A stretch of 64,000 nucleotides of DNA from Streptomyces sp. CB02980 (lineage in GTDB: Bacteria > Actinomycetota > Actinomycetes > Streptomycetales > Streptomycetaceae), in the NCBI RefSeq assembly GCF_014451325.2, contig NZ_JACSCH020000006.1:1-64000 (forward strand), read 5' to 3'. Made by a program: the position numbers and the translations under genes. Below, piece after piece: positions 1 through 64,000 of the stretch (position 1 is the stretch's first letter; every line of letters begins with the position of its first letter). A model generated the notes under the pieces. The model worked only from the letters and a program-made list of their open reading frames with translations, ran no database searches and was not told the origin of the DNA.

Positions 1-185
1 CTCTATCAGATCTTTTCGACCCGATTTCCTCGGTGCTTTCCGGTCCCTTTTGTTTTCACTCCGGGGGCCTTTCGGCGTTTCCGACTTTATCAGAAGATCT
101 GAGTCGGTTTTTCCGCCTCCCGGTGAAGCGTTCGGGCGCACGTCGGCGCCGGGGCTTCCCGTTCTGGCGGAGCCGTAAACGTACT
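1..185. other. Non-coding stretch before the RNase J terminator
   Basis: I find no convincing gene here. The base composition is less GC-rich than the rest of the window, with several T-runs. The only structure noticed is a 9-bp inverted repeat, TCAGATCTT at 7-15 and AAGATCTGA at 93-101, about 80 bases apart. Short open frames on both strands lack a ribosome binding site and streptomycete codon bias. A gene or RNA crossing the left edge cannot be excluded. Confidence 0.4.
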
Positions 186-225
186 GGAGCGGGGCGCCCC
201 GATGCAAATCGAGGGGCCCCGCTCC
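186..225 (-). terminator. Hairpin terminator after RNase J gene
   Basis: GGAGCGGGGC at 186-195 pairs with GCCCCGCTCC at 216-225, giving a 10-bp GC stem around a 20-base loop. It lies about 30 bases past the stop codon of the RNase J gene. No U-tract follows, as is usual for Streptomyces terminators. Confidence 0.6.
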
Positions 226-256
226 GGTGCTGCGCTGGTCCAGGCCGTCAGGCCTG

Positions 257-1942
257 TCAGACCTCTACGACGACCGGGAGGATCATCGGGCGCCTGCGGT
301 AGGTGTCGGAGACCCACTTGCCGACGCTGCGGCGGATCAGCTGCTGGAGCTGGTGGGGTTCCACGACGCCGTCCTGGAACGACTTGTTCAGCGCCTGGTC
401 GATCTTCGGGAGCACCGCGTCGAACGCGGAGTCGTCGATACCGGAACCTCGGGCGTGGACGTGCGGGCCGCCCACGATCTTGCCGGTCGAGGAGTCGACC
501 ACGACGAAGACCGAGATGATGCCCTCCTCGCCCAGGATGCGGCGGTCCTTGAGGGAGGTCTCGGTGACGTCGCCGACCGAGAGGCCGTCGACGTACACGT
601 AACCCGCCTGGACCTTGCCGGTGATCCGGGCGCGGCCGTCGACCAGGTCGACGACGACGCCGTCCTCGGCGATGACGATGTGGTCCTTGGGGATCCCCGT
701 CATCGCGCCGAGCTCGGCGTTGGCGCGGAGGTGGCGCCATTCGCCGTGGACCGGCATGAGGTTCTTCGGGCGGCAGATGTTGTAGAAGTACAGCAGCTCG
801 CCGGCCGAGGCGTGGCCCGAGACGTGGACCTTGGCGTTGCCCTTGTGGACGACGTTCGCGCCCCAGCGGGTCAGGCCGTTGATCACGCGGTAGACCGCGT
901 TCTCGTTGCCCGGGATCAGGGACGACGCCAGGATCACGGTGTCGCCGGGGACGATCCGGATCTGGTGGTCGCGGTTGGCCATGCGGGACAGGGCCGCCAT
1001 CGGCTCGCCCTGGGAACCCGTGCAGACCAGCACGACCTCGTCGTCCGGCAGGTCGTCGAGGGTCTTCACGTCCACGACGAGGCCGGCCGGGACCCGGAGG
1101 TAGCCCAGGTCGCGGGCGATGCCCATGTTGCGGACCATCGAGCGGCCGACGAAGGCGACCCGGCGGCCGTACTCGTGGGCGGCGTCGAGGATCTGCTGGA
1201 TGCGGTGCACGTGGCTGGCGAAGCTGGCCACGATGATGCGCTTCTGGGCGTTCGCGAAGACCGTGCGCAGGACGTTGGAGATGTCCTTCTCCGGCGGGAC
1301 GAAGCCCGGGACCTCGGCGTTCGTGGAGTCCGAGAGAAGGAGGTCGATGCCTTCCTCGCTCAGACGCGCGAACGCGTGGAGGTCGGTGAGGCGGCCGTCC
1401 AGCGGGAGCTGGTCCATCTTGAAGTCGCCGGTGGCGACGGCCATGCCCGCGGGGGTGCGGATCGCGACCGCGAGCGCGTCCGGGATGGAGTGGTTGACCG
1501 CGATGAACTCGCAGTCGAACGAGCCCAGGATCTCCCGGTCGCCCTCCTTCACCTCGAGGGTGTAGGGGCGGATGCGGTGCTCCTGGAGCTTGGCCTCGAT
1601 CAGGGCGAGGGTCAGCTTGGAGCCGATCAGCGGGATGTCCGGCTTGAGCCGGAGCAGGTAGGGGACGGCACCGATGTGGTCCTCGTGGCCGTGCGTGAGC
1701 ACGATGCCTTCGATGTCGTCGAGACGGTCCCGGATGATGGTGAAGTCCGGGAGGATCAGGTCGATACCGGGCTGCTCCTCTTCGGGGAAGAGGACGCCGC
1801 AGTCGACGATGAGCAGACGGCCGTCGAATTCGAAGACCGTCATGTTCCGGCCGATTTCGCCGAGCCCGCCGAGCGGGATGACGCGCAGGGCGCCCTTCGG
1901 CAGCTTCGGCGGGGCACCGAGTTCAGGATGCGGATGACTCAA
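257..1942 (-). CDS. rnj: Ribonuclease J
   Basis: Metallo-beta-lactamase/beta-CASP ribonuclease of 561 residues. RNase J enzymes act as 5'-3' exo- and endonucleases in mRNA decay and rRNA maturation. The zinc motif HxHxDH is at residues 84-89 (THGHEDHIG), followed by the beta-CASP region with ASFASHVHR and the C-terminal dimerisation domain. I chose the TTG start at 1942 because GGAGAG lies 4 bases upstream and because it gives the usual 561-residue streptomycete protein beginning (M)SHPHPEL; the frame is open further upstream to 1993 but without a site. dapA lies upstream in the same direction with a 99-base gap, so the two may be cotranscribed. Function is near certain. Confidence 0.96.
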   Translation of the reverse strand: MSHPHPELGAPPKLPKGALRVIPLGGLGEIGRNMTVFEFDGRLLIVDCGVLFPEEEQPGIDLILPDFTIIRDRLDDIEGIVLTHGHEDHIGAVPYLLRLKPDIPLIGSKLTLALIEAKLQEHRIRPYTLEVKEGDREILGSFDCEFIAVNHSIPDALAVAIRTPAGMAVATGDFKMDQLPLDGRLTDLHAFARLSEEGIDLLLSDSTNAEVPGFVPPEKDISNVLRTVFANAQKRIIVASFASHVHRIQQILDAAHEYGRRVAFVGRSMVRNMGIARDLGYLRVPAGLVVDVKTLDDLPDDEVVLVCTGSQGEPMAALSRMANRDHQIRIVPGDTVILASSLIPGNENAVYRVINGLTRWGANVVHKGNAKVHVSGHASAGELLYFYNICRPKNLMPVHGEWRHLRANAELGAMTGIPKDHIVIAEDGVVVDLVDGRARITGKVQAGYVYVDGLSVGDVTETSLKDRRILGEEGIISVFVVVDSSTGKIVGGPHVHARGSGIDDSAFDAVLPKIDQALNKSFQDGVVEPHQLQQLIRRSVGKWVSDTYRRRPMILPVVVEV

Positions 1943-1962
1943 AAGACTCTCCTCACCACGCA

Positions 1963-1988
1963 CGCCACGTACCTCTTGGCACGTGGCG
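1963..1988 (-). promoter_or_regulatory. Hairpin in the RNase J leader
   Basis: CGCCACGT at 1963-1970 and ACGTGGCG at 1981-1988 form an 8-bp stem with a 10-base loop, ending about 20 bases before the TTG start of the RNase J gene. It could be a short dapA 3' hairpin, or a leader structure used for feedback by RNase J itself. The sequence does not tell which. Confidence 0.35.
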
Positions 1989-2041
1989 CGCATGACATTC
2001 GTGCACTTGCTGTTGTCAGTGTTCAGTTGTGAAGTCCGTTG

Positions 2042-2941
2042 TCAGAGCTCTACCCCGCCGGCGGCCAGGTCGATCTTGAGCTGCTCGGTCTCCTCGGGGG
2101 ACAGCTCCACGAGGGGCAGCCGCAGGGGGCCGGCCGGGAGGCCCTGGAGGGCGAGGGCGGCCTTGGTGGTCATGACGCCCTGGGTGCGGAACATCCCGGT
2201 GTAGACCGGGAGCAGCTTCTGGTGGATCTCGGTGGCCTTCTGGATCTCGCCGCCCAGGTGGGCGTCGAGGAGGGCGCGGAGCTCCGGGGTGACCACGTGG
2301 CCCACGACGGAGACGAAGCCGCAGGCGCCGACGGAGAGCAGGGGCAGGTTGAGCATGTCGTCGCCGGAGTACCAGGCGAGGCCGGAGCGGGCGATGGCCC
2401 AGCTGGCGCGGCCGAGGTCGCCCTTGGCGTCCTTGTTGGCGACGATGCGCGGGTGCTCGGCGAGCCGGACGAGCGTCTCGGTGTCGATCGGGACGCCGCT
2501 GCGGCCGGGGATGTCGTAGAGCATCACCGGGAGCTCGGTGGCGTCGGCGATGGCCGAGAAGTGCCGGTACAGGCCCTCCTGCGGGGGCTTGTTGTAGTAC
2601 GGCGTGACGGCGAGCAGTCCGTGTGCCCCGTCACGCTCGGCGGTGCGGGCGAGCTCGATGGAGTGGTGGGTGTCGTTGGTGCCGATGCCGGCCACGATGT
2701 GGGCGCGGTCGCCGACCGCCTCCAGTACCGCTCGTACGAGCTCCGATTTCTCCGCGTCGCTGGTGGTGGGGGACTCGCCGGTGGTGCCGTTGATGACGAG
2801 GCCGTCGTTGCCTGCGTCCACCAGGTGGGTGGCCAGTCGCTGGGCACCGTCGAGGTCGAGTGCGCCGTCCGCCGTGAAGGGCGTGACCATGGCGGTGAGG
2901 ACCCGCCCGAAGGGGGTCTGCGGAGTGGAGATCGGAGCCAT
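2042..2941 (-). CDS. dapA: 4-hydroxy-tetrahydrodipicolinate synthase
   Basis: First committed enzyme of the lysine/diaminopimelate branch; condenses pyruvate with aspartate semialdehyde in the cytoplasm. The 299-residue protein is a TIM-barrel aldolase with the TTGES pyruvate-binding motif at 53-57, the GTNDT segment near 87, the catalytic Tyr in LYDIPGR near 142 and the Schiff-base lysine at 170 (VANKDAKG). ATG at 2941 gives the family-typical MAPISTPQTPFG start; an in-frame GTG lies 9 bases earlier. No clear Shine-Dalgarno precedes either, so the mRNA may have a very short leader. The partner gene dapB is 2.4 kb away in another operon. Confidence 0.95.
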   Translation of the reverse strand: MAPISTPQTPFGRVLTAMVTPFTADGALDLDGAQRLATHLVDAGNDGLVINGTTGESPTTSDAEKSELVRAVLEAVGDRAHIVAGIGTNDTHHSIELARTAERDGAHGLLAVTPYYNKPPQEGLYRHFSAIADATELPVMLYDIPGRSGVPIDTETLVRLAEHPRIVANKDAKGDLGRASWAIARSGLAWYSGDDMLNLPLLSVGACGFVSVVGHVVTPELRALLDAHLGGEIQKATEIHQKLLPVYTGMFRTQGVMTTKAALALQGLPAGPLRLPLVELSPEETEQLKIDLAAGGVEL

Positions 2942-2973
2942 GGGTAACACGCTACTCGCTGCTCAGCGCCGGG

Positions 2974-2995
2974 TGTCCCCTAGGGGGACAGGATA
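2974..2995 (-). promoter_or_regulatory. Possible dapA promoter with palindrome
   Basis: A perfect inverted repeat TGTCCCC-TAG-GGGGACA spans 2974-2990, directly next to TATCCT (minus strand, 2995-2990), which fits a -10 box read toward dapA. A transcript from it would start inside the palindrome, about 40 bases before the ATG. No good -35 is visible, because that position falls in the thyX hairpin. An operator for dapA is plausible but unproven. Confidence 0.35.
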
Positions 2996-3002
2996 AAGGG
3001 AG

Positions 3003-3040
3003 CCCGGCGCTGCCTGCTCGGGGGTTCAGGCAGCGCCGGG
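3003..3040 (-). terminator. Perfect 14-bp hairpin terminator after thyX
   Basis: CCCGGCGCTGCCTG at 3003-3016 pairs perfectly with CAGGCAGCGCCGGG at 3027-3040 around a 10-base loop. It lies 80 bases past the thyX stop codon and before the dapA start, so it separates the two genes. Confidence 0.75.
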
Positions 3041-3119
3041 TCCGTTTGATCAGCCTAGATGAACTTCGTGAAACGTCGCAATACGGACACTTCGCACGAG
3101 GGGTTCGGACATCTGTGCC

Positions 3120-3860
3120 CTATGGGGCCACACGGCCGTTCTTGTTGAAGGCTCCATGGGTCAGCGGCATCAGCCGGGCCCAGTGCTCCTCCATCTTCTC
3201 GCCGACCATCTCGATCTCCCGCTGCGGGAAGGACGGGACCGCGGCCAGCTCGTGCTGGGTGCGCAGACCGAGGAAGTGCATCAGCGAGCGCGCGTTGCAC
3301 GTGGCGTACATCGAGGAGAAGAGACCGACGGGGAGGACCGAGCGGGCGACCTCGCGGGCGACGCCGGCGGCGAGCATCTCCTGGTAGGTGGCGTACGCCT
3401 GACGGTACGAGTCCTCCATCGTGCGGCTGACCAGGTCGTGCTGCTCCTGGGTGCCGTCGACGAAGACGTACTTGCCGGGACGGCCCTCCTGGACGAGCTT
3501 GCGCGAGGCGTCCGGGACGTAGAAGACCGGCTGGAGCTCCCTGTAGCGGCCCGATTCCTCGTTGTACGACCAGCCCACGCGGTGGCGCATGAACTCGCGG
3601 AACACGAAGATCGGGGCGCTGATGAAGAAGGTCATCGAGTTGTGCTCGAAGGGGCTGCCGTGGCGGTCCCGCATCAGGTAGTTGATGAGGCCCTTCGAGC
3701 GCTCCGGGTCCTTCTGGAGCTCTTCGAGGGACTGCTCGCCCGCCGTGGAGACCCGGGCTGCCCAGAGGACGTCGGAGTCGGCCGCCGCGCTCTTGACCAG
3801 CTCGACGGTGACGTCGCTCCGGAAGTCGATCTTCACGTTCTCGGTGGGGCTGTCGGTCAC
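3120..3860 (-). CDS. thyX: Flavin-dependent thymidylate synthase
   Basis: Makes dTMP from dUMP with FAD, NADPH and methylenetetrahydrofolate as methyl donor. The 246-residue product carries the ThyX signature RHR-x8-S at residues 92-103 (RHRVGWSYNEES), followed by GRYREL; the C-terminal SMxFLGLRTQ-like segment is present as SLMHFLGLRTQHEL. The GTG at 3860 was preferred over an upstream in-frame start because AAGGA lies 7 bases before it and the length matches streptomycete ThyX. It is transcribed away from the small gene at 4016 and ends at a strong hairpin. Confidence 0.95.
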   Translation of the reverse strand: MTDSPTENVKIDFRSDVTVELVKSAAADSDVLWAARVSTAGEQSLEELQKDPERSKGLINYLMRDRHGSPFEHNSMTFFISAPIFVFREFMRHRVGWSYNEESGRYRELQPVFYVPDASRKLVQEGRPGKYVFVDGTQEQHDLVSRTMEDSYRQAYATYQEMLAAGVAREVARSVLPVGLFSSMYATCNARSLMHFLGLRTQHELAAVPSFPQREIEMVGEKMEEHWARLMPLTHGAFNKNGRVAP

Positions 3861-3931
3861 CAGCGGTCCTTCCAATCGGCTGTTGCAGTCGCCCACTCTA
3901 ACGACGTCCTACCGGAGGATGAGATTCGGCC

Positions 3932-3957
3932 GCTTTGGTGAAATAGGGCACCAAAGC
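3932..3957. promoter_or_regulatory. Inverted repeat in the thyX upstream region
   Basis: GCTTTGGTG at 3932-3940 and CACCAAAGC at 3949-3957 form a perfect 9-bp inverted repeat with an 8-base A-rich spacer. It sits between the divergent thyX and the small membrane protein gene at 4016, about 70 bases upstream of thyX. The layout suits an operator for a dimeric regulator, or a hairpin in the leader of one transcript. I do not recognise the motif. Confidence 0.4.
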
Positions 3958-4015
3958 CCCGGTTCTGTCGTCTCTCCCTGTGACGCATGACGACGACCCG
4001 AGGAGAGTGGCTCTG

Positions 4016-4255
4016 ATGTTCCGCCGGAGAGAGGCCGTACCGTTCGCGTTCGTCGCGGAGGCCGACCACTTCCGCAGTAACGTCGCTCCGCCACCCCGGG
4101 AGCGCCTCGGCGCCTCGCAGATCATGGGCCGTACCCTGCTGGGGCTGACCGTCGCGGCCGGCCTCGTGGGCTCGTTGATCTTCGGGATGCCGTCCCTTCA
4201 GGCGGCCGACTCCACCACTCATCAGCAGCAGTCCGAAGCCTCCGACAACCGCTGA
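4016..4255 (+). CDS. Small single-helix membrane protein
   Basis: Predicted 79-residue protein of unknown function. It has a basic N-terminus (MFRRREAV), a Pro-rich segment near 25, one hydrophobic helix at about 39-58 (TLLGLTVAAGLVGSLIFG) and a short polar tail rich in Gln and Ser. GAGGAGAG ends 8 bases before the ATG at 4016, which decides the start; an in-frame ATG 36 bases upstream has no such site. It lies divergent from thyX and 54 bases upstream of the PH-domain membrane protein in the same direction, so the two are probably cotranscribed. Similar small proteins are common at this position in Streptomyces, but no role is known to me. Confidence 0.7.
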   Translation: MFRRREAVPFAFVAEADHFRSNVAPPPRERLGASQIMGRTLLGLTVAAGLVGSLIFGMPSLQAADSTTHQQQSEASDNR

Positions 4256-4309
4256 GGTAGCCTCACCGGGCATCGCCCCTTCGAGCGTGCTTGTGAGTGA
4301 GGACCTGTC

Positions 4310-4870
4310 GTGCCCCTGCCCTTTCTGACGGCCGACCGTGCTTTTGACACGACCGACCACGTCGCCCTGCCGTTCGACGACCACGACCAGTGGCGTCGTC
4401 CGTACCGGCCGGGATCCTGGCGGGTCGGGGCGGCGGCGCTCGCGCTGCTGCTGGCCTCGTTCGTACTCCTCGCCGCGGTGATCATCACCGCGGCCGGAGG
4501 ATTCAGCGGCGGGGCCGTCACCCTGGCCACCGCCGTACTCGTCATCCTGGCCGCCCTGCGGATGCTGCGCATGGGCACCTGGGTGAGCCGCGCCGGGATC
4601 CGCCGCGTGGCCTTCTTCTCGACCGTCACCGTGCCGTGGGCGAAGGTGACCTCCGTACGCACCGTGCAGCAGCCGGTTCGCTGGCTGGGGCTCCCCCGTA
4701 CGGTCCAGGGTCAGGCCCTGGCGCTCGGCCGGCAGGGTGGTGAGCAGCTGATGCTGCTCACCGACCACAACGCCGACTTCCTCTCCCGTGTCGAGGCCTT
4801 CGACCGGGCGGCCGACACGGTCGAGGCCTGGAACGCCGAGTACGGCGTGGCCCCGGCCGTCACACGCTGA
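4310..4870 (+). CDS. PH-domain-like membrane protein
   Basis: 186-residue protein with two hydrophobic helices (about 38-60 and 64-84) followed by a bacterial PH-like beta domain that begins MGTWVSRAGIRRVAFFSTVTVPW and contains the W-x-x-V-x-x-V pattern typical of bPH proteins. Such domains sit on the cytoplasmic membrane face; their ligands are mostly unknown. GTG at 4310 is chosen because GTGAGGAC lies 7 bases upstream. The 3' end overlaps by 11 bases the end of the convergent gene at 4860-5312, with no room for a terminator between them. Confidence 0.75.
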   Translation: MPLPFLTADRAFDTTDHVALPFDDHDQWRRPYRPGSWRVGAAALALLLASFVLLAAVIITAAGGFSGGAVTLATAVLVILAALRMLRMGTWVSRAGIRRVAFFSTVTVPWAKVTSVRTVQQPVRWLGLPRTVQGQALALGRQGGEQLMLLTDHNADFLSRVEAFDRAADTVEAWNAEYGVAPAVTR

Positions 4871-5312
4871 CCGGAAGCCCTTCGTGGAGGGCGATGGCCC
4901 TCTGCATCGCCTTGCGGGCCCGCGGGGTGTCGCGGGCGTCGTGATAGGCGACCGCGAGCCGGAACCAGCAGCGCCAGTCGTCCGGCGTGTCCTCCGTCTC
5001 GGCCTTGCGCCGGGCGAAGACCTCGTCGGCCGAGTCGCGGTCGATCCGGCCGCCCTCGGTGCGCTTCAGCTCGTCCACGGGCAGGCCGCCCTCCGCCTCC
5101 AGTTCGGTGGCGAGGCGGCCCGCCTGGCGGGCGAACCGGGTGTTCTTCCAGAGGAACCAGCCGCCGACCGCGGGCAGCAGGAACGCCACCGCGCCCATGC
5201 CCATGGCGGCCGGCTCGCCCGTGAGGAGGAGCAGGACGCCCTCCATCGCCACCACGCCGAAGACGAGGACGAGCACGGTGGAGAGGAAGACGTACGTGAT
5301 CTTTCCGCCCAT
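4860..5312 (-). CDS. Membrane protein with TPR-like cytoplasmic tail
   Basis: 150 residues. Two hydrophobic segments (about 5-29 and 36-55) precede a soluble part whose last 45 residues (CWFRLAVAYHDARDTPRARKAMQRAIALHEGL) resemble one tetratricopeptide repeat, a fold used for protein contacts. It is the last gene of the rpsO-pnp-M16-dapB series, starting 5 bases after the dapB stop, so it is probably translated with dapB. Function unknown. Confidence 0.72.
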   Translation of the reverse strand: MGGKITYVFLSTVLVLVFGVVAMEGVLLLLTGEPAAMGMGAVAFLLPAVGGWFLWKNTRFARQAGRLATELEAEGGLPVDELKRTEGGRIDRDSADEVFARRKAETEDTPDDWRCWFRLAVAYHDARDTPRARKAMQRAIALHEGLPVSV

Positions 5313-5317
5313 GATCG

Positions 5318-6097
<780 letters not shown>

Positions 6098-7477
6098 TCA
6101 GGAGACGGCCTGGTGCAGACGGTCGGCCTGCTTGTCCTTCAGCGGGCCGATCACCGAGAGCGAGGGCCGCTGGTCCAGTACATCGCGTGCGACCTCCCGG
6201 ACCTCGTCCGGGGTGACGGCCGCGATCCGGTCCAGCATGTCGTCGACCGACATCTGGGTGCCCCAGCACAGCTCGCTCTTGCCGATGCGGTTCATCAGCG
6301 CGCCGGTGTCTTCGAGGCCGAGCACGGTCGAACCGGAGAGCTGGCCGACGGCGCGGGCGATCTCGTCGTCCGTGAGGCCGTCGGACGCGACCTTGTGGAG
6401 CTCGTCGCGGCAGATCTTCAGGACGTCGTGGACCTGGCCCGGGCGGCAGCCCGCGTACACCCCGAAGAGGCCGCAGTCGGCGAAGCCCGAGGTGTACGAG
6501 TACACGCTGTAGGCCAGACCGCGCTTCTCGCGGACCTCCTGGAAGAGGCGTGAGGACATACCGCCGCCGAGAGCGGTGTTCAGTACGCCGAGGGCCCAGC
6601 GGCGCTCGTCCCCGCGGGCCAGACCCGGCATGCCGAGGACCACGTGGGCCTGCTCGGTCTTGCGGTTCAGGAGCTCGACGCGGCCCGCCGCGCGCAGGGT
6701 GCGCAGGCCGTCGCGCGGGGCGACGGGGACTGCGTCGGTACGGGTGAGGGCGCCGGCCTTCTCGAAGGCGCGGCGGACCTGGCGTACCACCGTGGCGTGG
6801 TCGACGTTGCCCGCGGCGGCCACGACCAGGTGGGTCGGGTCGTAGTGCTTCTTGTAGAAGCGGGCGATCTGGCCGCGGCTGAGCGCGTTGACCGTGTCGA
6901 CGGTGCCGAGGACCGGGCGGCCCAGCGGGGTGTCGCCGAACATGGTCTGCGCGAAGAGCTCGTGCACGACGTCACCGGGGTCGTCCTCGGTCATCGCGAT
7001 CTCTTCGAGGATGACGCCGCGCTCGGCGTCCACGTCCTCGTCGAGGATGAGCGAGCCCGTGAGCATGTCGCAGACGACGTCGATCGCCAGCGGCAGGTCG
7101 GTGTCGAGGACCCGGGCGTAGTAGCAGGTGTACTCCTTCGCCGTGAAGGCGTTCATCTCGCCGCCGACCGCGTCGATCGCGGCGGAGATGTCGAGGGCGG
7201 ACCGCTTGTGGGTGCCCTTGAAGAGGAGGTGCTCCAGGTAGTGGGTGGCGCCGTTGAGCGCCGGGGTCTCGTCGCGGGACCCGACGTGCGCCCAGATGCC
7301 GAAGGTGGCGGAGCGCACGGAGGGAAGGGTCTCGGTGACGATCCGGAGGCCGCCGGGGAGGGTCGTGCGGCGGACCGTGCCGATGCCGTCCTTGCCCGGG
7401 AGAAGCGTTTGGGTACGGGCGACGGCCCGCCCCTCCGAGGAGGGGCGGGCCGTCGTCACGGAACTACGGGACGTCAC
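6098..7477 (-). CDS. M16 family zinc metallopeptidase
   Basis: 459-residue inverzincin. The inverted zinc motif HxxEH is at 79-83 (HYLEH) in the context [11 protein letters not shown], with the downstream metal-ligand Glu in [16 protein letters not shown]. The second half repeats the M16 fold (HxxEH lacking) and includes [22 protein letters not shown], the usual substrate-binding R/Y segment. These PepR/YmxG-type peptidases are cytoplasmic single-chain homologues of the mitochondrial processing peptidase; their substrates in Streptomyces are not established. The GTG start overlaps the pnp stop (GTGA), so translation is coupled to pnp. This pnp-M16-dapB order is a Gram-positive commonplace. 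Confidence 0.92.
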
Positions 7478-9693
7478 TGGTCGGTGTCGCCCTTGTCGTC
7501 GGCGGCGCCGTCCTCGTCCGCGATCACGGGGATCAGGGACAGCTTGCCGCGCTGGTCGATCTCGGCGATCTCGACCTGGACCTTGGAGCCGATCGCGAGC
7601 ACGTCCTCGACGTTCTCCACGCGCTTGCCACCGGCGAGCTTGCGGATCTGCGAGATGTGCAGCAGGCCGTCCTTGCCGGGCATGAGGGAGACGAAGGCAC
7701 CGAAGGTGGTGGTCTTGACGACCGTACCCAGGTAGCGCTCGCCGACCTCCGGCATGGTCGGGTTGGCGATCGCGTTGATCGTGGCGCGGGCGGCCTCGGC
7801 CTGCGAGCCCTGCTGGGCACCGATGTAGATGGTGCCGTCGTCCTCGATCGTGATGTCGGCGCCGGTGTCCTCCTGGATCTGGTTGATCATCTTGCCCTTG
7901 GGGCCGATGACCTCACCGATCTTGTCCACCGGGATCTTGACGGTGATGATGCGCGGCGCGTTCGGGGACATCTCGTCCGGAACGTCGATCGCCTCGTTCA
8001 TCACGTCGAGGATGTGCAGACGCGCGTCGCGGGCCTGCTTCAGCGCGGCGGCCAGGACCGAGGCGGGGATGCCGTCGAGCTTGGTGTCGAGCTGGAGGGC
8101 GGTCACGAACTGCTTCGTGCCGGCGACCTTGAAGTCCATGTCGCCGAAGGCGTCCTCGGCACCGAGGATGTCGGTGAGGGCGACGTAGTGCGTCTTGCCG
8201 TCGATCTCCTCGGAGATCAGACCCATGGCGATACCGGCGACGGCGGCCTTCAGCGGCACACCGGCGTTCAGCAGCGACATGGTGGAGGCGCAGACCGAGC
8301 CCATGGACGTCGAACCGTTGGAGCCGAGGGCCTCGGACACCTGGCGGATCGCGTAGGGGAACTCCTCGCGCGTCGGCAGCACCGGCACGATGGCGCGCTC
8401 GGCGAGCGCGCCGTGGCCGATCTCACGGCGCTTGGGCGAGCCCACGCGGCCGGTCTCACCGACGGAGTACGGCGGGAAGTTGTAGTTGTGCATGTAGCGC
8501 TTGCGGGTCACCGGGGAGAGGGTGTCCAGCTGCTGCTCCATGCGGAGCATGTTGAGGGTGGTGACGCCCAGGATCTGGGTCTCGCCACGCTCGAACAGCG
8601 CGGAACCGTGCACACGCGGGATGGCCTCGACCTCGGCCGCGAGCGTACGGATGTCCGTCAGGCCACGGCCGTCGATGCGGACCTTGTCCTTGATGACGCG
8701 CTCGCGGACCAGCTTCTTGGTCAGCGCGCGGTAGGCGCCCGAGATCTCCTTCTCGCGGCCTTCGAAGGCCGGGAGGAGCTTCTCGGCGGCGAGCTCCTTG
8801 ATGCGGTCGAGCTCGGCCTCGCGCTCCTGCTTGCCGGCGATGGTGAGCGCCTTGGTGAGCTCACCCTTGACGGCGGCGGTGAGCGCCTCCAGGACGTCGT
8901 CCTGGTAGTCCAGGAAGACCGGGAACTCGCCGGTGGGCTTCGCGGCCTTGGCGGCGAGGTCCGACTGGGCCTTGCAGAGGGCCTTGATGAAGGGCTTCGC
9001 GGCCTCGAGACCGGCGGCGACGATCTCCTCGGTCGGCGCCTCGGCGCCGTCCTTGACGAGATCGATGGTCTTCTCGGTGGCCTCGGCCTCGACCATCATG
9101 ATCGCGACGTCGCCGTCCTCCAGGACGCGACCGGCGACGACCATGTCGAAGACGGCGTCCTCGAGCTCGGTGTGCGTCGGGAACGCGACCCACTGGCCCT
9201 TGATCAGGGCGACGCGGGTGGCGCCGATGGGGCCGGAGAAGGGCAGGCCCGCCAGGATCGTGGAAGCGGAGGCGGCGTTGATCGCGACCACGTCGTACAG
9301 GTGGTCGGGGTTGAGCGCCATGATCGTCTCGACGATCTGGATCTCGTTGCGCAGGCCCTTCTTGAAGGAGGGGCGCAGCGGCCGGTCGATCAGGCGGCAG
9401 GTGAGGATCGCGTCCTCGGAGGGGCGGCCCTCACGGCGGAAGAAGGAGCCGGGGATCTTGCCGGCCGCGTACTGCCGCTCCTCGACGTCCACCGTCAGGG
9501 GGAAGAAGTCGAGCTGGTCCTTGGGGCGCTTCGAGGCGGTGGTCGCGGAAAGGACCATCGTGTCGTCGTCCAGGTAGGCGACGGCGGAGCCGGCGGCCTG
9601 CTTGGCCAGACGGCCGGTCTCGAAGCGGATGGTGCGGGTACCGAAGGCGCCGTTGTCGATGACGGCCTCGGCGTAGTGGGTCTCGTTCTCCAC
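7474..9693 (-). CDS. pnp: Polyribonucleotide nucleotidyltransferase (PNPase)
   Basis: Phosphorolytic 3'-5' exoribonuclease that also adds 3' tails; in Streptomyces PNPase is a main RNA 3'-polyribonucleotide polymerase. The 739-residue protein has two RNase PH-like domains with a helical linker, then a KH domain ([13 protein letters not shown] with the GxxG loop) and a C-terminal S1 domain ([19 protein letters not shown]). GTG at 9693 is preceded by AGGAG with 9-base spacing. It follows rpsO with a hairpin in between and overlaps the M16 peptidase start by 4 bases. Confidence 0.97.
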
Positions 9694-9924
9694 TAGTGGT
9701 TTCTCCTACGTGTTCGTCTTTGCGTCCGGGGCCCGTGTGGCCGGGGACGGTGGCGACGGCGGCGGAGAAGCGCCTCGGGTGCGGGCCGGTCTTCGATCGA
9801 AGCACCCGGTGATTCGTCCGGGGGCCACTACCGAGGACCGGCGGCTGGCCGGCGGCTTCTCGCTCGTCGTATGGGGTTGTGCGACCAGACTAAGCCGGTG
9901 CGCACACTTTGTGCACGTACAGCA

Positions 9925-9961
9925 AAGGGAGCGGCCCCCCGAAAGTGGGAACCGCTCCCTT
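9925..9961 (-). terminator. rpsO-pnp intergenic hairpin
   Basis: AAGGGAGCGG at 9925-9934 and CCGCTCCCTT at 9952-9961 form a 10-bp stem just past the rpsO stop codon. In other Streptomyces the rpsO-pnp intergenic hairpin is a partial terminator and an RNase III processing site; position and shape here match, but cleavage is inferred. Confidence 0.65.
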
Positions 9962-9970
9962 CACGGCGTC

Positions 9971-10261
9971 TTACTTGGCGCCGCCGGCCGCACCGCGGCG
10001 GATGCCGAGGCGGTCGACGAGCGTACGGAAGCGCGCGATGTCCTTCTTGGCCAGGTACTGCAGCAGGCGGCGGCGCTGGCCGACCAGGATCAGCAGACCA
10101 CGACGGGAGTGGTGGTCGTGCTTGTGCTGCTTGAGGTGCTCGGTCAGGTCCGAGATGCGGCGGGACAGCATCGCGACCTGGACCTCGGGAGAGCCGGTGT
10201 CGCCCTCCTTGGTGCCGAACTCGGCAAAGATCTGCTTCTTGACAGCGGCGTCGAGAGCCAC
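9971..10261 (-). CDS. rpsO: Ribosomal protein S15
   Basis: Small-subunit protein that binds 16S rRNA helices 20-22 early in 30S assembly. The 96-residue product has the S15 hallmarks TGSPEVQ, [19 protein letters not shown] and [14 protein letters not shown] at 10261 follows GAGGAG with 7-base spacing and gives the family length; the frame is open further upstream, but that extension is leader. It is the first gene of the rpsO-pnp operon. Confidence 0.97.
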
Positions 10262-10296
10262 GCGGTTCTCCTCGTTGGTTCGTGCGCCCGTGAGTG

Positions 10297-10318
10297 CCCC
10301 TGGTCTTGATCTCAGGGG
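10297..10318 (-). promoter_or_regulatory. rpsO: Hairpin in the rpsO leader
   Basis: CCCCTG at 10297-10302 pairs with CAGGGG at 10313-10318, about 36 bases before the rpsO GTG. S15 represses its own mRNA through leader structures in several bacteria. This short hairpin is in the right place for that, but it does not match a known S15 leader class that I can verify by eye. Confidence 0.3.
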
Positions 10319-10441
10319 AAGCTTCCGTGACTCGACGGGCGAAGGTCCGATGGGCGCAGCTTCCAGAGGATTCCGGGAGCGCGTACACAAACGGCCGTCA
10401 CACAGCGTACCAGCTCGCCGGAGCGCCCCCGGAGCAGACCT

Positions 10442-11920
10442 CTACTTGCTGGTCAAGGACCGGACCGTGGAGAAGACGTCGAGGACGGCGAGGCAGAGCG
10501 GGACGAGGGAGAGCAGGACGAGGCCCTCGGCCAGGTCGAGGAGGCGGCCCCAGAACGGGGAGAGGCCCTTCCTCGGGATGATCAGGCCGATCGCGGTGAT
10601 CAGCGCGGCTCCGGCGGCGACGGACGCGGTGAGCCAGATCGTACGGATGTCCAGGCCGCCCCGGTCGCCGTACATGAGGAGGTCCTTGACCAGGTCCGCC
10701 GGCGGGTTGAGGGAGAGGCCGAGGACGAGCAGCGCGATGGCGGCGATGCCGGCGACCAGGACGCAGACGACCTGCGAGGTGTAGCGGAAGAGGCGGGCGC
10801 GCAGCAGCATCGCGAGGCCGGCGGCGAGGGCGAGGAGCTGGCCCCACATGTTTCCGGCGAAGCCGAGGACGGCCGCGGAGCCGACGACGACCGCGGCGCA
10901 GCCGCCGACCAGGCCGAGGAGCATCTCGTGGCCGCGGCGGGCCTGGAGCGCGATGCGCTCCCCGTCGACGGGCTGGAGGTCGTCGCCGGCCGGCTGCTGC
11001 GGGTCGCCGTGGAACTCGTCGTCGGCGGCGCTGCGAGGGGCGGCGTAGCCGATGGGGAGCCGGGCGAAGCGGGCGGAGAGGCCGGGCAGGAAGGCGACGA
11101 GGCCGATGGCGACGGGGGCGCAGGCGGCGGCCGTCTCGGTGGCGGTCGACTCGGTGAGGATCGCCACGAAGGTCGCGAGGGTGCCGACGGTGGCGAGGAA
11201 GGTGGCGGCCACGAAGGGCGCGTCGCCGCTGGGGGTGAGCGCGACGAGCGCCACCGAGGCGACCAGGACGGTGACGCAGCCGAGCAGGAACTGGAGGCGG
11301 CCGGGGCCCTGGCCGGCGTCGGGGCCGACGATGCCGGAGCCGGCGATGAGCAGCAGCGGCAGCGCGCCCAGGCCGAGGGCGACGGCGGTGGCCCGGTCGC
11401 CGTACACGCGGGCGCGTACTCCGGCGAAGGCGGTGAGGAGGAATCCGGCGGCGCCCGCGATGATCCCGGGCAGGCTGTGCATGTCGTGCCGGATCGGGTC
11501 GGCGAACCAGAGCACGAAGCCCATCAGGACGAGGAGCAGCACGCCGCCGAGGAGTCCGGCGCCGCGCAGCAGCTCGTCGCTCCACAGGTGCCGGTCGCGG
11601 GTGACGGCGGAGGCGACGGCGTCGGACACGTCGTCGTAGACGGCCGGCGGCAGGGACTGGGCGAACGGGCGCAGGGAGAGCACCTCGCCGTCGAGGACCT
11701 GCTGGGCCGCGAGGGTGCGGGCTCCGTCGAGGACGGATCCGTCGCGGCGGACCAGGTGGTAGCCCGTGGGCGTACCGGCGGCCTGTGTCTGTCCGGTGAG
11801 GCGCAGGATCTCCGGGTAGACGTCGGCGACGGCGATGTCCTCCGGGAGCGCGACGTCGATGCGGCTGTCCGGCGCCACGACGGTGACGCGGCAGAAACCG
11901 GTCGCTGCGGTCGTACTCAC
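10442..11920 (-). CDS. eccD: Type VII secretion integral membrane protein EccD
   Basis: Channel-forming subunit of the ESX/type VII membrane complex. The 492-residue protein has an N-terminal ubiquitin-like (YukD-type) domain of about 90 residues starting STTAATGFCRVTVVAPDSRIDVALPE, a linker, then about 11 hydrophobic helices with the conserved loop around GYAAPRSA in the middle. GTG at 11920 is chosen: AGGGGG lies about 9 bases upstream and the ubiquitin-like domain starts directly. It is transcribed away from eccC across a 183-base gap and converges on nothing; rpsO lies downstream on the same strand. Identification rests on architecture and neighbours. Confidence 0.92.
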   Translation of the reverse strand: MSTTAATGFCRVTVVAPDSRIDVALPEDIAVADVYPEILRLTGQTQAAGTPTGYHLVRRDGSVLDGARTLAAQQVLDGEVLSLRPFAQSLPPAVYDDVSDAVASAVTRDRHLWSDELLRGAGLLGGVLLLVLMGFVLWFADPIRHDMHSLPGIIAGAAGFLLTAFAGVRARVYGDRATAVALGLGALPLLLIAGSGIVGPDAGQGPGRLQFLLGCVTVLVASVALVALTPSGDAPFVAATFLATVGTLATFVAILTESTATETAAACAPVAIGLVAFLPGLSARFARLPIGYAAPRSAADDEFHGDPQQPAGDDLQPVDGERIALQARRGHEMLLGLVGGCAAVVVGSAAVLGFAGNMWGQLLALAAGLAMLLRARLFRYTSQVVCVLVAGIAAIALLVLGLSLNPPADLVKDLLMYGDRGGLDIRTIWLTASVAAGAALITAIGLIIPRKGLSPFWGRLLDLAEGLVLLSLVPLCLAVLDVFSTVRSLTSK

Positions 11921-11973
11921 GTGTCTGGACCCCCTGATTCGCGGTTGCGCACGATGCGCGCGCCACCCTACCG

Positions 11974-12012
11974 GGGACGGCGGGTGAGGGCTGCAAGTAG
12001 GATCGCCGTCCC
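11974..12012 (+). promoter_or_regulatory. Probable eccC promoter region with inverted repeat
   Basis: TAGGAT at 11998-12003 fits the streptomycete -10 consensus for transcription toward eccC. It is flanked by a perfect 9-bp inverted repeat, GGGACGGCG at 11974-11982 and CGCCGTCCC at 12004-12012, which would place an operator or a 5' hairpin on the promoter. No clear -35 is seen. The leader would be about 95 bases. Confidence 0.4.
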
Positions 12013-12095
12013 ATGGGGGAAGTCCGTGTGCCCGGCTGCCGACAGGGGTGCCGGGCGGATGCTCCCGCCACGAGCCCACCTCCAACGAGGGATTG

Positions 12096-12107
12096 ATGCG
12101 CCGGTGA
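12096..12107 (+). other. Three-codon ORF overlapping the eccC start
   Basis: ATG CGC CGG TGA at 12096-12107 has its own ribosome binding site, GAGGG at 12087-12091 with 4-base spacing. Its TGA overlaps the eccC GTG (GTGA at 12104-12107). The eccC GTG itself is 12 bases from GAGGG, which is long. The arrangement suggests that ribosomes may finish the tiny ORF and restart on eccC. Confidence 0.4.
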
Positions 12108-15100
12108 GCCAGATCGTCGTCAAACGCCCGCCGAGGTCTCTTCCGCCGGAAGTGCCCGGTGGGGAACTGGTCCTGGAGTCTCCGCCGGAACTCCCGCGGG
12201 GACAGCAGGAGTCGGCGCTGATGCAGCTCCTGCCGATGCTCGGCATGGGTTCTTCGGTGGTGTTCTTCTTCATGACGCCGTCGCCGATCATGCGGATCAT
12301 GGGCACGCTGATGCTTGCCTCGACGGTCGCGATGGCCGTCGCCCAGTTCGTGAGATTCCGTCGCGGTACGCAGGGGCAAATGTCCGATGTCCGCCGCGAC
12401 TACCTCAAATACCTCGCGCAGACCCGGCGTACGGTCCGGCGCACGGCCCACAAGCAGCGGGACGCGCAGCTGTATCTGCACCCGTCCCCCGAGCAGTTGT
12501 GGTCGGTCGTGGCCGAGGGCTCGCGGGTGTGGGAGCGCCGGGTCGGCGACCACGACTTCGGGCAGGCGCGGATAGGGCTCGGGGCACAGCAGTTGGCGAC
12601 GCCGCTCGTGGCGCCGGACACGGCTCCGGTGGACGAGCTTGAGCCGCTGTGCGCGGGTGCGATGCAGCAGTTCCTCGCGGTGCACGGCACCCTGGACGGG
12701 CTGCCGATGGCGGTCTCGATGCGGGCGTTCTACCACGTGACGGTGTCCGGTGAGCCGGAGTCGGCGCAGGCGGCGGCGCGTGCCCTGGTGGCGCAGCTGG
12801 TGACCCTGCACTCCCCCGACGACCTGATGCTCGCGGTGGTCGCGACCCGGCCGGCGCAGGAGCGCTGGGACTGGACGAAGTGGCTGCCGCACACGCAGGT
12901 GCCGGGGCAGGTCGACGGGGCCGGCACGAAGCGTCTGTTCGGCGACGACCTCGCTGAGCTGGAGCAGTTGGTCCGCTCGAAGCTGGACGGTCGGCCGCGG
13001 TTCTCCCGGGAGAACCAGCCGGTGCTCGACCAGCCGCACGTGGTGGTGGTCCTCGACTCCGATTCCACCCGCGGTGGTCTGGTGCCGCCGGACTCGCTGC
13101 TCGCGGCGGCCGAGGGCCTCCAGGGCGTGACGATCGTGGAGGTCGTCTCCGGCGACCTCGACGAGCCGCGCGGTGGTCTGTCCGTGGTCGTACGGCCGGG
13201 CCGGCTGCGGCTGGAGTCGGGTGGCGGTTTCGCGTACGAGGGTCTGCCGGACGGCGTCTCGCTGCCCGCGGCGGAGGCGCTGGCCCGTCAGCTGGCCCCG
13301 CTGAAGATGGGCGGCGGGGACGACGACGAGCCGCTGCTCGCCAATCTGGACTTCACGGATCTGCTGAACCTGGGCGACGCGGCCTCGGTGGACGTGGCGC
13401 GGACCTGGCGGCCCCGTTCGGTGGCCGAGCGCCTCCGGGTGCCGATCGGTGTCGGCGAGGACGGCCAGCCGGTCATGCTCGACCTCAAGGAGGCCGCACA
13501 GGAGGGCATGGGCCCGCACGGTCTGTGCGTGGGCGCCACGGGTTCCGGAAAGTCGGAGCTGCTGCGGACGCTGGTCCTGGGTCTCGCGGTGACGCACTCC
13601 TCGGAGACGCTGAACTTCGTCCTCGCGGACTTCAAGGGCGGCGCGACCTTCGCGGGCATGTCGCAGATGCCGCACGTGGCGGCGGTCATCACCAACCTGT
13701 CGGACGACCTGACGCTCGTCGACCGCATGGGCGACGCGATCCGCGGTGAGCTGCAGCGGCGTCAGGAGCTGCTGCGGTCGGCCGGCAACTACGCCAACAT
13801 CCACGACTACGAGAAGGCGCGCGCGGCGGGCGCCCCGCTCGAACCGCTCGCCTCGCTGGTCCTGGTGATCGACGAGTTCTCCGAGCTCCTCACCGCCAAG
13901 CCGGACTTCATCGACATGTTCATCCAGATCGGCCGCATCGGCCGCTCCCTGGGTGTGCATCTGCTGCTCGCCTCGCAGCGCCTGGAGGAGGGCAAGCTGC
14001 GCGGCCTGGACACGTACCTCTCGTACCGGATCGGTCTGCGGACCTTCTCGGCGGCGGAGTCGCGGACGGCGATCGGTGTGCCGGACGCGTACCACCTGCC
14101 CTCGGTGCCGGGTTCGGGCTATCTGAAGTTCGGTACGGACGAGATGACCCGCTTCAAGGCGGCGTACGTCTCGGGCACGTACCGGACGGGCGGGCCGCGG
14201 CTGGAGATCGGGCACCTGCCCGTGGAGCGGCGTCCCGCGCTGTTCACGGCGGCGCCGGTGCCCGTCGTGTACGCGGCGCCGGACCCGGCGTACCTCGCGC
14301 GGCAGCGGGCGGAGGAGGACGACGCGCTCGCGGACACCGTCCTCGACGTGATCGTGCGCCGCCTGGAGGGCCAGGGCGTGCCCGCGCACCAGGTGTGGCT
14401 GCCGCCGCTCGACCAGGCGCCGTCGCTCGACCAGCTGCTTCCGGGTCTCGCGCAGACCGCGGACCGGGGGCTCACGGCGACCGAGTACACGCGTCAGGGC
14501 GGGCTCACGGTGCCGCTCGGCCTCATCGACAAGCCGTTCGAGCAGCGGCGCGAGGTGCTGTACCGGGACTTCTCCGGCGCGGCGGGCCACATGATGGTGG
14601 TCGGCGGTCCGCAGTCCGGCAAGTCGACGATGATGCGCACGCTCATCTCGTCGTTCGCGCTCACCCACACCCCGGCCGAGGTGCAGTTCTACTGCCTGGA
14701 CTTCGGTGGTGGCGGCATGGTGTCGCTCGCCGATCTGCCGCACGTCGGCGGGGTGGCGTCCCGGCTGGACCCGGAGCGGGTGCGGCGTACGGTCGCCGAG
14801 GTGATGGGCGTGCTGAACCGGCGCGAGGAGTTCTTCCGCTCGCACTCCATCGACTCGATCGCGACCTACCGGCGCAAGCGGGCCGCAGGCGAACTGCCCG
14901 GCGAGGCCTGGGGCGACGTCTTCCTGGTCGTGGACGGCTGGGGCGGTTTCCGCAACGACTACGACGTGCTGGAGCCGATCGTCTCCGACATCGCCGCGCG
15001 CGGTCTCGGCTACGGCATCCACGTGGTGATCACCGCCTCCCGGTACATGGAGGTGCGTGCGGCGCTGAAGGACCAGATGCTGGGCCGGCTCGAACTGCGG

Positions 15101-16072
15101 CTCGGTGACGTCATGGACTCCGAGTTCGACCGCAAGGTCGCGGCGAACGTGCCGCCCGGCGTGCCGGGTCGCGGCCAGGTGCCCGAGAAGCTGCACTTCA
15201 TGGGCGCGCTGCCGCGGATCGACGGATCGAGTTCGGCCGCCGACCTGTCGGACGGCACGGCGGCGTTCGTACGGTCGGTGCAGGCGTCCTGGACCGGGGC
15301 CCCGGCCCCCGCGGTGCGACTGCTGCCGCGCAAGCTGTCGGCGGACCGACTGCCGAAGGGCTTCGAGTACCCGCAGCACGGCATCGCGATCGGCATCGAC
15401 GAGACGAACCTGGAGCCGGTGTTCGTCGACTTCGAGTCGGACCCGTTCTTCCTGATCTTCGGCGAGAGCGAGTCCGGCAAGACGGCGCTGCTGCGGCTCA
15501 TCGCCAAGCAGCTGTGCGAGCGGTACACGCCGGAGCAGGCGCGGATCGTGGTGGGCGACTACCGGCGGACGATGCTGGAGGCGGTCGCGCCCTCGCACCT
15601 CCTGGAGTACGCGCCGATGGCCTCCGCCATGCAGATGCACATGGAGGCCATCAACACGGTGATGGGGAAGCGGGCGCCGAAGCCCGACATCACACCGCAG
15701 CAGCTGCGCGACCGCAGCTGGTGGACGGGTCCGCAACTGTACGTCCTGGTCGACGACTTCGAGCTGGTGGCCACCAACTCGGGGAACCCGCTGGCGGTCC
15801 TGGTGGAGAACCTGCCGTTCGCACGGGACGTCGGCATCCGGTTCATCGTGGCGCGCAGCGCCGGTGGTGCCTCCCGGGCGATGTACGAGCCGTTCATGCA
15901 GCGCGTGAAGGAGCTGGGCGCGCAGGGCGTGGTCCTCTCCGGCGACCCGCAGGAGGGCGACATCCTGGGCAGCGTCCGGGCACGGCCGATGCCTCCGGGC
16001 CGGGGCACGTTCGTGTCGCGGAAGCGGGGCACGCCGCTGGTGCAGCTGGGCTGGCTGCCGGAACAGCACTGA
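12104..16072 (+). CDS. eccC: Type VII secretion FtsK/SpoIIIE-type ATPase EccC
   Basis: Motor of the ESX/type VII system that recognises WXG100 substrates. The 1322-residue single-chain protein has two membrane helices at about 42-58 and 62-84, then three FtsK-like ATPase domains with Walker A motifs GATGSGKS at 477-484, GGPQSGKST at 834-842 and GESESGKT at 1120-1127. The first domain has an LVLVIDEFSELL Walker B. Mycobacterial EccC is often split into Ca and Cb; here it is fused, as usual in Streptomyces. GTG at 12104 matches the conserved SQIVVKRPPR start, but its ribosome binding site is better placed for a 3-codon ORF just upstream. Divergent from eccD; followed by a DUF397 gene. Confidence 0.96.
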   Translation: MSQIVVKRPPRSLPPEVPGGELVLESPPELPRGQQESALMQLLPMLGMGSSVVFFFMTPSPIMRIMGTLMLASTVAMAVAQFVRFRRGTQGQMSDVRRDYLKYLAQTRRTVRRTAHKQRDAQLYLHPSPEQLWSVVAEGSRVWERRVGDHDFGQARIGLGAQQLATPLVAPDTAPVDELEPLCAGAMQQFLAVHGTLDGLPMAVSMRAFYHVTVSGEPESAQAAARALVAQLVTLHSPDDLMLAVVATRPAQERWDWTKWLPHTQVPGQVDGAGTKRLFGDDLAELEQLVRSKLDGRPRFSRENQPVLDQPHVVVVLDSDSTRGGLVPPDSLLAAAEGLQGVTIVEVVSGDLDEPRGGLSVVVRPGRLRLESGGGFAYEGLPDGVSLPAAEALARQLAPLKMGGGDDDEPLLANLDFTDLLNLGDAASVDVARTWRPRSVAERLRVPIGVGEDGQPVMLDLKEAAQEGMGPHGLCVGATGSGKSELLRTLVLGLAVTHSSETLNFVLADFKGGATFAGMSQMPHVAAVITNLSDDLTLVDRMGDAIRGELQRRQELLRSAGNYANIHDYEKARAAGAPLEPLASLVLVIDEFSELLTAKPDFIDMFIQIGRIGRSLGVHLLLASQRLEEGKLRGLDTYLSYRIGLRTFSAAESRTAIGVPDAYHLPSVPGSGYLKFGTDEMTRFKAAYVSGTYRTGGPRLEIGHLPVERRPALFTAAPVPVVYAAPDPAYLARQRAEEDDALADTVLDVIVRRLEGQGVPAHQVWLPPLDQAPSLDQLLPGLAQTADRGLTATEYTRQGGLTVPLGLIDKPFEQRREVLYRDFSGAAGHMMVVGGPQSGKSTMMRTLISSFALTHTPAEVQFYCLDFGGGGMVSLADLPHVGGVASRLDPERVRRTVAEVMGVLNRREEFFRSHSIDSIATYRRKRAAGELPGEAWGDVFLVVDGWGGFRNDYDVLEPIVSDIAARGLGYGIHVVITASRYMEVRAALKDQMLGRLELRLGDVMDSEFDRKVAANVPPGVPGRGQVPEKLHFMGALPRIDGSSSAADLSDGTAAFVRSVQASWTGAPAPAVRLLPRKLSADRLPKGFEYPQHGIAIGIDETNLEPVFVDFESDPFFLIFGESESGKTALLRLIAKQLCERYTPEQARIVVGDYRRTMLEAVAPSHLLEYAPMASAMQMHMEAINTVMGKRAPKPDITPQQLRDRSWWTGPQLYVLVDDFELVATNSGNPLAVLVENLPFARDVGIRFIVARSAGGASRAMYEPFMQRVKELGAQGVVLSGDPQEGDILGSVRARPMPPGRGTFVSRKRGTPLVQLGWLPEQH

Positions 16073-16088
16073 CGGAGCGGGCCGGACG

Positions 16089-16150
16089 GGCGGGGGAATT
16101 CCCGCCGACCGGGTACGGCGGTCCCACTACTGTGGGAGGGACCGCCGTAC
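16089..16150 (+). terminator. Two tandem hairpins between eccC and the DUF397 gene
   Basis: The larger is a perfect 13-bp inverted repeat, GTACGGCGGTCCC at 16113-16125 and GGGACCGCCGTAC at 16138-16150, with a 12-base loop. A smaller one, GGCGGG...CCCGCC, spans about 16089-16106. They lie 16 bases after eccC and end 21 bases before the DUF397 start, so they may end or attenuate the eccC transcript. Confidence 0.5.
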
Positions 16151-16171
16151 CACCGCGAAGGGAACGCGCCG

Positions 16172-16465
16172 ATGACCGACGCAGACACGAGCACGACCAG
16201 CGCCGACAGCGCCGCCGACGCCGCTCTGGCCGCCGAGAAGCAGCGCCAGAAGGACGAGCTGTACGCGCTCGACATCTCGGGCGTCTCGTGGGAGGGCGCT
16301 CCCGGGACGAGCCCGGACGAGGAGCGCGTGGAGATCGCCCGGCTCCCCGAGGGGGCGGTGGCGATGCGTTCGTCCCTCGACAAGGACACGGTGCTGCGGT
16401 ACACGAAGGCCGAGTGGGACGCGTTCGTCCTCGGGGCCCGGGACGGCGAGTTCGACCTGCGGTGA
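16172..16465 (+). CDS. DUF397 domain protein
   Basis: 97-residue acidic protein. Residues 30-97 follow the DUF397 pattern: a W-containing start (LDISGVSWEGAPG), a central V-E-I-A-R-L segment, VAMRSSLDKDTVLRYTKAEW and a GEFD ending. DUF397 proteins in Streptomyces often pair with helix-turn-helix regulators as small interaction partners, but no such regulator is adjacent here. AAGGGAA lies 8 bases before the ATG. It sits between the ATPase gene eccC and the convergent esxA, so a role tied to the secretion system is possible, only by position. Confidence 0.8.
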   Translation: MTDADTSTTSADSAADAALAAEKQRQKDELYALDISGVSWEGAPGTSPDEERVEIARLPEGAVAMRSSLDKDTVLRYTKAEWDAFVLGARDGEFDLR

Positions 16466-16478
16466 CGCGCGGACATAC

Positions 16479-16515
16479 GTGAGGGGGTGGCCCGTCGTAC
16501 GGGCCACCCCCTCAC
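16479..16515. terminator. Bidirectional terminator between DUF397 gene and esxA
   Basis: Perfect 15-bp stem, GTGAGGGGGTGGCCC at 16479-16493 with GGGCCACCCCCTCAC at 16501-16515, and a 7-base loop. It lies 13 bases after one stop and 16 bases from the convergent esxA stop, so it can serve both genes. Confidence 0.85.
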
Positions 16516-16531
16516 GCGTGCTCGCCGGGTC

Positions 16532-16822
16532 TCACATCATGCGGAACCGGGCGGCGTTGCCCTTGTCGGTGTCCTGGTAGCCCATGACCGACTCGTCGAG
16601 GAGCTGGGCGATGCGCGCCAGGTCCTGGTTCATGCCGGCCATGTCGCGAGTGATGCGGTCCTGGGTCTCGCGGTAGGCGACCTTCGCCTCACCTTCCCAG
16701 TTGGAGGCGACACGGTTGACCTCGGCCATGAGGTCGTCGAGCTTCTGGGTGAGCGTGGTGGAGGTCAGGCGGGTGTCGGCCGCCGCCTGCGTCACGGTGT
16801 CGTAATTGACCGCAGTGGTCAT
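16532..16822 (-). CDS. esxA: WXG100 secretion substrate EsxA-like
   Basis: 96-residue helical-hairpin protein of the WXG100 family, the class of small dimeric substrates exported by type VII systems. The turn motif is WEG at 42-44 (NWEGEAK). A general secretion motif YxxxD is seen at Y82-D86 near the C-terminus, in the unfolded tail that EccC recognises in related systems. It lies 52 bases downstream of the second WXG100 gene and ends at a strong bidirectional terminator. In Streptomyces the esxBA pair is known to be secreted as a heterodimer and to affect sporulation; assignment of the letters A and B here follows gene order and is not certain. Confidence 0.9.
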   Translation of the reverse strand: MTTAVNYDTVTQAAADTRLTSTTLTQKLDDLMAEVNRVASNWEGEAKVAYRETQDRITRDMAGMNQDLARIAQLLDESVMGYQDTDKGNAARFRMM

Positions 16823-16874
16823 GATGATGACTCCTGAAGTGAGAGTGGCGCGGAGGAGTGGGTGAGGACGGGGC

Positions 16875-17210
16875 TCAGACGCCCAGGATGGCGCTCTGGC
16901 CGCCGCCGCTGTTGTCCATGGTGCGGAAGGACCGGAGGCGGTCCTCCTCCTCGCGCGAGAACCCGTCGGCGCTCATGCGCATCATCTCTTCGAGGTTGGA
17001 GAGCTCCTGGCGCATGCTGCGCAGGCGCTGGTTCAGGTCGTTCTGGACCCGGTCGTACTCCTTGCTCGCAGCACCCTGCCAGCCCGCCTGGACGCGGTCC
17101 ACCACGCTGTTGAGCGAGGTGATGCGGGACTGGAGCTCGTCGGAGAAGTCCTGGATCCGGCCGGCGAGCTTGACTTGTTCGGCACTGGTTACGTTCAGGT
17201 CTTTCGACAT
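16875..17210 (-). CDS. esxB: WXG100 secretion substrate EsxB-like
   Basis: 111-residue WXG100 protein with the turn motif WQG at 44-46 (GWQGAASKEY) between two long helices. The C-terminal tail lacks a YxxxD/E motif: the matching stretch is F-S-R-E-E near 84. So in this pair only the other subunit seems to carry the tail signal, as in mycobacterial Esx dimers. GAAGGAAGAAGGGG precedes the ATG. A promoter with a palindrome is visible in the 190-base gap upstream, so esxB-esxA can be expressed apart from eccB-mycP. Confidence 0.9.
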   Translation of the reverse strand: MSKDLNVTSAEQVKLAGRIQDFSDELQSRITSLNSVVDRVQAGWQGAASKEYDRVQNDLNQRLRSMRQELSNLEEMMRMSADGFSREEEDRLRSFRTMDNSGGGQSAILGV

Positions 17211-17333
17211 CTTGCCCCTTCTTCCTTCGGTGACGTCGACGGCTGGGCCGTCGGGCCATCCGGTCGTGATGCGGACGGGAATCTTCTGATGCCGCCCCCG
17301 TGCTGGGATCGCACTGTCGTGCGCCCAGCGGTC

Positions 17334-17366
17334 ACTTTAACCATTGACGGCGGCAGTTCCAACTGC
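17334..17366 (-). promoter_or_regulatory. esxBA promoter with palindromic operator
   Basis: On the minus strand TTGGAA (17362-17357) and TAAAGT (17339-17334) are separated by exactly 17 bases, a good -35/-10 pair, about 120 bases before esxB. The -35 lies within a perfect palindrome, GCAGTT-CC-AACTGC at 17353-17366, that could bind a dimeric regulator and block the polymerase. Confidence 0.5.
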
Positions 17367-17384
17367 AAAGGAGGGTCGGGATAC

Positions 17385-17404
17385 TTGACCGACACGCCGG
17401 TCAA
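17385..17404 (-). terminator. Small hairpin at the mycP stop codon
   Basis: TTGACCG at 17385-17391 and CGGTCAA at 17398-17404 form a 7-bp inverted repeat with a 6-base loop that includes the mycP stop codon. It is short for a terminator and may instead act as a processing or regulatory site. Confidence 0.3.
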
Positions 17405-18672
17405 CGGGCCCCCCTTCCGCGGCGGCTGTCGCGGATCACGGTGGCGGTCCCGGCGACCACGGCCACCAGGACGACACCGATCCCCAACGTGTAGGTGGCG
17501 AGCCGTTCGGAGCGCTCCTGAGGCGTCTCCGACAGCGCCAGACGCGCCGGCTCGGGAGCCGGCGGCTTGGGCGGGCGAGGGTCGGGCGTGGGCGCCGCGG
17601 GCGGCGTCCCGGGGGTGTCCGCGAGCGCCCGCACCGGGTCGACCACGCCCCAACCGACGTAGTCGTCACGTCCGTTGACCGAGCGGACGGCGGTCTGCTC
17701 GATCCGGGCGACGATCTGGGCCGCGCTCCAGTCCTTGTGCTCGGCGCGCAGCAGGGCGGCGACACCGGCGACGTACGGCGCGGAGAAGCTGGTGCCGTTG
17801 TCGACGCACTGGCCGCCGCCGGGGACCGTGGAGACGATGTCGACGCCGGGGGCGGCGACACCCACCATGGGGCCCGCCTGGGAGAACACGGCGCGCTCGT
17901 TGTTCCGGTCGGAGGAGGCGACGGCGAGGACACCGGGGAAGGCGGCCGGGTAGGTCAGCTTGGAGGTGCCGTCCATGCCGTCGTTGCCGGCGGAGGCGAC
18001 GACGACGACGCCCCTCTTGATGGCCTCGGCCACCGCCTTGGCCATCGCCGTCTCGGGGCCGAGGCGCTGGGTGGTGTCCTGCGAGATGTTGATGACGTGT
18101 GCGCCCTTGGCGACGGCCCACGTGATGGCCTCCGCCATCGTGTCGGCCTTGCCGCTGTTCTTCTCGTCGTTCTGCCGGATCGGGATGATCGTCGCCTCCG
18201 GCGCGAGGCCGACGAATCCGGTGCCCTTGTGGGGGCGGGCGGCGATGATGCCGGCGACCTTGGTGCCGTGGCCGACCTGGTCGACGGTGCCGTCGGTCTT
18301 GCCGCGCTGCTCGTCGCCGAAGCCCGGGTTCTTCTTGTCGGGCTTGAGGTAGTCCTTGCCCGCCTTGGCGTCGACGGCGGACTTCAGCTGCGGGTTGACG
18401 TCGTCGACGCCCGTGTCGATGACCGCGACCCTGACGCCCTTGCCCTTGGTGTCCTGCCAGAGCTCGTCGAGGAGGACCCGCTGGAGCGGCCAGGGGGTGT
18501 CCGCGATCTGCTTCTTCATGGGGAAGGTGCACTCGCCGCTGCCGTCGAGGACGGGAGTGCCGCCGGCGCCTTCACGGGGCCCGGGGGCGGCCGAGGCCGC
18601 GCCGGGGGCCGCGAGGAGCGCGGTGAGGGTGCCCGCGGCGAGGAGGGCCGCAGCGCGGGTGGTCGTCGTCAT
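17401..18672 (-). CDS. mycP: Type VII secretion mycosin (subtilisin-like protease)
   Basis: Membrane-anchored subtilase that accompanies ESX systems and in mycobacteria stabilises the secretion complex. The 423-residue precursor has a signal peptide (about 1-28, ending AASAAP), catalytic Asp at 86 (VAVIDTGVD), His at 135 (GHGTKVAG), Asn near 230 (ASAGND) and Ser at 295 (GTSFSAP), then a Pro-rich linker and a C-terminal membrane helix at about 395-418 with a basic tail. All catalytic residues are intact. ATG at 18672 has AGGGGG 8 bases upstream; an in-frame GTG 9 bases earlier lies too close to that site. It follows eccB by 12 bases, so the two form one unit. Confidence 0.94.
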   Translation of the reverse strand: MTTTTRAAALLAAGTLTALLAAPGAASAAPGPREGAGGTPVLDGSGECTFPMKKQIADTPWPLQRVLLDELWQDTKGKGVRVAVIDTGVDDVNPQLKSAVDAKAGKDYLKPDKKNPGFGDEQRGKTDGTVDQVGHGTKVAGIIAARPHKGTGFVGLAPEATIIPIRQNDEKNSGKADTMAEAITWAVAKGAHVINISQDTTQRLGPETAMAKAVAEAIKRGVVVVASAGNDGMDGTSKLTYPAAFPGVLAVASSDRNNERAVFSQAGPMVGVAAPGVDIVSTVPGGGQCVDNGTSFSAPYVAGVAALLRAEHKDWSAAQIVARIEQTAVRSVNGRDDYVGWGVVDPVRALADTPGTPPAAPTPDPRPPKPPAPEPARLALSETPQERSERLATYTLGIGVVLVAVVAGTATVIRDSRRGRGAR

Positions 18673-18684
18673 CGGTGCCACCCC

Positions 18685-20241
18685 CTAGGAACCCTGCGGC
18701 TGGGCCGCGCTGTTGGAGTCGAGCCGGGGGCCCTTCGAAAGGAACTCGGACCATTCGATCGGGACCCGGGCCGGCACGACCTTGTCGTAGCCGAGACGCT
18801 TCTGGGCGTCGCTGGGTTCCGGGCGTCCGTCGGTCGGCTTCTCCTTGTCGCCGGCGCCGATCTCGGAGCGGGCGGAGTCGCTGTCGCCGTTGGCCTGCAC
18901 CGCGTAGCGGAGCCCCGTGTCGGTGACGAGGAACAGCGAACCGTCGGGCGTCTGCTGCTTGCCCTGGGTCTGGGTGTACAGCAGGCCGGTGCCGGGGGTG
19001 ACGTACGTGCTGCTGCCGCCCGCGGTGATGTCGGCGGGGTACTGGGGACCGGCCCAGGTCGCGAGGGTCGTCTGCCCCTTCTCGCCGACTTCGGTGAGGA
19101 TGCTGCAGACGGTGTCGCGGGCGTCCGGGCCGGTGACGGAGTTGACCTGGTCGGACCTCTTCTTCGGCCAGTTCACCTCGCCGTGGAAGACGGTCGGGTC
19201 CGGGACGAAGGAGGAGGCGTCGGCGGGGGTGGCCTCGCCGTCCATGTCGAGGGACCGGGTCTGCGGGGCGTTGATGAGCAGCCAGGCGGTGAACGGCGTG
19301 ACCGGCTGCACCTTCCCGGGAAGGACGACGTAGTTCTGGGGCCCGGAACCGGTGGGCGCGAGCAGGACGTTGCCGATCCGGCTCTCGGTCTCGGTCAGGG
19401 TGGAGCCGGGGATCTGGGTGGTGCGGCCGACCTCGTTGCTGTCGATGCGCGGGAAGTCGATCGCGTCGCCGGTCTTCAGCGTGGCGAGCCAGTCGTCGGT
19501 GACCGCCTGCGGCTCCTTGCCGAGGCCGACCAGGGCGGTGAGGAGTCCGGTGGACTCGGCCTTCACCGGGTACTTGGTGCCGGTGTGGTCGATGAGGAAC
19601 TGGGCCGCGCCCGCCTGCCCCTTGACGTACAGGATCTCCCCGTCGTCGAGCTTGCTCTTGTCGTCGGTGAGCTTCAGATCCCGCTGGGCGAAGACGAAGG
19701 TCGCCTTCTGGACGCTGGCGCCCGTGCCGCCACCGGGCTGCTCGCAGACCGCCCAGCGCTTCGCCTTGCCCGCCTCGTCCGCGGTGGGCAGCCGGTCGGG
19801 GGCGTACGGAATGCCGAGGATCGGGCCGCGCGGGGGCGTGCCCTTGCCCTCGTCGAGCGTCTTGTCGGCGACCTGGACGACCTGGAACTGCTCGGGGTCG
19901 AGGAGGAGCCGCGCGGAGGCGAGGTTGAGCACGGGGTGGAGCAGGGTCTTCTTGTCCTTGCCCTTGCCGGTCTCCAGGACCACGTACCGGGTCGTCGACT
20001 GCTTGCCGACGATCACCCGGGTGCCCGGGGTGTCCCAGCCCTTGGGGGCCTGCGGTTTGAACATGCCCCAGGCGCCGAAACCGGCCACCACGAGCGCGGC
20101 GACGATCAACCCGGGAAGGATCGCGCGCAGCGGCTTCGGTGCCCCCTCCTCCGTACCGGAGGGCGAGGGTTGGAGGAATGCCGCCACCGTGCGCTTCTTC
20201 GCAAAGGTGTACGCGTTGAGCTCGTCCCGCCGCGATGCCAT
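18685..20241 (-). CDS. eccB: Type VII secretion protein EccB
   Basis: Core subunit of the ESX membrane complex. The 518-residue protein begins with the family signature ASRRDELNAYTFAKKRTVAA, has one membrane helix at about 41-60 and a large extracytoplasmic part with the repeat-type EccB domain; a Cys in VCEQPGGG and one in DTVCSIL may form the usual disulfide. GGGGACTC precedes the ATG. It heads the minus-strand eccB-mycP unit and is divergent from eccE across 190 bases, which must hold both promoters. Confidence 0.94.
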   Translation of the reverse strand: MASRRDELNAYTFAKKRTVAAFLQPSPSGTEEGAPKPLRAILPGLIVAALVVAGFGAWGMFKPQAPKGWDTPGTRVIVGKQSTTRYVVLETGKGKDKKTLLHPVLNLASARLLLDPEQFQVVQVADKTLDEGKGTPPRGPILGIPYAPDRLPTADEAGKAKRWAVCEQPGGGTGASVQKATFVFAQRDLKLTDDKSKLDDGEILYVKGQAGAAQFLIDHTGTKYPVKAESTGLLTALVGLGKEPQAVTDDWLATLKTGDAIDFPRIDSNEVGRTTQIPGSTLTETESRIGNVLLAPTGSGPQNYVVLPGKVQPVTPFTAWLLINAPQTRSLDMDGEATPADASSFVPDPTVFHGEVNWPKKRSDQVNSVTGPDARDTVCSILTEVGEKGQTTLATWAGPQYPADITAGGSSTYVTPGTGLLYTQTQGKQQTPDGSLFLVTDTGLRYAVQANGDSDSARSEIGAGDKEKPTDGRPEPSDAQKRLGYDKVVPARVPIEWSEFLSKGPRLDSNSAAQPQGS

Positions 20242-20431
20242 GAGTCCCCATTCTCGTCAGGCGCGATCTTCGCGCGGGAGCCGGGGGAGGTGACACCCGG
20301 GTCCCGGCTGTCGGACCGGCCCCCTACTATGCCTGCTGTCCCGTGGGGTTCGTGGGGCGGGTAGGGTGATCCGGCCGCCAATGCCCTGGCGGGCCAGGGT
20401 GATCGGGATGAATTGAGGGGGATTCTCCATC
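20242..20431. promoter_or_regulatory. Divergent eccB-eccE promoter region
   Basis: This 190-base gap separates divergent ESX genes. Candidate -10 boxes read toward eccE are TACTAT at about 20324 and TAGGGT at about 20357, both without a clear -35. GAGGGGG lies 11 bases before the eccE ATG. No operator-like palindrome of note was seen. Confidence 0.3.
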
Positions 20432-21733
20432 ATGGTTTCCGCGACGCGGACGCGGCCCGCCGCGGCCACCGCCTCCGCACCCCCGTCCACGGGGCCTGTT
20501 TCCTCGGTCTCGCCGAAGCTCCAGGCGCGCCCGGGACACTTCGGTTCGTTCCAGTTGCAACAGCTCGTACTGATCGAGGTGGCGGCGGCACTGATGCTCG
20601 TCGCCTGGGTCGTCGAGCCGATGCTGATGGTCCCCGCGGGCGTGGTCGCCGTCGTACTCGTGCTGATGGCGGTCGTCCGCCGGCACCGCCGCTCGCTTCC
20701 CGAGTGGCTCGGAACGTTCCTCGCGCTGCGGACGCGTACCCGCAAGGCGTCCTCGTTCACGGTGCCCGAGGGCACCGAGCCGGGGCTCGCGCCGGTCGTG
20801 GAGTGCGACCCGGCCCTGCGGACCTACGCGTACAGCGATCGTGACCGGCGACCGGTCGGCATGGTCGGCGACGGCACCTTCCTGACCGCGGTCCTGCGGG
20901 TCGAGGCGGACGGCACGGCGCTGCGCCCGGACCGCGCGGCCGCGCCGCTGCCCGTCGGGCTCGTCCGGGACGTCCTGAGCGTGGACGGCATCCGCCTGGA
21001 GTCGGCGCAGATCGTGCAGCACACGCAGCCCGCTCCCGCACCCCACCTGCCCGCGCAGTCGATGGCCGCGCGCAACTACGGGCCGCTCCAGGCACAGACG
21101 GGTTCGCCCGCCGTGCGGATCACCTGGATCGCGCTCAAGCTCGACCCCGAGCTCTGCCCGGAGGCGGTCGCCGCGCGCGGCGGCGGCCTCAAGGGCGCGC
21201 AGAAGTGCGTGGTGCGGGCGGCGGACCAGCTGGCGAGCCGGCTCGCGGGCGCCGGGTTCGCGGCGAGCGTGCTGACGGAGCAGGAACTCGTCTCGGCGCT
21301 CGCCACCTCGACGTGCGCCAGCCCGATGGCGATAGCGCAGGCGGGCCGGGGGCAGACACAGGCACGCCGGACCCAGGAGACCGCACGGACCTGGCGGGTG
21401 GACGACCGGCGGCACACCACGTACTGGGTGGGGCGCTGGCCCCAGCTCGGCGGGCAGGGCGGCTCGGGGGCCTCGATGCCGCAGCTGGTGGCCCTGCTGA
21501 CCTCGCTGCCCGCGCTCGCGACGACGTTCAGCCTGACGCTGAGCGGCGGGGACCGGCAGGAGGTGACGGTGACCGGACACGTACGGATCACCGGGCGCAG
21601 CGACGAGGAACTGGTGGCCGCGCGGCACGAACTGGAGCGCGCCGCGCGCGGGGTGAGGACGGGACTCGTGCGACTCGACCGTGAACAGGTGCCGGGCATC
21701 CTCGCGACGCTTCCGCTGGGGGGTGCGCGCTGA
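20432..21733 (+). CDS. eccE: Type VII secretion protein EccE
   Basis: 433-residue ESX subunit. An N-terminal low-complexity tail (about 1-35) is followed by two membrane helices close together (about 47-63 and 66-84, LVLIEVAAALMLVAWVVEPMLMV...) and a cytoplasmic alpha/beta domain of about 330 residues. EccE sits at the periphery of the mycobacterial complex next to EccD and EccB. Family match rests on the helix pair, the following W-L-G-T-F segment and position beside eccB. The stop overlaps the next start (TGATG), so translation of the following gene is coupled. Confidence 0.85.
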   Translation: MVSATRTRPAAATASAPPSTGPVSSVSPKLQARPGHFGSFQLQQLVLIEVAAALMLVAWVVEPMLMVPAGVVAVVLVLMAVVRRHRRSLPEWLGTFLALRTRTRKASSFTVPEGTEPGLAPVVECDPALRTYAYSDRDRRPVGMVGDGTFLTAVLRVEADGTALRPDRAAAPLPVGLVRDVLSVDGIRLESAQIVQHTQPAPAPHLPAQSMAARNYGPLQAQTGSPAVRITWIALKLDPELCPEAVAARGGGLKGAQKCVVRAADQLASRLAGAGFAASVLTEQELVSALATSTCASPMAIAQAGRGQTQARRTQETARTWRVDDRRHTTYWVGRWPQLGGQGGSGASMPQLVALLTSLPALATTFSLTLSGGDRQEVTVTGHVRITGRSDEELVAARHELERAARGVRTGLVRLDREQVPGILATLPLGGAR

Positions 21734-22548
21734 TGTCCCACGCCGCCTCCTCTTCCTCCTTCGGTACGCCGGCCCGTTCGGGCGCCGGTGGCACCGGCCG
21801 GGCCGCCTCCCGGGGCGCCGGCTCCCGGGGTACGGGCCGGGCCACGAAGCCCCGCTTCGGCTTCGGGCTCGTCGGGCCGCGCCGCGACCGGCACTCCGTC
21901 CCCCTCGACCAACTCGAGGCGCTGGCCCTGCCGGTCGGCGACGACGGCATGGTGATCGGCGTCGACGCCGAGAGCCGGCCCGCCGTGCTCGGCATCAACC
22001 GGCCCGTCCCGTACGACATCACGCTCATCGGCGGTCTGTGGACCGCCCAGGTGCTGGCCCTCCGGGCCGCCGCCACGGGTGCCCGGGTGGCGGTCGAGAC
22101 CGGCCGTGCGCAGGCCTGGACGGCGCTCGCGCAGGCCGCCGGCGGCGGCCAGCCGTGCATCGCGCTGCACGACGTGGGACGCGTGCCGCCGCAGGGCGCG
22201 TCCGCGGGCAGTCCCGTGGTCGTGATCCGCGACTGCGGCATGCGGCCGCCGCGCGGCCGCGTCGTGTCGGCGCCCTGGCAGTCGGTGGTCACGCTGCTGC
22301 CCTATCTGAGCCCGGTCGCACCCCGGCTCCTGGAGAAGTCCTCGCTGGTCGGCGTCCAGCGGGTCTCGCCCGACGAGGCCACACAGATCGGCCGCATCAT
22401 GAGCCTGCCGCGCCACGAGTACGAGGCGCTCTCCACGCTCGCGGACGGAGTGACGCTCTGGTGTACGCCGAGCGACCGCCAGTTCGTCATGACGCAGGGC
22501 ACCGACGCCGAGACCGGATTGTTGGGCGCCGCGCGCAGGATGGACTGA
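21733..22548 (+). CDS. ESX-locus protein of unknown function coupled to eccE
   Basis: 271 residues. Residues 1-35 are a Ser/Gly/Arg-rich tail and the remainder is a soluble alpha/beta domain containing ITLIGGLWTAQVLALRAAATGARVAVET and LWCTPSDRQFVMTQ. No membrane helix, signal peptide or P-loop is seen. The ATG overlaps the eccE stop codon, which implies co-translation and probably a physical link with EccE: the shape of the domain recalls the soluble part of EccE, so it may be a split-off second half. I do not recognise a named family. The next gene begins 228 bases later. Confidence 0.75.
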   Translation: MSHAASSSSFGTPARSGAGGTGRAASRGAGSRGTGRATKPRFGFGLVGPRRDRHSVPLDQLEALALPVGDDGMVIGVDAESRPAVLGINRPVPYDITLIGGLWTAQVLALRAAATGARVAVETGRAQAWTALAQAAGGGQPCIALHDVGRVPPQGASAGSPVVVIRDCGMRPPRGRVVSAPWQSVVTLLPYLSPVAPRLLEKSSLVGVQRVSPDEATQIGRIMSLPRHEYEALSTLADGVTLWCTPSDRQFVMTQGTDAETGLLGAARRMD

Positions 22549-22775
22549 ACGGCACCGAACGGCATGAAGTCGTTCAAGTACGTCCGTTTTTGCATCGTTT
22601 TGAACGGTCGGGGTTCTCACTCTGCGACGCACTCAGGTCACTTGGCGACCGGAGCGGGTCATGGGGACGGGCGCGGAGGGGCCGTCGGGCCTGCCCGGGG
22701 GTTGCCCGCGCCGTTTAGGGTGGAAGAGCCCCGCCCACAACGGCACAAGGGTGCTCGACCACACCAGGAGGCAAA
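22549..22775 (+). promoter_or_regulatory. Gap before the ParA-like gene, with T-rich stretch
   Basis: No gene is seen. Around 22570-22612 is an unusually T-rich stretch for this genome (CCGTTTTTGCATCGTTTTG). AACGG upstream can pair with CCGTT before the T-run, giving a weak intrinsic-type terminator for the eccE unit. A promoter for the gene at 22776 is expected in the remainder but I cannot point to it. Confidence 0.3.
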
Positions 22776-25700
22776 GTGAACGGCGATCGCGACGAGATCC
22801 ACGGGGGTTGGAGTCCGCCCGCCGACGATCAGTCCGACGCGGATCCCGCCGAGATGACGGGTGAGTTCACCATCGACTACACCCCGCCGGCCTGGTACAC
22901 GCAGAACGCGTCGGGCGGTGCGGGGGCCGGCGGTGCCACTCCCCCGCCGCCGAGCGGAGCGCCGGTCCCGGTCCCTGTCCCTGTCCCGGGCCTCCCGGCG
23001 GGCAGCGGCTTCGAGCCGAGCTGGAACGCGGGGACTCCGGCGGCGGGCACGCCTGCCGGGGGCACGCCCCTGGCCGGCACCCCTGTGCCCGGCCCGCCCG
23101 TGGTGGGTGGACCTGCGACGGGTACGCCTCCGGTCGCCGGGCACGTGCCTCCGGCCGGGATGCCTCCGGTCGGGATGCCTCCGGTCGGGATGCCTCCGGT
23201 CGGGATGCCTCCCGTGGCCGGGCCTCCGGCTGTTGTGCCTCCCGCGGTGACGCCCCCGGTTGTCACGCCGCCGGTCGCCACGCCTCCCCTTGTCACGCCT
23301 CCCGTTGTCGCGGCTCCCGACGCCTCGTCGCCGGGTGCCTTCCCGCCGCCCGTCCCGCTGCCGGGTGCTCCGGCACCCGCGCCCGCCGCGCCGTTCGGGG
23401 GCGGGGACGTCGAGAGCGGCTCGACCATGCGCTTCTCCCCCGCCGCACTCCAGCGCGAGATCGCGGAGCGCGCGGCGGAGGCCACCGCGGCCGCCCCCGC
23501 CACCTCGGCGACGCCCGGGGCCGGCGCCGAGGAACCGGCCGCGACCGCCGACGACAGCGCCCCGGCCGAGGCCGAAACGGCCGGCGTCGAAGCGGCGGAC
23601 GTGACGGAGTCCGGCACGGAACACGCCCTCTCCGCCGAAGCGCCCGAGGTGCCGGAAGCGCACGACGAGTCCGCGCCCGACCGGGCCGCCGATGCCGTGG
23701 CGAGCACGAGCCCGAGCCCCGAGGGCGCCGAGGCGGACTCCGACGCGGACGCCGGACCGGTCACCGACGCCGTACCCGCGGACGTCTCCGGCGACGCGGC
23801 CCCTCCGGACGCCGTCCCGGCCGCTCCCGAAGCACTGACGGAGCCGATGGCTCCCGTTCCCTACCCGCCGGCCGACGCCGCGCCACAGGGCTTCGGTCCC
23901 GACGCGGCCCCCGGTCCGTTCCCCGGTGCCGCTCCGGCTCCCGCGCCCGCGCCCGGGCAGCCCTTCCCGGCCGCCGGGCCGCAGGCCGGCGGCGGCTTGC
24001 CGCCGCTCCCGCCGTCGTTCCAGCCGGCCGCTCCCGGGCCCGCCCAGCAGTGGCCCGCGCAGCCGGGCGCCCAGCCGCAGCCCCAGGCCGCGCCGCTGCC
24101 GCCCGCCGCCGCATGGCCGCCGCCCGCGACTCCCGGCGCGCCCGGCCCCGTACCCCCGCAGGCCCAGGCGCCCGGCGCCTACGGGTACCCGCACCCCGGC
24201 GCCCTGCCCCCGCAGCCGCCCCACGCCCAGCAGGCCCCGCACGACCAGCCCCAGGGCCCCGGCGGTTACGGCTACCCCCAGGCGCCCCACACTCCGCAGG
24301 CCCCGCAGCCCCAGCCCCCGGCTCCCGGCCCCCAGGGCGGCTACGGCTTCCCGCACCCCGGGACGCCTCCGCAGCAGGCCGGTTACGGCTACCCGCTGGG
24401 GGCACCTCCCGGGCCGCAGGGCCCAGGGGGACAGCCCGGGGCCCCCGGTGGCGTGCCGCCGCAGGCGCAGGGCGGTTACGGCTACCCGCACCCCGCCGCC
24501 GTACCCCCGCAGGCCCCGGCCCCCCAGCCGCCGCACGACGGGCAGCCCGTCGACCCGCGGACCGGGGCCGCCTGGCCCTCGCCCGTGACGCACGATCAGC
24601 GGGAGCGGTCCGTGCCGGGCGCCCCGCTCGGCTACAACGCGGCCGTCGAGCTGTCCTCCGACCGTCTTCTGCGGAACAACAAGCAGAAGCCCAAGTCCAG
24701 CCGGACGCCCGGCGGCGGCGCCGCCCGCTTCAAGCTCGGCGGCAAGAAGGAGGAGGCGGAGCGGCAGCGCAAGCTGGAGCTGATCCGGACCCCCGTCCTC
24801 TCCTGCTACCGGATCGCGGTCATCTCGCTCAAGGGCGGTGTCGGCAAGACCACGACGACCACCGCGCTCGGCGCGACGCTCGCGACCGAGCGGCAGGACA
24901 AGATCCTGGCGATCGACGCCAACCCGGACGCCGGAACCCTGGGCCGCCGGGTGCGGCGCGAGACCGGGGCGACCATCCGTGACCTGGTGCAGGCGATCCC
25001 GTACCTGCACTCGTACATGGACATCCGCCGGTTCACCTCGCAGGCGCCGTCCGGTCTGGAGATCCTCGCCAACGACGTGGACCCGGCCGTCTCGACGACG
25101 TTCAACGACGAGGACTACCGGCGGGCGATCGACGTCCTGGGCAAGCAGTACCCGATCATCCTCACGGACTCGGGTACGGGTCTGCTGTACAGCGCGATGC
25201 GCGGGGTGCTCGACCTCGCCGATCAGCTGATCATCATCTCCACGCCCTCCGTGGACGGCGCGTCCAGCGCGTCGACGACGCTGGACTGGCTCTCCGCGCA
25301 CGGCTACGCGGACCTGGTGCAGCGCTCCATCACGGTCATCTCCGGGGTCCGCGAGACCGGCAAGATGATCAAGGTCGAGGACATCGTGCAGCACTTCCAG
25401 ACCCGCTGCCGCGGCGTCGTGGTCGTGCCCTTCGACGAGCATCTGTCGGCCGGCGCCGAGGTGGACCTCGACATGATGCGGCCGAAGACCCGGGAGGCGT
25501 ACTTCCACCTCTCGGCGATGGTGGCCGAGGACTTCGTACGGGCGCAGCAGGTGCAGGGTCTGTGGACCGGCGACGGCCAGGGCGCGCTGCCGCCGCACAT
25601 GGCCCCGCCGATGCCGGGCCACCAGATGCCCGGACAGCCGATGCCCGGTCAGCAGATGCCGGGGCAACCCCTGCCCGGCCAGGCGGTGCCGGGGCAGTTC

Positions 25701-26228
25701 GCGCCCGGACAGCCCGTACCGGGGCAGCCGTACGGTGCCCAGCCGACGCCCGGACAGCAGATGCCCGGACAGCAGATGCCCGGTCAGCAGATGCCCGGTC
25801 AGCAGATGCCGGGGCAGCCGTTCCCCGGCCAGCAGCCGCCCGGCCAGCCCGGCCAGCCGTACCCGCCGCAGCAGCCGGCACCGGGGCAGCCGTACGGCAC
25901 GCCGCCCGCACCCGGACAGCCGTACGGGGCTCAGCCCGTGCCGGGGCAGCAGCCGATGCCCGGGCAGCCCGCGCCGGGTCAGCCGTACGGAGCACAGCCC
26001 GCACCCGGACAGCCGTTCGGGGCGCCTCCCGGCCAGCCCGGTATGCCGCAGGGCTGGCAGCAGCCGCAGCCGGGTCAGCCGCTGCCTCCGCAGGCCGATC
26101 CGCAGGATCACGGTCACGGGCAGCCGCAGGGTCAGGGGCAGGGCCATGACCAGGGACAGGGGCAGGTCCCGCCGCCGAACTGGTCGCAGGAGCAGCCTCC
26201 GCAGGCTCCGCCAGCCCCTCAGCAGTAA
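22776..26228 (+). CDS. Pro/Ala-rich protein with ParA/MinD-like ATPase domain
   Basis: 1150 residues at the end of the ESX locus. Residues 1 to about 640 are disordered, with Pro/Ala/Gly repeats (GMPPV four times, later GYGYPHP-type units). A basic linker ([13 protein letters not shown]) leads to a ParA/MinD-like ATPase with the deviant Walker A KGGVGKTT at 686-693 and a following [21 protein letters not shown] region. The last 220 residues are PGQ repeats ([11 protein letters not shown]). AGGAGG lies 5 bases before GTG 22776. Mycobacterial ESX-1 EspI has a similar Pro/Ala-rich plus ATPase plan and regulates secretion; this may be its counterpart. A role in placing the secretion complex is another option. 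Confidence 0.85.
23157..23216 (+). repeat. 15-bp tandem repeat, four copies, in coding sequence
   Basis: The unit GGGATGCCTCCGGTC occurs at 23157, 23172, 23187 and, with changes in the last bases, 23202. It encodes GMPPV repeats in the disordered N-terminal arm. The first three copies are identical in DNA, which points to recent slippage. Confidence 0.85.
25618..26040 (+). repeat. Degenerate 15-bp PGQ repeat tract
   Basis: The C-terminal arm is built of 5-residue units such as QMPGQ and related QPYGAQP units. Several neighbouring copies of CAGATGCCCGG(A/T) around 25750-25815 are nearly identical in DNA. Copy number is likely to vary between strains. Confidence 0.75.
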
Positions 26229-26250
26229 GGCGTCACAGGAGTAGACCAAT

Positions 26251-26284
26251 GAGGCCCCGTACCGGTTCCCCGGTACGGGGCCTC
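26251..26284 (+). terminator. Perfect 14-bp terminator ending the ESX locus
   Basis: GAGGCCCCGTACCG at 26251-26264 pairs with CGGTACGGGGCCTC at 26271-26284 around a 6-base loop and is followed by TT. It lies 22 bases after the stop codon of the ParA-like gene and isolates the ESX locus from the transporter operon. Confidence 0.85.
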
Positions 26285-26322
26285 TTGGCATTCCCGCAGT
26301 CCACAAGGGGTTTGAGGGATCG

Positions 26323-26352
26323 TTGACGACGGCAGACCACCGCTGATAAACC
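26323..26352 (+). promoter_or_regulatory. Probable promoter of the peptide transporter operon
   Basis: TTGACG at 26323-26328 and TAAACC at 26347-26352 are separated by 18 bases, a fair housekeeping-type promoter. Transcription would start near 26358, about 55 bases before the first ATG. Confidence 0.5.
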
Positions 26353-26414
26353 TTCGCTTCACTCACCGTCAGCCCAAGATCCACGACAGATCCCCCGACG
26401 CGAGGTCACGTCCC

Positions 26415-28256
26415 ATGGTCATGGTCACGAAGGTTCCACCCCGTCACACCCCCACTCACAGAGCGCTCCGTCTGCTGCTCGCCTCCGGTGTCACCGCCGT
26501 CTCGCTCGTGGCCGTCCCCGGTACCGCCGCCGCGGAGGACGACAAGTCCGCGGGGAACACGCTCACCGTCGCCGTCTCGCAGAGCATCGACTCGCTGAGC
26601 CCCTTCCTCGCCCAGAAGCTCACCTCGACCAGCATCCACCGGCTGGCCTACGAGTACCTCACCAACTACGACGCGAAGGACGCCCGCACGATCCCGGGCC
26701 TGGCGACGGCGTGGAGCCCCTCGGCGGACAAGCTGACGTGGACGTACACGATCCGCGAGAACTCGAAGTGGTCCGACGGGCAGCCGGCCACCGCCGAGGA
26801 CGCGGCCTGGACCTTCAACAAGATGATGACCGACCCGAACGCCGCCACCGCCAACGGCAGCTTCACGGCCAACTTCGCGCAGGTCACCGCACCCGACCCG
26901 AAGACGCTCGTCATCCGCCTGAAGAAGCCGCAGGCCACGATGACCGCGCTCGACGTGCCGATCGTGCCGAAGCACGTCTGGGAGAAGGTCGGCGACTTCT
27001 CGAAGTTCAACAACGACAAGCAGTTCCCCATCGTGGGCAACGGGCCGTTCGTCATCACGGACTACAAGGTCGACCAGTACATCAAGCTCAAGCCGAACGA
27101 GACGTTCTGGCGGGGCACGCCGAAGTTCGACGAGCTGGTCTTCAAGTACTACAAGGACGGGGACGCCGCCGTCGCCGCCCTCCAGAAGGGCGAGGTGTCC
27201 TTCGTACCGAATCTGACGCCCGCCCAGGCCGCTGCGCTGAAGACCCAGAAGAACGTCAAGGTCAACGACGCCCCCGGCCGCCGCTTCTACGCCATCGCCA
27301 CCAACCCCGGCGCGAAGGCCCAGGACGGCAAGACCTTCGGCAACGGCCACCAGGCGCTGCTCGACCCGGCCGTCCGCAAGGCGCTCTTCCTCGCGGTCGA
27401 CCGCACCACCCTCGTCGACAAGGTCTTCCAGGGCCACGCGGTCGAGGGCCAGGGCTACATCCCGCCGCGCTTCGGCTCGTACTTCTGGAAGCCCGAAGAC
27501 GCCCAGAAGCGGTCGTACGACCCCGTCGCCGCGGAGAAGGTCCTCCTCGCGGCCGGCTACCGGAAGAACGCCGAGGGCAAGCGGGTCGGCAAGGACGGCA
27601 GGCCGCTGGAGTTCCGGATCCTCTGTCACGCCACCGACCCGAACGACAAGGCGGTCGGCAAGTACCTCCAGGAGTGGTGGGGCGCGCTGGGCATCGGCCT
27701 GAAGGTCGAGTGCCTGGACAGCGTCTCGGACCCGTGGGTCAAGGGTGACTACGACCTCGCGTTCGACGGCTGGTCGGTCAATCCCGACCCGGACTACGTC
27801 CTGTCGATCCACACCTGCGGCACGCTCCCCGCGACGCCGAAGGACTCCGGGGCCACCGACAACTTCATCTGCGACAAGGAGTTCGACGGGCTCTACGCGC
27901 AGCAGGCGGTGGAGTACGACACCGCCAAGCGGGCGGATCTGGTGAAGCGGATGCAGTCCCGGCTGTACGACACGGGGTACATGAACATCATGGCCTATCC
28001 GAACGCCCTCGAGGCGTACCGCACGGACCAGATCGCGTCCATCACGACCATGCCCGAGGCCGCCGGAAACCTGTGGGGCCAGGACGGCTACTGGAGCTGG
28101 TGGTCGGCCACGCCCACGGCCTCCGCGTCCGGCGGCGACAGCTCCGGCTCCTCGACGACCATCTGGCTGATCCTCGGCCCCGTCGCGCTCGTCCTCGTCG
28201 CCGTGGGCGTCTGGACCGCCCGTCGCCGTCGCACCACCGCCGACGACCGCGAGTAG
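26415..28256 (+). CDS. Peptide-type ABC transporter solute-binding protein, membrane anchored
   Basis: 613-residue family 5 solute-binding protein (SBP_bac_5) for peptides or similar ligands. A twin-basic N-region and hydrophobic stretch end in an AxA cleavage site (GTAAA, about residue 40), followed by TLTVAVSQSIDSLSPFLAQK, the typical domain I start. There is no lipobox Cys. Instead a Ser/Gly linker leads to a hydrophobic helix near 580-601 and the basic tail ARRRRTTADDRE. So the protein seems held by a C-terminal helix, unlike the usual lipoprotein form. GAGG lies 9 bases before ATG 26415. First gene of a five-gene operon. Confidence 0.9.
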   Translation: MVMVTKVPPRHTPTHRALRLLLASGVTAVSLVAVPGTAAAEDDKSAGNTLTVAVSQSIDSLSPFLAQKLTSTSIHRLAYEYLTNYDAKDARTIPGLATAWSPSADKLTWTYTIRENSKWSDGQPATAEDAAWTFNKMMTDPNAATANGSFTANFAQVTAPDPKTLVIRLKKPQATMTALDVPIVPKHVWEKVGDFSKFNNDKQFPIVGNGPFVITDYKVDQYIKLKPNETFWRGTPKFDELVFKYYKDGDAAVAALQKGEVSFVPNLTPAQAAALKTQKNVKVNDAPGRRFYAIATNPGAKAQDGKTFGNGHQALLDPAVRKALFLAVDRTTLVDKVFQGHAVEGQGYIPPRFGSYFWKPEDAQKRSYDPVAAEKVLLAAGYRKNAEGKRVGKDGRPLEFRILCHATDPNDKAVGKYLQEWWGALGIGLKVECLDSVSDPWVKGDYDLAFDGWSVNPDPDYVLSIHTCGTLPATPKDSGATDNFICDKEFDGLYAQQAVEYDTAKRADLVKRMQSRLYDTGYMNIMAYPNALEAYRTDQIASITTMPEAAGNLWGQDGYWSWWSATPTASASGGDSSGSSTTIWLILGPVALVLVAVGVWTARRRRTTADDRE

Positions 28257-28259
28257 TCC

Positions 28260-29321
28260 GTGACGACAGCGAGCACCCCCGCCGACGTGGTGCGGGCCGA
28301 AGAGGCCCGCGCCACGGACGGCGCACCCCGCACCGGTTCCTCCCTCGGCTATCTCCGCCACGCGGCGGGCAAGCTGGGCGGCGCGCTCGTCTCCCTCTTC
28401 GCCGTCCTCGTCACCAGCTTCTTCCTGTTCCGGATCATCCCCGGCGACCCGGTGAAGGCGATGACGCACGGCGTGCCCACCTCCGCCGAACAACTCGCCA
28501 CTCTGCGCCGCCAGTTCGGGCTCGATCTGCCACTGTGGCAGCAGTTCACCGACTACTGCGCCAAGGCACTGAGCGGCGACCTCGGCACCTCGTTCCAGTT
28601 CCGCGCCCCGGTCGGCGACCTGATCGCGGAGAAGCTGCCCGCGACGCTGCTGCTCACCGGCGTCGCCGTGGTGATCTACTCGGCGCTCGGGCTCTGGCTC
28701 GGCACCCGCTCGGCCTGGCGCCACGGCGGGCTCGGCGACAAGCTGAACACCGGGATCGCGCTGACGCTGTGGTCGGTGCCCTCCTTCTGGCTCGGGCTGC
28801 TGCTCATCATCGTGTTCTCGGTCGGCATCGGCCCGATCCCGGGGCTCTTCCCGACCGGCGGCATGGAGTCGGGTACGGGCGAGACCGGCTTCGCGTACGT
28901 CCTCGACGTCGCCCACCACCTCGTACTGCCGGTCGTCACGCTCGTGGCCGTCGGGTACGCGCAGACCCTGCTCGTGATGCGCTCCTCGCTCCTCGACGAG
29001 ATGGGCGGCGACTATCTGACGACGGCGCGGGCGAAGGGGCTGCGCGACGACGACGTGCGGCGCCGGCACGCCGTGCCGAACGCGCTCCTGCCGACCGTCA
29101 CCATGATCTTCATCAATCTGGGCCACGTGGCGGCCGGTTCGATCCTGGTGGAGACGGTGTTCTCCTGGCCGGGGCTCGGCGGGCTGTTCTACCAGGCCCT
29201 GAGCGTGCCCGATCTGCCGCTCGTCCAGGGCCTGTTCGTGGTCTTCGCCGGAGCGATGATCCTGATGAACCTGATCGCCGACCTGCTGTATCCGCTGCTC
29301 GACCCCAGGGTGGGCCGATGA
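28260..29321 (+). CDS. Peptide-type ABC transporter permease (DppB/OppB-like)
   Basis: 353-residue inner-membrane permease with six hydrophobic helices. Signatures are FFLFRIIPGDPVKAM and the EAA-loop region DYLTTARAKGLRDDDVRRRHAVPNAL, which couples to the ATPase. An unusually long polar N-terminal tail (about 35 residues) precedes helix 1. GTG 28260 starts 3 bases after the binding-protein stop, so translation is closely linked, and its 3' end overlaps the next permease start (ATGA). Confidence 0.93.
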   Translation: MTTASTPADVVRAEEARATDGAPRTGSSLGYLRHAAGKLGGALVSLFAVLVTSFFLFRIIPGDPVKAMTHGVPTSAEQLATLRRQFGLDLPLWQQFTDYCAKALSGDLGTSFQFRAPVGDLIAEKLPATLLLTGVAVVIYSALGLWLGTRSAWRHGGLGDKLNTGIALTLWSVPSFWLGLLLIIVFSVGIGPIPGLFPTGGMESGTGETGFAYVLDVAHHLVLPVVTLVAVGYAQTLLVMRSSLLDEMGGDYLTTARAKGLRDDDVRRRHAVPNALLPTVTMIFINLGHVAAGSILVETVFSWPGLGGLFYQALSVPDLPLVQGLFVVFAGAMILMNLIADLLYPLLDPRVGR

Positions 29322-30232
29322 CCTCGACCGAGCCGACACTGCCGTCGGCGGCCTCGCTGCGATGGGAACGCCGCCGAGGCTCGGTGTCCCGCTTCTGGAA
29401 GGCGTACCGCACCCACCGCGCCGGGCTCTTCGGCCTCGCCGGGCTCGCCCTCATCGCGCTGCTCGCACTGACCGCCCCGTGGACCGTCGGCGCCGACGTG
29501 CAGTCCGTGACGCAGGCCCCGGGCACCGCACTGGAGTCGCCGAGCGCCGAATTCCCGCTGGGCACCGACCAGTTCGGCCGCTCGCTGCTCGGTCTGCTGA
29601 TCTGGGGGGCGCGGATCTCGCTGCTCGTCGGACTCCTTGCGGCGGCGCTCTCGGTCGCCATCGGCACCCTCGTGGGGATCATCGCCGGGCACTACGGCGG
29701 CTGGTTCTCGACCGTCGTCATGCGGATCACCGACTGGTTCCTGGTGATGCCGACCCTGGTCCTCGCGATCGTGCTCGCCACCGTCATGTCCCGGTCGATG
29801 TGGACGGTCGTCATCGCCATCGGGGTGACCTCCTGGCCGACCACGGCCCGCCTGGTGCGGGCCCAGACGATCGCCGTCGAGTCCCGCCCGTACATCGAAC
29901 GGGCGACCGCGCTCGGCGGCGGACACGGGCACGTCATGAGCAAGCACGTGCTGCCGAACGTGATGCCGCTGGTGCTCGCGCAGACCACGCTCGGCATCTC
30001 GACCGCCATCCTCACCGAGGCGACCCTCGCCTTCCTCGGGCTCGGCGACCCGACGGTCGTCTCCTGGGGCGGCATGCTCCAGGACGCCCGCGAGGCCGGC
30101 GCGGTCTCCTCCGGGCACTGGTGGTACCTGGCCCCGCCCGGCATCGCCATCGCCCTGGTCGCGCTGGCGTTCACGCTGTGCGGCCGGGCCGTCGAGTCCG
30201 TACTCAACCCGAAGCTGGGGGCGGGGCGATGA
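29318..30232 (+). CDS. Peptide-type ABC transporter permease (DppC/OppC-like)
   Basis: 304 residues, second permease of the transporter. It shows the family N-terminal SRFWKAYRTHRAGLFGL segment, HPLGTDxxGRS-like FPLGTDQFGRSLLGLLIWGARISL, and the EAA loop YIERATALGGGHGHVMSKHVLPN. The ATG overlaps the upstream stop as ATGA and the stop overlaps the next gene in the same way. An open frame extends far upstream of this ATG but is the shadow of the first permease gene. Confidence 0.93.
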   Translation: MTSTEPTLPSAASLRWERRRGSVSRFWKAYRTHRAGLFGLAGLALIALLALTAPWTVGADVQSVTQAPGTALESPSAEFPLGTDQFGRSLLGLLIWGARISLLVGLLAAALSVAIGTLVGIIAGHYGGWFSTVVMRITDWFLVMPTLVLAIVLATVMSRSMWTVVIAIGVTSWPTTARLVRAQTIAVESRPYIERATALGGGHGHVMSKHVLPNVMPLVLAQTTLGISTAILTEATLAFLGLGDPTVVSWGGMLQDAREAGAVSSGHWWYLAPPGIAIALVALAFTLCGRAVESVLNPKLGAGR

Positions 30233-31203
30233 ACGCACAGAGCCTCCTGGAGGTACGGGACCTCAGGGTGACGTACGGGTCGGGCGCGGCCGCCGTGCCC
30301 GCCGTGCGCGGGGTCGACCTGACCCTGGAGCCGGGCCGCAAACTCGGTGTGGCGGGCGAGTCCGGCTGCGGCAAGTCCACGCTCGCCCTCGCCCTGCTGC
30401 GCCTGCTTCCGGCGTCGGCGCGGGTCGAGGGACGGATCCTGCTCGACGGCGACGACGTCCTCGCCATGAAGTGGGGCCGGCTCCGGGCCGTGCGGTGGGC
30501 GGGGGCGTCGATCGTCTTCCAGGGCGCGATGCACTCGCTCAACGCCGTGCACCGGATCGGGGACCAGATCGCCGAGCCGCTGCTCGTCCACGGCCGGGCG
30601 ACCCCGGCGGCGGCCCGCAGGAAGGCCGGCGAGCTGCTCGAACACGTCGGTCTGCCCGCCGCGCGCGCGGCTGCCTATCCGCACGAACTGTCCGGTGGAC
30701 AGCGGCAGCGCGTGATGATCGCGATGGCGCTGGCCTGCGATCCGCAGCTGATCGTCGCGGACGAGCCGACGACCGCGCTCGACGTGATGATCCAGGCGCA
30801 GATCCTGCGGCTGATCGAGCGACTCGTCGCCGAGCAGTCCATCGGCCTCCTGATGATCAGCCACGACCTCGCGGTCCTCGCCGACACCTGTGACCGGCTG
30901 GCGGTGATGTACGCGGGCCGGGTCGTCGAGGAGGGTCCGGCCAGGGCGGTGTACGAGGCCGCTCAGCACCCCTACGGCCGCGCGCTGTCCTCGGCGTTCC
31001 CGCGCGTCGGTGACCTCGCGTCCCGGCGTGCGCCGCGCGGACTGCCGGGCGACCCGCCGGACCCGGCGGACCTGCCGGGCGGCTGCACCTTCCATCCGCG
31101 CTGTCCGGTGGCGGTGGACGCCTGCGGGGAACTCGATCTGGAGCTACGGGAGGCGGGCACGGATCACCGGGCCGCCTGCGTCCATGTGGGGAGTGCGTCA
31201 TGA
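30229..31203 (+). CDS. Peptide-type ABC transporter ATP-binding protein (DppD-like)
   Basis: 324-residue ATPase with Walker [10 protein letters not shown] near 43-51, Q-loop [13 protein letters not shown] signature [15 protein letters not shown], Walker [13 protein letters not shown] and H-loop MISHDLAV. The C-terminal extension [15 protein letters not shown] belongs to the oligopeptide/dipeptide family (oligo_HPY); in some relatives its cysteines hold an iron-sulfur cluster. Overlapping ATGA junctions link it with the genes on both sides. Confidence 0.94.
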
Positions 31204-32210
31204 GTACGGAGACGGCCGTGCGTACGGAGACGGCGGCGGCGTCACTGCTGTCGGCGCGGGGGCTGCACGTCACCTTCCCCGGGCGGCGGGGCGCGCCGCC
31301 CGCACGGGCGGTCGACGGGGTGGACCTGGACATCGGCGCGGGCGAGATCGTGGCCCTCGTCGGGGAGTCGGGCTGCGGCAAGACGACGCTGGCCCGCTCG
31401 CTCCTCGGCCTGGTCCGGCCCACGTCGGGGACGGTCGCCTTCGACGGGAAGCCGCTCGGGTACGGCGCCGGGGCCCTCAAGGCGTACCGGAAGCGGGCCC
31501 AGCTGGTCCTCCAGGACCCGAGCGGCTCGCTGAACCCCCGGCACACGGTGTACGACGCGGTGGCGGAGGGGCTGCGCATCCACGGATACACCGGCGACGA
31601 GCGGGAGGCGGTCGCCGGGGCCCTCGCGCGGGCCGGGCTTCGCCCGCCGGAGCGCTTCTTCCTGCGCTACCCGCACGAGCTGTCCGGCGGGCAGCGGCAG
31701 CGCGTCGTCATCGCGGGCGCGCTGGTCCTTGAGCCGGAACTCATCGTCGCCGACGAGCCGGTGGCCTCGCTGGACGCTTCCGTACGGGGCGAGATCCTGG
31801 CGCTGCTGCTGCGCCTGCGGGACGAACTCGGGCTTTCCGCGCTGGTGGTGACGCACGACCTGGGTCTCGCGTGGAACATCGCGGACCGGGTGGCGGTGAT
31901 GTACCTGGGCCGGATCGTCGAGACCGGCACGGTGGAGTCCGTCCTGACCCGACCCCGGCATCCGTACACCCGGGCGCTGTTGTCGGTGCTTCCGGAGTCC
32001 GGGGGCGCTCCGGTGGTGCTGACCGGCGAGCCGCCGGATCCGTCCCGCATCCCGTCCGGCTGCCGCTTCCACGCCCGCTGCCAGGTCCTCGCCTCGGGCG
32101 AGGCGGCGGCGGTCGCGGACCGCTGCCGCGGCGAGAGCCTGCCGGTCCTGGGCGGCGGCGGTGAGCAGGAGGTGGCCTGCCACTGGGTGGCGCGGGAGGC
32201 GGTGGTCTGA
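31200..32210 (+). CDS. Peptide-type ABC transporter ATP-binding protein (DppF-like)
   Basis: 336-residue second ATPase of the transporter: Walker [11 protein letters not shown]-loop VLQDPSGSLNPRHTV, signature [15 protein letters not shown], Walker B LIVADEPVASLD, H-loop VVTHDLGL and the oligo_HPY tail GCRFHARCQVLASGE. As a heterodimer partner of the previous gene it would power import through the two permeases. Its start overlaps the upstream stop (ATGA). The gene ends before a GC-rich repeat region shared with convergent ribF. Confidence 0.94.
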   Translation: MSTETAVRTETAAASLLSARGLHVTFPGRRGAPPARAVDGVDLDIGAGEIVALVGESGCGKTTLARSLLGLVRPTSGTVAFDGKPLGYGAGALKAYRKRAQLVLQDPSGSLNPRHTVYDAVAEGLRIHGYTGDEREAVAGALARAGLRPPERFFLRYPHELSGGQRQRVVIAGALVLEPELIVADEPVASLDASVRGEILALLLRLRDELGLSALVVTHDLGLAWNIADRVAVMYLGRIVETGTVESVLTRPRHPYTRALLSVLPESGGAPVVLTGEPPDPSRIPSGCRFHARCQVLASGEAAAVADRCRGESLPVLGGGGEQEVACHWVAREAVV

Positions 32211-32224
32211 GCCGACGGGGCTCA

Positions 32225-32308
32225 GGGAACGGCGGGCCGGACGACCGGGCCGGCGGGCCGGGTGGGCGGGCCGGCGGGCCGGGTGGGCGGGCCGCCCACC
32301 GTTCCCGT
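32225..32308. terminator. GC-rich inverted repeat between convergent genes
   Basis: GGGAACGG at 32225-32232 can pair with CCGTTCCC at about 32300-32307, and inner GGGC/GCCC tracts extend the fold, enclosing a tandem repeat. It lies between the transporter operon and ribF, which converge here, and probably ends both transcripts. Confidence 0.55.
32247..32288. repeat. 21-bp perfect tandem duplication
   Basis: The 21-base unit starting GGGCCGGCGGGCCGGG occurs at 32247-32267 and again at 32268-32288 without change, followed by a partial third copy. It is non-coding, inside the intergenic hairpin region. Confidence 0.85.
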
Positions 32309-32322
32309 CGGCCGGCGAAGGG

Positions 32323-33291
32323 CTAGCCGGCCTGGGGGTTCTCCAGGTCGTACGCCTCCGTCAGCTCCCGGCAGCGCTTCACGTCGCCGGCCATCGCTTC
32401 GAGCAGGTCGTCCAGGGTGTCGAACTTCAGCATCCCGCGGACGTACGCGAGGAAGTCCACGGCGACGTGCAGCCCGTACAGGTCGAGGCCCTCACGGTCG
32501 ATCGCGTAGGCCTCCACCGTCCGCTCCGTGCCGTCGAACTGCGGGTTCGTGCCGACCGAGATGGCCGCGGGCATCCGCTCCCCGTCGGCCGTCAGCCAGC
32601 CGGCGTAGACGCCGTCGGCCGGGATGGCGGTGTGCGGGAGGGTCTCGACGTTGGCCGTCGGGAAGCCCAGTTCGCGGCCGCGCTGCGCGCCGCGGACCAC
32701 GATGCCCTCGACGCGGTGCGGACGGCCGAGGATCTCGCCGGCCCCGGCCATGTCGCCCTCGGCGACGAGCCGGCGGGTGAGAGTGGAGGAGAAGGGGTCG
32801 CCGCCGCCCGCCGTGCCGCTGACGAACAGGTCGATGACCTCGACCTCGTAGTCGTAGGTGGCGCCCAGCTCGGACAGGAAGGCGACGTTTCCGGCGGCCC
32901 GGTGTCCGAAGCGGAAGTTGGGGCCCTCGATGACGGCCTTCGCGTGCAGCTTGTCGACGAGCACCTTGACGATGAAGTCGGCCGGGGACAGCTGGGAGAA
33001 CTCGGCGGTGAACGGCAGCACGAGCACCGCGTCCACGCCGAGGCCGGCGATCAGCTCGGCGCGCCGGTGGTGCGGGGCGAGCAGCGGCGGGTGGCTGCCG
33101 GGCCGCACGACCTCGGAGGGGTGCGGATCGAAGGTGACCACCACGGAGGGGACCCCGAGTTCCCTGGCGCGCTCGACGGCCCGCCCGATGATCAGCTGGT
33201 GCCCGCGGTGCACACCGTCGTAGGAGCCGATGGTGACGACGCTGCGCCCCCAGTCCTGGGGGATGTCCTCCAAGCCACGCCAGCGCTGCAC
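32323..33291 (-). CDS. ribF: Bifunctional riboflavin kinase/FAD synthetase
   Basis: Makes FMN from riboflavin and then FAD from FMN. The 322-residue protein has an N-terminal nucleotidyltransferase domain with the GSYDGVHRGH motif (HxGH) near 22-31 and a PHHRR segment, and a C-terminal riboflavin kinase domain with GRELGFPTANV. GTG 33291 follows GAGGAG and gives (M)QRWRGLEDIPQDWGRSV, the usual streptomycete start. It is the last gene of the nusA-infB region, 32 bases after the pseudoprotease gene, and gives the cell the FAD that ThyX and acyl-CoA dehydrogenases need. Confidence 0.95.
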   Translation of the reverse strand: MQRWRGLEDIPQDWGRSVVTIGSYDGVHRGHQLIIGRAVERARELGVPSVVVTFDPHPSEVVRPGSHPPLLAPHHRRAELIAGLGVDAVLVLPFTAEFSQLSPADFIVKVLVDKLHAKAVIEGPNFRFGHRAAGNVAFLSELGATYDYEVEVIDLFVSGTAGGGDPFSSTLTRRLVAEGDMAGAGEILGRPHRVEGIVVRGAQRGRELGFPTANVETLPHTAIPADGVYAGWLTADGERMPAAISVGTNPQFDGTERTVEAYAIDREGLDLYGLHVAVDFLAYVRGMLKFDTLDDLLEAMAGDVKRCRELTEAYDLENPQAG

Positions 33292-33322
33292 TGTGACCGC
33301 TCCTCGTCCGCCTGTTCGCCGA

Positions 33323-36300
33323 TTACGCAGGTCTAAGACTGCCATGCCCACGGCCGTCGGTTCGCATCGGCATGGAAGTGCCGTGGCTCCGCAGCGCCCG
33401 GAGGGTCTCCGGACCGAGCAGCGGCGCCCACTCGGCGGGGTCGCCGACCGCCCAGCGGGCGAGCAGCGTGGCGAACCCGGGCCGCGCGCGGACGTGCCCC
33501 GCGAGGGCCGGGTCGAGCAGCCTCGCGCCTTCGGGAGTACGGGCCCACAGGGCGCCGACCCGGTGGGTGAGCGCCCGGGTCCGCGGCTCACTGCGCCGCT
33601 CGGCGCCGTCCGCGGCGGTCTCCAGGAGGGCGGCCAGGACGGTGAACTCCCCCGTCTCGGCCTCGTACCGCTCGTGCTCCAGGAGTACGTCGAGGAGTTC
33701 GGCCCGCAGATGCCGGGAGGCGCCGGTGCCGGGCGCGGCGAGTACGGGGGCGAGGGCGCGGCGGACCCGCGCGGGACGGCCCCGGATCAGGCCGGAGACC
33801 AGCGGGAAGAGGACGGCCCGTGCGGCCGGGCCGTACTCGAAGCGCCGGTCGACGAAGTCGGCCACGTGCGCGGCGCCCTCGGGGTGGCGGGCGACGTATC
33901 CGCGGACGAGGGAGGCCACCCGACGGGCGAGCGCGGGCGTGTCGACGTCGGCGAGCGCCCGCAGGGCGGCGGCGGGGGCCTCGCCGGTGCCGTCCAACCG
34001 GGCCCCGAAGGCGGCGAGGACCGGTCCGGGGTCGGCCGCGAGGGTCTCGACGAGGGCGCTCGCGGGCACCCGGGGCTCGGCGAGGGCGCGGGGCAGGTGG
34101 CGGTCCCGGGTGTGCGGGTCGCGGATCAGCAGGCCGAGGGCGGCGCCGTGGAGGGTCTGGTCGCCGGGGCGGGCGAGCAGGGCCAGGGCGGCGAAGCGGA
34201 GGAGTTCCCGGTCGGTGGGGCGGGTGGCGTGACCGGCGACGAGCTGCCCGTACGCGGCGGCCGCGACCCGCCGCTCCGGGCGCCCGTCGTCGTGGGCCCA
34301 GCGGTCGACGGCCCGGCAGACGGCGGAGGGCTCGTCCTCGGCGAGGGCGGCGAGGAGGCCGTCGGCGAGCGGGTGGGCGGTGGCGACGAGCGCCTCGCAC
34401 AGATCGTCGACGGCGAGTGCCCGATGGGTGTGCAGCAGGGCCTGGGCGGCGGTGGCGACGGTCGCGCCCGGGGCGGCGGGGATGGCCCGGTCGTCGGCGA
34501 ACCAGCGGCAGAGCAGCGGCTGCACGCCCCTGGGGTCGGCGGCGAGCATCCCGGCGACGGCGGCGAGGGACCGCTCGCCGCCGGGGCCCTCGCCGGGGCC
34601 CTCGCCACGGCCCTCGCCGCGGTCCTCGCCGGGCGGCGGGTCGGCGGGGGCGAGCCGCCGCAGCAGATCGATCCGCTCGTCCTCCCCGAGCGGCAGCCCC
34701 AGCCAGAACTCGGGCCCGAACGCGGCGAACACCGCGTGCCGCCCCCCGCGGGCGTCGATCCGGCCGGCGCCCGCCCCGTCCGGCTCGACGCCTGCCCCGA
34801 TCCGGTCGGCGCCTGCCCCGATCCGGTCGGCGAGCAGCCGCAGGACGGGGAGGTACGGCCGGGGGTCCGGCAGCCTCCGCACGCTCTCGCCGAACAGCCG
34901 GGCGGCCCACCAGGGCCCGTCGCCGGAGGATCCGCCCGCCTCGTCGGCGTACCGCCCGAGAGCCTCGGCAAGCACGGCGAGCCGGGGGGCGAGGGCGGCC
35001 GGGCCGCGCTCCCGGTGGAGCAGCAGGAGCGCCTGGAGGACGGGGCCGATGCGGTGACGCGGGACCGGCGGGGGCGCTTCGTCGGGGGTCCGCTGCCGGG
35101 GGACGACGGGCGTCGCGAGCGGGTCGCCGGATCCGGCGGGTCCGGCAGGTCCGGTCGCGTCCTCAGGGCCGGCGAGAGAACCGAGACCCAGGGAGAGCAG
35201 CGCCTCCAGGGCGCCGTCCAGGTCCAGGTGGGCCGCCTGCACCCAGTCCGCCAGCTCCTCGTGGGCGAAGCGGTAGCCGGAGCCGGCCGGGACGAGCAGT
35301 CCTTCGGTGAGGACCGCCGAGGCCCAGCCCTCCCGCCAGGGGAAGAGCTCCTCGAAGGAGACCCGGTCGAGGACGCCGTGCCCGGGGCCGAGGCAGCGGC
35401 GGGCCGCCTCGTGGACCTGGCCGGTGACGCGGGCGGCCAGGCGTCGTACGGCGGTCCCCGGGGGCAGGGGCCGGGAGCCCGCGGCGATCCGGACGGCGAT
35501 CCGCAGGCACATCAGGTCGAGGTACGCGGTGAAGATCTCCTCGCGCCCCGGCCGCCCGGGGACGTCCGCCGGCAGTGCGGCCCGCACCTCGGCGAGCAGC
35601 CGCAGGGCCAGCGGGTGGCGGGCGTCGGCCTCGGCGAGGTCCTTCTCCCCGAGCCCGTACCCCTCGCGTACGGCCTGGGCCTCGGCCGCGGAGTACGGCC
35701 CGAGGACGAGGGCGGCCGGCAGTCCGCCGGGCACCCCGTCCCGGGGGCCCGTCGCCGGCCGGTGCAGCGCGCCCGGCCGGTAGAGGGCGCCCGCGCGTTC
35801 CCAGTGCTCGGGGCGGCAGGCGGTGACGAGGTGGACGTGGTGGGCGCGGAGCCAGTCCTCGGTGGCGGTCGTCCAGTCGGCGAGCCGGTGGACGAGGTGC
35901 GGCGACATCTCCTCGGGGCCGTCGAGGACGACGAGGAGCGGGCGGCCCGCCTCGTGGGCGAGGGCGGCGGCCCGTTCGGGGGTGGCGGTGGTGGTGTCGC
36001 CGAGCGCCCCGGAGGCGGCGACGATCCGGCCGGCCTGCTGGAGTGCCCGGCCGACGGCCTCGGCGAGTGAGCGGTCCTCGGCGCGCAGGTCGGCCCCGCG
36101 CAGCCGGACGGTGGGAGCGGGCGCGACGCCCCGGGCGCGACGGGCGCAGAGGGCGGCGAGGGCGGTGGTGCGGCCGGTGCCGGGGGCGCCGACGAGGGCG
36201 AGGACCGGCGCCTCGCCCGCCGTGAAGCGGGCGAACTCGCGGACGCACTCGGGGCGTTCGACCGGCTCGGGCCAGGGGTCGGGGTCCCGTACGGGGCCGG

Positions 36301-36955
36301 TGGAGGTGGCGGTGAGTTCCAGGATTCCGGCGAGGTTGAGGTCGGGTCCGTAGGCGGGGACGGTGGCCGCGTTGCGCCGGAGGAGGGCGGTGAGGGGGCC
36401 TTCGGGGCGCAGTCGCACCGCGTATCCGGCGGCCGGGCGGTCGCCGTGCAGGGCGGTGCCGAGGACGGCGAGGACGGTGCCGGTGGTGGTGTCGAGGACG
36501 GGGCCGCCGGCGGCCTGTCCGCCGAGGCGGAGGGCCTCGGCGCCCTCGGTGCCGATGGCGAGTTCGAGGGCGTCGGCGAGCGCGTGGAAGCGGTCGGTGG
36601 CGGTGTACGTGACGGCGGCGGGGCCGAGCACGCGCGCCTCGCGCCAGCCGTGGGCGGCGATCCGTACGTATGTGCCGGGTTCGATCTCGGTTCGGGTCGC
36701 GAGCGGCAGCGGCCGTACGTCGAGGCCTTCGGTCCGTACGAGCGCGAGGCCGCTCTCCGGCAGCGGGGTGACGGCCTCGGCCTCGGCGAGCCAGGTCCGG
36801 TCGCCGGGGGCGTGCAGGACGACACGGCTGAGCCCGTCGACGGCTTCGTGACTGGTGACGACCGTTCCGTGGTGGTCGGCGAGGAATCCGGTGCCGCGAG
36901 GCCGGCCCGCCAGATCGCAGATCCGCACCAGCGTCGCCAGGTCCCCGCGTCCCAT
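33323..36955 (-). CDS. Degenerate trypsin-like/P-loop NTPase multidomain protein
   Basis: 1210 residues. Residues 1-190 resemble a trypsin-like protease: GTGFL at 21-25 and the His site TSHEAV (H36) are kept, but the Asp site reads ESGLAL (68-72) and the Ser site reads QAAGGPV (A149 where GDSGGPV is expected). Residues 245-420 form a STAND-like P-loop domain with Walker A GAPGTGRTT at 256-264 (Arg for Lys) and Walker B LLVVLDGPEE near 340-349. The rest is helical, Ala/Arg/Leu-rich, perhaps HEAT-like. So both enzyme centres look impaired. ATG 36955 is chosen by homology of the N-terminus; no strong ribosome binding site is seen. It lies between truB and ribF. Confidence 0.8.
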   Translation of the reverse strand: MGRGDLATLVRICDLAGRPRGTGFLADHHGTVVTSHEAVDGLSRVVLHAPGDRTWLAEAEAVTPLPESGLALVRTEGLDVRPLPLATRTEIEPGTYVRIAAHGWREARVLGPAAVTYTATDRFHALADALELAIGTEGAEALRLGGQAAGGPVLDTTTGTVLAVLGTALHGDRPAAGYAVRLRPEGPLTALLRRNAATVPAYGPDLNLAGILELTATSTGPVRDPDPWPEPVERPECVREFARFTAGEAPVLALVGAPGTGRTTALAALCARRARGVAPAPTVRLRGADLRAEDRSLAEAVGRALQQAGRIVAASGALGDTTTATPERAAALAHEAGRPLLVVLDGPEEMSPHLVHRLADWTTATEDWLRAHHVHLVTACRPEHWERAGALYRPGALHRPATGPRDGVPGGLPAALVLGPYSAAEAQAVREGYGLGEKDLAEADARHPLALRLLAEVRAALPADVPGRPGREEIFTAYLDLMCLRIAVRIAAGSRPLPPGTAVRRLAARVTGQVHEAARRCLGPGHGVLDRVSFEELFPWREGWASAVLTEGLLVPAGSGYRFAHEELADWVQAAHLDLDGALEALLSLGLGSLAGPEDATGPAGPAGSGDPLATPVVPRQRTPDEAPPPVPRHRIGPVLQALLLLHRERGPAALAPRLAVLAEALGRYADEAGGSSGDGPWWAARLFGESVRRLPDPRPYLPVLRLLADRIGAGADRIGAGVEPDGAGAGRIDARGGRHAVFAAFGPEFWLGLPLGEDERIDLLRRLAPADPPPGEDRGEGRGEGPGEGPGGERSLAAVAGMLAADPRGVQPLLCRWFADDRAIPAAPGATVATAAQALLHTHRALAVDDLCEALVATAHPLADGLLAALAEDEPSAVCRAVDRWAHDDGRPERRVAAAAYGQLVAGHATRPTDRELLRFAALALLARPGDQTLHGAALGLLIRDPHTRDRHLPRALAEPRVPASALVETLAADPGPVLAAFGARLDGTGEAPAAALRALADVDTPALARRVASLVRGYVARHPEGAAHVADFVDRRFEYGPAARAVLFPLVSGLIRGRPARVRRALAPVLAAPGTGASRHLRAELLDVLLEHERYEAETGEFTVLAALLETAADGAERRSEPRTRALTHRVGALWARTPEGARLLDPALAGHVRARPGFATLLARWAVGDPAEWAPLLGPETLRALRSHGTSMPMRTDGRGHGSLRPA

Positions 36956-37114
36956 GGTGTCGACGGTAGGTCGCCGGTGATCACACGGAGGACCACGACG
37001 AAGGAACGCGCCCCCTGTCACTCCCCCCTTCACTCCGAGCGCCTCCCTGATCGGGTGGTTCTTCGGCGTTCCGCCGGACAGGCTCTCGCAGGGGGAGGCA
37101 AAGGGGGGAGACAA

Positions 37115-37148
37115 GTGAGGGCGGGCACGCGCGCGTGCCCGCCCTCAC
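37115..37148 (-). terminator. Perfect 34-base palindrome terminator after truB
   Basis: GTGAGGGCGGGCACGCG at 37115-37131 and its exact complement at 37132-37148 form an uninterrupted palindrome 33 bases past the truB stop. It can fold as a hairpin with up to 15 base pairs and probably ends the rimP-truB operon, so the large gene after it should have its own promoter. Confidence 0.85.
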
Positions 37149-37181
37149 TGTGAGCCGACGATGGGCTCCGAACCGCTCGGA

Positions 37182-38081
37182 TCAGCCGAAGACGGCGAGG
37201 CTCTTGGCCTTGCCCCGCTGGTCCTCCACGAGCGCCAGCAGCGTCCCCTCGGGCCCGAAGACCGCGACGGGACCCGCCGGGTACTCCGGCATCTCCAGGC
37301 GGACGCCGTTGAGCAGCAGTTTGGCCCGCTTCTCGTCGACGTCCCACCGGGGGAACGCCGCCGTGGCCGCGTCGGCGACCGGCATGACCGTGAGCTCCTC
37401 CTGGAGCTGGTCGAGCGTCTTCGCCGAGTCCAGCTTGTACGGGCCGACCCGGGTGCGGCGCAGCGCGGTCAGGTGCCCGCCCACGCCGAGGCCCGCGCCG
37501 AGGTCCCGGGCGAGCGCCCGGATGTACGTACCGGAGGAGCAGACGACGGAGACGACCAGGTCGACGACGGGGGTGCCGTCCTCGGCGGTCGCCTCACGGA
37601 CGTCGTACACCTGGAAGGAGGAGACGGTGACCGGGCGGGCCGGGATCTCGAACTCCTCGCCGCCGCGCACGCGCGCGTACGACCGCTTGCCGTCGATCTT
37701 GATCGCGGAGACCTTCGACGGCACCTGCATGATGGCACCGGTCAGCTCGGCGACGCCCGCGTCGATGCCCTCGCGGGTCACCTTGGATGCGTCGACGGAG
37801 GCCGTGATCTCGCCCTCGGCGTCGTCGGTGACCGTCGTCTGGCCCAGGCGGATGGTGCCCAGGTACTCCTTCTCGGTCAGCGCGAGGTGACCGAGGAGCT
37901 TGGTCGCCCGCTCCACGCCGAGGACGAGGACGCCGGTGGCCATGGGGTCGAGCGTGCCGGCGTGGCCGACCCGGCGGGTCTTCGCGATCCCCCGCATCTT
38001 GGCCACGACGTCGTGCGAGGTGAAGCCCGACGGCTTGTCGACGATGACAAGGCCGTCGGGCGTGCGTGCTGCGTTGCTCAT
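37182..38081 (-). CDS. truB: tRNA pseudouridine-55 synthase
   Basis: Converts U55 of the tRNA T-loop to pseudouridine. The 299-residue protein has the TruB motif GHAGTLDPMATG with catalytic Asp at 45, preceded by KPSGFTSHDVV and followed by the Tyr motif KEYLGTIRLG; a C-terminal PUA-like domain follows. The ATG overlaps the rbfA stop (ATGA), so the two are coupled. The gene ends at a long palindrome. Confidence 0.96.
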   Translation of the reverse strand: MSNAARTPDGLVIVDKPSGFTSHDVVAKMRGIAKTRRVGHAGTLDPMATGVLVLGVERATKLLGHLALTEKEYLGTIRLGQTTVTDDAEGEITASVDASKVTREGIDAGVAELTGAIMQVPSKVSAIKIDGKRSYARVRGGEEFEIPARPVTVSSFQVYDVREATAEDGTPVVDLVVSVVCSSGTYIRALARDLGAGLGVGGHLTALRRTRVGPYKLDSAKTLDQLQEELTVMPVADAATAAFPRWDVDEKRAKLLLNGVRLEMPEYPAGPVAVFGPEGTLLALVEDQRGKAKSLAVFG

Positions 38082-38518
38082 TCGGCGGCTTCGTCCTCGC
38101 CCGGCTTCTTGTAGGGGTCGGCCTCGCCCGCGAAGTGGGCGCCCGAGGACGCCTCCCGCACCTGGGCGTCCGAGGCCCGCGCCTTGTCGAGGAGGTCCTC
38201 GATGGTCTTGGCGTTCTCCGGGAGGGCGTCGGCGATGAACGTCAGGGTCGGGGTGAACTTGGTCCCCGCCGCGCGGCCCACGGCCGAACGGAGGACGCCC
38301 TTGGCGCTCTCCAGGCCGGCCGCGGCGCTCGCCCGCTCCTCCTCGTCGCCGTAGACCGTGTAGAAGACCGTGGCCTCCCGCAGGTCACCGGTGACGCGGG
38401 TGTCCGTGATGGTCACGTGCGTACCCAGGCGGGGGTCCTTGACGCCGCGCTGCAGCTTCTCGGCGACCACCTCCCGGATGAGGTCTGCCAGCTTCTTCGC
38501 CCGCGCGTTGTCGGCCAC
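38078..38518 (-). CDS. rbfA: Ribosome-binding factor A
   Basis: Binds the 30S subunit during late 16S maturation and cold adaptation. The 146-residue protein has the KH-like RbfA fold: NARAKKLADLIREVVAEKLQRGVKDPRLG, then VTITDTRVTGDLREATVFYTVYGD. GTG 38518 follows AAGGAGAAGGA and gives the usual ADNARAKK start; the open frame upstream overlaps the DUF503 gene. An acidic tail ends in EDEAAE. Confidence 0.95.
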   Translation of the reverse strand: MADNARAKKLADLIREVVAEKLQRGVKDPRLGTHVTITDTRVTGDLREATVFYTVYGDEEERASAAAGLESAKGVLRSAVGRAAGTKFTPTLTFIADALPENAKTIEDLLDKARASDAQVREASSGAHFAGEADPYKKPGEDEAAE

Positions 38519-38549
38519 TGGTCCTTCTCCTTCTTTGCCTTGCTCAACA

Positions 38550-38843
38550 TCAGTCTTCATCAGTGTGGAGCCTGCGGCGCACCGACAGCAGCTCCACCTC
38601 GGGACGGGCGGCGACGAGCCGCTCGCACCGGTCCAGTACGTCGCTGAGGTGTCCCGAGTCCCCCGACACCATGGCGACCCCGATCTCGACCCGCCGATGG
38701 AGGTTCTGGCCGCTGACCTCCGCCGCGCTCACCGCGAATTTCCGCTGGAGCTCGGCGACGATCGGCTTGACGACGGAGCGCTTCTCCTTCAACGAACGAA
38801 CGTCGCCGAGGAGCAGATCGAAGGACAGTGTCCCCACATACAT
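38550..38843 (-). CDS. DUF503 (YlxP-like) protein
   Basis: 97-residue protein of the DUF503 family: MYVGTLSFDLLLGDVRSLKEKRSVVKPIVAELQRKFAVSAAEV with the conserved SLKEKR motif, then VGxAxVSGDSGHLSDVLD. Members sit between infB and rbfA in many Gram-positives; the small alpha/beta fold suggests RNA or ribosome contact, but the role is not established. It is 32 bases upstream of the rbfA start and preceded by two hairpins after infB. Confidence 0.9.
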   Translation of the reverse strand: MYVGTLSFDLLLGDVRSLKEKRSVVKPIVAELQRKFAVSAAEVSGQNLHRRVEIGVAMVSGDSGHLSDVLDRCERLVAARPEVELLSVRRRLHTDED

Positions 38844-38873
38844 GTATGTCCGGATGTCCCGCCGGTTCGGGTT

Positions 38874-38907
38874 CGGTGTTCCCGCCGACCACTCGGCGGG
38901 AACACCG
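38874..38907 (-). promoter_or_regulatory. 15-bp hairpin upstream of the DUF503 gene
   Basis: CGGTGTTCCCGCCGA at 38874-38888 pairs perfectly with TCGGCGGGAACACCG at 38893-38907 around a 4-base loop. It lies about 30 bases before the DUF503 start and after the infB terminator. It could be a second terminator or a leader structure. Confidence 0.55.
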
Positions 38908-38925
38908 GAAACGCTACACGCAACG

Positions 38926-38969
38926 GCCGGGGCCGATCGACGGAATACTTTCCGCCGACCGGCCCCGGC
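38926..38969 (-). terminator. Hairpin just after infB
   Basis: GCCGGGGCCG at 38926-38935 pairs with CGGCCCCGGC at 38960-38969, with a small inner CGGA/TCCG stem. It starts 23 bases past the infB stop and probably reduces transcription into the distal genes. Confidence 0.6.
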
Positions 38970-38991
38970 TCACTGCTGCGATCGGACGCGA

Positions 38992-42105
<3,114 letters not shown>

Positions 42106-42143
42106 TTCGCTCCTTTGAGGTCCGGGTTACCGCCGGACCGTCG

Positions 42144-42188
42144 CTACTTCATGGGCGTACTCATCGCGTACTCATCGAGTGCTCATCG
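42144..42188 (-). promoter_or_regulatory. Chain of tiny ORFs in an 11-bp repeat before infB
   Basis: Three 11-bp repeats (42156-42188) on the minus strand make three overlapping mini-ORFs: MSTR (42186-42172), MSTR (42175-42161) and MSTPMK (42164-42144). Each stop overlaps the next ATG as ATGA. They lie in the 146-base gap between ylxR and infB. Whether any is translated is unknown, as no strong ribosome binding site precedes the first. Confidence 0.4.
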
Positions 42189-42251
42189 CAATCTCGACCT
42201 ACTTCCAACTCGCGAGGTACCTGACCGCACGGTGTTCCGTGCCGTACTTCT

Positions 42252-42533
42252 TCACTGCGGTGCCGGCCGTTCGACGTGGTGACGTAGTTCCGCTGTTTCG
42301 AGCGGGCCCTGGACCCTGAAGGCCCTCGGGAACGCTCGGCGGCGGACCGCCAGGTCGAGACAAGCCACGGCGGGGTGCAGGTACGCACCCCGGCCGGGCA
42401 GCGTACCGCGATGATCAGGAACGCACTCGTCCTTGTTCACCACGATCCGCAGCAGATCGCTCTTGGCCGCTCGCACCCGGCATCCCACACAGGTTCGCTC
42501 AGGGCACGCGCGGGCATGCGTCCGGCCAGACAC
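42252..42533 (-). CDS. ylxR: YlxR (DUF448) RNA-binding protein
   Basis: 93-residue basic protein of the YlxR family with the signature PERTCVGCRVRAAKSDLLRIV and the G-RGAYLHP motif (PGRGAYLHPAVACLDLAVRRRAF). YlxR is encoded between nusA and infB in most Gram-positives; it has an RNA-binding fold, and a nucleoid- or RNase P-related role has been proposed in some species. It lies 74 bases after nusA and 146 bases before infB. Confidence 0.92.
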   Translation of the reverse strand: MSGRTHARACPERTCVGCRVRAAKSDLLRIVVNKDECVPDHRGTLPGRGAYLHPAVACLDLAVRRRAFPRAFRVQGPLETAELRHHVERPAPQ

Positions 42534-42607
42534 GATTAAGTCTACCTCCCCGTACCGACCTCACCTGTTTGGGGCAAGAATCGAACACTTGTTGGCCAAA
42601 AACGGTC

Positions 42608-43603
42608 TCAGTCCTCCGGACCGCTCGGCTCGGTGTCGGGACGGATGTCGATCCGCCAGCCGGTGAGACGCGCGGCGAGGCGGGCGTTCTGGCCCTCCTT
42701 GCCGATCGCCAGCGACAGCTGGTAGTCCGGCACCGTCACGCGCGCGGAGCGGGCCATCATGTCGACGACCTCGACCCGGGACACCCGCGCCGGGGAGAGC
42801 GCGTTCGCCACCATCTCGGCCGGGTCGTCCGACCAGTCGACGATGTCGATCTTCTCGCCGAGCAGCTCCGCCATCACGTTGCGGACGCGGCTGCCCATCG
42901 GGCCGATGCAGGCGCCCTTGGGGTTCAGGCCCGAACGGGTGGAACGGACGGCGATCTTGGTGCGGTGACCGGCCTCACGGGCGATGGCCGCGATCTCGAC
43001 CGAGCCGTCGGCGATCTCCGGCACCTCGAGGGCGAAAAGCTTCTTCACCAGATTGGGGTGGGTGCGCGAAAGGGTGACGGACGGACCGCGGACACCCTTC
43101 GCCACCCGGACGACGTACGTCCGCAGCCGCAGACCGTGCGTGTAGTCCTCGCCCGGCACCTGCTCCTGCACCGGAAGAATGGCTTCCAGCTTGTCGTCCA
43201 GACGGACCAGGACGTTCTTCGGGTCCTTGCCCTGCTGCACGACACCGGCGACGACGTCGCCCTCGCGGCGAGCGTACTCGCCGAACGTCACGTCGTTCTC
43301 GGCGTCCCGCAGACGCTGCTGGATCACCTGACGGGCGGTGCTCGCCGCGATCCGGCCGAAGTCCGACGGGGTGTCGTCGAAGTCCTTGGGCTCCTGGCCC
43401 TCCTCCAGATCGGAGGGGTCTTCCTTCGCCCACACCGTCACGTGACCGGTCTGCCGGTTCAGCTCCACGCGCGCGTGGCGGCGGGCGTCGGGGGTGCGGT
43501 GGTAGGCGATGAGGAGGGCCGACTCGATCGCCTCGACCAGCAGGTCGAAGGAGATCTCCTTCTCATTCGCCAAGCCCTTGAGCAGCTTCACGTCGATGTC
43601 CAC
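42608..43603 (-). CDS. nusA: Transcription termination/antitermination protein NusA
   Basis: Binds RNA polymerase and nascent RNA to control pausing, termination and antitermination. The 331-residue protein has the N-terminal polymerase-binding domain ([32 protein letters not shown]), an S1 domain near 130-200 and two KH domains ([38 protein letters not shown]). The C-terminal acidic repeats of E. coli NusA are absent, as in other actinobacteria. GTG 43603 follows GAGGAGG by 7 bases and lies 2 bases after the rimP stop. Confidence 0.96.
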
Positions 43604-43605
43604 GG

Positions 43606-44112
43606 CTACGCCTCCTCTTCCTTCTTGTCCTTGCGGTTGAACTCGATCTCGACACGCGCCTTGGCGATGTCGGCGAACGCGACCCGGCGGGCGGTGGGCT
43701 TGCGCCCCTTCACGCCCGGCACTTCGAGGTCGAGGCCGTCCTCGTCCACGGCCAGGATCCGCGCGACCAGTTCCTCGGCGGCGCCGTCGGTGGTCAGCTG
43801 GAGCTTGGCGAGGCGGCCGATGGCCCGCACGTAGTGGCGGTGCTCGGTCAGCGGGCGGTCGGCGCCGGGGGAGCTGACTTCGAGGACGTACTCGCCCTCG
43901 CCCATCGCGTCGGTCTCGTCGAGCTTCTCGGAGATCGCGCGGCTCAGCTCGGCACAGGCGTCCAGTTCCACGCCCTCGTCCGAATCGACGACGATCCTCA
44001 GCAGTCCGCGGCGGCCGGCCCGGGACACCTCGATCTCCTCGAGATCCAGGTCCCTCGCGTGGACGAGCGGCTCCACGAGTCCGCGCAGCCTGTCGCTCTG
44101 GGTGGTGCTCAT
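43606..44112 (-). CDS. rimP: Ribosome maturation factor RimP
   Basis: Assists early 30S assembly. 168 residues with the RimP N-domain ([48 protein letters not shown]) and the SPGADRPL motif, then a C-terminal SH3-like beta domain and an acidic/basic tail. First gene of the rimP-nusA-ylxR-infB operon and divergent from the lipoprotein gene at 44292; the 179-base gap must hold both promoters, with TACCCT (minus strand, near 44180) a weak -10 candidate. Confidence 0.95.
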
Positions 44113-44291
44113 CCGGGTGACTCCTCGGCCGCGTGTGCTGTTGTGGGTTCGTCGCGTTTTCCTCGCGTGTCAGACCAAAGGGTATCCGGTCCGGGAGGGT
44201 GTTGCCGTCCACCGCCCCGGGGCCCGCGGGTACGCTCGCCTGCGGTGATCCCGACGATCTTCGACGACGTACCACAGCTGAGGGAGAGAGC

Positions 44292-44864
44292 GTGACGACG
44301 ACGGGCAGGCGCGCACTCCTGACGGCGGGGGTCTCGGCCGCCGCCGCGGCGGCGCTCACGGGCTGCACCGCCTCGGAGGACCCGGGTCCCCGGAAGCCCA
44401 GCGCTGCCGAGGTGGAGGCCGAACGGGTGGCGCGGGCCGAGGCCGCGCTGCGGCTGCGCTCCGTGACCGCCTCCAGGACCCTGCTGGAACGTTACGACGC
44501 GGCGCTCGCCGCCCACCCGGCCCTCGCGCCCCGGCTGACCCCGCTGCGACGCTCCGTGGCGGCGCACGCCAAGGCGCTCGGCGAGGGCGGCACGACGGTG
44601 CGCCCGGCGACGGCCGCACCGTCACCGTCCGCCACCGCCACCGCTTCCGCCTCCGCCTCCGTGCGGCCCACCGCGCCCCCCGTGCCCGTCGCGGCCGACC
44701 CCCGGACGGCCCTGAAGGAGCTCGCGGCGGCCGAACGCACGGCCGCCGACGCCCACACCGCCGCCCTGGTCACCGCCCCGCCCGAGTACGCCCGGCTGCT
44801 GGCCTCCGTGGCCGCCGCCGGCGCCGCCCACGCCTATCTGCTGACCGAAGGAGCCCGGGCATGA
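44292..44864 (+). CDS. Putative lipoprotein of unknown function
   Basis: 190 residues. The N-terminus [24 protein letters not shown] has a twin-Arg pair, a hydrophobic core and a lipobox LTGC, so the mature protein should start at Cys24 on the outer membrane face. The remainder is Ala-rich helix with a Ser/Thr/Pro linker in the middle. AGGGAG precedes GTG 44292. Its stop overlaps the start of the DUF4439 gene (ATGA), and both have similar Ala-rich four-helix-like sequences, so they may act together. Confidence 0.8.
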
Positions 44865-45277
44865 GCGCCCTCGACGCGACCCAGGCCGCGCTGGCCGCCG
44901 AACACGCGGCGGTGTACGGGTACGGGGTCGTCGGCGGCCGGATCGGTACGGAACGACGGGCCGAGGCCACCGCCGCGTACGAGGCGCACCGGGCGCGCCG
45001 GGACACGCTGCGCCGGAGCGTGCGCGACCTCGGCGGCACGCCGGTGGTGGCGGAGGCCGCGTACGAGCTGCCCTTCCGGGTCGCGGACCCGGCCGGCGCC
45101 GTACGGCTCGCGGCCGTCCTGGAGGACCGGGTGGCCGGGGTCTACTCCGACCTCGTCCGGGCCACCGAGGGCCCTCGGCGCCGTGAGGCGGCCGCCGCGC
45201 TGCGGGAGGCGGCGGTACGCGCGGTCCGCTGGCGCGGCAGCGACGTAACCTTTCCTGGGCTCGCCGAGCGGGTGTGA
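44861..45277 (+). CDS. Ferritin-like DUF4439 protein
   Basis: 138-residue all-helical protein. It begins ALDATQAALAAEHAAVYGYGVVGGRI, the DUF4439 pattern in which the E-H pair (E14, H15) is kept; a second part has VLEDRVAGVYSDLV. The family has a ferritin-like four-helix bundle but no demonstrated metal site or activity. Here the E-H pair in helix 1 remains, while no clear E-x-x-H is seen in the last helix. It starts inside the stop of the lipoprotein gene, 31 bases before the pseudokinase gene. Confidence 0.82.
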   Translation: MSALDATQAALAAEHAAVYGYGVVGGRIGTERRAEATAAYEAHRARRDTLRRSVRDLGGTPVVAEAAYELPFRVADPAGAVRLAAVLEDRVAGVYSDLVRATEGPRRREAAAALREAAVRAVRWRGSDVTFPGLAERV

Positions 45278-45308
45278 GCCCCGCCCCGACCGAAGGAACA
45301 ACGTACGC

Positions 45309-46208
45309 ATGGGTTTCGAACCGCCGCAGCGACTGATCAGGACGCTCGGTGAGACGTACGGGGACGCCGCGGCGGCCGAGTGGCTCGGGAGACTGCCCGA
45401 GCTCGCCGGTCAGGTGCTCGACCACGCCTCCCTGGACAGCGAACGGGTGATGGCACCCGGCGGACGCAGCAGCCTGGTCGTGCTCGTCCGGCGGTCCGAC
45501 GGCTCCCCCGCCGCGCTCAAGATCGCGCCCGCGTTCGCCCGGCCGGACCTGGAGCGGGACGCGCTCGCGCACTGGAACGGCTGGGGCGCGGTCCAGCTCC
45601 TCGACGAGGCCGCGGAGGGCGCGCTCGTCCTCGAACGGCTGCACCCCGAGGTCTCGCTGCGCTCGCTCCCGGAGGCGAAGGCGCTCCTGGAGGCGGCCGG
45701 GACCGTACGCAAGCTGTGGGTCGAGCCGGCGGCGGAACACGGCTTCGAGACGGTGGCCGAGCGGACCGCCCGGCAGGCGGCGGCGATGGTCCCCCACCTG
45801 ACGGGGGCGGCGACCGCCGAGCTGACGACGGCGGCGCTCGCGGCGCGGGAGGAGCTGGTGACCGGCGCCTCGGAGACGCTGCTGCTGCACGGGAACTTCC
45901 GGCAGGGCAAGGTGCTCGGCGGTGACCGGGCGCCCTGGCTCGCCGTGGGCCCGGAGCCGCTGGTCGGCGAGCGGGCGTACGACCTCGCCCGGCTCGTACG
46001 GGACCGGGTGGAGGACCTGGTGGCCGCGTCCTCGGGTGCCTCGGCGGCCCGGCGGCGGGTCAACAGGCTGGCGGACTCCCTGGACCTGGACCGGGAGCGG
46101 CTGCGCGGCTGGACGCTGTTCCGCGCGGTCGAGTCGGGCACGCGGGCGCTGACGGCGGGGCGCCGGCAGGATGCCGAGCTGCTCCTGGAGTTCGCGAGCT
46201 GGCTGTAG
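45309..46208 (+). CDS. Aminoglycoside phosphotransferase-like probable pseudokinase
   Basis: 299 residues, similar in layout to the APH(6)/hydroxyurea kinase group: N-lobe with AALKIAP (Lys), hinge ALVLERLHPE, and C-lobe LLHGNFRQGKVL followed by PWLAVGPEPLVGERAYDLARL. The last two segments match the group's HGDLHxGNVL and PWLAIDPKPLVGDPAYD, but the catalytic Asp is Asn196, the Asn that binds magnesium is Lys201, and the metal Asp is Gly214. It therefore probably does not phosphorylate and may bind a ligand or a partner. It follows the DUF4439 gene in the same direction. Confidence 0.82.
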   Translation: MGFEPPQRLIRTLGETYGDAAAAEWLGRLPELAGQVLDHASLDSERVMAPGGRSSLVVLVRRSDGSPAALKIAPAFARPDLERDALAHWNGWGAVQLLDEAAEGALVLERLHPEVSLRSLPEAKALLEAAGTVRKLWVEPAAEHGFETVAERTARQAAAMVPHLTGAATAELTTAALAAREELVTGASETLLLHGNFRQGKVLGGDRAPWLAVGPEPLVGERAYDLARLVRDRVEDLVAASSGASAARRRVNRLADSLDLDRERLRGWTLFRAVESGTRALTAGRRQDAELLLEFASWL

Positions 46209-46253
46209 GGGAATACCCTTTCTGTACCGTTCGGCTCAATCCAGGGGGCCGTG

Positions 46254-47183
46254 ATGATCGAAGAGCTGCTGGTGGCGGCGGCCGGCGCGGCGGCGGCGAT
46301 CGCCGTGTACGCGGGCGCCGCCGCGCGGGTCGTGAAGCAGTACGAGCGAGGAGTCGTCTTCCGCTTCGGGCGGCTGCGCGACAACGTGCGCGCGCCCGGC
46401 TTCACGATGATCGTTCCGGGTGTGGACCGCCTCCACAAGGTGAACATGCAGATCGTCACGATGCCCGTGCCCGCGCAGGAGGGCATCACGCGGGACAACG
46501 TGACGGTGCGGGTCGACGCGGTCGTCTACTTCAAGGTCGTCGACGCGGCGGAGGCGCTGATCCGGGTCGAGGACTACAAGTTCGCGGTATCGCAGATGGC
46601 ACAGACGTCCCTGCGGTCGATCATCGGCAAGAGCGATCTCGACGACCTGCTGTCGAACAGGGAGAAGCTCAACCAGGGCCTGGAACTGATGCTTGACTCC
46701 CCCGCGATCGGCTGGGGCGTGCAGATCGACCGGGTCGAGATCAAGGACGTGTCCCTGCCGGAGACGATGAAGCGCTCGATGGCACGGCAGGCGGAGGCGG
46801 ACCGGGAACGCCGGGCGCGGGTGATCAACGCGGACGCCGAGCTCCAGGCCTCGAAGAAGCTGGCGGAGGCGGCGGCGGTCATGTCCGACCAGCCGGCGGC
46901 GCTGCAGCTGCGGCTGCTGCAGACGGTGGTGGCCGTCGCGGCGGAGAAGAACTCGACGCTGGTACTGCCGTTCCCGGTGGAGCTGTTGCGATTCCTGGAA
47001 CGGTCGACGGTGGGGCCGGCGGCCGCCGTGAGCGAGGCACCTGCCGTGGCGCCGACCACGTCGACGCCGCCGGTCAGTGACGCGTACCTGAAGGGCGCGG
47101 CCCATGCGGCGGAGGGGGTGGAGCCGGTGGGTGACCTGACGGGAGCGTCGGTGGAACCGGCACCACCGGAGGACGGCGCCTGA
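46254..47183 (+). CDS. SPFH/stomatin-like protein (slipin)
   Basis: 309 residues. One N-terminal hydrophobic segment (about 4-22) is followed by the SPFH core VKQYERGVVFRFGRLRDNVRAPGFTMIVPGVDRLHKVN...QEGITRDNVTVRVDAVVYFKV and a coiled-coil RRARVINADAELQASKKLAEAA. Slipins form oligomers in membrane microdomains and regulate nearby membrane proteins; many are paired with NfeD, which is absent here. ATG 46254 is preferred over the adjacent GTG 46251, since AGGGGG is 5 bases from the ATG. Ends at a very strong bidirectional terminator. Confidence 0.92.
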   Translation: MIEELLVAAAGAAAAIAVYAGAAARVVKQYERGVVFRFGRLRDNVRAPGFTMIVPGVDRLHKVNMQIVTMPVPAQEGITRDNVTVRVDAVVYFKVVDAAEALIRVEDYKFAVSQMAQTSLRSIIGKSDLDDLLSNREKLNQGLELMLDSPAIGWGVQIDRVEIKDVSLPETMKRSMARQAEADRERRARVINADAELQASKKLAEAAAVMSDQPAALQLRLLQTVVAVAAEKNSTLVLPFPVELLRFLERSTVGPAAAVSEAPAVAPTTSTPPVSDAYLKGAAHAAEGVEPVGDLTGASVEPAPPEDGA

Positions 47184-47190
47184 GCGTCCT

Positions 47191-47237
47191 ACATGAGGGA
47201 GGGGCGGGGGCCTCGGGCCCCCGCCCCTCCCTCATGT
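47191..47237. terminator. 22-bp bidirectional terminator between slipin and proS
   Basis: A perfect 22-bp stem (47191-47212 with 47216-47237) has a 3-base loop and runs ACATGAGGGAGGGGCGGGG on the left arm. It lies 8 bases after one stop and 10 bases from the convergent proS stop. It is the longest perfect stem in the window. Confidence 0.9.
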
Positions 47238-47246
47238 CTCCCGCCG

Positions 47247-48947
47247 TCAGGCGGTCAGGCGGGCGAGCGCCTCGTCGACGGTCAGTTCCTCGCGGTCGCC
47301 CGTCCGGCGGTCCTTCAGCTCCACGACGCCCTCCGCCGAGCGGCGGCCGGCGACCAGGATCTTCGGGACGCCCATGAGCTCCGCGTCGGTGAACTTGACG
47401 CCGGGCGAGACGCCCGCGCGGTCGTCGACCAGGACGCGGAGGCCCGCGGCGGACAGCTTGTCGGAGACCTCGAGGGCCAGCTCCGTCTGGAGGGCCTTGC
47501 CCGCGGCGACGACGTGGACGTCGGCCGGGGCGACCTCGGCCGGCCAGCACAGGCCCTTCTCGTCGGCCGTCTGCTCCGCCAGCGCGGCGACGGCGCGCGA
47601 GACGCCGATGCCGTACGAGCCCATGGTCACGCGGACCGGCTTGCCGTTCTGGCCGAGGACGTCGAGCTTGAGGGCGTCGGCGTACTTGCGGCCCAGCTGG
47701 AAGATGTGGCCGATCTCGATGGCGCGGTCCAGCTTGAGGCCGGTGCCGCACTTGGGGCACGGGTCGCCCTCCTGCACGACGACGACGTCGACGTACTCCT
47801 CGACCTCGAAGTCACGGCCCGCGACGACGTTCTTCGCGTGCATGCCGTCCTTGTTGGCACCCGTGATCCACGCGGTGCCGGGCGCCACGCGCGGGTCGGC
47901 GATGTACGTGACCTTCTCCAGGCCCTGCGGGCCGACGTAGCCCCGTACGAGGTCGGCGCGCTCGGCGAAGTCGGTCTCGGTGACCATCTCGACGGTCGCC
48001 GGCGCGAAGTGCTCCTCGACCTTGCCCAGGTCGACCTCGCGGTCGCCGGGGACGCCGACGGCGACGATCTCGCCGTCGACCTTCACGAGGAGGTTCTTCA
48101 GCGTGGCGGAGGCCGGGACGCCGAGGGAGGCGGCCAGGGTCTCGATCGTCGGGGTGTCCGGGGTGGGGATCTCCTCGGCGGCGGCGACGGCCGAGCCGTC
48201 GACCGGCTTGAGCTCGTACGAGATCGCCTCGGTGTTCGCCGCGAAGTCGCAGTTCGGGCAGTCGGCGAAGGTGTCCTCGCCGGCCTCGGCCGGGGCCAGG
48301 AACTCCTCGGACTTCGAGCCGCCCATGGCGCCGGCGGTGGCCGCGACGATGCGGTAGTCGAGGCCGAGGCGCTCGAAGACCCGCTGGTAGGCCTGGCGGT
48401 GCAGGGCGTAGGACTGGGCGAGGCCCGCGTCCTCCGTGTCGAAGGAGTACGAGTCCTTCATGAGGAACTCGCGGCCGCGCAGGATGCCGGCGCGGGGGCG
48501 GGCCTCGTCACGGAACTTGTTCTGGATCTGGTACAGGATGACCGGCAGGTCCTTGTACGACGAGCACTGGTCCTTGACCAGGAGCGTGAAGATCTCCTCG
48601 TGCGTCGGGCCGAGGAGGTAGTCGCCGCCCTTGCGGTCCTGGAGACGGAAGAGCTCGGCACCGTACTCGTTCCAGCGGCCCGTCGCCTCGTACGGCTCAC
48701 GCGGCAGCAGCGCGGGGAGGGTGACCTCCTGCGCGCCGATCGCGTCCATCTCCTCGCGGACGATGCGCTCGATGTTGGAGAGGACCTTCTTGCCGAGGGG
48801 CAGCCAGCTCCAGATGCCGGCGGCGGTGCGGCGCACGTAGCCGGCGCGGACGAGGAGCTTGTGGCTGAGGACCTCGGCGTCGGCCGGGTCGTCGCGCAGC
48901 GTCTTCGCCATCAACTGGGACATGCGCTGGACCGGTGCGTTGGCCAT
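47247..48947 (-). CDS. proS: Prolyl-tRNA synthetase (bacterial type)
   Basis: Charges tRNA-Pro. The 566-residue class II enzyme has motif 1 around [25 protein letters not shown], motif 2 with [25 protein letters not shown], motif 3 near GSYGIGVSR, the inserted editing domain between motifs 2 and 3 (about 225-385) and a C-terminal anticodon-binding domain. It is the long bacterial form with editing. Terminates at the strong hairpin shared with the slipin gene; upstream lies a GNAT gene in the same direction. Confidence 0.96.
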
Positions 48948-49016
48948 GGTTCTCGTACTCCTGCCGGGTAAGGATGATGGCCCCGAGATTAGCCGGGCCT
49001 CCCCGGGTCGGAGAAA

Positions 49017-49562
49017 TCAGTTCCGGCGCTTGAGCGGCAGGGACGCGCCCATGACCGCGTACGGGCGGACCGCGCTCGGGAAGTGCACCTGGCGGGCGAG
49101 GTCCTGGTAGCCGAGGGAGCGGTAGAGGCCGCGGGCCGGGCTGTCGGTGTCGATCGCGGAGAGGATCGAGCGCTGTTGGGCGGACTCGTCGGTGATGGTG
49201 GTGATCAGCTCGCGGCCCACACCGCGCCCCTGGTAGGCCGGGTGGACGTGGAGTTCGGTGATCACGAAGGAGTCGTCGAGCCAGTCGACGGTGCCGGTGG
49301 CGCGGAGATACGACTCGACGACGGTGGACCACCAGTGGCCCCGGTCGTTGGGCATCCCGTACACGAACCCGACGAGTCTCCCCTCGGGGGTGGTGGCCCC
49401 GTAGGCGCGGGCGCCGGGGTTCAGCAGGTGGCGCAGCACGATGTGGCGGCGTACGGCGATCTCTTCCTCGTCCAGGCCGAAGGCGAGCGCCTGCACGGCG
49501 AGTGCCTCGTCCACCCGGGCGGCGAGATTGACCGGTCCGATCATGACCTGTGCGTCATCCAT
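49017..49562 (-). CDS. GNAT family N-acetyltransferase
   Basis: 181 residues with the GNAT acetyl-CoA site: the beta4 segment ITELHVHPAYQGRGVGRELI (QGRGVG, the Q/R-x-x-G-x-G motif) and a later LYRSLGYQ element. Substrate unknown. ATG 49562 has AGGG 9 bases upstream; the frame is open further upstream, but that part overlaps the next acetyltransferase gene. It lies 69 bases before proS and 28 bases after a second GNAT gene of the same strand. Confidence 0.85.
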   Translation of the reverse strand: MDDAQVMIGPVNLAARVDEALAVQALAFGLDEEEIAVRRHIVLRHLLNPGARAYGATTPEGRLVGFVYGMPNDRGHWWSTVVESYLRATGTVDWLDDSFVITELHVHPAYQGRGVGRELITTITDESAQQRSILSAIDTDSPARGLYRSLGYQDLARQVHFPSAVRPYAVMGASLPLKRRN

Positions 49563-49590
49563 GCGGCGCACCCTACAAGCGGCCGGGGCC

Positions 49591-50436
49591 TCAGAACAGC
49601 ACACTCATGAAGGCACCGGTCTCCTGGAAGCCGACACGGAGGTACGAGGCCCTCGCCGGGGTGTTGTAGTCGTTCACGTACAGGCTGACGACGGGCGCGA
49701 TGTCCGCCAGGGCGTACTGGAGGACGGCGGCCATGCCCGACTCGGAGAGGCCCTTGCCGCGGTGCTCGGGGGCGACCCAGACGCCCTGGATCTGGCAGGC
49801 CTGGCGGGTGGCGGCGCCGATCTCCGCCTTGAAGATCACCTTGCCGTCCTCGATGCGGGCGAAGGAGCGGCCGGCGCCGACGAGCTCGGCGACCCGGGCC
49901 TGGTAGAGCAGTCCGCCGTCGTTGGCGAGCGGGGAGACGCCGACCTCCTCGGTGAACATGGCCACGCACGCGGGCATGATCACGTCCATCTCGTCCTTGC
50001 GGACGCGGCGCACGAGCGGGTCGGGCGCGACGGTCACGGAGGGCTCCTCGGCGACCATCAGCGGCTGCCGGGCTCGGACGTCCCGCGCGGGGCCCCAGCT
50101 GGGCTCCAGGAGCCGCCACAGCTCGGTGGTGGGCTCGGCGGGCCCGACGATCGAGGAACAGCGACGGCCGGTCCTGCGCGCCCGGTCGGCGAAGGCGCGA
50201 ACGGCCTCGGGCGTCGCGCAGAGCGGCACGAGGTTGGCACCGGAGTAGCAGAGCGACCGCAGTCGCCCCTCGCTGTACCAGCCCCACATCTCGCCGCCGA
50301 GCCGCCAGGGATCGAGCCCGGCGACCTGGACGCGGGCGGTCACGAAGGCGTTCTCGACGGGGGCGCTCTCCAGAACGGCGAGTGCGGCGCCGAGGTCGGC
50401 GGGTTCGAGGACCCGGGTGGCGGGTTGTGTCAGCAC
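49591..50436 (-). CDS. GNAT acetyltransferase with DUF4081 domain
   Basis: 281 residues. The N-terminal part (to about 130) matches the DUF4081 type found with GNAT domains in actinobacteria; the C-terminal half has IQGVWVAPEHRGKGLSESGMAAVL (HRGKGL) and a YVNDYNTPARASYLRVGF alpha4 segment typical of GNAT enzymes. Substrate unknown. GTG 50436 is the natural start. It precedes the smaller GNAT gene and follows the ispG terminator, so it likely has its own promoter. Confidence 0.87.
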   Translation of the reverse strand: MLTQPATRVLEPADLGAALAVLESAPVENAFVTARVQVAGLDPWRLGGEMWGWYSEGRLRSLCYSGANLVPLCATPEAVRAFADRARRTGRRCSSIVGPAEPTTELWRLLEPSWGPARDVRARQPLMVAEEPSVTVAPDPLVRRVRKDEMDVIMPACVAMFTEEVGVSPLANDGGLLYQARVAELVGAGRSFARIEDGKVIFKAEIGAATRQACQIQGVWVAPEHRGKGLSESGMAAVLQYALADIAPVVSLYVNDYNTPARASYLRVGFQETGAFMSVLF

Positions 50437-50514
50437 GAAGGGGGCCTCACCGTACGGTTCTACGTGGTCTCCGCACTTTACCCCTCTCGCCTGTGGCGGG
50501 GCCCTCCGCGCACG

Positions 50515-50552
50515 CGAAGCCCCCTCGTCCCCGGAGGGAGGAGGGGGCTTCG
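50515..50552 (-). terminator. Hairpin after ispG
   Basis: CGAAGCCCCCTC at 50515-50526 pairs perfectly with GAGGGGGCTTCG at 50541-50552 (12 bp, 14-base loop). It lies about 53 bases past the ispG stop, beyond a tandem repeat. Confidence 0.7.
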
Positions 50553-50598
50553 GGACGAGCCGGGGCTTCGGAAGGAGCCGGGGCTTCGGGACGAGCCG
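50545..50598 (-). repeat. 18-bp tandem repeat, three copies, after ispG
   Basis: The unit GGGCTTCGGGACGAGCCG occurs at 50545, 50563 (with two changes, GAAGG for GGACG) and 50581. It is non-coding, lies between the ispG stop at 50605 and the terminator hairpin, and shares GGGCTTCG with the hairpin arm. Confidence 0.85.
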
Positions 50599-50604
50599 GA
50601 ACGC

Positions 50605-51762
<1,158 letters not shown>

Positions 51763-51827
51763 CTTCTGTGCAACCTCAAGGTTGTGCGTCGGCGGGCTCA
51801 GGTCTCCGAGGTTACCGCCCCGGGGGC

Positions 51828-51859
51828 GGGGGGCCGGACACCACGGTGTCCGGCCCCCC
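51828..51859 (-). terminator. 15-bp hairpin after rseP
   Basis: GGGGGGCCGGACACC at 51828-51842 pairs perfectly with GGTGTCCGGCCCCCC at 51845-51859. It lies 6 bases past the rseP stop and 66 bases before the ispG start, so it divides the dxr-rseP pair from ispG. Confidence 0.8.
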
Positions 51860-51865
51860 TGTGGA

Positions 51866-53173
51866 CTACGTGATCTTCACCGGGTTGACGAGGTCGGCGG
51901 CGAGGACGAGCAGCGTGAAGCAGACGAAGACTCCGGCCACCACGTACGCGGCGGGCATCAGCTTCGCCACGTCGAAGGGGCCCGGGTCGGGGCGCCTGAA
52001 GATCCGGGCCGTGTGACGGCGTACGGACTCCCACAGGGCACCCGCGATGTGACCTCCGTCGAGCGGCAGCAGCGGGAGCATGTTGAACAGGAACAGCGAC
52101 ACGTTGAACCCGACGAGCAGGTTCATGAACATCACGAGGATCGTCGTCGGCGGGGCCTCGACGGTCATCAGTTCACCGGTGATGCGGGCGGCGCCGACGA
52201 CGCCGACCGGCGAGTCGTCCGCACGCTCGCCGTCGCCGAAGGTGGCGTCCCACAGGCCGGGGATCTTGCCCGGGAGGGCGATGACCGAGTGGACGCCGTT
52301 CTCCAGGAGGTCGCCCATGCGGTCGGTGGTCTCGCCGAAGCCGAGGGGCGCGACCTCGGTCCTGGAGGCGAAGCCGAGGTAGCCGGCGTCGACGTACCTG
52401 ACCGGCTGGACGACCTTGCCGTCCTCGTCCTTCGCCAGCACCTTGTTGGCGACGAGGTCGGGGTGCAGCTCCAGGCGCTGCCCGGCCCGCTCGACGGTGA
52501 TCGTCGCGGGGCCGATGGTGTCGCGGATGCGGTCGGAGAGGGTGTCCCAGTCGCTCACCGGCGTGCCGTTGAAGGCGACGATCTTGTCGCCGTCCTTCAG
52601 GCCGGCCTTGAAGGCCGGGGAGACGGGGTCGCCCGCGGCGCACTTGTCGCGCTTCTCGTCCTGCTCGATCACGCACTTCTGGACGCCCGCGACCTGGGTG
52701 GTCTGACCCTCGATGCCCAGCGTCATCATCGAGCCGAAGAACAGCGCCACCGCCAGGACCAGGTTCATGAACGGCCCGGCGAACATCACGATCACGCGCT
52801 TCCACGGCTTGCGCGTGTAGAAGAGCCGGGTCTCGTCGCCGGGCTTGAGCTCCTCGTACGAGGCCTCCCGGGCGTCCTCGATCATCGAGCGCCAGGGCGA
52901 GGTGGAGCGGGCCTCGATCTTGCCGTCCTCACCCGGCGGGAACATGCCGATCATGCGGATGTAGCCGCCGGCGGGGATGGCCTTGATGCCGTACTCGGTC
53001 TCGCCGCGCTTCTTCGACCAGATCGTGGGGCCGAAGCCGACCATGTACTGCGGCACGCGGATGCCGAAGAGCTTGGCCGTGGAGAGGTGGCCCAGCTCGT
53101 GCCAGGCGATGGAGACGAGGAGGCCGAGGGCGAACAGCACGAGGCCCAGGATGTACAGGAGCATTTCGGTCAT
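51866..53173 (-). CDS. rseP: Site-2 zinc metalloprotease (RseP family)
   Basis: Intramembrane protease that cleaves anti-sigma factors or signal-peptide remnants. The 435-residue protein has HELGH at 25-29 in the first helix, a PDZ-like periplasmic domain in the middle ([18 protein letters not shown]), and the second metal motif LLPLDGGHI near 385. Two or more additional helices follow. ATG 53173 overlaps the dxr stop (ATGA), so it is coupled to dxr, a common order in Streptomyces. Ends at a perfect 15-bp hairpin. Confidence 0.93.
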
Positions 53174-54420
53174 GCGCGGGCCTCCGCTGTTGCCTTCGCT
53201 GCGAGCTCTCGGGCCCGGGCGCGCGCCCAGGTCTCCGCTTCGAGGACGTCCGGCACGGTGAGGGAGGTTCCCGCGGCGGGAACGCCGTGCTCCGCGACGA
53301 CCGCTGTGACCGTATCCATGATTCCGTTGAACGGCAGCCGTCCGGCGAGAAAGGCCTCGACGCACTCCTCGTTGGCCGCGTTGAAGACGGCGGGGGCCGT
53401 GCCGCCCAGCTCGCCGACGTGCCGGGCCAGGCCGACCGACGGGAACGCCTCGGTGTCGAGCGGGAAGAACTCCCAGGTGGAGGCCTTGCTCCAGTCGAAG
53501 GCGGGGGCCGCGTCCGGGACCCGCTCGGGCCAGCCGATGCCGATGGCGATCGGGCCGCCCATGTCCGGCGGGGTGGCCTGGGCGAGCGTGGACCCGTCGG
53601 TGAACTCGACCATCGAGTGCACGTACGACTGCGGGTGGACGACGACCTCGATGCGGTCGAAGGGGATGTCGTAGAGGAGGTGCGCCTCGATGACCTCCAG
53701 GCCCTTGTTGACCAGCGTGGCGCTGTTCACCGTGATCACCGGGCCCATGGCCCAGGTCGGGTGGGCGAGCGCGTCCTCGCGGGTGACATCGGCGAGCTGC
53801 GCGCGCGTACGGCCGCGGAACGGGCCGCCCGAGGCGGTGACGACCAGCTTGCGGACGTCGGCGCGGGTGCCCGCGGCGAGCGCCTGGAAGAGGGCCGCGT
53901 GCTCGGAGTCGACCGGGATGATCTGACCGGGCTTCGCGAGCGCCTTCACCAGGGGGCCGCCGACGATCAGCGACTCCTTGTTGGCCAGCGCGAGGGTACG
54001 GCCGGCTTCGAGGGCGGCCAGGGTCGGCGCGAGGCCGATGGAGCCGGTGATGCCGTTCAGGACGGTGTGGCACGGCGAGGCGGCGAGCTGGGTGGCCGCG
54101 TCGGGGCCGGCGAGGATCTCGGGCAGCGGCTCGGAGCCGTACAGCGCCTTCAGGGCCGTACGGAGCTCCTCCACCACGTCCTCGCGGGCCACGGCGACCG
54201 CGGCGACCTTCAGCCGGTGCGCCTGCTCGGCGAGCAGCGCGACCCGGCCGCCCGAGGCGGCCAGGGCGGTGACCCGGAAGCGGTCGGGGTTGCGCAGCAC
54301 CAGGTCGATGGCCTGCGTGCCGATGGACCCGGTCGAGCCGAGGACGACGATGTCCCGGCGTCCTTCGGAGACGTCGAAGGCGAGATGGGGGTCGGCGAGA
54401 GGAGAGGGGCGGTCGCTCAT
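53170..54420 (-). CDS. dxr: 1-deoxy-D-xylulose 5-phosphate reductoisomerase
   Basis: Converts deoxyxylulose phosphate to methylerythritol phosphate with NADPH, the committed MEP step. The 416-residue protein has the Rossmann motif GSTGSIGTQ near 30-38, the active-site loop ASGGPFRG, the SEHAALFQ metal region and the Pro-Gln-Ser segment [12 protein letters not shown]. The ATG at 54420 gives the usual MSD start; another ATG nine bases upstream is equally possible, and neither has a good ribosome binding site. It overlaps rseP by four bases. Confidence 0.95.
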
Positions 54421-54454
54421 GCCCCCCATTCTTGCCGCAAACGCCGCGCGGTCT

Positions 54455-55705
54455 TCACGGGGTGTGGACGAACGTGTCGAAGACCCGGTGGAAGTCGGGG
54501 AACGTCTTCTTCACACAGCCGGGGTCGTCGAAGGTGATGCCGGGCGTGCGCAGGGCTGTGACCGCGAACGACATGACGATCCGGTGGTCGCCGTGGGTGG
54601 CGATCTCGACGGGTCCGGCAGGCGTTCCGGGGTGGATCTCGATCCAGTCGGGGCCGGTCTCGACGGTGATGCCGAGGCGGCGCAGGTTCTCGGCACAGGC
54701 GTCGAGGCGGTCGCACTCCTTGACCCGGGTGTTGGCCACGTCCTCGATGCGGACCGGGCCGTCGGCGAAGGGCGCGAGGGCGGCGAGGGTCGGCATCGTG
54801 TCGGAGATGTCCCGCATGTTGACCGTGAGGCCGCGCAGGGTGCCGGTGGAGCGGACGGTGGTGCCCGTGGCGGTGATGTCGACATCGGCGCCCATGCGGC
54901 GCAGCACGTCGACGAAGCCGAGGTCTCCCTGGAGGGCGCCGGTGCCGAGACCGGGGACGGTGACGGAGCGGCCGGGTTCGAGGGCGGCGGCGGCGAAGAA
55001 GTAGCTGGCGGTGGAGGCGTCGGGCTCGATGCCGTAGGTACGGGCGCGGTAGCCGGTGGGGGCGACGCGGTAGGTACGGCCGCCGTCCCGGCTTCGCTCC
55101 TCGCCGATCTCGGCACCGAAGTCGCGCATCATCGCGAGGGTGATCTCGACGTACGGCTCCGAGACCAGGTCGGTGACGGTGATGTCGAGGCCCTCGGCGG
55201 TGAGCGGGCCCAGCATGAGGAGGGCCGTCAGGTACTGGGAGGACTGGCCGGCGTCGAGGGTGAGCGCGCCGCCCTTCACGCCGTGGGCGTGGACGTCGAG
55301 GGGATGGTGCCCCTCCTGCCCTCCGTGCCGCAGGTCGACGCCGAGCTCGCGCAGGGCGGTGCTGAGCGGGCCCAGGGGGCGCCGTCGCATCTGGGCGGAG
55401 GCGTCGAAACGGTAGGTGCCGTGGCCGGCGGCGGCGAGGGTGGGCAGGAAGCGGGCGGTGGTGGCGCCGTCGCGGCAGTAGACGTCGGCGGAGTCCGCGC
55501 CGGGGCCGGCGGGGCGGCCCTCGATGTGCCAGGCGTCGCTCTCACGGCGGACGGCATAGCCGAGGGCGGTCAGCCCCTCGGCGAAGCCCTCGGTGTCGTC
55601 GGAGACGAGGGGCCGGAGGAGGGTGGTGGTGCCTTCGGCCGCGGCGGCGAGGAAGAGCGCGCGTGCGGTGACGGACTTGGAGCCGGGGATGTGGATGACG
55701 GTCAC
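54455..55705 (-). CDS. aroA: 3-phosphoshikimate 1-carboxyvinyltransferase (EPSP synthase)
   Basis: Joins shikimate 3-phosphate and PEP in aromatic amino acid synthesis. The 416-residue protein has the N-terminal PGSKSVTARALFLAAAAEG, the RDGATTARFLPTLAA loop, QSSQYLTALL and the C-terminal DHRIVMSFAV of the enolpyruvyl transferase fold. GTG 55705 follows AGGA by 8 bases. Streptomyces often carry a second copy of this gene elsewhere, so this could be the main or the secondary enzyme. It is 34 bases upstream of dxr. The 248 bases before it contain 34-bp direct repeats and no gene. Confidence 0.92.
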   Translation of the reverse strand: MTVIHIPGSKSVTARALFLAAAAEGTTTLLRPLVSDDTEGFAEGLTALGYAVRRESDAWHIEGRPAGPGADSADVYCRDGATTARFLPTLAAAGHGTYRFDASAQMRRRPLGPLSTALRELGVDLRHGGQEGHHPLDVHAHGVKGGALTLDAGQSSQYLTALLMLGPLTAEGLDITVTDLVSEPYVEITLAMMRDFGAEIGEERSRDGGRTYRVAPTGYRARTYGIEPDASTASYFFAAAALEPGRSVTVPGLGTGALQGDLGFVDVLRRMGADVDITATGTTVRSTGTLRGLTVNMRDISDTMPTLAALAPFADGPVRIEDVANTRVKECDRLDACAENLRRLGITVETGPDWIEIHPGTPAGPVEIATHGDHRIVMSFAVTALRTPGITFDDPGCVKKTFPDFHRVFDTFVHTP

Positions 55706-55771
55706 GGGATCATCCTGCCGTTCCGTCCCGCCGGGTGGACCCGCGTCCCGCATGGCGGAACGCCCCGTCCG

Positions 55772-55898
55772 CGCCGGGAACCCGACCCGGCCGACAGGCC
55801 GCTGCGCCCCGGTCCCCACCGCTCCCCGCCCCGGTCCGTGCGGCGGCCGGGAACCCGACCCGGTCCGGTCCGTGCGGCGGCCGGGAACCCGACCCGGT
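55772..55898. repeat. 34-bp direct repeats between aroA and the NHL gene
   Basis: A 34-base unit starting CCGGTCCGTGCGGCGGCCGG occurs twice in tandem, at 55831-55864 and 55865-55898, with no differences. A partial third copy, GCCGGGAACCCGACCCGG, is at 55772-55789. The repeat is non-coding and fills most of the gap between the aroA start and the end of the NHL gene. Short GC-rich complementary tracts within it could fold into hairpins. Confidence 0.85.
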
Positions 55899-55953
55899 CC
55901 GGGCGTCGCTCCGTCCCGGTCCCACCGCTCCCCCGCCCCGGCCGTGCGGCCCC

Positions 55954-56859
55954 TCACCCCGAGTACGTCGGTACGACCGCCACCCCGGTCAGGAACCCGA
56001 AGACGCCGCCGGAGGAGAGCACCTGCTGCTCCCCGGTCGTGGGGTTCACCCGGAACAGGGTGCCCACGCCGTTCAGGGCATCGTTGTCGGTCACCAGCAG
56101 ACTGCCGTCGGCCTCGACGGCGATCGCGTACGGGCCGACGAAGCCGCCGCCGGAGGACACGGTGGTCTGAGTCCCGCTGACGGGATCCACCCTGAGCACT
56201 CCACCGCCGAAGCCGGCGAAGGCATTGGCGTCGGCGACCAGGATGCCTCCGTCGCCGTCGACCGCCACCCCGATCGGGCTGCGCAGCTCACCGCCCGAGG
56301 TCACCGTCGTCCGCGCCCCGGTGACCGGGTGGACACGGACCACTCGGGACGAGAGGTCCTCACCGCCCAGCCTGTTCTGTTCGGTGACGAGGATCGCTCC
56401 GTCCGGGGCCGTGCACAGCATCACGGGCCGCGGTGGGGAGTCGCCCTCCCCGTCCCCCGCCGACAGGACGGTCTGCTCACCCGTGGCGGGATCGACCCGG
56501 AGCACCGCTCCGAAACCTCCGGACCAGGCGTCGGCGATCAGGATGCGCCCGTCGGCCTCGACGGCCACGGCACCCGGCGTGGCGAACTTTCCGCCGGATG
56601 TCACCTCGGTCTGTGTTCCGGTGCCCACGGGCAGCCGAAGCAGCACACCGGTCCCCGGGAAGAACCGGTCCTTGCTGATCAGGACACTGCCATCGGCCTC
56701 CAGGGCGATCCCGGTCGCCCCCTGGAGGTCGCCGGCCACGGCGAGCGTGTGCTGCTCACCGGTCACCGGGTCGATGCGGAACACCGCGCCGGCGCAACCG
56801 AAGGCCTTGGCGTCACTGACCAGGATCGTTCCGGCGGGGAGGGGCTCCAGGGCGGCCAT
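55954..56859 (-). CDS. NHL-type beta-propeller protein
   Basis: 301 residues of repeated blades. About six units of 45-50 residues carry the pattern G-V-A-V-E-A-D-G-x-I-L-I-A-D-A...G-x-V-L-R-V-D-P-x-T-G-x-Q-T, as in NHL/SMP30-like propellers. No signal peptide or membrane helix is seen, so it should be cytoplasmic unless exported another way. GAGGAG lies 7 bases before the ATG. Function unknown; propellers usually bind ligands or partners. It lies just after the Gly-Val repeat gene in the same direction, 112 bases apart, with a hairpin in between. Confidence 0.85.
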   Translation of the reverse strand: MAALEPLPAGTILVSDAKAFGCAGAVFRIDPVTGEQHTLAVAGDLQGATGIALEADGSVLISKDRFFPGTGVLLRLPVGTGTQTEVTSGGKFATPGAVAVEADGRILIADAWSGGFGAVLRVDPATGEQTVLSAGDGEGDSPPRPVMLCTAPDGAILVTEQNRLGGEDLSSRVVRVHPVTGARTTVTSGGELRSPIGVAVDGDGGILVADANAFAGFGGGVLRVDPVSGTQTTVSSGGGFVGPYAIAVEADGSLLVTDNDALNGVGTLFRVNPTTGEQQVLSSGGVFGFLTGVAVVPTYSG

Positions 56860-56928
56860 GGCGGCTCCTCGGAAGTGGGGGACGGGCCCGTCACCGCGGG
56901 TCCGGTGGGCTGGGGACGATCGGGCTCC

Positions 56929-56973
56929 AGGGGGTGTCTTGCCGAGCCCGGCCTGATCGGCACGACACCCCCT
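56929..56973 (-). terminator. Hairpin at the end of the Gly-Val repeat gene
   Basis: AGGGGGTGTC at 56929-56938 pairs with GACACCCCCT at 56964-56973, and inner GCCGA/TCGGC (56941-56945, 56957-56961) extends the stem. It overlaps the stop codon of the 211-residue gene, an unusual spot for a terminator, and would come before the NHL gene. Confidence 0.6.
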
Positions 56974-57607
56974 AGGAGGAGCGGCCCTCGACCGGGTCGC
57001 CCAGCTGGACCGCGGCCCAGCGGGCCGGGGCTCCTTCCTGGGCCTCCACGCACAGGTAGAGGCGGCAGGTCACGGCGTCGTCGCTCAGGACGGCGAGCTG
57101 GCCGAGCCGTCCCGCCTCGGGCAGCGGCGCGACGGTCTCCGGGGCGTCGGCCAGCCGTGGCGAGAGCTCGATCTGGGCACCCTTCACCGAGCTGAAGACG
57201 CCGCCCACTTCCGTGTCGGACCCGGCGCGGAGGCCGACCTCGCTCTTGCTCGCCGCGATGACTCCGGGGCCGTCCTTGCTCTCCCCGACGACTCCCGCGC
57301 CGGTCGCCTTCGACACCCCGTGAACGCCTTCGCTGAAGAGCGTCTCGCCCCGCACGCCGGTCTCCCCGCGGCCGAGCACTCCGCACGTGGATCCGCTGCC
57401 GATCACGCCGGTCTCACCGAATCCGGCCACTCCGGGAGAGTGCGTGGACGCCTCCCCGACACCGAGCACGCCCGCGCGGGTCTCCAGCTCCTTCGTCACG
57501 TCCCGAGGGGCCGGACGGGCGTACCCGGCGACGCCGGTCACCCCCAGCCCGACCAGGCCGCTGCTGCCCTCGGAGGTCGTCTCGGCCATCGCGTCGGTGT
57601 CCGCCAT
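56972..57607 (-). CDS. Gly-Val repeat protein, phage fibre-like
   Basis: 211 residues. Residues 18-135 consist of repeated GV-x-G units (GLGVTGVAGY, GVLGVGE, GVAGFGETGVIGSGS, GVLGRGETGVRGE, GVVGESKDGPGV), which suggest a thin beta-helical shaft or trimeric fibre. The last 40 residues (GQLAVLSDDAVTCRLYLCVEAQ then ARWAAVQLG) resemble the cap found at the end of phage tail-fibre-like proteins, with a W near the end. The N-terminus is acidic and lacks a signal. Function unknown. Probably cotranscribed with the NHL gene downstream, subject to the hairpin. Confidence 0.72.
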   Translation of the reverse strand: MADTDAMAETTSEGSSGLVGLGVTGVAGYARPAPRDVTKELETRAGVLGVGEASTHSPGVAGFGETGVIGSGSTCGVLGRGETGVRGETLFSEGVHGVSKATGAGVVGESKDGPGVIAASKSEVGLRAGSDTEVGGVFSSVKGAQIELSPRLADAPETVAPLPEAGRLGQLAVLSDDAVTCRLYLCVEAQEGAPARWAAVQLGDPVEGRSS

Positions 57608-57747
57608 CGTGGGTCTCTTTCCTGGTGTCCCGGTTCCCGTGGAACTGCCCCACCCACGCTAGGAGCGGCCCCGGACCGCGACCACCGGGGCTGCTCCAAG
57701 CGGCCGAGCCGCGAAAGGGCCACGAGCCGTTCCGCCGCGGAAGGCGG

Positions 57748-59670
57748 TCAGGGGACGCGGCGGTGGACGTTCTCCTCGGCCGACGGGCCGGGGGTGGCGT
57801 CCGCGATCCAGGGGCCGTCGTCGCCCGGGTCGACGATGCCCTCCTCCAGCCAGGTGTACCGGCCGGTGAGCACACCGTCGGCGACTCGTCGGTCGAGGTC
57901 GTCGGTGTTGGACCAGAGGCGTCCGAACAGTTCCTCGATCCGCAGCCGGGCCTGCCGGCAGAACGCGTCCGCGAGCTGCTGCGCCTCCCGGCCGTGGTCG
58001 CCGGTGGTGCGCAGCAGCTCGGCCCGCACGCAGGCCGCGCTCATCGCGAAGAGTTCCGCGCCGATGTCGACGATCCGGCCGAGGAAGGCCTGCTTGAGCT
58101 CCATCCGGCCCTGCCAGCGGGACATCGCGTAGAAGGTGGAGCGGGCGAGCTTGCGGGAGGTTCGCTCCACATAGCGCAGATGCACCGCCAGCTCGCCGAA
58201 CTCACCGTACGAGCCCGGCAGTTGCCCCGGACCCGCCACGAGTCCCGGCAACCAGCGGGCGTAGAAGCCGCCCGCCCGCGCACCGGCCTTCGCCTTGTCG
58301 CCGAGCGACTTCCCGGGGTCGATGAGGTCCCCCGCGACGGAGAGATGGGCGTCGACGGCCTCGCGGGCGATCAGCAGGTGCATGATCTCGGTCGAGCCCT
58401 CGAAGATCCGGTTGATCCGCAGATCGCGCAGGACCTGCTCGGCGGGGACGGCGCGTTCGCCGCGGGCGGCGAGCGAGTCGGCGGTCTCGTAGCCGCGACC
58501 GCCCCGGATCTGGACGAGTTCGTCGGCGATGAGCCAAGCCATCTCGGAGCCGTACAGCTTCGCGAGGGCGGCCTCGATGCGGATGTCGTTGCGGTCCTCG
58601 TCGGCCATCTGGGAGGCGAGGTCGACGACCGCCTCCAGGGCGAAGGTGGTGGCCGCGATGAAGGAGATCTTGGTGCCGACGGCCTCGTGCCGGCCGACCG
58701 GCCCGCCCCACTGCTCGCGGACGCCCGCCCACTCGCGGGCGATCTTCAGGCACCACTTCCCGGCGCCCGCGCAGGCGGCGGGTAGCGAGAGCCGGCCGGT
58801 GTTGAGGGTGGTGAGGGCGATCTTGAGGCCGGCGCCCTCGGGGCCGATGCGGTTCTCGGCGGGGACCCGGACGCCGTGGAAGCGGGTGACGCCGTTCTCT
58901 AGGCCGCGCAGGCCCATGAAGGCGTTGCGGTGCTCGACGGTGATGCCGGGCGAGCCGGCCTCGACGACGAAGGCGGTGATGCCGCCGGGACGCCCGTCCG
59001 AGGCGGGCACCCGGGCCATGACGACGAGCAGGTCGGCGATGACGCCGTTGGTGGTCCAGAGCTTCACGCCGTCGAGGACGTACGTGTCCCCGTCGGGTAC
59101 GGCCGTCGTGGCCAGCCGCGCCGGGTCGGAGCCGACGTCCGGCTCGGTCAGCAGGAACGCGGAGATGTCCGTACGGGCCAGCCGGGGCAGGAAGGCGTCC
59201 TTCTGCTCCTGGGTGCCGAAGAGTTTCAGCGGCTGCGGTACGCCGATCGACTGATGCGCGGAGAGCAGGGCGCCGACCGCGGGGCTCGCGGAGCCGACGA
59301 GTGCGAGGGCCCGGTTGTAGTACAGCTGGGTGAGGCCGAGACCGCCGTACTTCCGGTCGATCTTCATGCCGAGCGCGCCGAGCTCCTTGAGCCCGGCGAG
59401 CGTCTCGTCGGGGATGCGGGCCTCGCGCTCGATGCGGGCGCCGTCGATCCGGGTCTCGCAGAACGCGCGCAGGGTGGCCAGGAAGGCCTCGCCGCGCCGG
59501 GCGTCCTCCTCGGCGGGGAGCGGATGGGGATGGACGAGGTCGAGCCGGAACCGGCCGAGGAACAGCTCCTTGGCGAAGCTCGGCTTGTGCCAGTCCCGCT
59601 CACGTGCGGCCTCGGCGGTCTGCCGGGCCTCGTGTGCGGTGACCTTGGGCCGCTGGGTGGGGGCGGACAT
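57748..59670 (-). CDS. Acyl-CoA dehydrogenase with C-terminal extension
   Basis: 640-residue flavoprotein. Residues 60-440 follow the acyl-CoA dehydrogenase fold: GALLSAHQSIGVPQPLKLFGTQEQK, LTEPDVGSDPARL, the FMGLRGLENGVTRF segment and VLRDLRINRIFEGSTEIM preceded by a Glu (PAEQVLRD) at the position of the catalytic base. The last 200 residues are a helical extension as in the VLCAD/ACAD9 type, usually membrane or partner binding. ATG 59670 is preferred: AGGAGG lies 5 bases upstream, and the GTG six bases earlier abuts it. It needs FAD, which RibF makes. Confidence 0.9.
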   Translation of the reverse strand: MSAPTQRPKVTAHEARQTAEAARERDWHKPSFAKELFLGRFRLDLVHPHPLPAEEDARRGEAFLATLRAFCETRIDGARIEREARIPDETLAGLKELGALGMKIDRKYGGLGLTQLYYNRALALVGSASPAVGALLSAHQSIGVPQPLKLFGTQEQKDAFLPRLARTDISAFLLTEPDVGSDPARLATTAVPDGDTYVLDGVKLWTTNGVIADLLVVMARVPASDGRPGGITAFVVEAGSPGITVEHRNAFMGLRGLENGVTRFHGVRVPAENRIGPEGAGLKIALTTLNTGRLSLPAACAGAGKWCLKIAREWAGVREQWGGPVGRHEAVGTKISFIAATTFALEAVVDLASQMADEDRNDIRIEAALAKLYGSEMAWLIADELVQIRGGRGYETADSLAARGERAVPAEQVLRDLRINRIFEGSTEIMHLLIAREAVDAHLSVAGDLIDPGKSLGDKAKAGARAGGFYARWLPGLVAGPGQLPGSYGEFGELAVHLRYVERTSRKLARSTFYAMSRWQGRMELKQAFLGRIVDIGAELFAMSAACVRAELLRTTGDHGREAQQLADAFCRQARLRIEELFGRLWSNTDDLDRRVADGVLTGRYTWLEEGIVDPGDDGPWIADATPGPSAEENVHRRVP

Positions 59671-59762
59671 GGACACCTCCTCGGTCTCACTGTCCGTCGT
59701 ACCCGATTTCCGCGGGTCCGGACAGGCGGGAGACCGGCCGGAGCCCCGGCCGTACGGCGAAA

Positions 59763-59801
59763 GGCGGCCCGAACCCCCGCACAGTGGGTTCGGACCGCCT
59801 G
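59763..59801 (-). terminator. Terminator after the aldehyde dehydrogenase gene
   Basis: AGGCGG-C-CCGAACCC (59763-59777) pairs with GGGTTCGG-A-CCGCCT (59787-59801), a 14-bp stem with one mismatch, 46 bases past the aldehyde dehydrogenase stop codon. Confidence 0.75.
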
Positions 59802-59846
59802 GTCTCGTGGACGTGCGCCGTACGAGGTACGCCGCGCGCCGTCCGA

Positions 59847-61292
59847 CTAGAGGGCGAGGCCCGTCAGGACGAGGACGCGCTCGTAGGTGTAGTCGTCCAT
59901 CGCGTACTTGACGCCCTCACGGCCGACGCCGGAGCGCTTGGCGCCGCCGTACGGCATCTGGTCGGCGCGGTACGAGGGGACGTCGCCGACGATCACGCCG
60001 CCGACCTCGAGGGCGCGGTGGGCGCGGAAGGCGGCCTGGAGGTCGTGGGTGAAGACACCGGCCTGGAGGCCGAAGTCGGAGTCGTTGACCGCGGCGAAGG
60101 CCTCGGCCTCGCCGTCGACCTCGGTGATGGTCAGGACCGGGCCGAAGACCTCGGCGCGGGCCAGCGTGACGTCCGCCGGGAGCTCGGTGAGGACGGTCGG
60201 GGCGTAGGTCGCGCCCTCGCGCTTGCCGCCCGCGAGGAGCTTGGCGCCGGCGGCGACGGCCTCGTCCACCCAGGACTCGACGCGCTTCGCGGCGGCCTCG
60301 TCGACCAGCGGGCCGACGTCGGTGGCGGCGTCGGACGGGTCACCGGTGACCTGCGCCTCGACGGCGGCGACGATCTTCGGCAGCAGGCGGTCGTGGACGG
60401 AGGAGTCGACGATCACGCGCTGGACGGAGATGCAGGACTGGCCGCCCTGGTAGTTGGAGAAGGTGGCGATACGGCTCGCCGCCCAGTCCAGGTCCTCCTC
60501 GGAGGACCAGTCGGGGAGGACGACGGCCGCGGCGTTGCCGCCGAGCTCCAGGGTGCAGTGCTTGTGGGGCACCGACTGCTGGATGGCGTAGCCGACCGTG
60601 TCGGAGCCGGTGAAGGAGATGACCGGGAGGCGCTCGTCCTTGACGAGGGCGGGCATGCGGTCGTTCGGCACGGTCAGGATCGACCAGGAGCCGGCCGGCA
60701 GGTCGGTCTCGGCCAGGATCTCGCCCAGGATCAGGGAGGAGATCGGGGTCGAGGGCGCCGGCTTGAGGATGATCGGGGCGCCGACGGCGATGGCCGGGGC
60801 GACCTTGTGCGCGCTGAGGTTCAGCGGGAAGTTGAACGGCGCGATGCCGAGGACGACACCCTTGGGGATACGGCGGGTCAGCGCGAGGCGGCCCGCGCCA
60901 CCGGCCTCGGTGTCCAGGCGCTGGGCCTCGCCGGCGTTCCAGCGGCGGGCCTCCTCGGCGGCGAAACGGAAGACGGAGACGGCACGGCCGACCTCGCCGC
61001 GGGCCCACTTGATGGGCTTGCCGTTCTCGGCGGAGATCACCAGGGCGATCTCCTCGGTGCGCTCGGCGAGCCGCTTCGACACGTGGTCGAGGGCGGCGGC
61101 GCGGACGTGCGCCGGGGTCGCGGCGAACTCGTCGACGACGGCGTGCGCGGCGGCGACGGCCTCCTCGACCTGGGCCTCGGTGGGCACGCTGACCTTGCCG
61201 ACCAGACGTCCGTCGAAGGAGTTCGTGACGTCGAAGGTGGCCTCGCCGGTGGCCTCGCGGCCGGCGAGCCAGAAGGCGTGGGTGGTCGTCAT
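59847..61292 (-). CDS. Aldehyde dehydrogenase family protein
   Basis: 481-residue NAD(P)-dependent enzyme. Catalytic Cys at 287 (YQGGQSCISVQ) and Glu at 249 (TLELGGNAA) are present, with FTGSDTVGYAI as the cofactor-binding turn, the PFNFPLN segment near 152-158 and the motif AEVFGPVL near the C-terminus. The PFNFPLN and QSCISVQR context resembles the lactaldehyde/non-phosphorylating glyceraldehyde phosphate group, so the substrate is uncertain. It starts 189 bases from the EamA stop and ends at a terminator. Confidence 0.92.
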   Translation of the reverse strand: MTTTHAFWLAGREATGEATFDVTNSFDGRLVGKVSVPTEAQVEEAVAAAHAVVDEFAATPAHVRAAALDHVSKRLAERTEEIALVISAENGKPIKWARGEVGRAVSVFRFAAEEARRWNAGEAQRLDTEAGGAGRLALTRRIPKGVVLGIAPFNFPLNLSAHKVAPAIAVGAPIILKPAPSTPISSLILGEILAETDLPAGSWSILTVPNDRMPALVKDERLPVISFTGSDTVGYAIQQSVPHKHCTLELGGNAAAVVLPDWSSEEDLDWAASRIATFSNYQGGQSCISVQRVIVDSSVHDRLLPKIVAAVEAQVTGDPSDAATDVGPLVDEAAAKRVESWVDEAVAAGAKLLAGGKREGATYAPTVLTELPADVTLARAEVFGPVLTITEVDGEAEAFAAVNDSDFGLQAGVFTHDLQAAFRAHRALEVGGVIVGDVPSYRADQMPYGGAKRSGVGREGVKYAMDDYTYERVLVLTGLAL

Positions 61293-61481
61293 TGCGTCCC
61301 GGCCCTTTCCGTATCGGGGGGTGCGAGCGATTGCTCTCGTGACACGTTAGGGCCGGGGCGGCGGGCGTGGGCTTGTCCGGTGTGGAGTGATGGGTCGGAA
61401 CCTCTGTCCGAATTGGCCGAAGAGAGGGTGTCGCCTCGCGGGACGGGAACGTTCAGGAGGCGCCGCACCGGAGGACGCCGG

Positions 61482-62510
61482 TCATCCGCGCCGTTCCGTC
61501 GAGACGATGAGACAGACGCCGCCGACGACGATCGCGCCGCCGAGGACGATGGGCCACGACAGCGCCTCGTTCAGGACGAGGGCGCCGAGGGCGACCGCGA
61601 CGACGGGGTTCACGTACGCGTAGGTGGCGACGAGCGAGAGCGGTGCGGCCTGTAGGAGCCACGCGTACGCGGTGAAGGCGATCAGCGAGCCGAAGACGAT
61701 CAGATAGGCGAGCGCGACCCACGACCGGGTCGAGATCTCGGCCAGGTCGAGGCCGTGGTGCTCGCCCCGGAACAGCCCGAGGGCCATGCCGGCGAGACCG
61801 CCCGCGATCATCTCGTACGCACTGGCGGTGAAGGGGTTCGCGGGCATCGGGAGGCGCGCGGAGGAGAACGACCCGACGGACCACAGCAGGGTCGCGACCA
61901 CGACGAGGACGACCCCGCCGACCTTCACCTCGCCGCTGATCCCCGGCAGGGTGAGCACGGCGAGCCCCACGAGCCCCAGGAGCACTCCGGCGAGCCCGCC
62001 GGCACTCGGACGCTGCCCGGTGACGGACTTCAGGATCACGACCCAGGCCGGGACGACGGAGATGAGGAGGGCGGCCAGGCCGGAGGGTATGGAGGTCTCG
62101 GCGAGGACGACGAGGGCGTTGCCGCCGAGGATCAGGAGCAGACCGACGAGGACGGCCGACGCGAGCTGCCGCCGGTCGACCTTGAGGGCGGCGGGACCCT
62201 GGCGCCAGGCGATGATCCCGGCGAGGAGCAGCCCCGCGGTGACGAAGCGGACGCCGGAGGAGAGGAACGGCGGCATCGTCTCGACGGCGATCCGGATGCC
62301 GAGGTACGTGGAGCCCCAGACGACGTACACGATGCCGAGCGCCGCCCATACGGCCCCGGTGATCCGGCGGGCCGGGACGGTGGTGGCGGCCGCGGCGGTG
62401 GCGGCGCCGGTGGTCCCGGCGGTCGCGGTCGCCCGCGCGGGGGTACGGGAATCGGGCTCGGGAGCGGCCTGGGGTGCCTCGGGGGCCGGATCGACGGCGG
62501 GGCTTGTCAT
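61482..62510 (-). CDS. EamA/DMT-type transporter
   Basis: 342-residue membrane protein with ten helices in two EamA repeats (first repeat from ITGAVWAALGIVYVVWGSTYLGIRIAVE, second from VGGVVLVVVATLLWSVGSFSSARL). The first 45 residues are a polar, Thr/Ala-rich cytoplasmic tail. Members export amino acids or other small metabolites; the substrate is not predictable. No ribosome binding site precedes ATG 62510, and a -10 box lies 7 bases before it, so the mRNA may be leaderless. Divergent from a small membrane protein gene. Confidence 0.88.
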   Translation of the reverse strand: MTSPAVDPAPEAPQAAPEPDSRTPARATATAGTTGAATAAAATTVPARRITGAVWAALGIVYVVWGSTYLGIRIAVETMPPFLSSGVRFVTAGLLLAGIIAWRQGPAALKVDRRQLASAVLVGLLLILGGNALVVLAETSIPSGLAALLISVVPAWVVILKSVTGQRPSAGGLAGVLLGLVGLAVLTLPGISGEVKVGGVVLVVVATLLWSVGSFSSARLPMPANPFTASAYEMIAGGLAGMALGLFRGEHHGLDLAEISTRSWVALAYLIVFGSLIAFTAYAWLLQAAPLSLVATYAYVNPVVAVALGALVLNEALSWPIVLGGAIVVGGVCLIVSTERRG

Positions 62511-62517
62511 GAGCAGG

Positions 62518-62569
62518 AGAGTAAGGAGTAAAAGGCTCGATGACCAAGAGAATTGCCCGTATTCGGGCA
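62518..62569 (-). promoter_or_regulatory. Promoter of the EamA gene with palindrome
   Basis: TTGGTC (62547-62542) and TACTCT (62523-62518) on the minus strand are 18 bases apart; a start 7 bases later would coincide with the ATG. Just upstream is the palindrome TGCCCG-TATT-CGGGCA at 62554-62569, a possible operator between the divergent genes. Confidence 0.45.
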
Positions 62570-62676
62570 GGCGGAGGCCGATACGTGGGCGGGTGAAGAC
62601 CGTTTTCGGGGAATGACAGGATGTCCGGACCCCATCGCGGAAGCGGTGGAGGGAGACGACAGACAGGGGGACTCGC

Positions 62677-62874
62677 ATGATCGTGCTCGCGTTGACCGGC
62701 GTCCTGGTGCTCGCGATCGGAGGGTGCGTCTGCGTGGTGTGGGCCGCGCGGGGCGGGCCCCGCTGGGTGCGAGGGGTCGCCGCCGTGACCCTGGTGCTCG
62801 GGAGCATGGTGCGCAACGGCAACCGACGGAGGCGCGTCGGGGGTGGCGGGGACGACGGCGGCGGCGACAACTAG
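62677..62874 (+). CDS. Small membrane protein
   Basis: 65 residues: a hydrophobic helix (about 2-22, IVLALTGVLVLAIGGCVCVVW), a short charged turn, a second weakly hydrophobic segment (about 32-44) and a basic then Gly/Asp-rich tail. AGGGGG lies 6 bases before the ATG. No known family. It is divergent from the EamA transporter gene and followed by a 30-bp direct repeat. The codon bias is streptomycete, but the size leaves doubt. Confidence 0.6.
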   Translation: MIVLALTGVLVLAIGGCVCVVWAARGGPRWVRGVAAVTLVLGSMVRNGNRRRRVGGGGDDGGGDN

Positions 62875-62876
62875 GG

Positions 62877-62937
62877 CCCTGCGACAACGGGGCGGGAACG
62901 CCAAGGTTCCCTGCGACAACGGGCGGGGACGCCAAGG
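62877..62937. repeat. 30-bp direct repeat
   Basis: CCCTGCGACAACGGGGCGGG at the start of the first copy (62877-62906) recurs at 62909-62937 with one base deleted and one changed; both end ACGCCAAGG. The region is non-coding and follows the small membrane protein stop by 3 bases. Confidence 0.8.
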
Positions 62938-63013
62938 GGCGGCGGGGGCGGCGGCGGGGGCCGAACCCGGACGACGCGCGGCGGGAGACCGACGACCACC
63001 GGTCCCGCTCCCG

Positions 63014-64000
63014 CTACTCCGCGCCGCCCTCCCCCGTCGCCTTCAGCGCCAGCCACAGCTCCATCCGTACGTCCGGGTCGTCGAGCGAGCGGCCGAGGAT
63101 CTCCTCCACCCGCCGCATCCGGTAGCGCAGGGTGTGCCGGTGGACGCCCAGGTCGGCCGCGGCCGCGTCCCACTGGCCGTGCCGGGAGAGCCAGGCACGC
63201 AGCGAGGCGACGAGGTCACCGCGGCCCGTCGCGTCGTGGTCCCGCAGGGCGCGGAGCATCCCGTCGGCGAAGGCGCGGACGGCGTCGTCGGCGAGGAGCG
63301 GCAGGACCGAGCCCGCCGCGAGGTCCTCGTGCTCGACGAGCGCCTTGCCGCGCCGCCTCGCCACCGAGAGGGCCTGTTCCGCCTGCTTGTACGCGGCGGC
63401 GGCGGTGATCGGGCCGGCGGGGGCCGAGAGGCCGATGGTGAGGCCGGCGTCCTCGGCGTCCCGTTCGGCGTACCCCTCGCAGGCGGCGACGACCGCGCCC
63501 GCGTCGCCGGCGAGGACGACGAGCCGCTGTTCGCTCTCGGGGACGGTGAGCACCGCCTCACCCGCGCGCGCGGCCGCCGACTCCAGGGCCTCGGCGAGGA
63601 CCTGGAGCGCCGGTTCGCCGGTGGGGTCGCCTCCGGCGGATTCGGCGACGAGGAGGCGGAAGGGGGCGTCGAGCAGCCCGCCGTACACCTCACCGGCCAC
63701 CGCGCGCGCGTGGTCCGGCTGGCCCGCGAGCATCATCTTCAGGACCGCGCCACCGAGCCGCTGTTCGGCGGCCTGGAGCGAGCGGGAGCGTTCCGTCGTG
63801 AGGGTGAGCAGGGCGATCGCCGAGTGCACCGCGTACCGCTCGGCCGTCCCGAGGGGTGCGCCGGTGCCGACGGCGAGGGCGCCGCGGACGCGCCGTCCGG
63901 TGCCGAGCGACTGGAGCTCGACGCGGTCGTCCGTACCGCCGACGACGGCACTGGCGGGCGCGGGCCGGTCGCGCAGCCGCTCGACGTCGGGGGTGAGGCG
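63014..64000 (-). CDS. PucR-type transcriptional regulator, partial
   Basis: 328 residues to the window edge; the start lies outside. The C-terminal part has the PucR helix-turn-helix (WLSRHGQWDAAAADLGVHRHTLRYRMRRVEEILGRSLDDP) that ends the family, preceded by a GGDEF-like region (LTIGLSAPAGPITAAAAYKQAEQALSVARRRG). The N-terminal part seen resembles the PucR sensor region. Such regulators control purine, amino acid or proline use genes in actinobacteria; the target here is unknown, and the neighbours beyond the edge are not visible. Confidence 0.88.
   Translation of the reverse strand, partial: RLTPDVERLRDRPAPASAVVGGTDDRVELQSLGTGRRVRGALAVGTGAPLGTAERYAVHSAIALLTLTTERSRSLQAAEQRLGGAVLKMMLAGQPDHARAVAGEVYGGLLDAPFRLLVAESAGGDPTGEPALQVLAEALESAAARAGEAVLTVPESEQRLVVLAGDAGAVVAACEGYAERDAEDAGLTIGLSAPAGPITAAAAYKQAEQALSVARRRGKALVEHEDLAAGSVLPLLADDAVRAFADGMLRALRDHDATGRGDLVASLRAWLSRHGQWDAAAADLGVHRHTLRYRMRRVEEILGRSLDDPDVRMELWLALKATGEGGAE

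Follow-up and report, generated by a model that had tools for sequence, protein, structure and literature searches.

The protein encoded between positions 33323 and 36955 of the window (the whole stretch of Streptomyces sp. CB02980 DNA analyzed here, 64,000 nucleotides in length) is probably an NLR-like (STAND/NACHT) switch of Streptomycetaceae that carries a non-catalytic trypsin-fold domain at its N-terminus. Its relatives share two traits, the lack of a complete catalytic triad and an arginine in place of the Walker A lysine, and the gene that encodes them is kept under purifying selection.

Gene and Domain Architecture

The gene is real. The open reading frame that had been proposed from the letters alone runs from an ATG (MGRGDLATLV) to a TAA, and many homologues begin at the matching methionine, e.g., with MGRGDLATLV. 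The gene and its three parts are as follows:

33323..36955, minus strand: coding sequence of the pseudo-trypsin/NACHT/alpha-solenoid protein, 1210 aa
36356..36943, minus strand: S1/trypsin-like (HtrA-type) pseudoprotease domain, about residues 5–200 (Trypsin_2, AF2 model, HtrA/Deg folds)
35186..36262, minus strand: NACHT-type STAND module with winged helix, about residues 232–590 (fold matches and motif counts)
33341..35059, minus strand: C-terminal alpha-solenoid, HEAT/ARM-like (AF2 model and best fold matches)

The C-terminal region is nearly all helix in the AF2 model (mean pLDDT of 84), and its best matches in the fold search are HEAT/ARM proteins. No Pfam family was found for the C-terminal half of 21 members at E 0.01, and the NCBIfam search with the 1210-residue protein gave no credible match. 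The locus tag of the gene in S. coelicolor is presumably SCO5710. No mention of SCO5710 and no biochemistry of the pseudo-trypsin/NACHT family were found in the open-licence literature searched, and nothing on a truB/ribF/trypsin/NACHT gene appeared among the matches listed from that literature.

The Trypsin-like Domain

Trypsin_2 matches residues 21–164 with an E-value of 7e-9, above the Pfam cut-off, and is found in 22/22 family members. The predicted model adopts the double beta-barrel of the S1 fold and retrieves HtrA/Deg folds with Z up to 18.8. The catalytic positions are occupied as follows:

36845..36850, minus strand: H36-E37, with Glu at the catalytic His column and His one residue upstream (sequence alignments)
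36749..36751, minus strand: G69 at the catalytic Asp column (alignment)
36509..36511, minus strand: A149 at the catalytic Ser column (alignment)

The sequence-only reading held that the catalytic histidine is kept as His36, which appears to be off by one residue. HtrA-type proteases read T-x-A-H-V-V-D-G, whereas the window protein reads T34-S-H36-E37-A-V-D-G. Glu37 takes the catalytic His column when the family profile is aligned with the solved HhoA, and again when it is aligned with L211, a protease that looks intact and comes from another actinobacterium. A profile of eight intact-looking trypsin-like domains, whose training histidine lies inside the column for seven domains and elsewhere for one, matches 151 of the 155 homologous N-terminal regions; in the 149 rows that extend to the His column, it places that column at 37 in 147 and at 36 in two. 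Profile–profile alignment with hhalign likewise places the column on Glu37. L211 is common to its own alignment, the eight-domain profile, and hhalign, and these three are not mutually independent. His36 is rejected as the catalytic histidine, given that four sequence alignments put the column on Glu37; by the same alignments, all three catalytic positions of the window protein (E37, G69, A149) would be replaced.

The Asp site reads ESGLAL and the Ser site QAAGGPV, just as had been pointed out earlier, with Gly69 and Ala149 at the critical positions. Across the 155 regions, position 37 is E in 139, Q in 13, and D in 2; position 69 is G in 105, D in 41, N in 5, and A in 4; and position 149 is A in 78, S in 30, V in 20, T in 16, and another residue in 11. 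H36 is present in 149 regions, and H124, which is less conserved, in 135. D69 and S149 are kept together in seven rows, while the canonical His-Asp-Ser triad and the G-[DN]-S sequence at 147–149 each occur in 0/155. Since the triad with GxSGGP that characterizes S1 peptidases is absent, the domain is filed as a pseudoprotease and not as a peptidase. The trait common to the family is an incomplete triad; Ala149 itself is not fixed.

The NACHT-type Module and Its Walker A Arginine

The predicted model of the second module has the NACHT–winged helix fold, and its motifs are distributed as follows:

36164..36190, minus strand: Walker A GAPGTGRTT, Arg262 for Lys (R in 154/155)
35909..35938, minus strand: extended Walker B LLVVLDGPEE, D345, E348, E349 (D345 in 153/155; EE in 153/155)
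35813..35818, minus strand: sensor-1-like C380-R381 (R381 in 138/155)
35609..35617, minus strand: H447-P448-L449, GxP-like proline motif (P448 in 153/155)
35261..35269, minus strand: winged-helix F563-x-H565, sensor-2-like His (H565 in 141/155, F563 in 147/155)

The FxH histidine of the winged helix is thus present in most members (absent in 14/155, one of them a gap row), and the sensor-1 arginine is absent in 17/155. The Walker B pattern hhhhD[GAS]hDE is matched in part, with proline at one h position. The Pfam NACHT model scores the window protein below its cut-off (E 0.074; 13.3 versus 26.7 bits) and matches 4/22 members at E 0.01; by that model, the protein is at best a divergent NACHT member. 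A profile search of solved sequences returned proteases only and no NACHT chain.

The Walker A motif departs from GxxxxGK[ST] at the lysine, as the sequence-only reading had claimed. With arginine in 154/155 regions, the replacement is no accident of chance; it persists at 262 in 148/149 rows once near-identical ones are removed, and lysine is found there in 0/155 regions. In control actinobacterial NACHT loops, lysine is present in 30/30; these loops are the hits of the Pfam NACHT model at E 1e-5 across 40 genomes, and that model itself favors lysine. The genome's other NACHT proteins also retain it. With its arginine, the module is a variant of the NACHT type and falls short of a canonical NACHT ATPase. 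On the tree, the P-loop glycines 256, 259, and 261 and E348 do not change, and R262 and D345 change once each. To call the whole P-loop domain degenerate, as had been done, is therefore too strong: the lysine is indeed replaced, but the other hallmarks are largely conserved, and it is chiefly the lysine that differs. Among the matches listed from the open-licence literature, none described a STAND protein with a naturally occurring Walker A arginine, and no case of a K-to-R change in a NACHT protein was found in the literature searched.

Selection and Descent

The 155 rows behind these counts are drawn from partly overlapping genome sets and are not independent; they reduce to 149 at 99% identity and 123 at 90%, with the same picture. 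The set from named genomes was found by window-protein patterns, with 80 of 133 loci taken, so that this set leans to close relatives. Twenty of the 175 loci stand outside the 155: repeats of regions (L089, L118, L119, L120, L128, L129, L130, L133, L149), weak S1 matches only (L121, L125), weak single-domain matches without a hit (L122, L123, L124, L126, L127, L131, L132), and C-terminal pieces only (L065, L079). L010, which is without its first part, is kept among the 155 with gaps, and the 78-row residue table excluded L010, L065, and L079.

Purifying selection acts on the protease, NACHT, and C-terminal regions, with omega values of 0.06–0.57 over 13 pairs (Nei–Gojobori). Combined with the missing triad, this bears out the suggestion of a conserved dead protease in a protease–STAND fusion. 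Close homologues with an intact GDSGGP and GKT, which would have meant that only this copy had decayed, were looked for among the 155 regions, and neither Lys262 nor G-[DN]-S turned up in any. Decay of a single copy is rejected on these grounds; the degeneracy belongs to the family as a whole. The two residues singled out for a test of fixation behave differently in that Arg262 is nearly fixed, but Ala149 is not (78/155).

It is very improbable that a once-active enzyme is slowly losing its function everywhere. Positions 69 and 149 do vary freely (30 and 23 changes on the tree, respectively), in three loci (L164, L166, L168) the gene is broken across reading frames, and several genomes are without it, as such decay would have it. 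However, omega lies well below 1 in all three regions, and H36, E37, G150, P152, R262, D345, and E348 are nearly unchanged across the family.

Inheritance is mostly vertical. Over 96 loci, the protein tree and the truB+ribF tree have 27 strongly supported splits in common (out of 47 for the protein and 32 for truB+ribF), and 1/47 is contradicted by the other tree. The mean protein distances are 2.3–2.6 times those of truB+ribF.

Locus and Distribution

The position between truB and ribF, proposed from the outset, is confirmed in the window:

37182..38081, minus strand: truB, upstream neighbor
37114..37149, minus strand: 16-bp perfect hairpin after truB, terminator-like, without a T run
32323..33291, minus strand: ribF, downstream neighbor, 31 nt past the stop codon

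The hairpin stands between truB and the gene, and a scan for promoter and terminator consensus sequences found nothing. truB is seen upstream in 149/155 loci and ribF downstream in 100/155. The 55 loci in which ribF is unseen are mostly those where the available sequence is short. For the six in which truB is unseen, the sequence ends within 300 bases in L010 and L035 and after 1.5 kb in L111 and L148, whereas L164 and L165 show no truB within 3.6 and 2.2 kb, respectively. The family is present in 41/45 Streptomyces genomes. A family-grade match was not found in 8/16 other Streptomycetaceae genera sampled, which keep truB and ribF, or in the genomes sampled outside Streptomycetaceae; at most 22, 9, and 22 candidates were scored per genome in these surveys, and absence is to be read as “not found”. 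In genomes without the gene, ribF lies within about 415 bp after truB in 22/24. The gene is an insertion of Streptomycetaceae between truB and ribF. The notion of a core neighborhood thus holds for the position, but not for the gene, which is unmatched in the genomes sampled outside Streptomycetaceae and missing from some genomes of that family.

This distribution bears on a possible, if unlikely, regulatory role in housekeeping or development, with the NACHT fold as a scaffold. Such a regulator would be linked either to the neighboring functions (ribosome maturation, tRNA modification, flavin synthesis) or to the multicellular growth of Streptomyces. The steady company of truB and ribF, the near-ubiquity in the genus, and the distances relative to truB+ribF speak for it. 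The genera without a family-grade match retain both neighbors, so the gene is not needed for truB or ribF function; the hairpin lying between it and truB in the window and the two loci (L164, L165) with no truB in view also count against such a link.

A role as a defense receptor is about equally doubtful. Such a bacterial NLR (bNACHT/Avs-like) would sense phage proteins and trigger a partner via the pseudo-trypsin domain, in keeping with the recurrence of trypsin and STAND/NACHT modules in described bacterial conflict systems and with an intact-looking trypsin–NACHT protein in the same genome. Against it stand the chromosomal site beside housekeeping genes, the mostly vertical descent, the lack of any match to the family in plasmid and phage collections, and the result with the PADLOC models, of which none matches credibly (the one hit, OloA, has E 0.0077 and lies at residues 852–939 in the helical C-terminus). 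The stress or defense role suggested by the sequence-only reading gains no support from these results, although vertical descent is compatible with defense; together with the empty plasmid and phage searches, such descent disfavors a mobile defense gene.

Proposed Mechanism and Its Significance

For the preferred reading of an NLR-like switch with a non-catalytic trypsin-fold domain, it is hypothesized that the C-terminal alpha-solenoid senses a ligand and that the NACHT module binds ATP in a pocket that is conserved except for Arg262 at the Walker A lysine. The bound ATP would be hydrolyzed slowly, as expected from P-loops with a K-to-R change; RAD51 K133R, for example, has normal ATP binding and defective hydrolysis (PMC3155514). 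On this analogy, the module probably still binds ATP and hydrolyzes it poorly, and the active state may be long-lived or reset by other means. The pseudo-trypsin domain would bind a peptide or protein partner without cutting it. An altered lysine can also mean a dead switch, since NLRP3 K232A lowers hydrolysis 3-fold and abolishes signaling (PMC9633759). Tentatively, the protein may be a vertically inherited chromosomal NLR-like receptor with a hydrolysis-slow arginine P-loop and a pseudo-trypsin output domain, both fixed across the bacterial family, and with the conserved His36-Glu37 pair at the former active site as its working site, acting as a non-proteolytic, long-lived switch in normal Streptomyces physiology and not in mobile defense.

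The Lys-to-Arg change in Walker A is known as a laboratory mutation, and here an entire NLR-like family carries it naturally. The arginine P-loop and the selected pseudo-protease together offer a natural test of whether an NLR-like switch can work when hydrolysis is inefficient or the effector is not catalytic. With relatives in which it is empty, the truB–ribF site lends itself readily to deletion and swap tests in laboratory Streptomyces.

Comparison with Known Systems

The same genome encodes, at another locus, a second trypsin–NACHT protein (P0002, 1136 aa; L207:691-4098, contig C26) with the same domain order, Trypsin_2 followed by NACHT. P0002 is intact-looking, with TCAHVL/RLDAAL/GLSGGP, GDAGAGKT, and LLVDGLDE. 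Its best BLASTP alignment with the window protein, which is not significant (E 0.58), places GTGRTT over GAGKTT and DGPEE over DGLDE. The window protein could in principle serve as a decoy, or as a dominant-negative subunit, by binding the partners or the substrates of an active trypsin–NACHT or HtrA protein in the same cell. The presence of P0002 speaks for this, and Kaur et al. propose roles of the kind for inactive trypsin domains (PMC7159879). The insignificant similarity between P0002 and the window protein counts against it, and the reading is improbable.

In the vWA–MoxR ternary systems (PMC7159879, PMC8195603), signaling involves trypsin domains that are catalytically inactive and STAND modules that are inactive as well (iSTAND), which is where the likeness to the window protein lies. 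Those systems comprise vWA and MoxR proteins, whereas the window protein is a single polypeptide with truB and ribF as its adjacent genes. LypA of Caulobacter likewise joins a trypsin domain to a divergent ATPase domain within a single polypeptide, but it has a CARD, needs its catalytic serine, and has LypB as a partner (PMC13236601). MamO is an HtrA-fold pseudoprotease kept for another job (PMC4794232), and its structure (5hma) is among the best fold matches of the predicted S1 domain, with Z 18.3. The protease domain of MamO binds metal and is accompanied by a C-terminal transporter domain, and no NACHT module is described for it. MamO-type metal binding was considered for the window family, in which H36 and, to a lesser extent, H124 are conserved.

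The closest counterparts of the NACHT-type module are NLRC4 (4kxf; residues 201–591, Z 17.6) and NLRP3 (7vtp; residues 206–586, Z 17.4), as matched by the predicted model. The likeness extends to the Walker B with EE, sensor 1, the proline motif, and the winged-helix histidine; these NACHT hallmarks are listed in PMC2323615, along with an EE Walker B variant in some human NLRs. The effector and receptor domains differ, and where NLRC4 and NLRP3 have the Walker A lysine, the window family has arginine.

Domain architecture and predicted folds

The NLR-like gene is single-copy, as the whole protein has one match in its own genome. It is separated from truB by 226 nt and from ribF by 31 nt.

33323-36955, minus strand, NLR-like coding sequence: single open frame of 1210 codons, flanked by truB and ribF

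In Pfam, Trypsin_2 exceeds the cut-off at residues 21-164 (E 7e-9), and sub-threshold matches to AAA_22, AAA_16, nSTAND5, and NACHT fall inside residues 239-388. The AF2 model of residues 1-601, computed from a 22-sequence alignment, has a mean pLDDT of 81. On the basis of Foldseek and VIA-align comparisons, modeled residues 1-194 resemble the HtrA/Deg proteases (best match 3qo6, Z 18.8, rmsd 3.3, 180 aligned), while residues 201-591 resemble NLRC4 (4kxf; Z 17.6, rmsd 6.0, 321 aligned) and residues 206-586 resemble NLRP3 (7vtp; Z 17.4, rmsd 4.8, 310 aligned). The C-terminal half is predicted to be a nearly all-helical solenoid (mean pLDDT 84), the top fold matches of which are HEAT/ARM proteins with moderate Z scores up to 11.3, values that such repeats often reach by arrangement alone.

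The degenerate active site of the trypsin-like domain

The family harbors the motif T34-S-H36-E37-A-V-D-G at the old histidine site. The sequence-only reading had taken H36 as the retained catalytic residue; the family profile aligns without gaps and with high posterior marks to the solved HhoA (T-N-A-H-V-V-D-G), placing the catalytic histidine column at E37. The same column is found at E37 in the alignment with L211, an intact-looking protease of another actinobacterium, and by hhalign, and a profile of eight intact-looking trypsin-like domains places it at position 37 in 147 of 149 rows (E 136, Q 10, D 1) and at position 36, as H, in two; L211 takes part in all three of these comparisons. 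The eight-domain profile assigns the aspartate column to position 69 (149/149 placed) and the serine column to position 149 in 123 of 140 placed rows, the others being at 147 or 148.

Over the 155 rows, position 36 is H in 149, and position 37 is E (139), Q (13), D (2), or a gap (1). Position 69 is occupied by G (105), D (41), N (5), or A (4), and position 149 by A (78), S (30), V (20), T (16), I, R, and P (3 each), G (1), or C (1). Neither the canonical H-D-S triad nor G-[DN]-S at 147-149 is present in any of the 155 rows. By parsimony, the N-terminal tree requires 30 changes at position 69 and 23 at 149, compared with five at 36, five at 37, and zero at both 150 and 152. The nucleophile and acid sites (149 and 69) thus drift, whereas the old active site retains its H-E pair and G-x-P frame.

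The P-loop and the NACHT module

Position 262 is arginine in 154 of 155 rows. The P-loop glycines and Walker B residues D345, E348, and E349 (D345 and the EE pair in 153/155 each) are conserved, as are, to a large extent, the sensor-1 R381 (138/155), P448 (153/155), and the winged-helix H565 (141/155). The P-loop glycines, Walker B, sensor-1 arginine, proline, and winged-helix histidine are described as NLR hallmarks in PMC2323615. All 30 actinobacterial NACHT matches used as controls, including four from the source genome, have lysine at the P-loop position.

The only row lacking R262 is that of L007, a Streptomyces hydrogenans locus, in which the P-loop reads GEPGSGPVA and the end of the motif is missing, perhaps because the frame slips at this point or because the copy is relaxed.

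Nei-Gojobori omega values from 13 close pairs range over 0.06-0.57 for the S1 part, 0.12-0.49 for the NACHT part, and 0.13-0.46 for the C-terminal part. The dead S1 domain is constrained like the rest of the protein. The highest values (0.46-0.57) belong to the L007 pair.

The source genome also encodes a second trypsin-NACHT protein (contig C26, L207:691-4098), in which the triad and GKT look intact (TCAHVL, RLDAAL, GLSGGP, GDAGAGKT, LLVDGLDE). Its pairwise similarity to the NLR-like protein is not significant; it is a natural counterpart of the latter.

Distribution

Whole-genome searches used the N-terminal profile, and genomes were counted by family-grade matches, with weak single-domain hits excluded. 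The genus sample comprised 45 genomes, of which 41 gave such a match, and none was found in 15 genomes from other families of the order. In the family-level sample, such matches were found in 9 of 10 genomes of the genus and in 34 of 51 from other genera of Streptomycetaceae (8 of 16 genera). A sample of the class outside the genus gave none in 137 genomes, seven of which show only weak hits to a single domain, none scoring above 41 bits. Searches of the plasmid and phage collections gave no match.

A pattern scan of genome contigs kept 80 of 133 loci, and the named ones are, by record title, Streptomyces, Streptantibioticus (Streptomycetaceae), or [Kitasatospora]. The exception, L013, is titled Microtetraspora glauca NRRL B-3735 (by name Streptosporangiaceae) and carries a Streptomyces-like copy; given its 64% identity, the record name may be wrong.

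Probable insertion between truB and ribF

truB was found upstream in 149 of 155 loci (including nine with long open frames overlapping truB) and ribF downstream in 100. Of the six loci in which truB was not found, two are on pieces that stop immediately and two on pieces that stop after 1.5 kb; in L165 and L164, no truB is seen within 2.2 and 3.6 kb upstream, respectively, and ribF is still downstream, such that an upstream insertion or rearrangement is possible. In L164, L166, and L168, the homologue is split across two reading frames, a pattern typical of recent pseudogenes or of errors in sequencing.

In a set of 24 genomes without a family-grade match, all have truB. The most plausible reading is that the NLR-like gene inserted into an older truB-ribF pair, since ribF starts ~70-415 bp past the truB end in 22 of these 24; the gap is nearer 1 kb in L194, and no ribF is seen in the piece from L195. 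Descent appears mostly vertical: where truB and ribF are both almost complete (96 loci), distances between the proteins track the truB+ribF distances (Pearson 0.83 with the S1 part and 0.80 with the NACHT part). The protein tree has 47 strongly supported splits and the truB+ribF tree 32; the two trees have 27 in common, and a single split of the 47 is in conflict.

A hairpin follows truB.

37114-37149, perfect hairpin of 16 bp: begins 32 nt past the truB stop, no T run

Among 149 loci that carry the gene, 42 have a stem of at least 9 bp in the 120 nt after truB, versus 3 of 24 that lack it. Long perfect stems recur there in close relatives. The hairpin may end the truB transcript, and thus the NLR-like gene may have its own promoter and be transcribed together with ribF.

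Proposed mechanism and comparison with known systems

On the present evidence, a defence role and a housekeeping role are about equally likely. Inactive trypsin domains have been proposed as binding modules (PMC7159879), and the most plausible role for the pseudo-trypsin domain is as a putative module of this kind. With the rest of the NACHT site conserved, the arginine P-loop would most plausibly allow binding with slow turnover. Evidence from NLRs cuts both ways: the K232A change in NLRP3 reduces hydrolysis 3-fold and eliminates signalling, yet the abstract of the same paper associates lower hydrolysis with increased specking (PMC9633759). RAD51 K133R has normal ATP binding and defective hydrolysis and still forms D-loops efficiently (PMC3155514).
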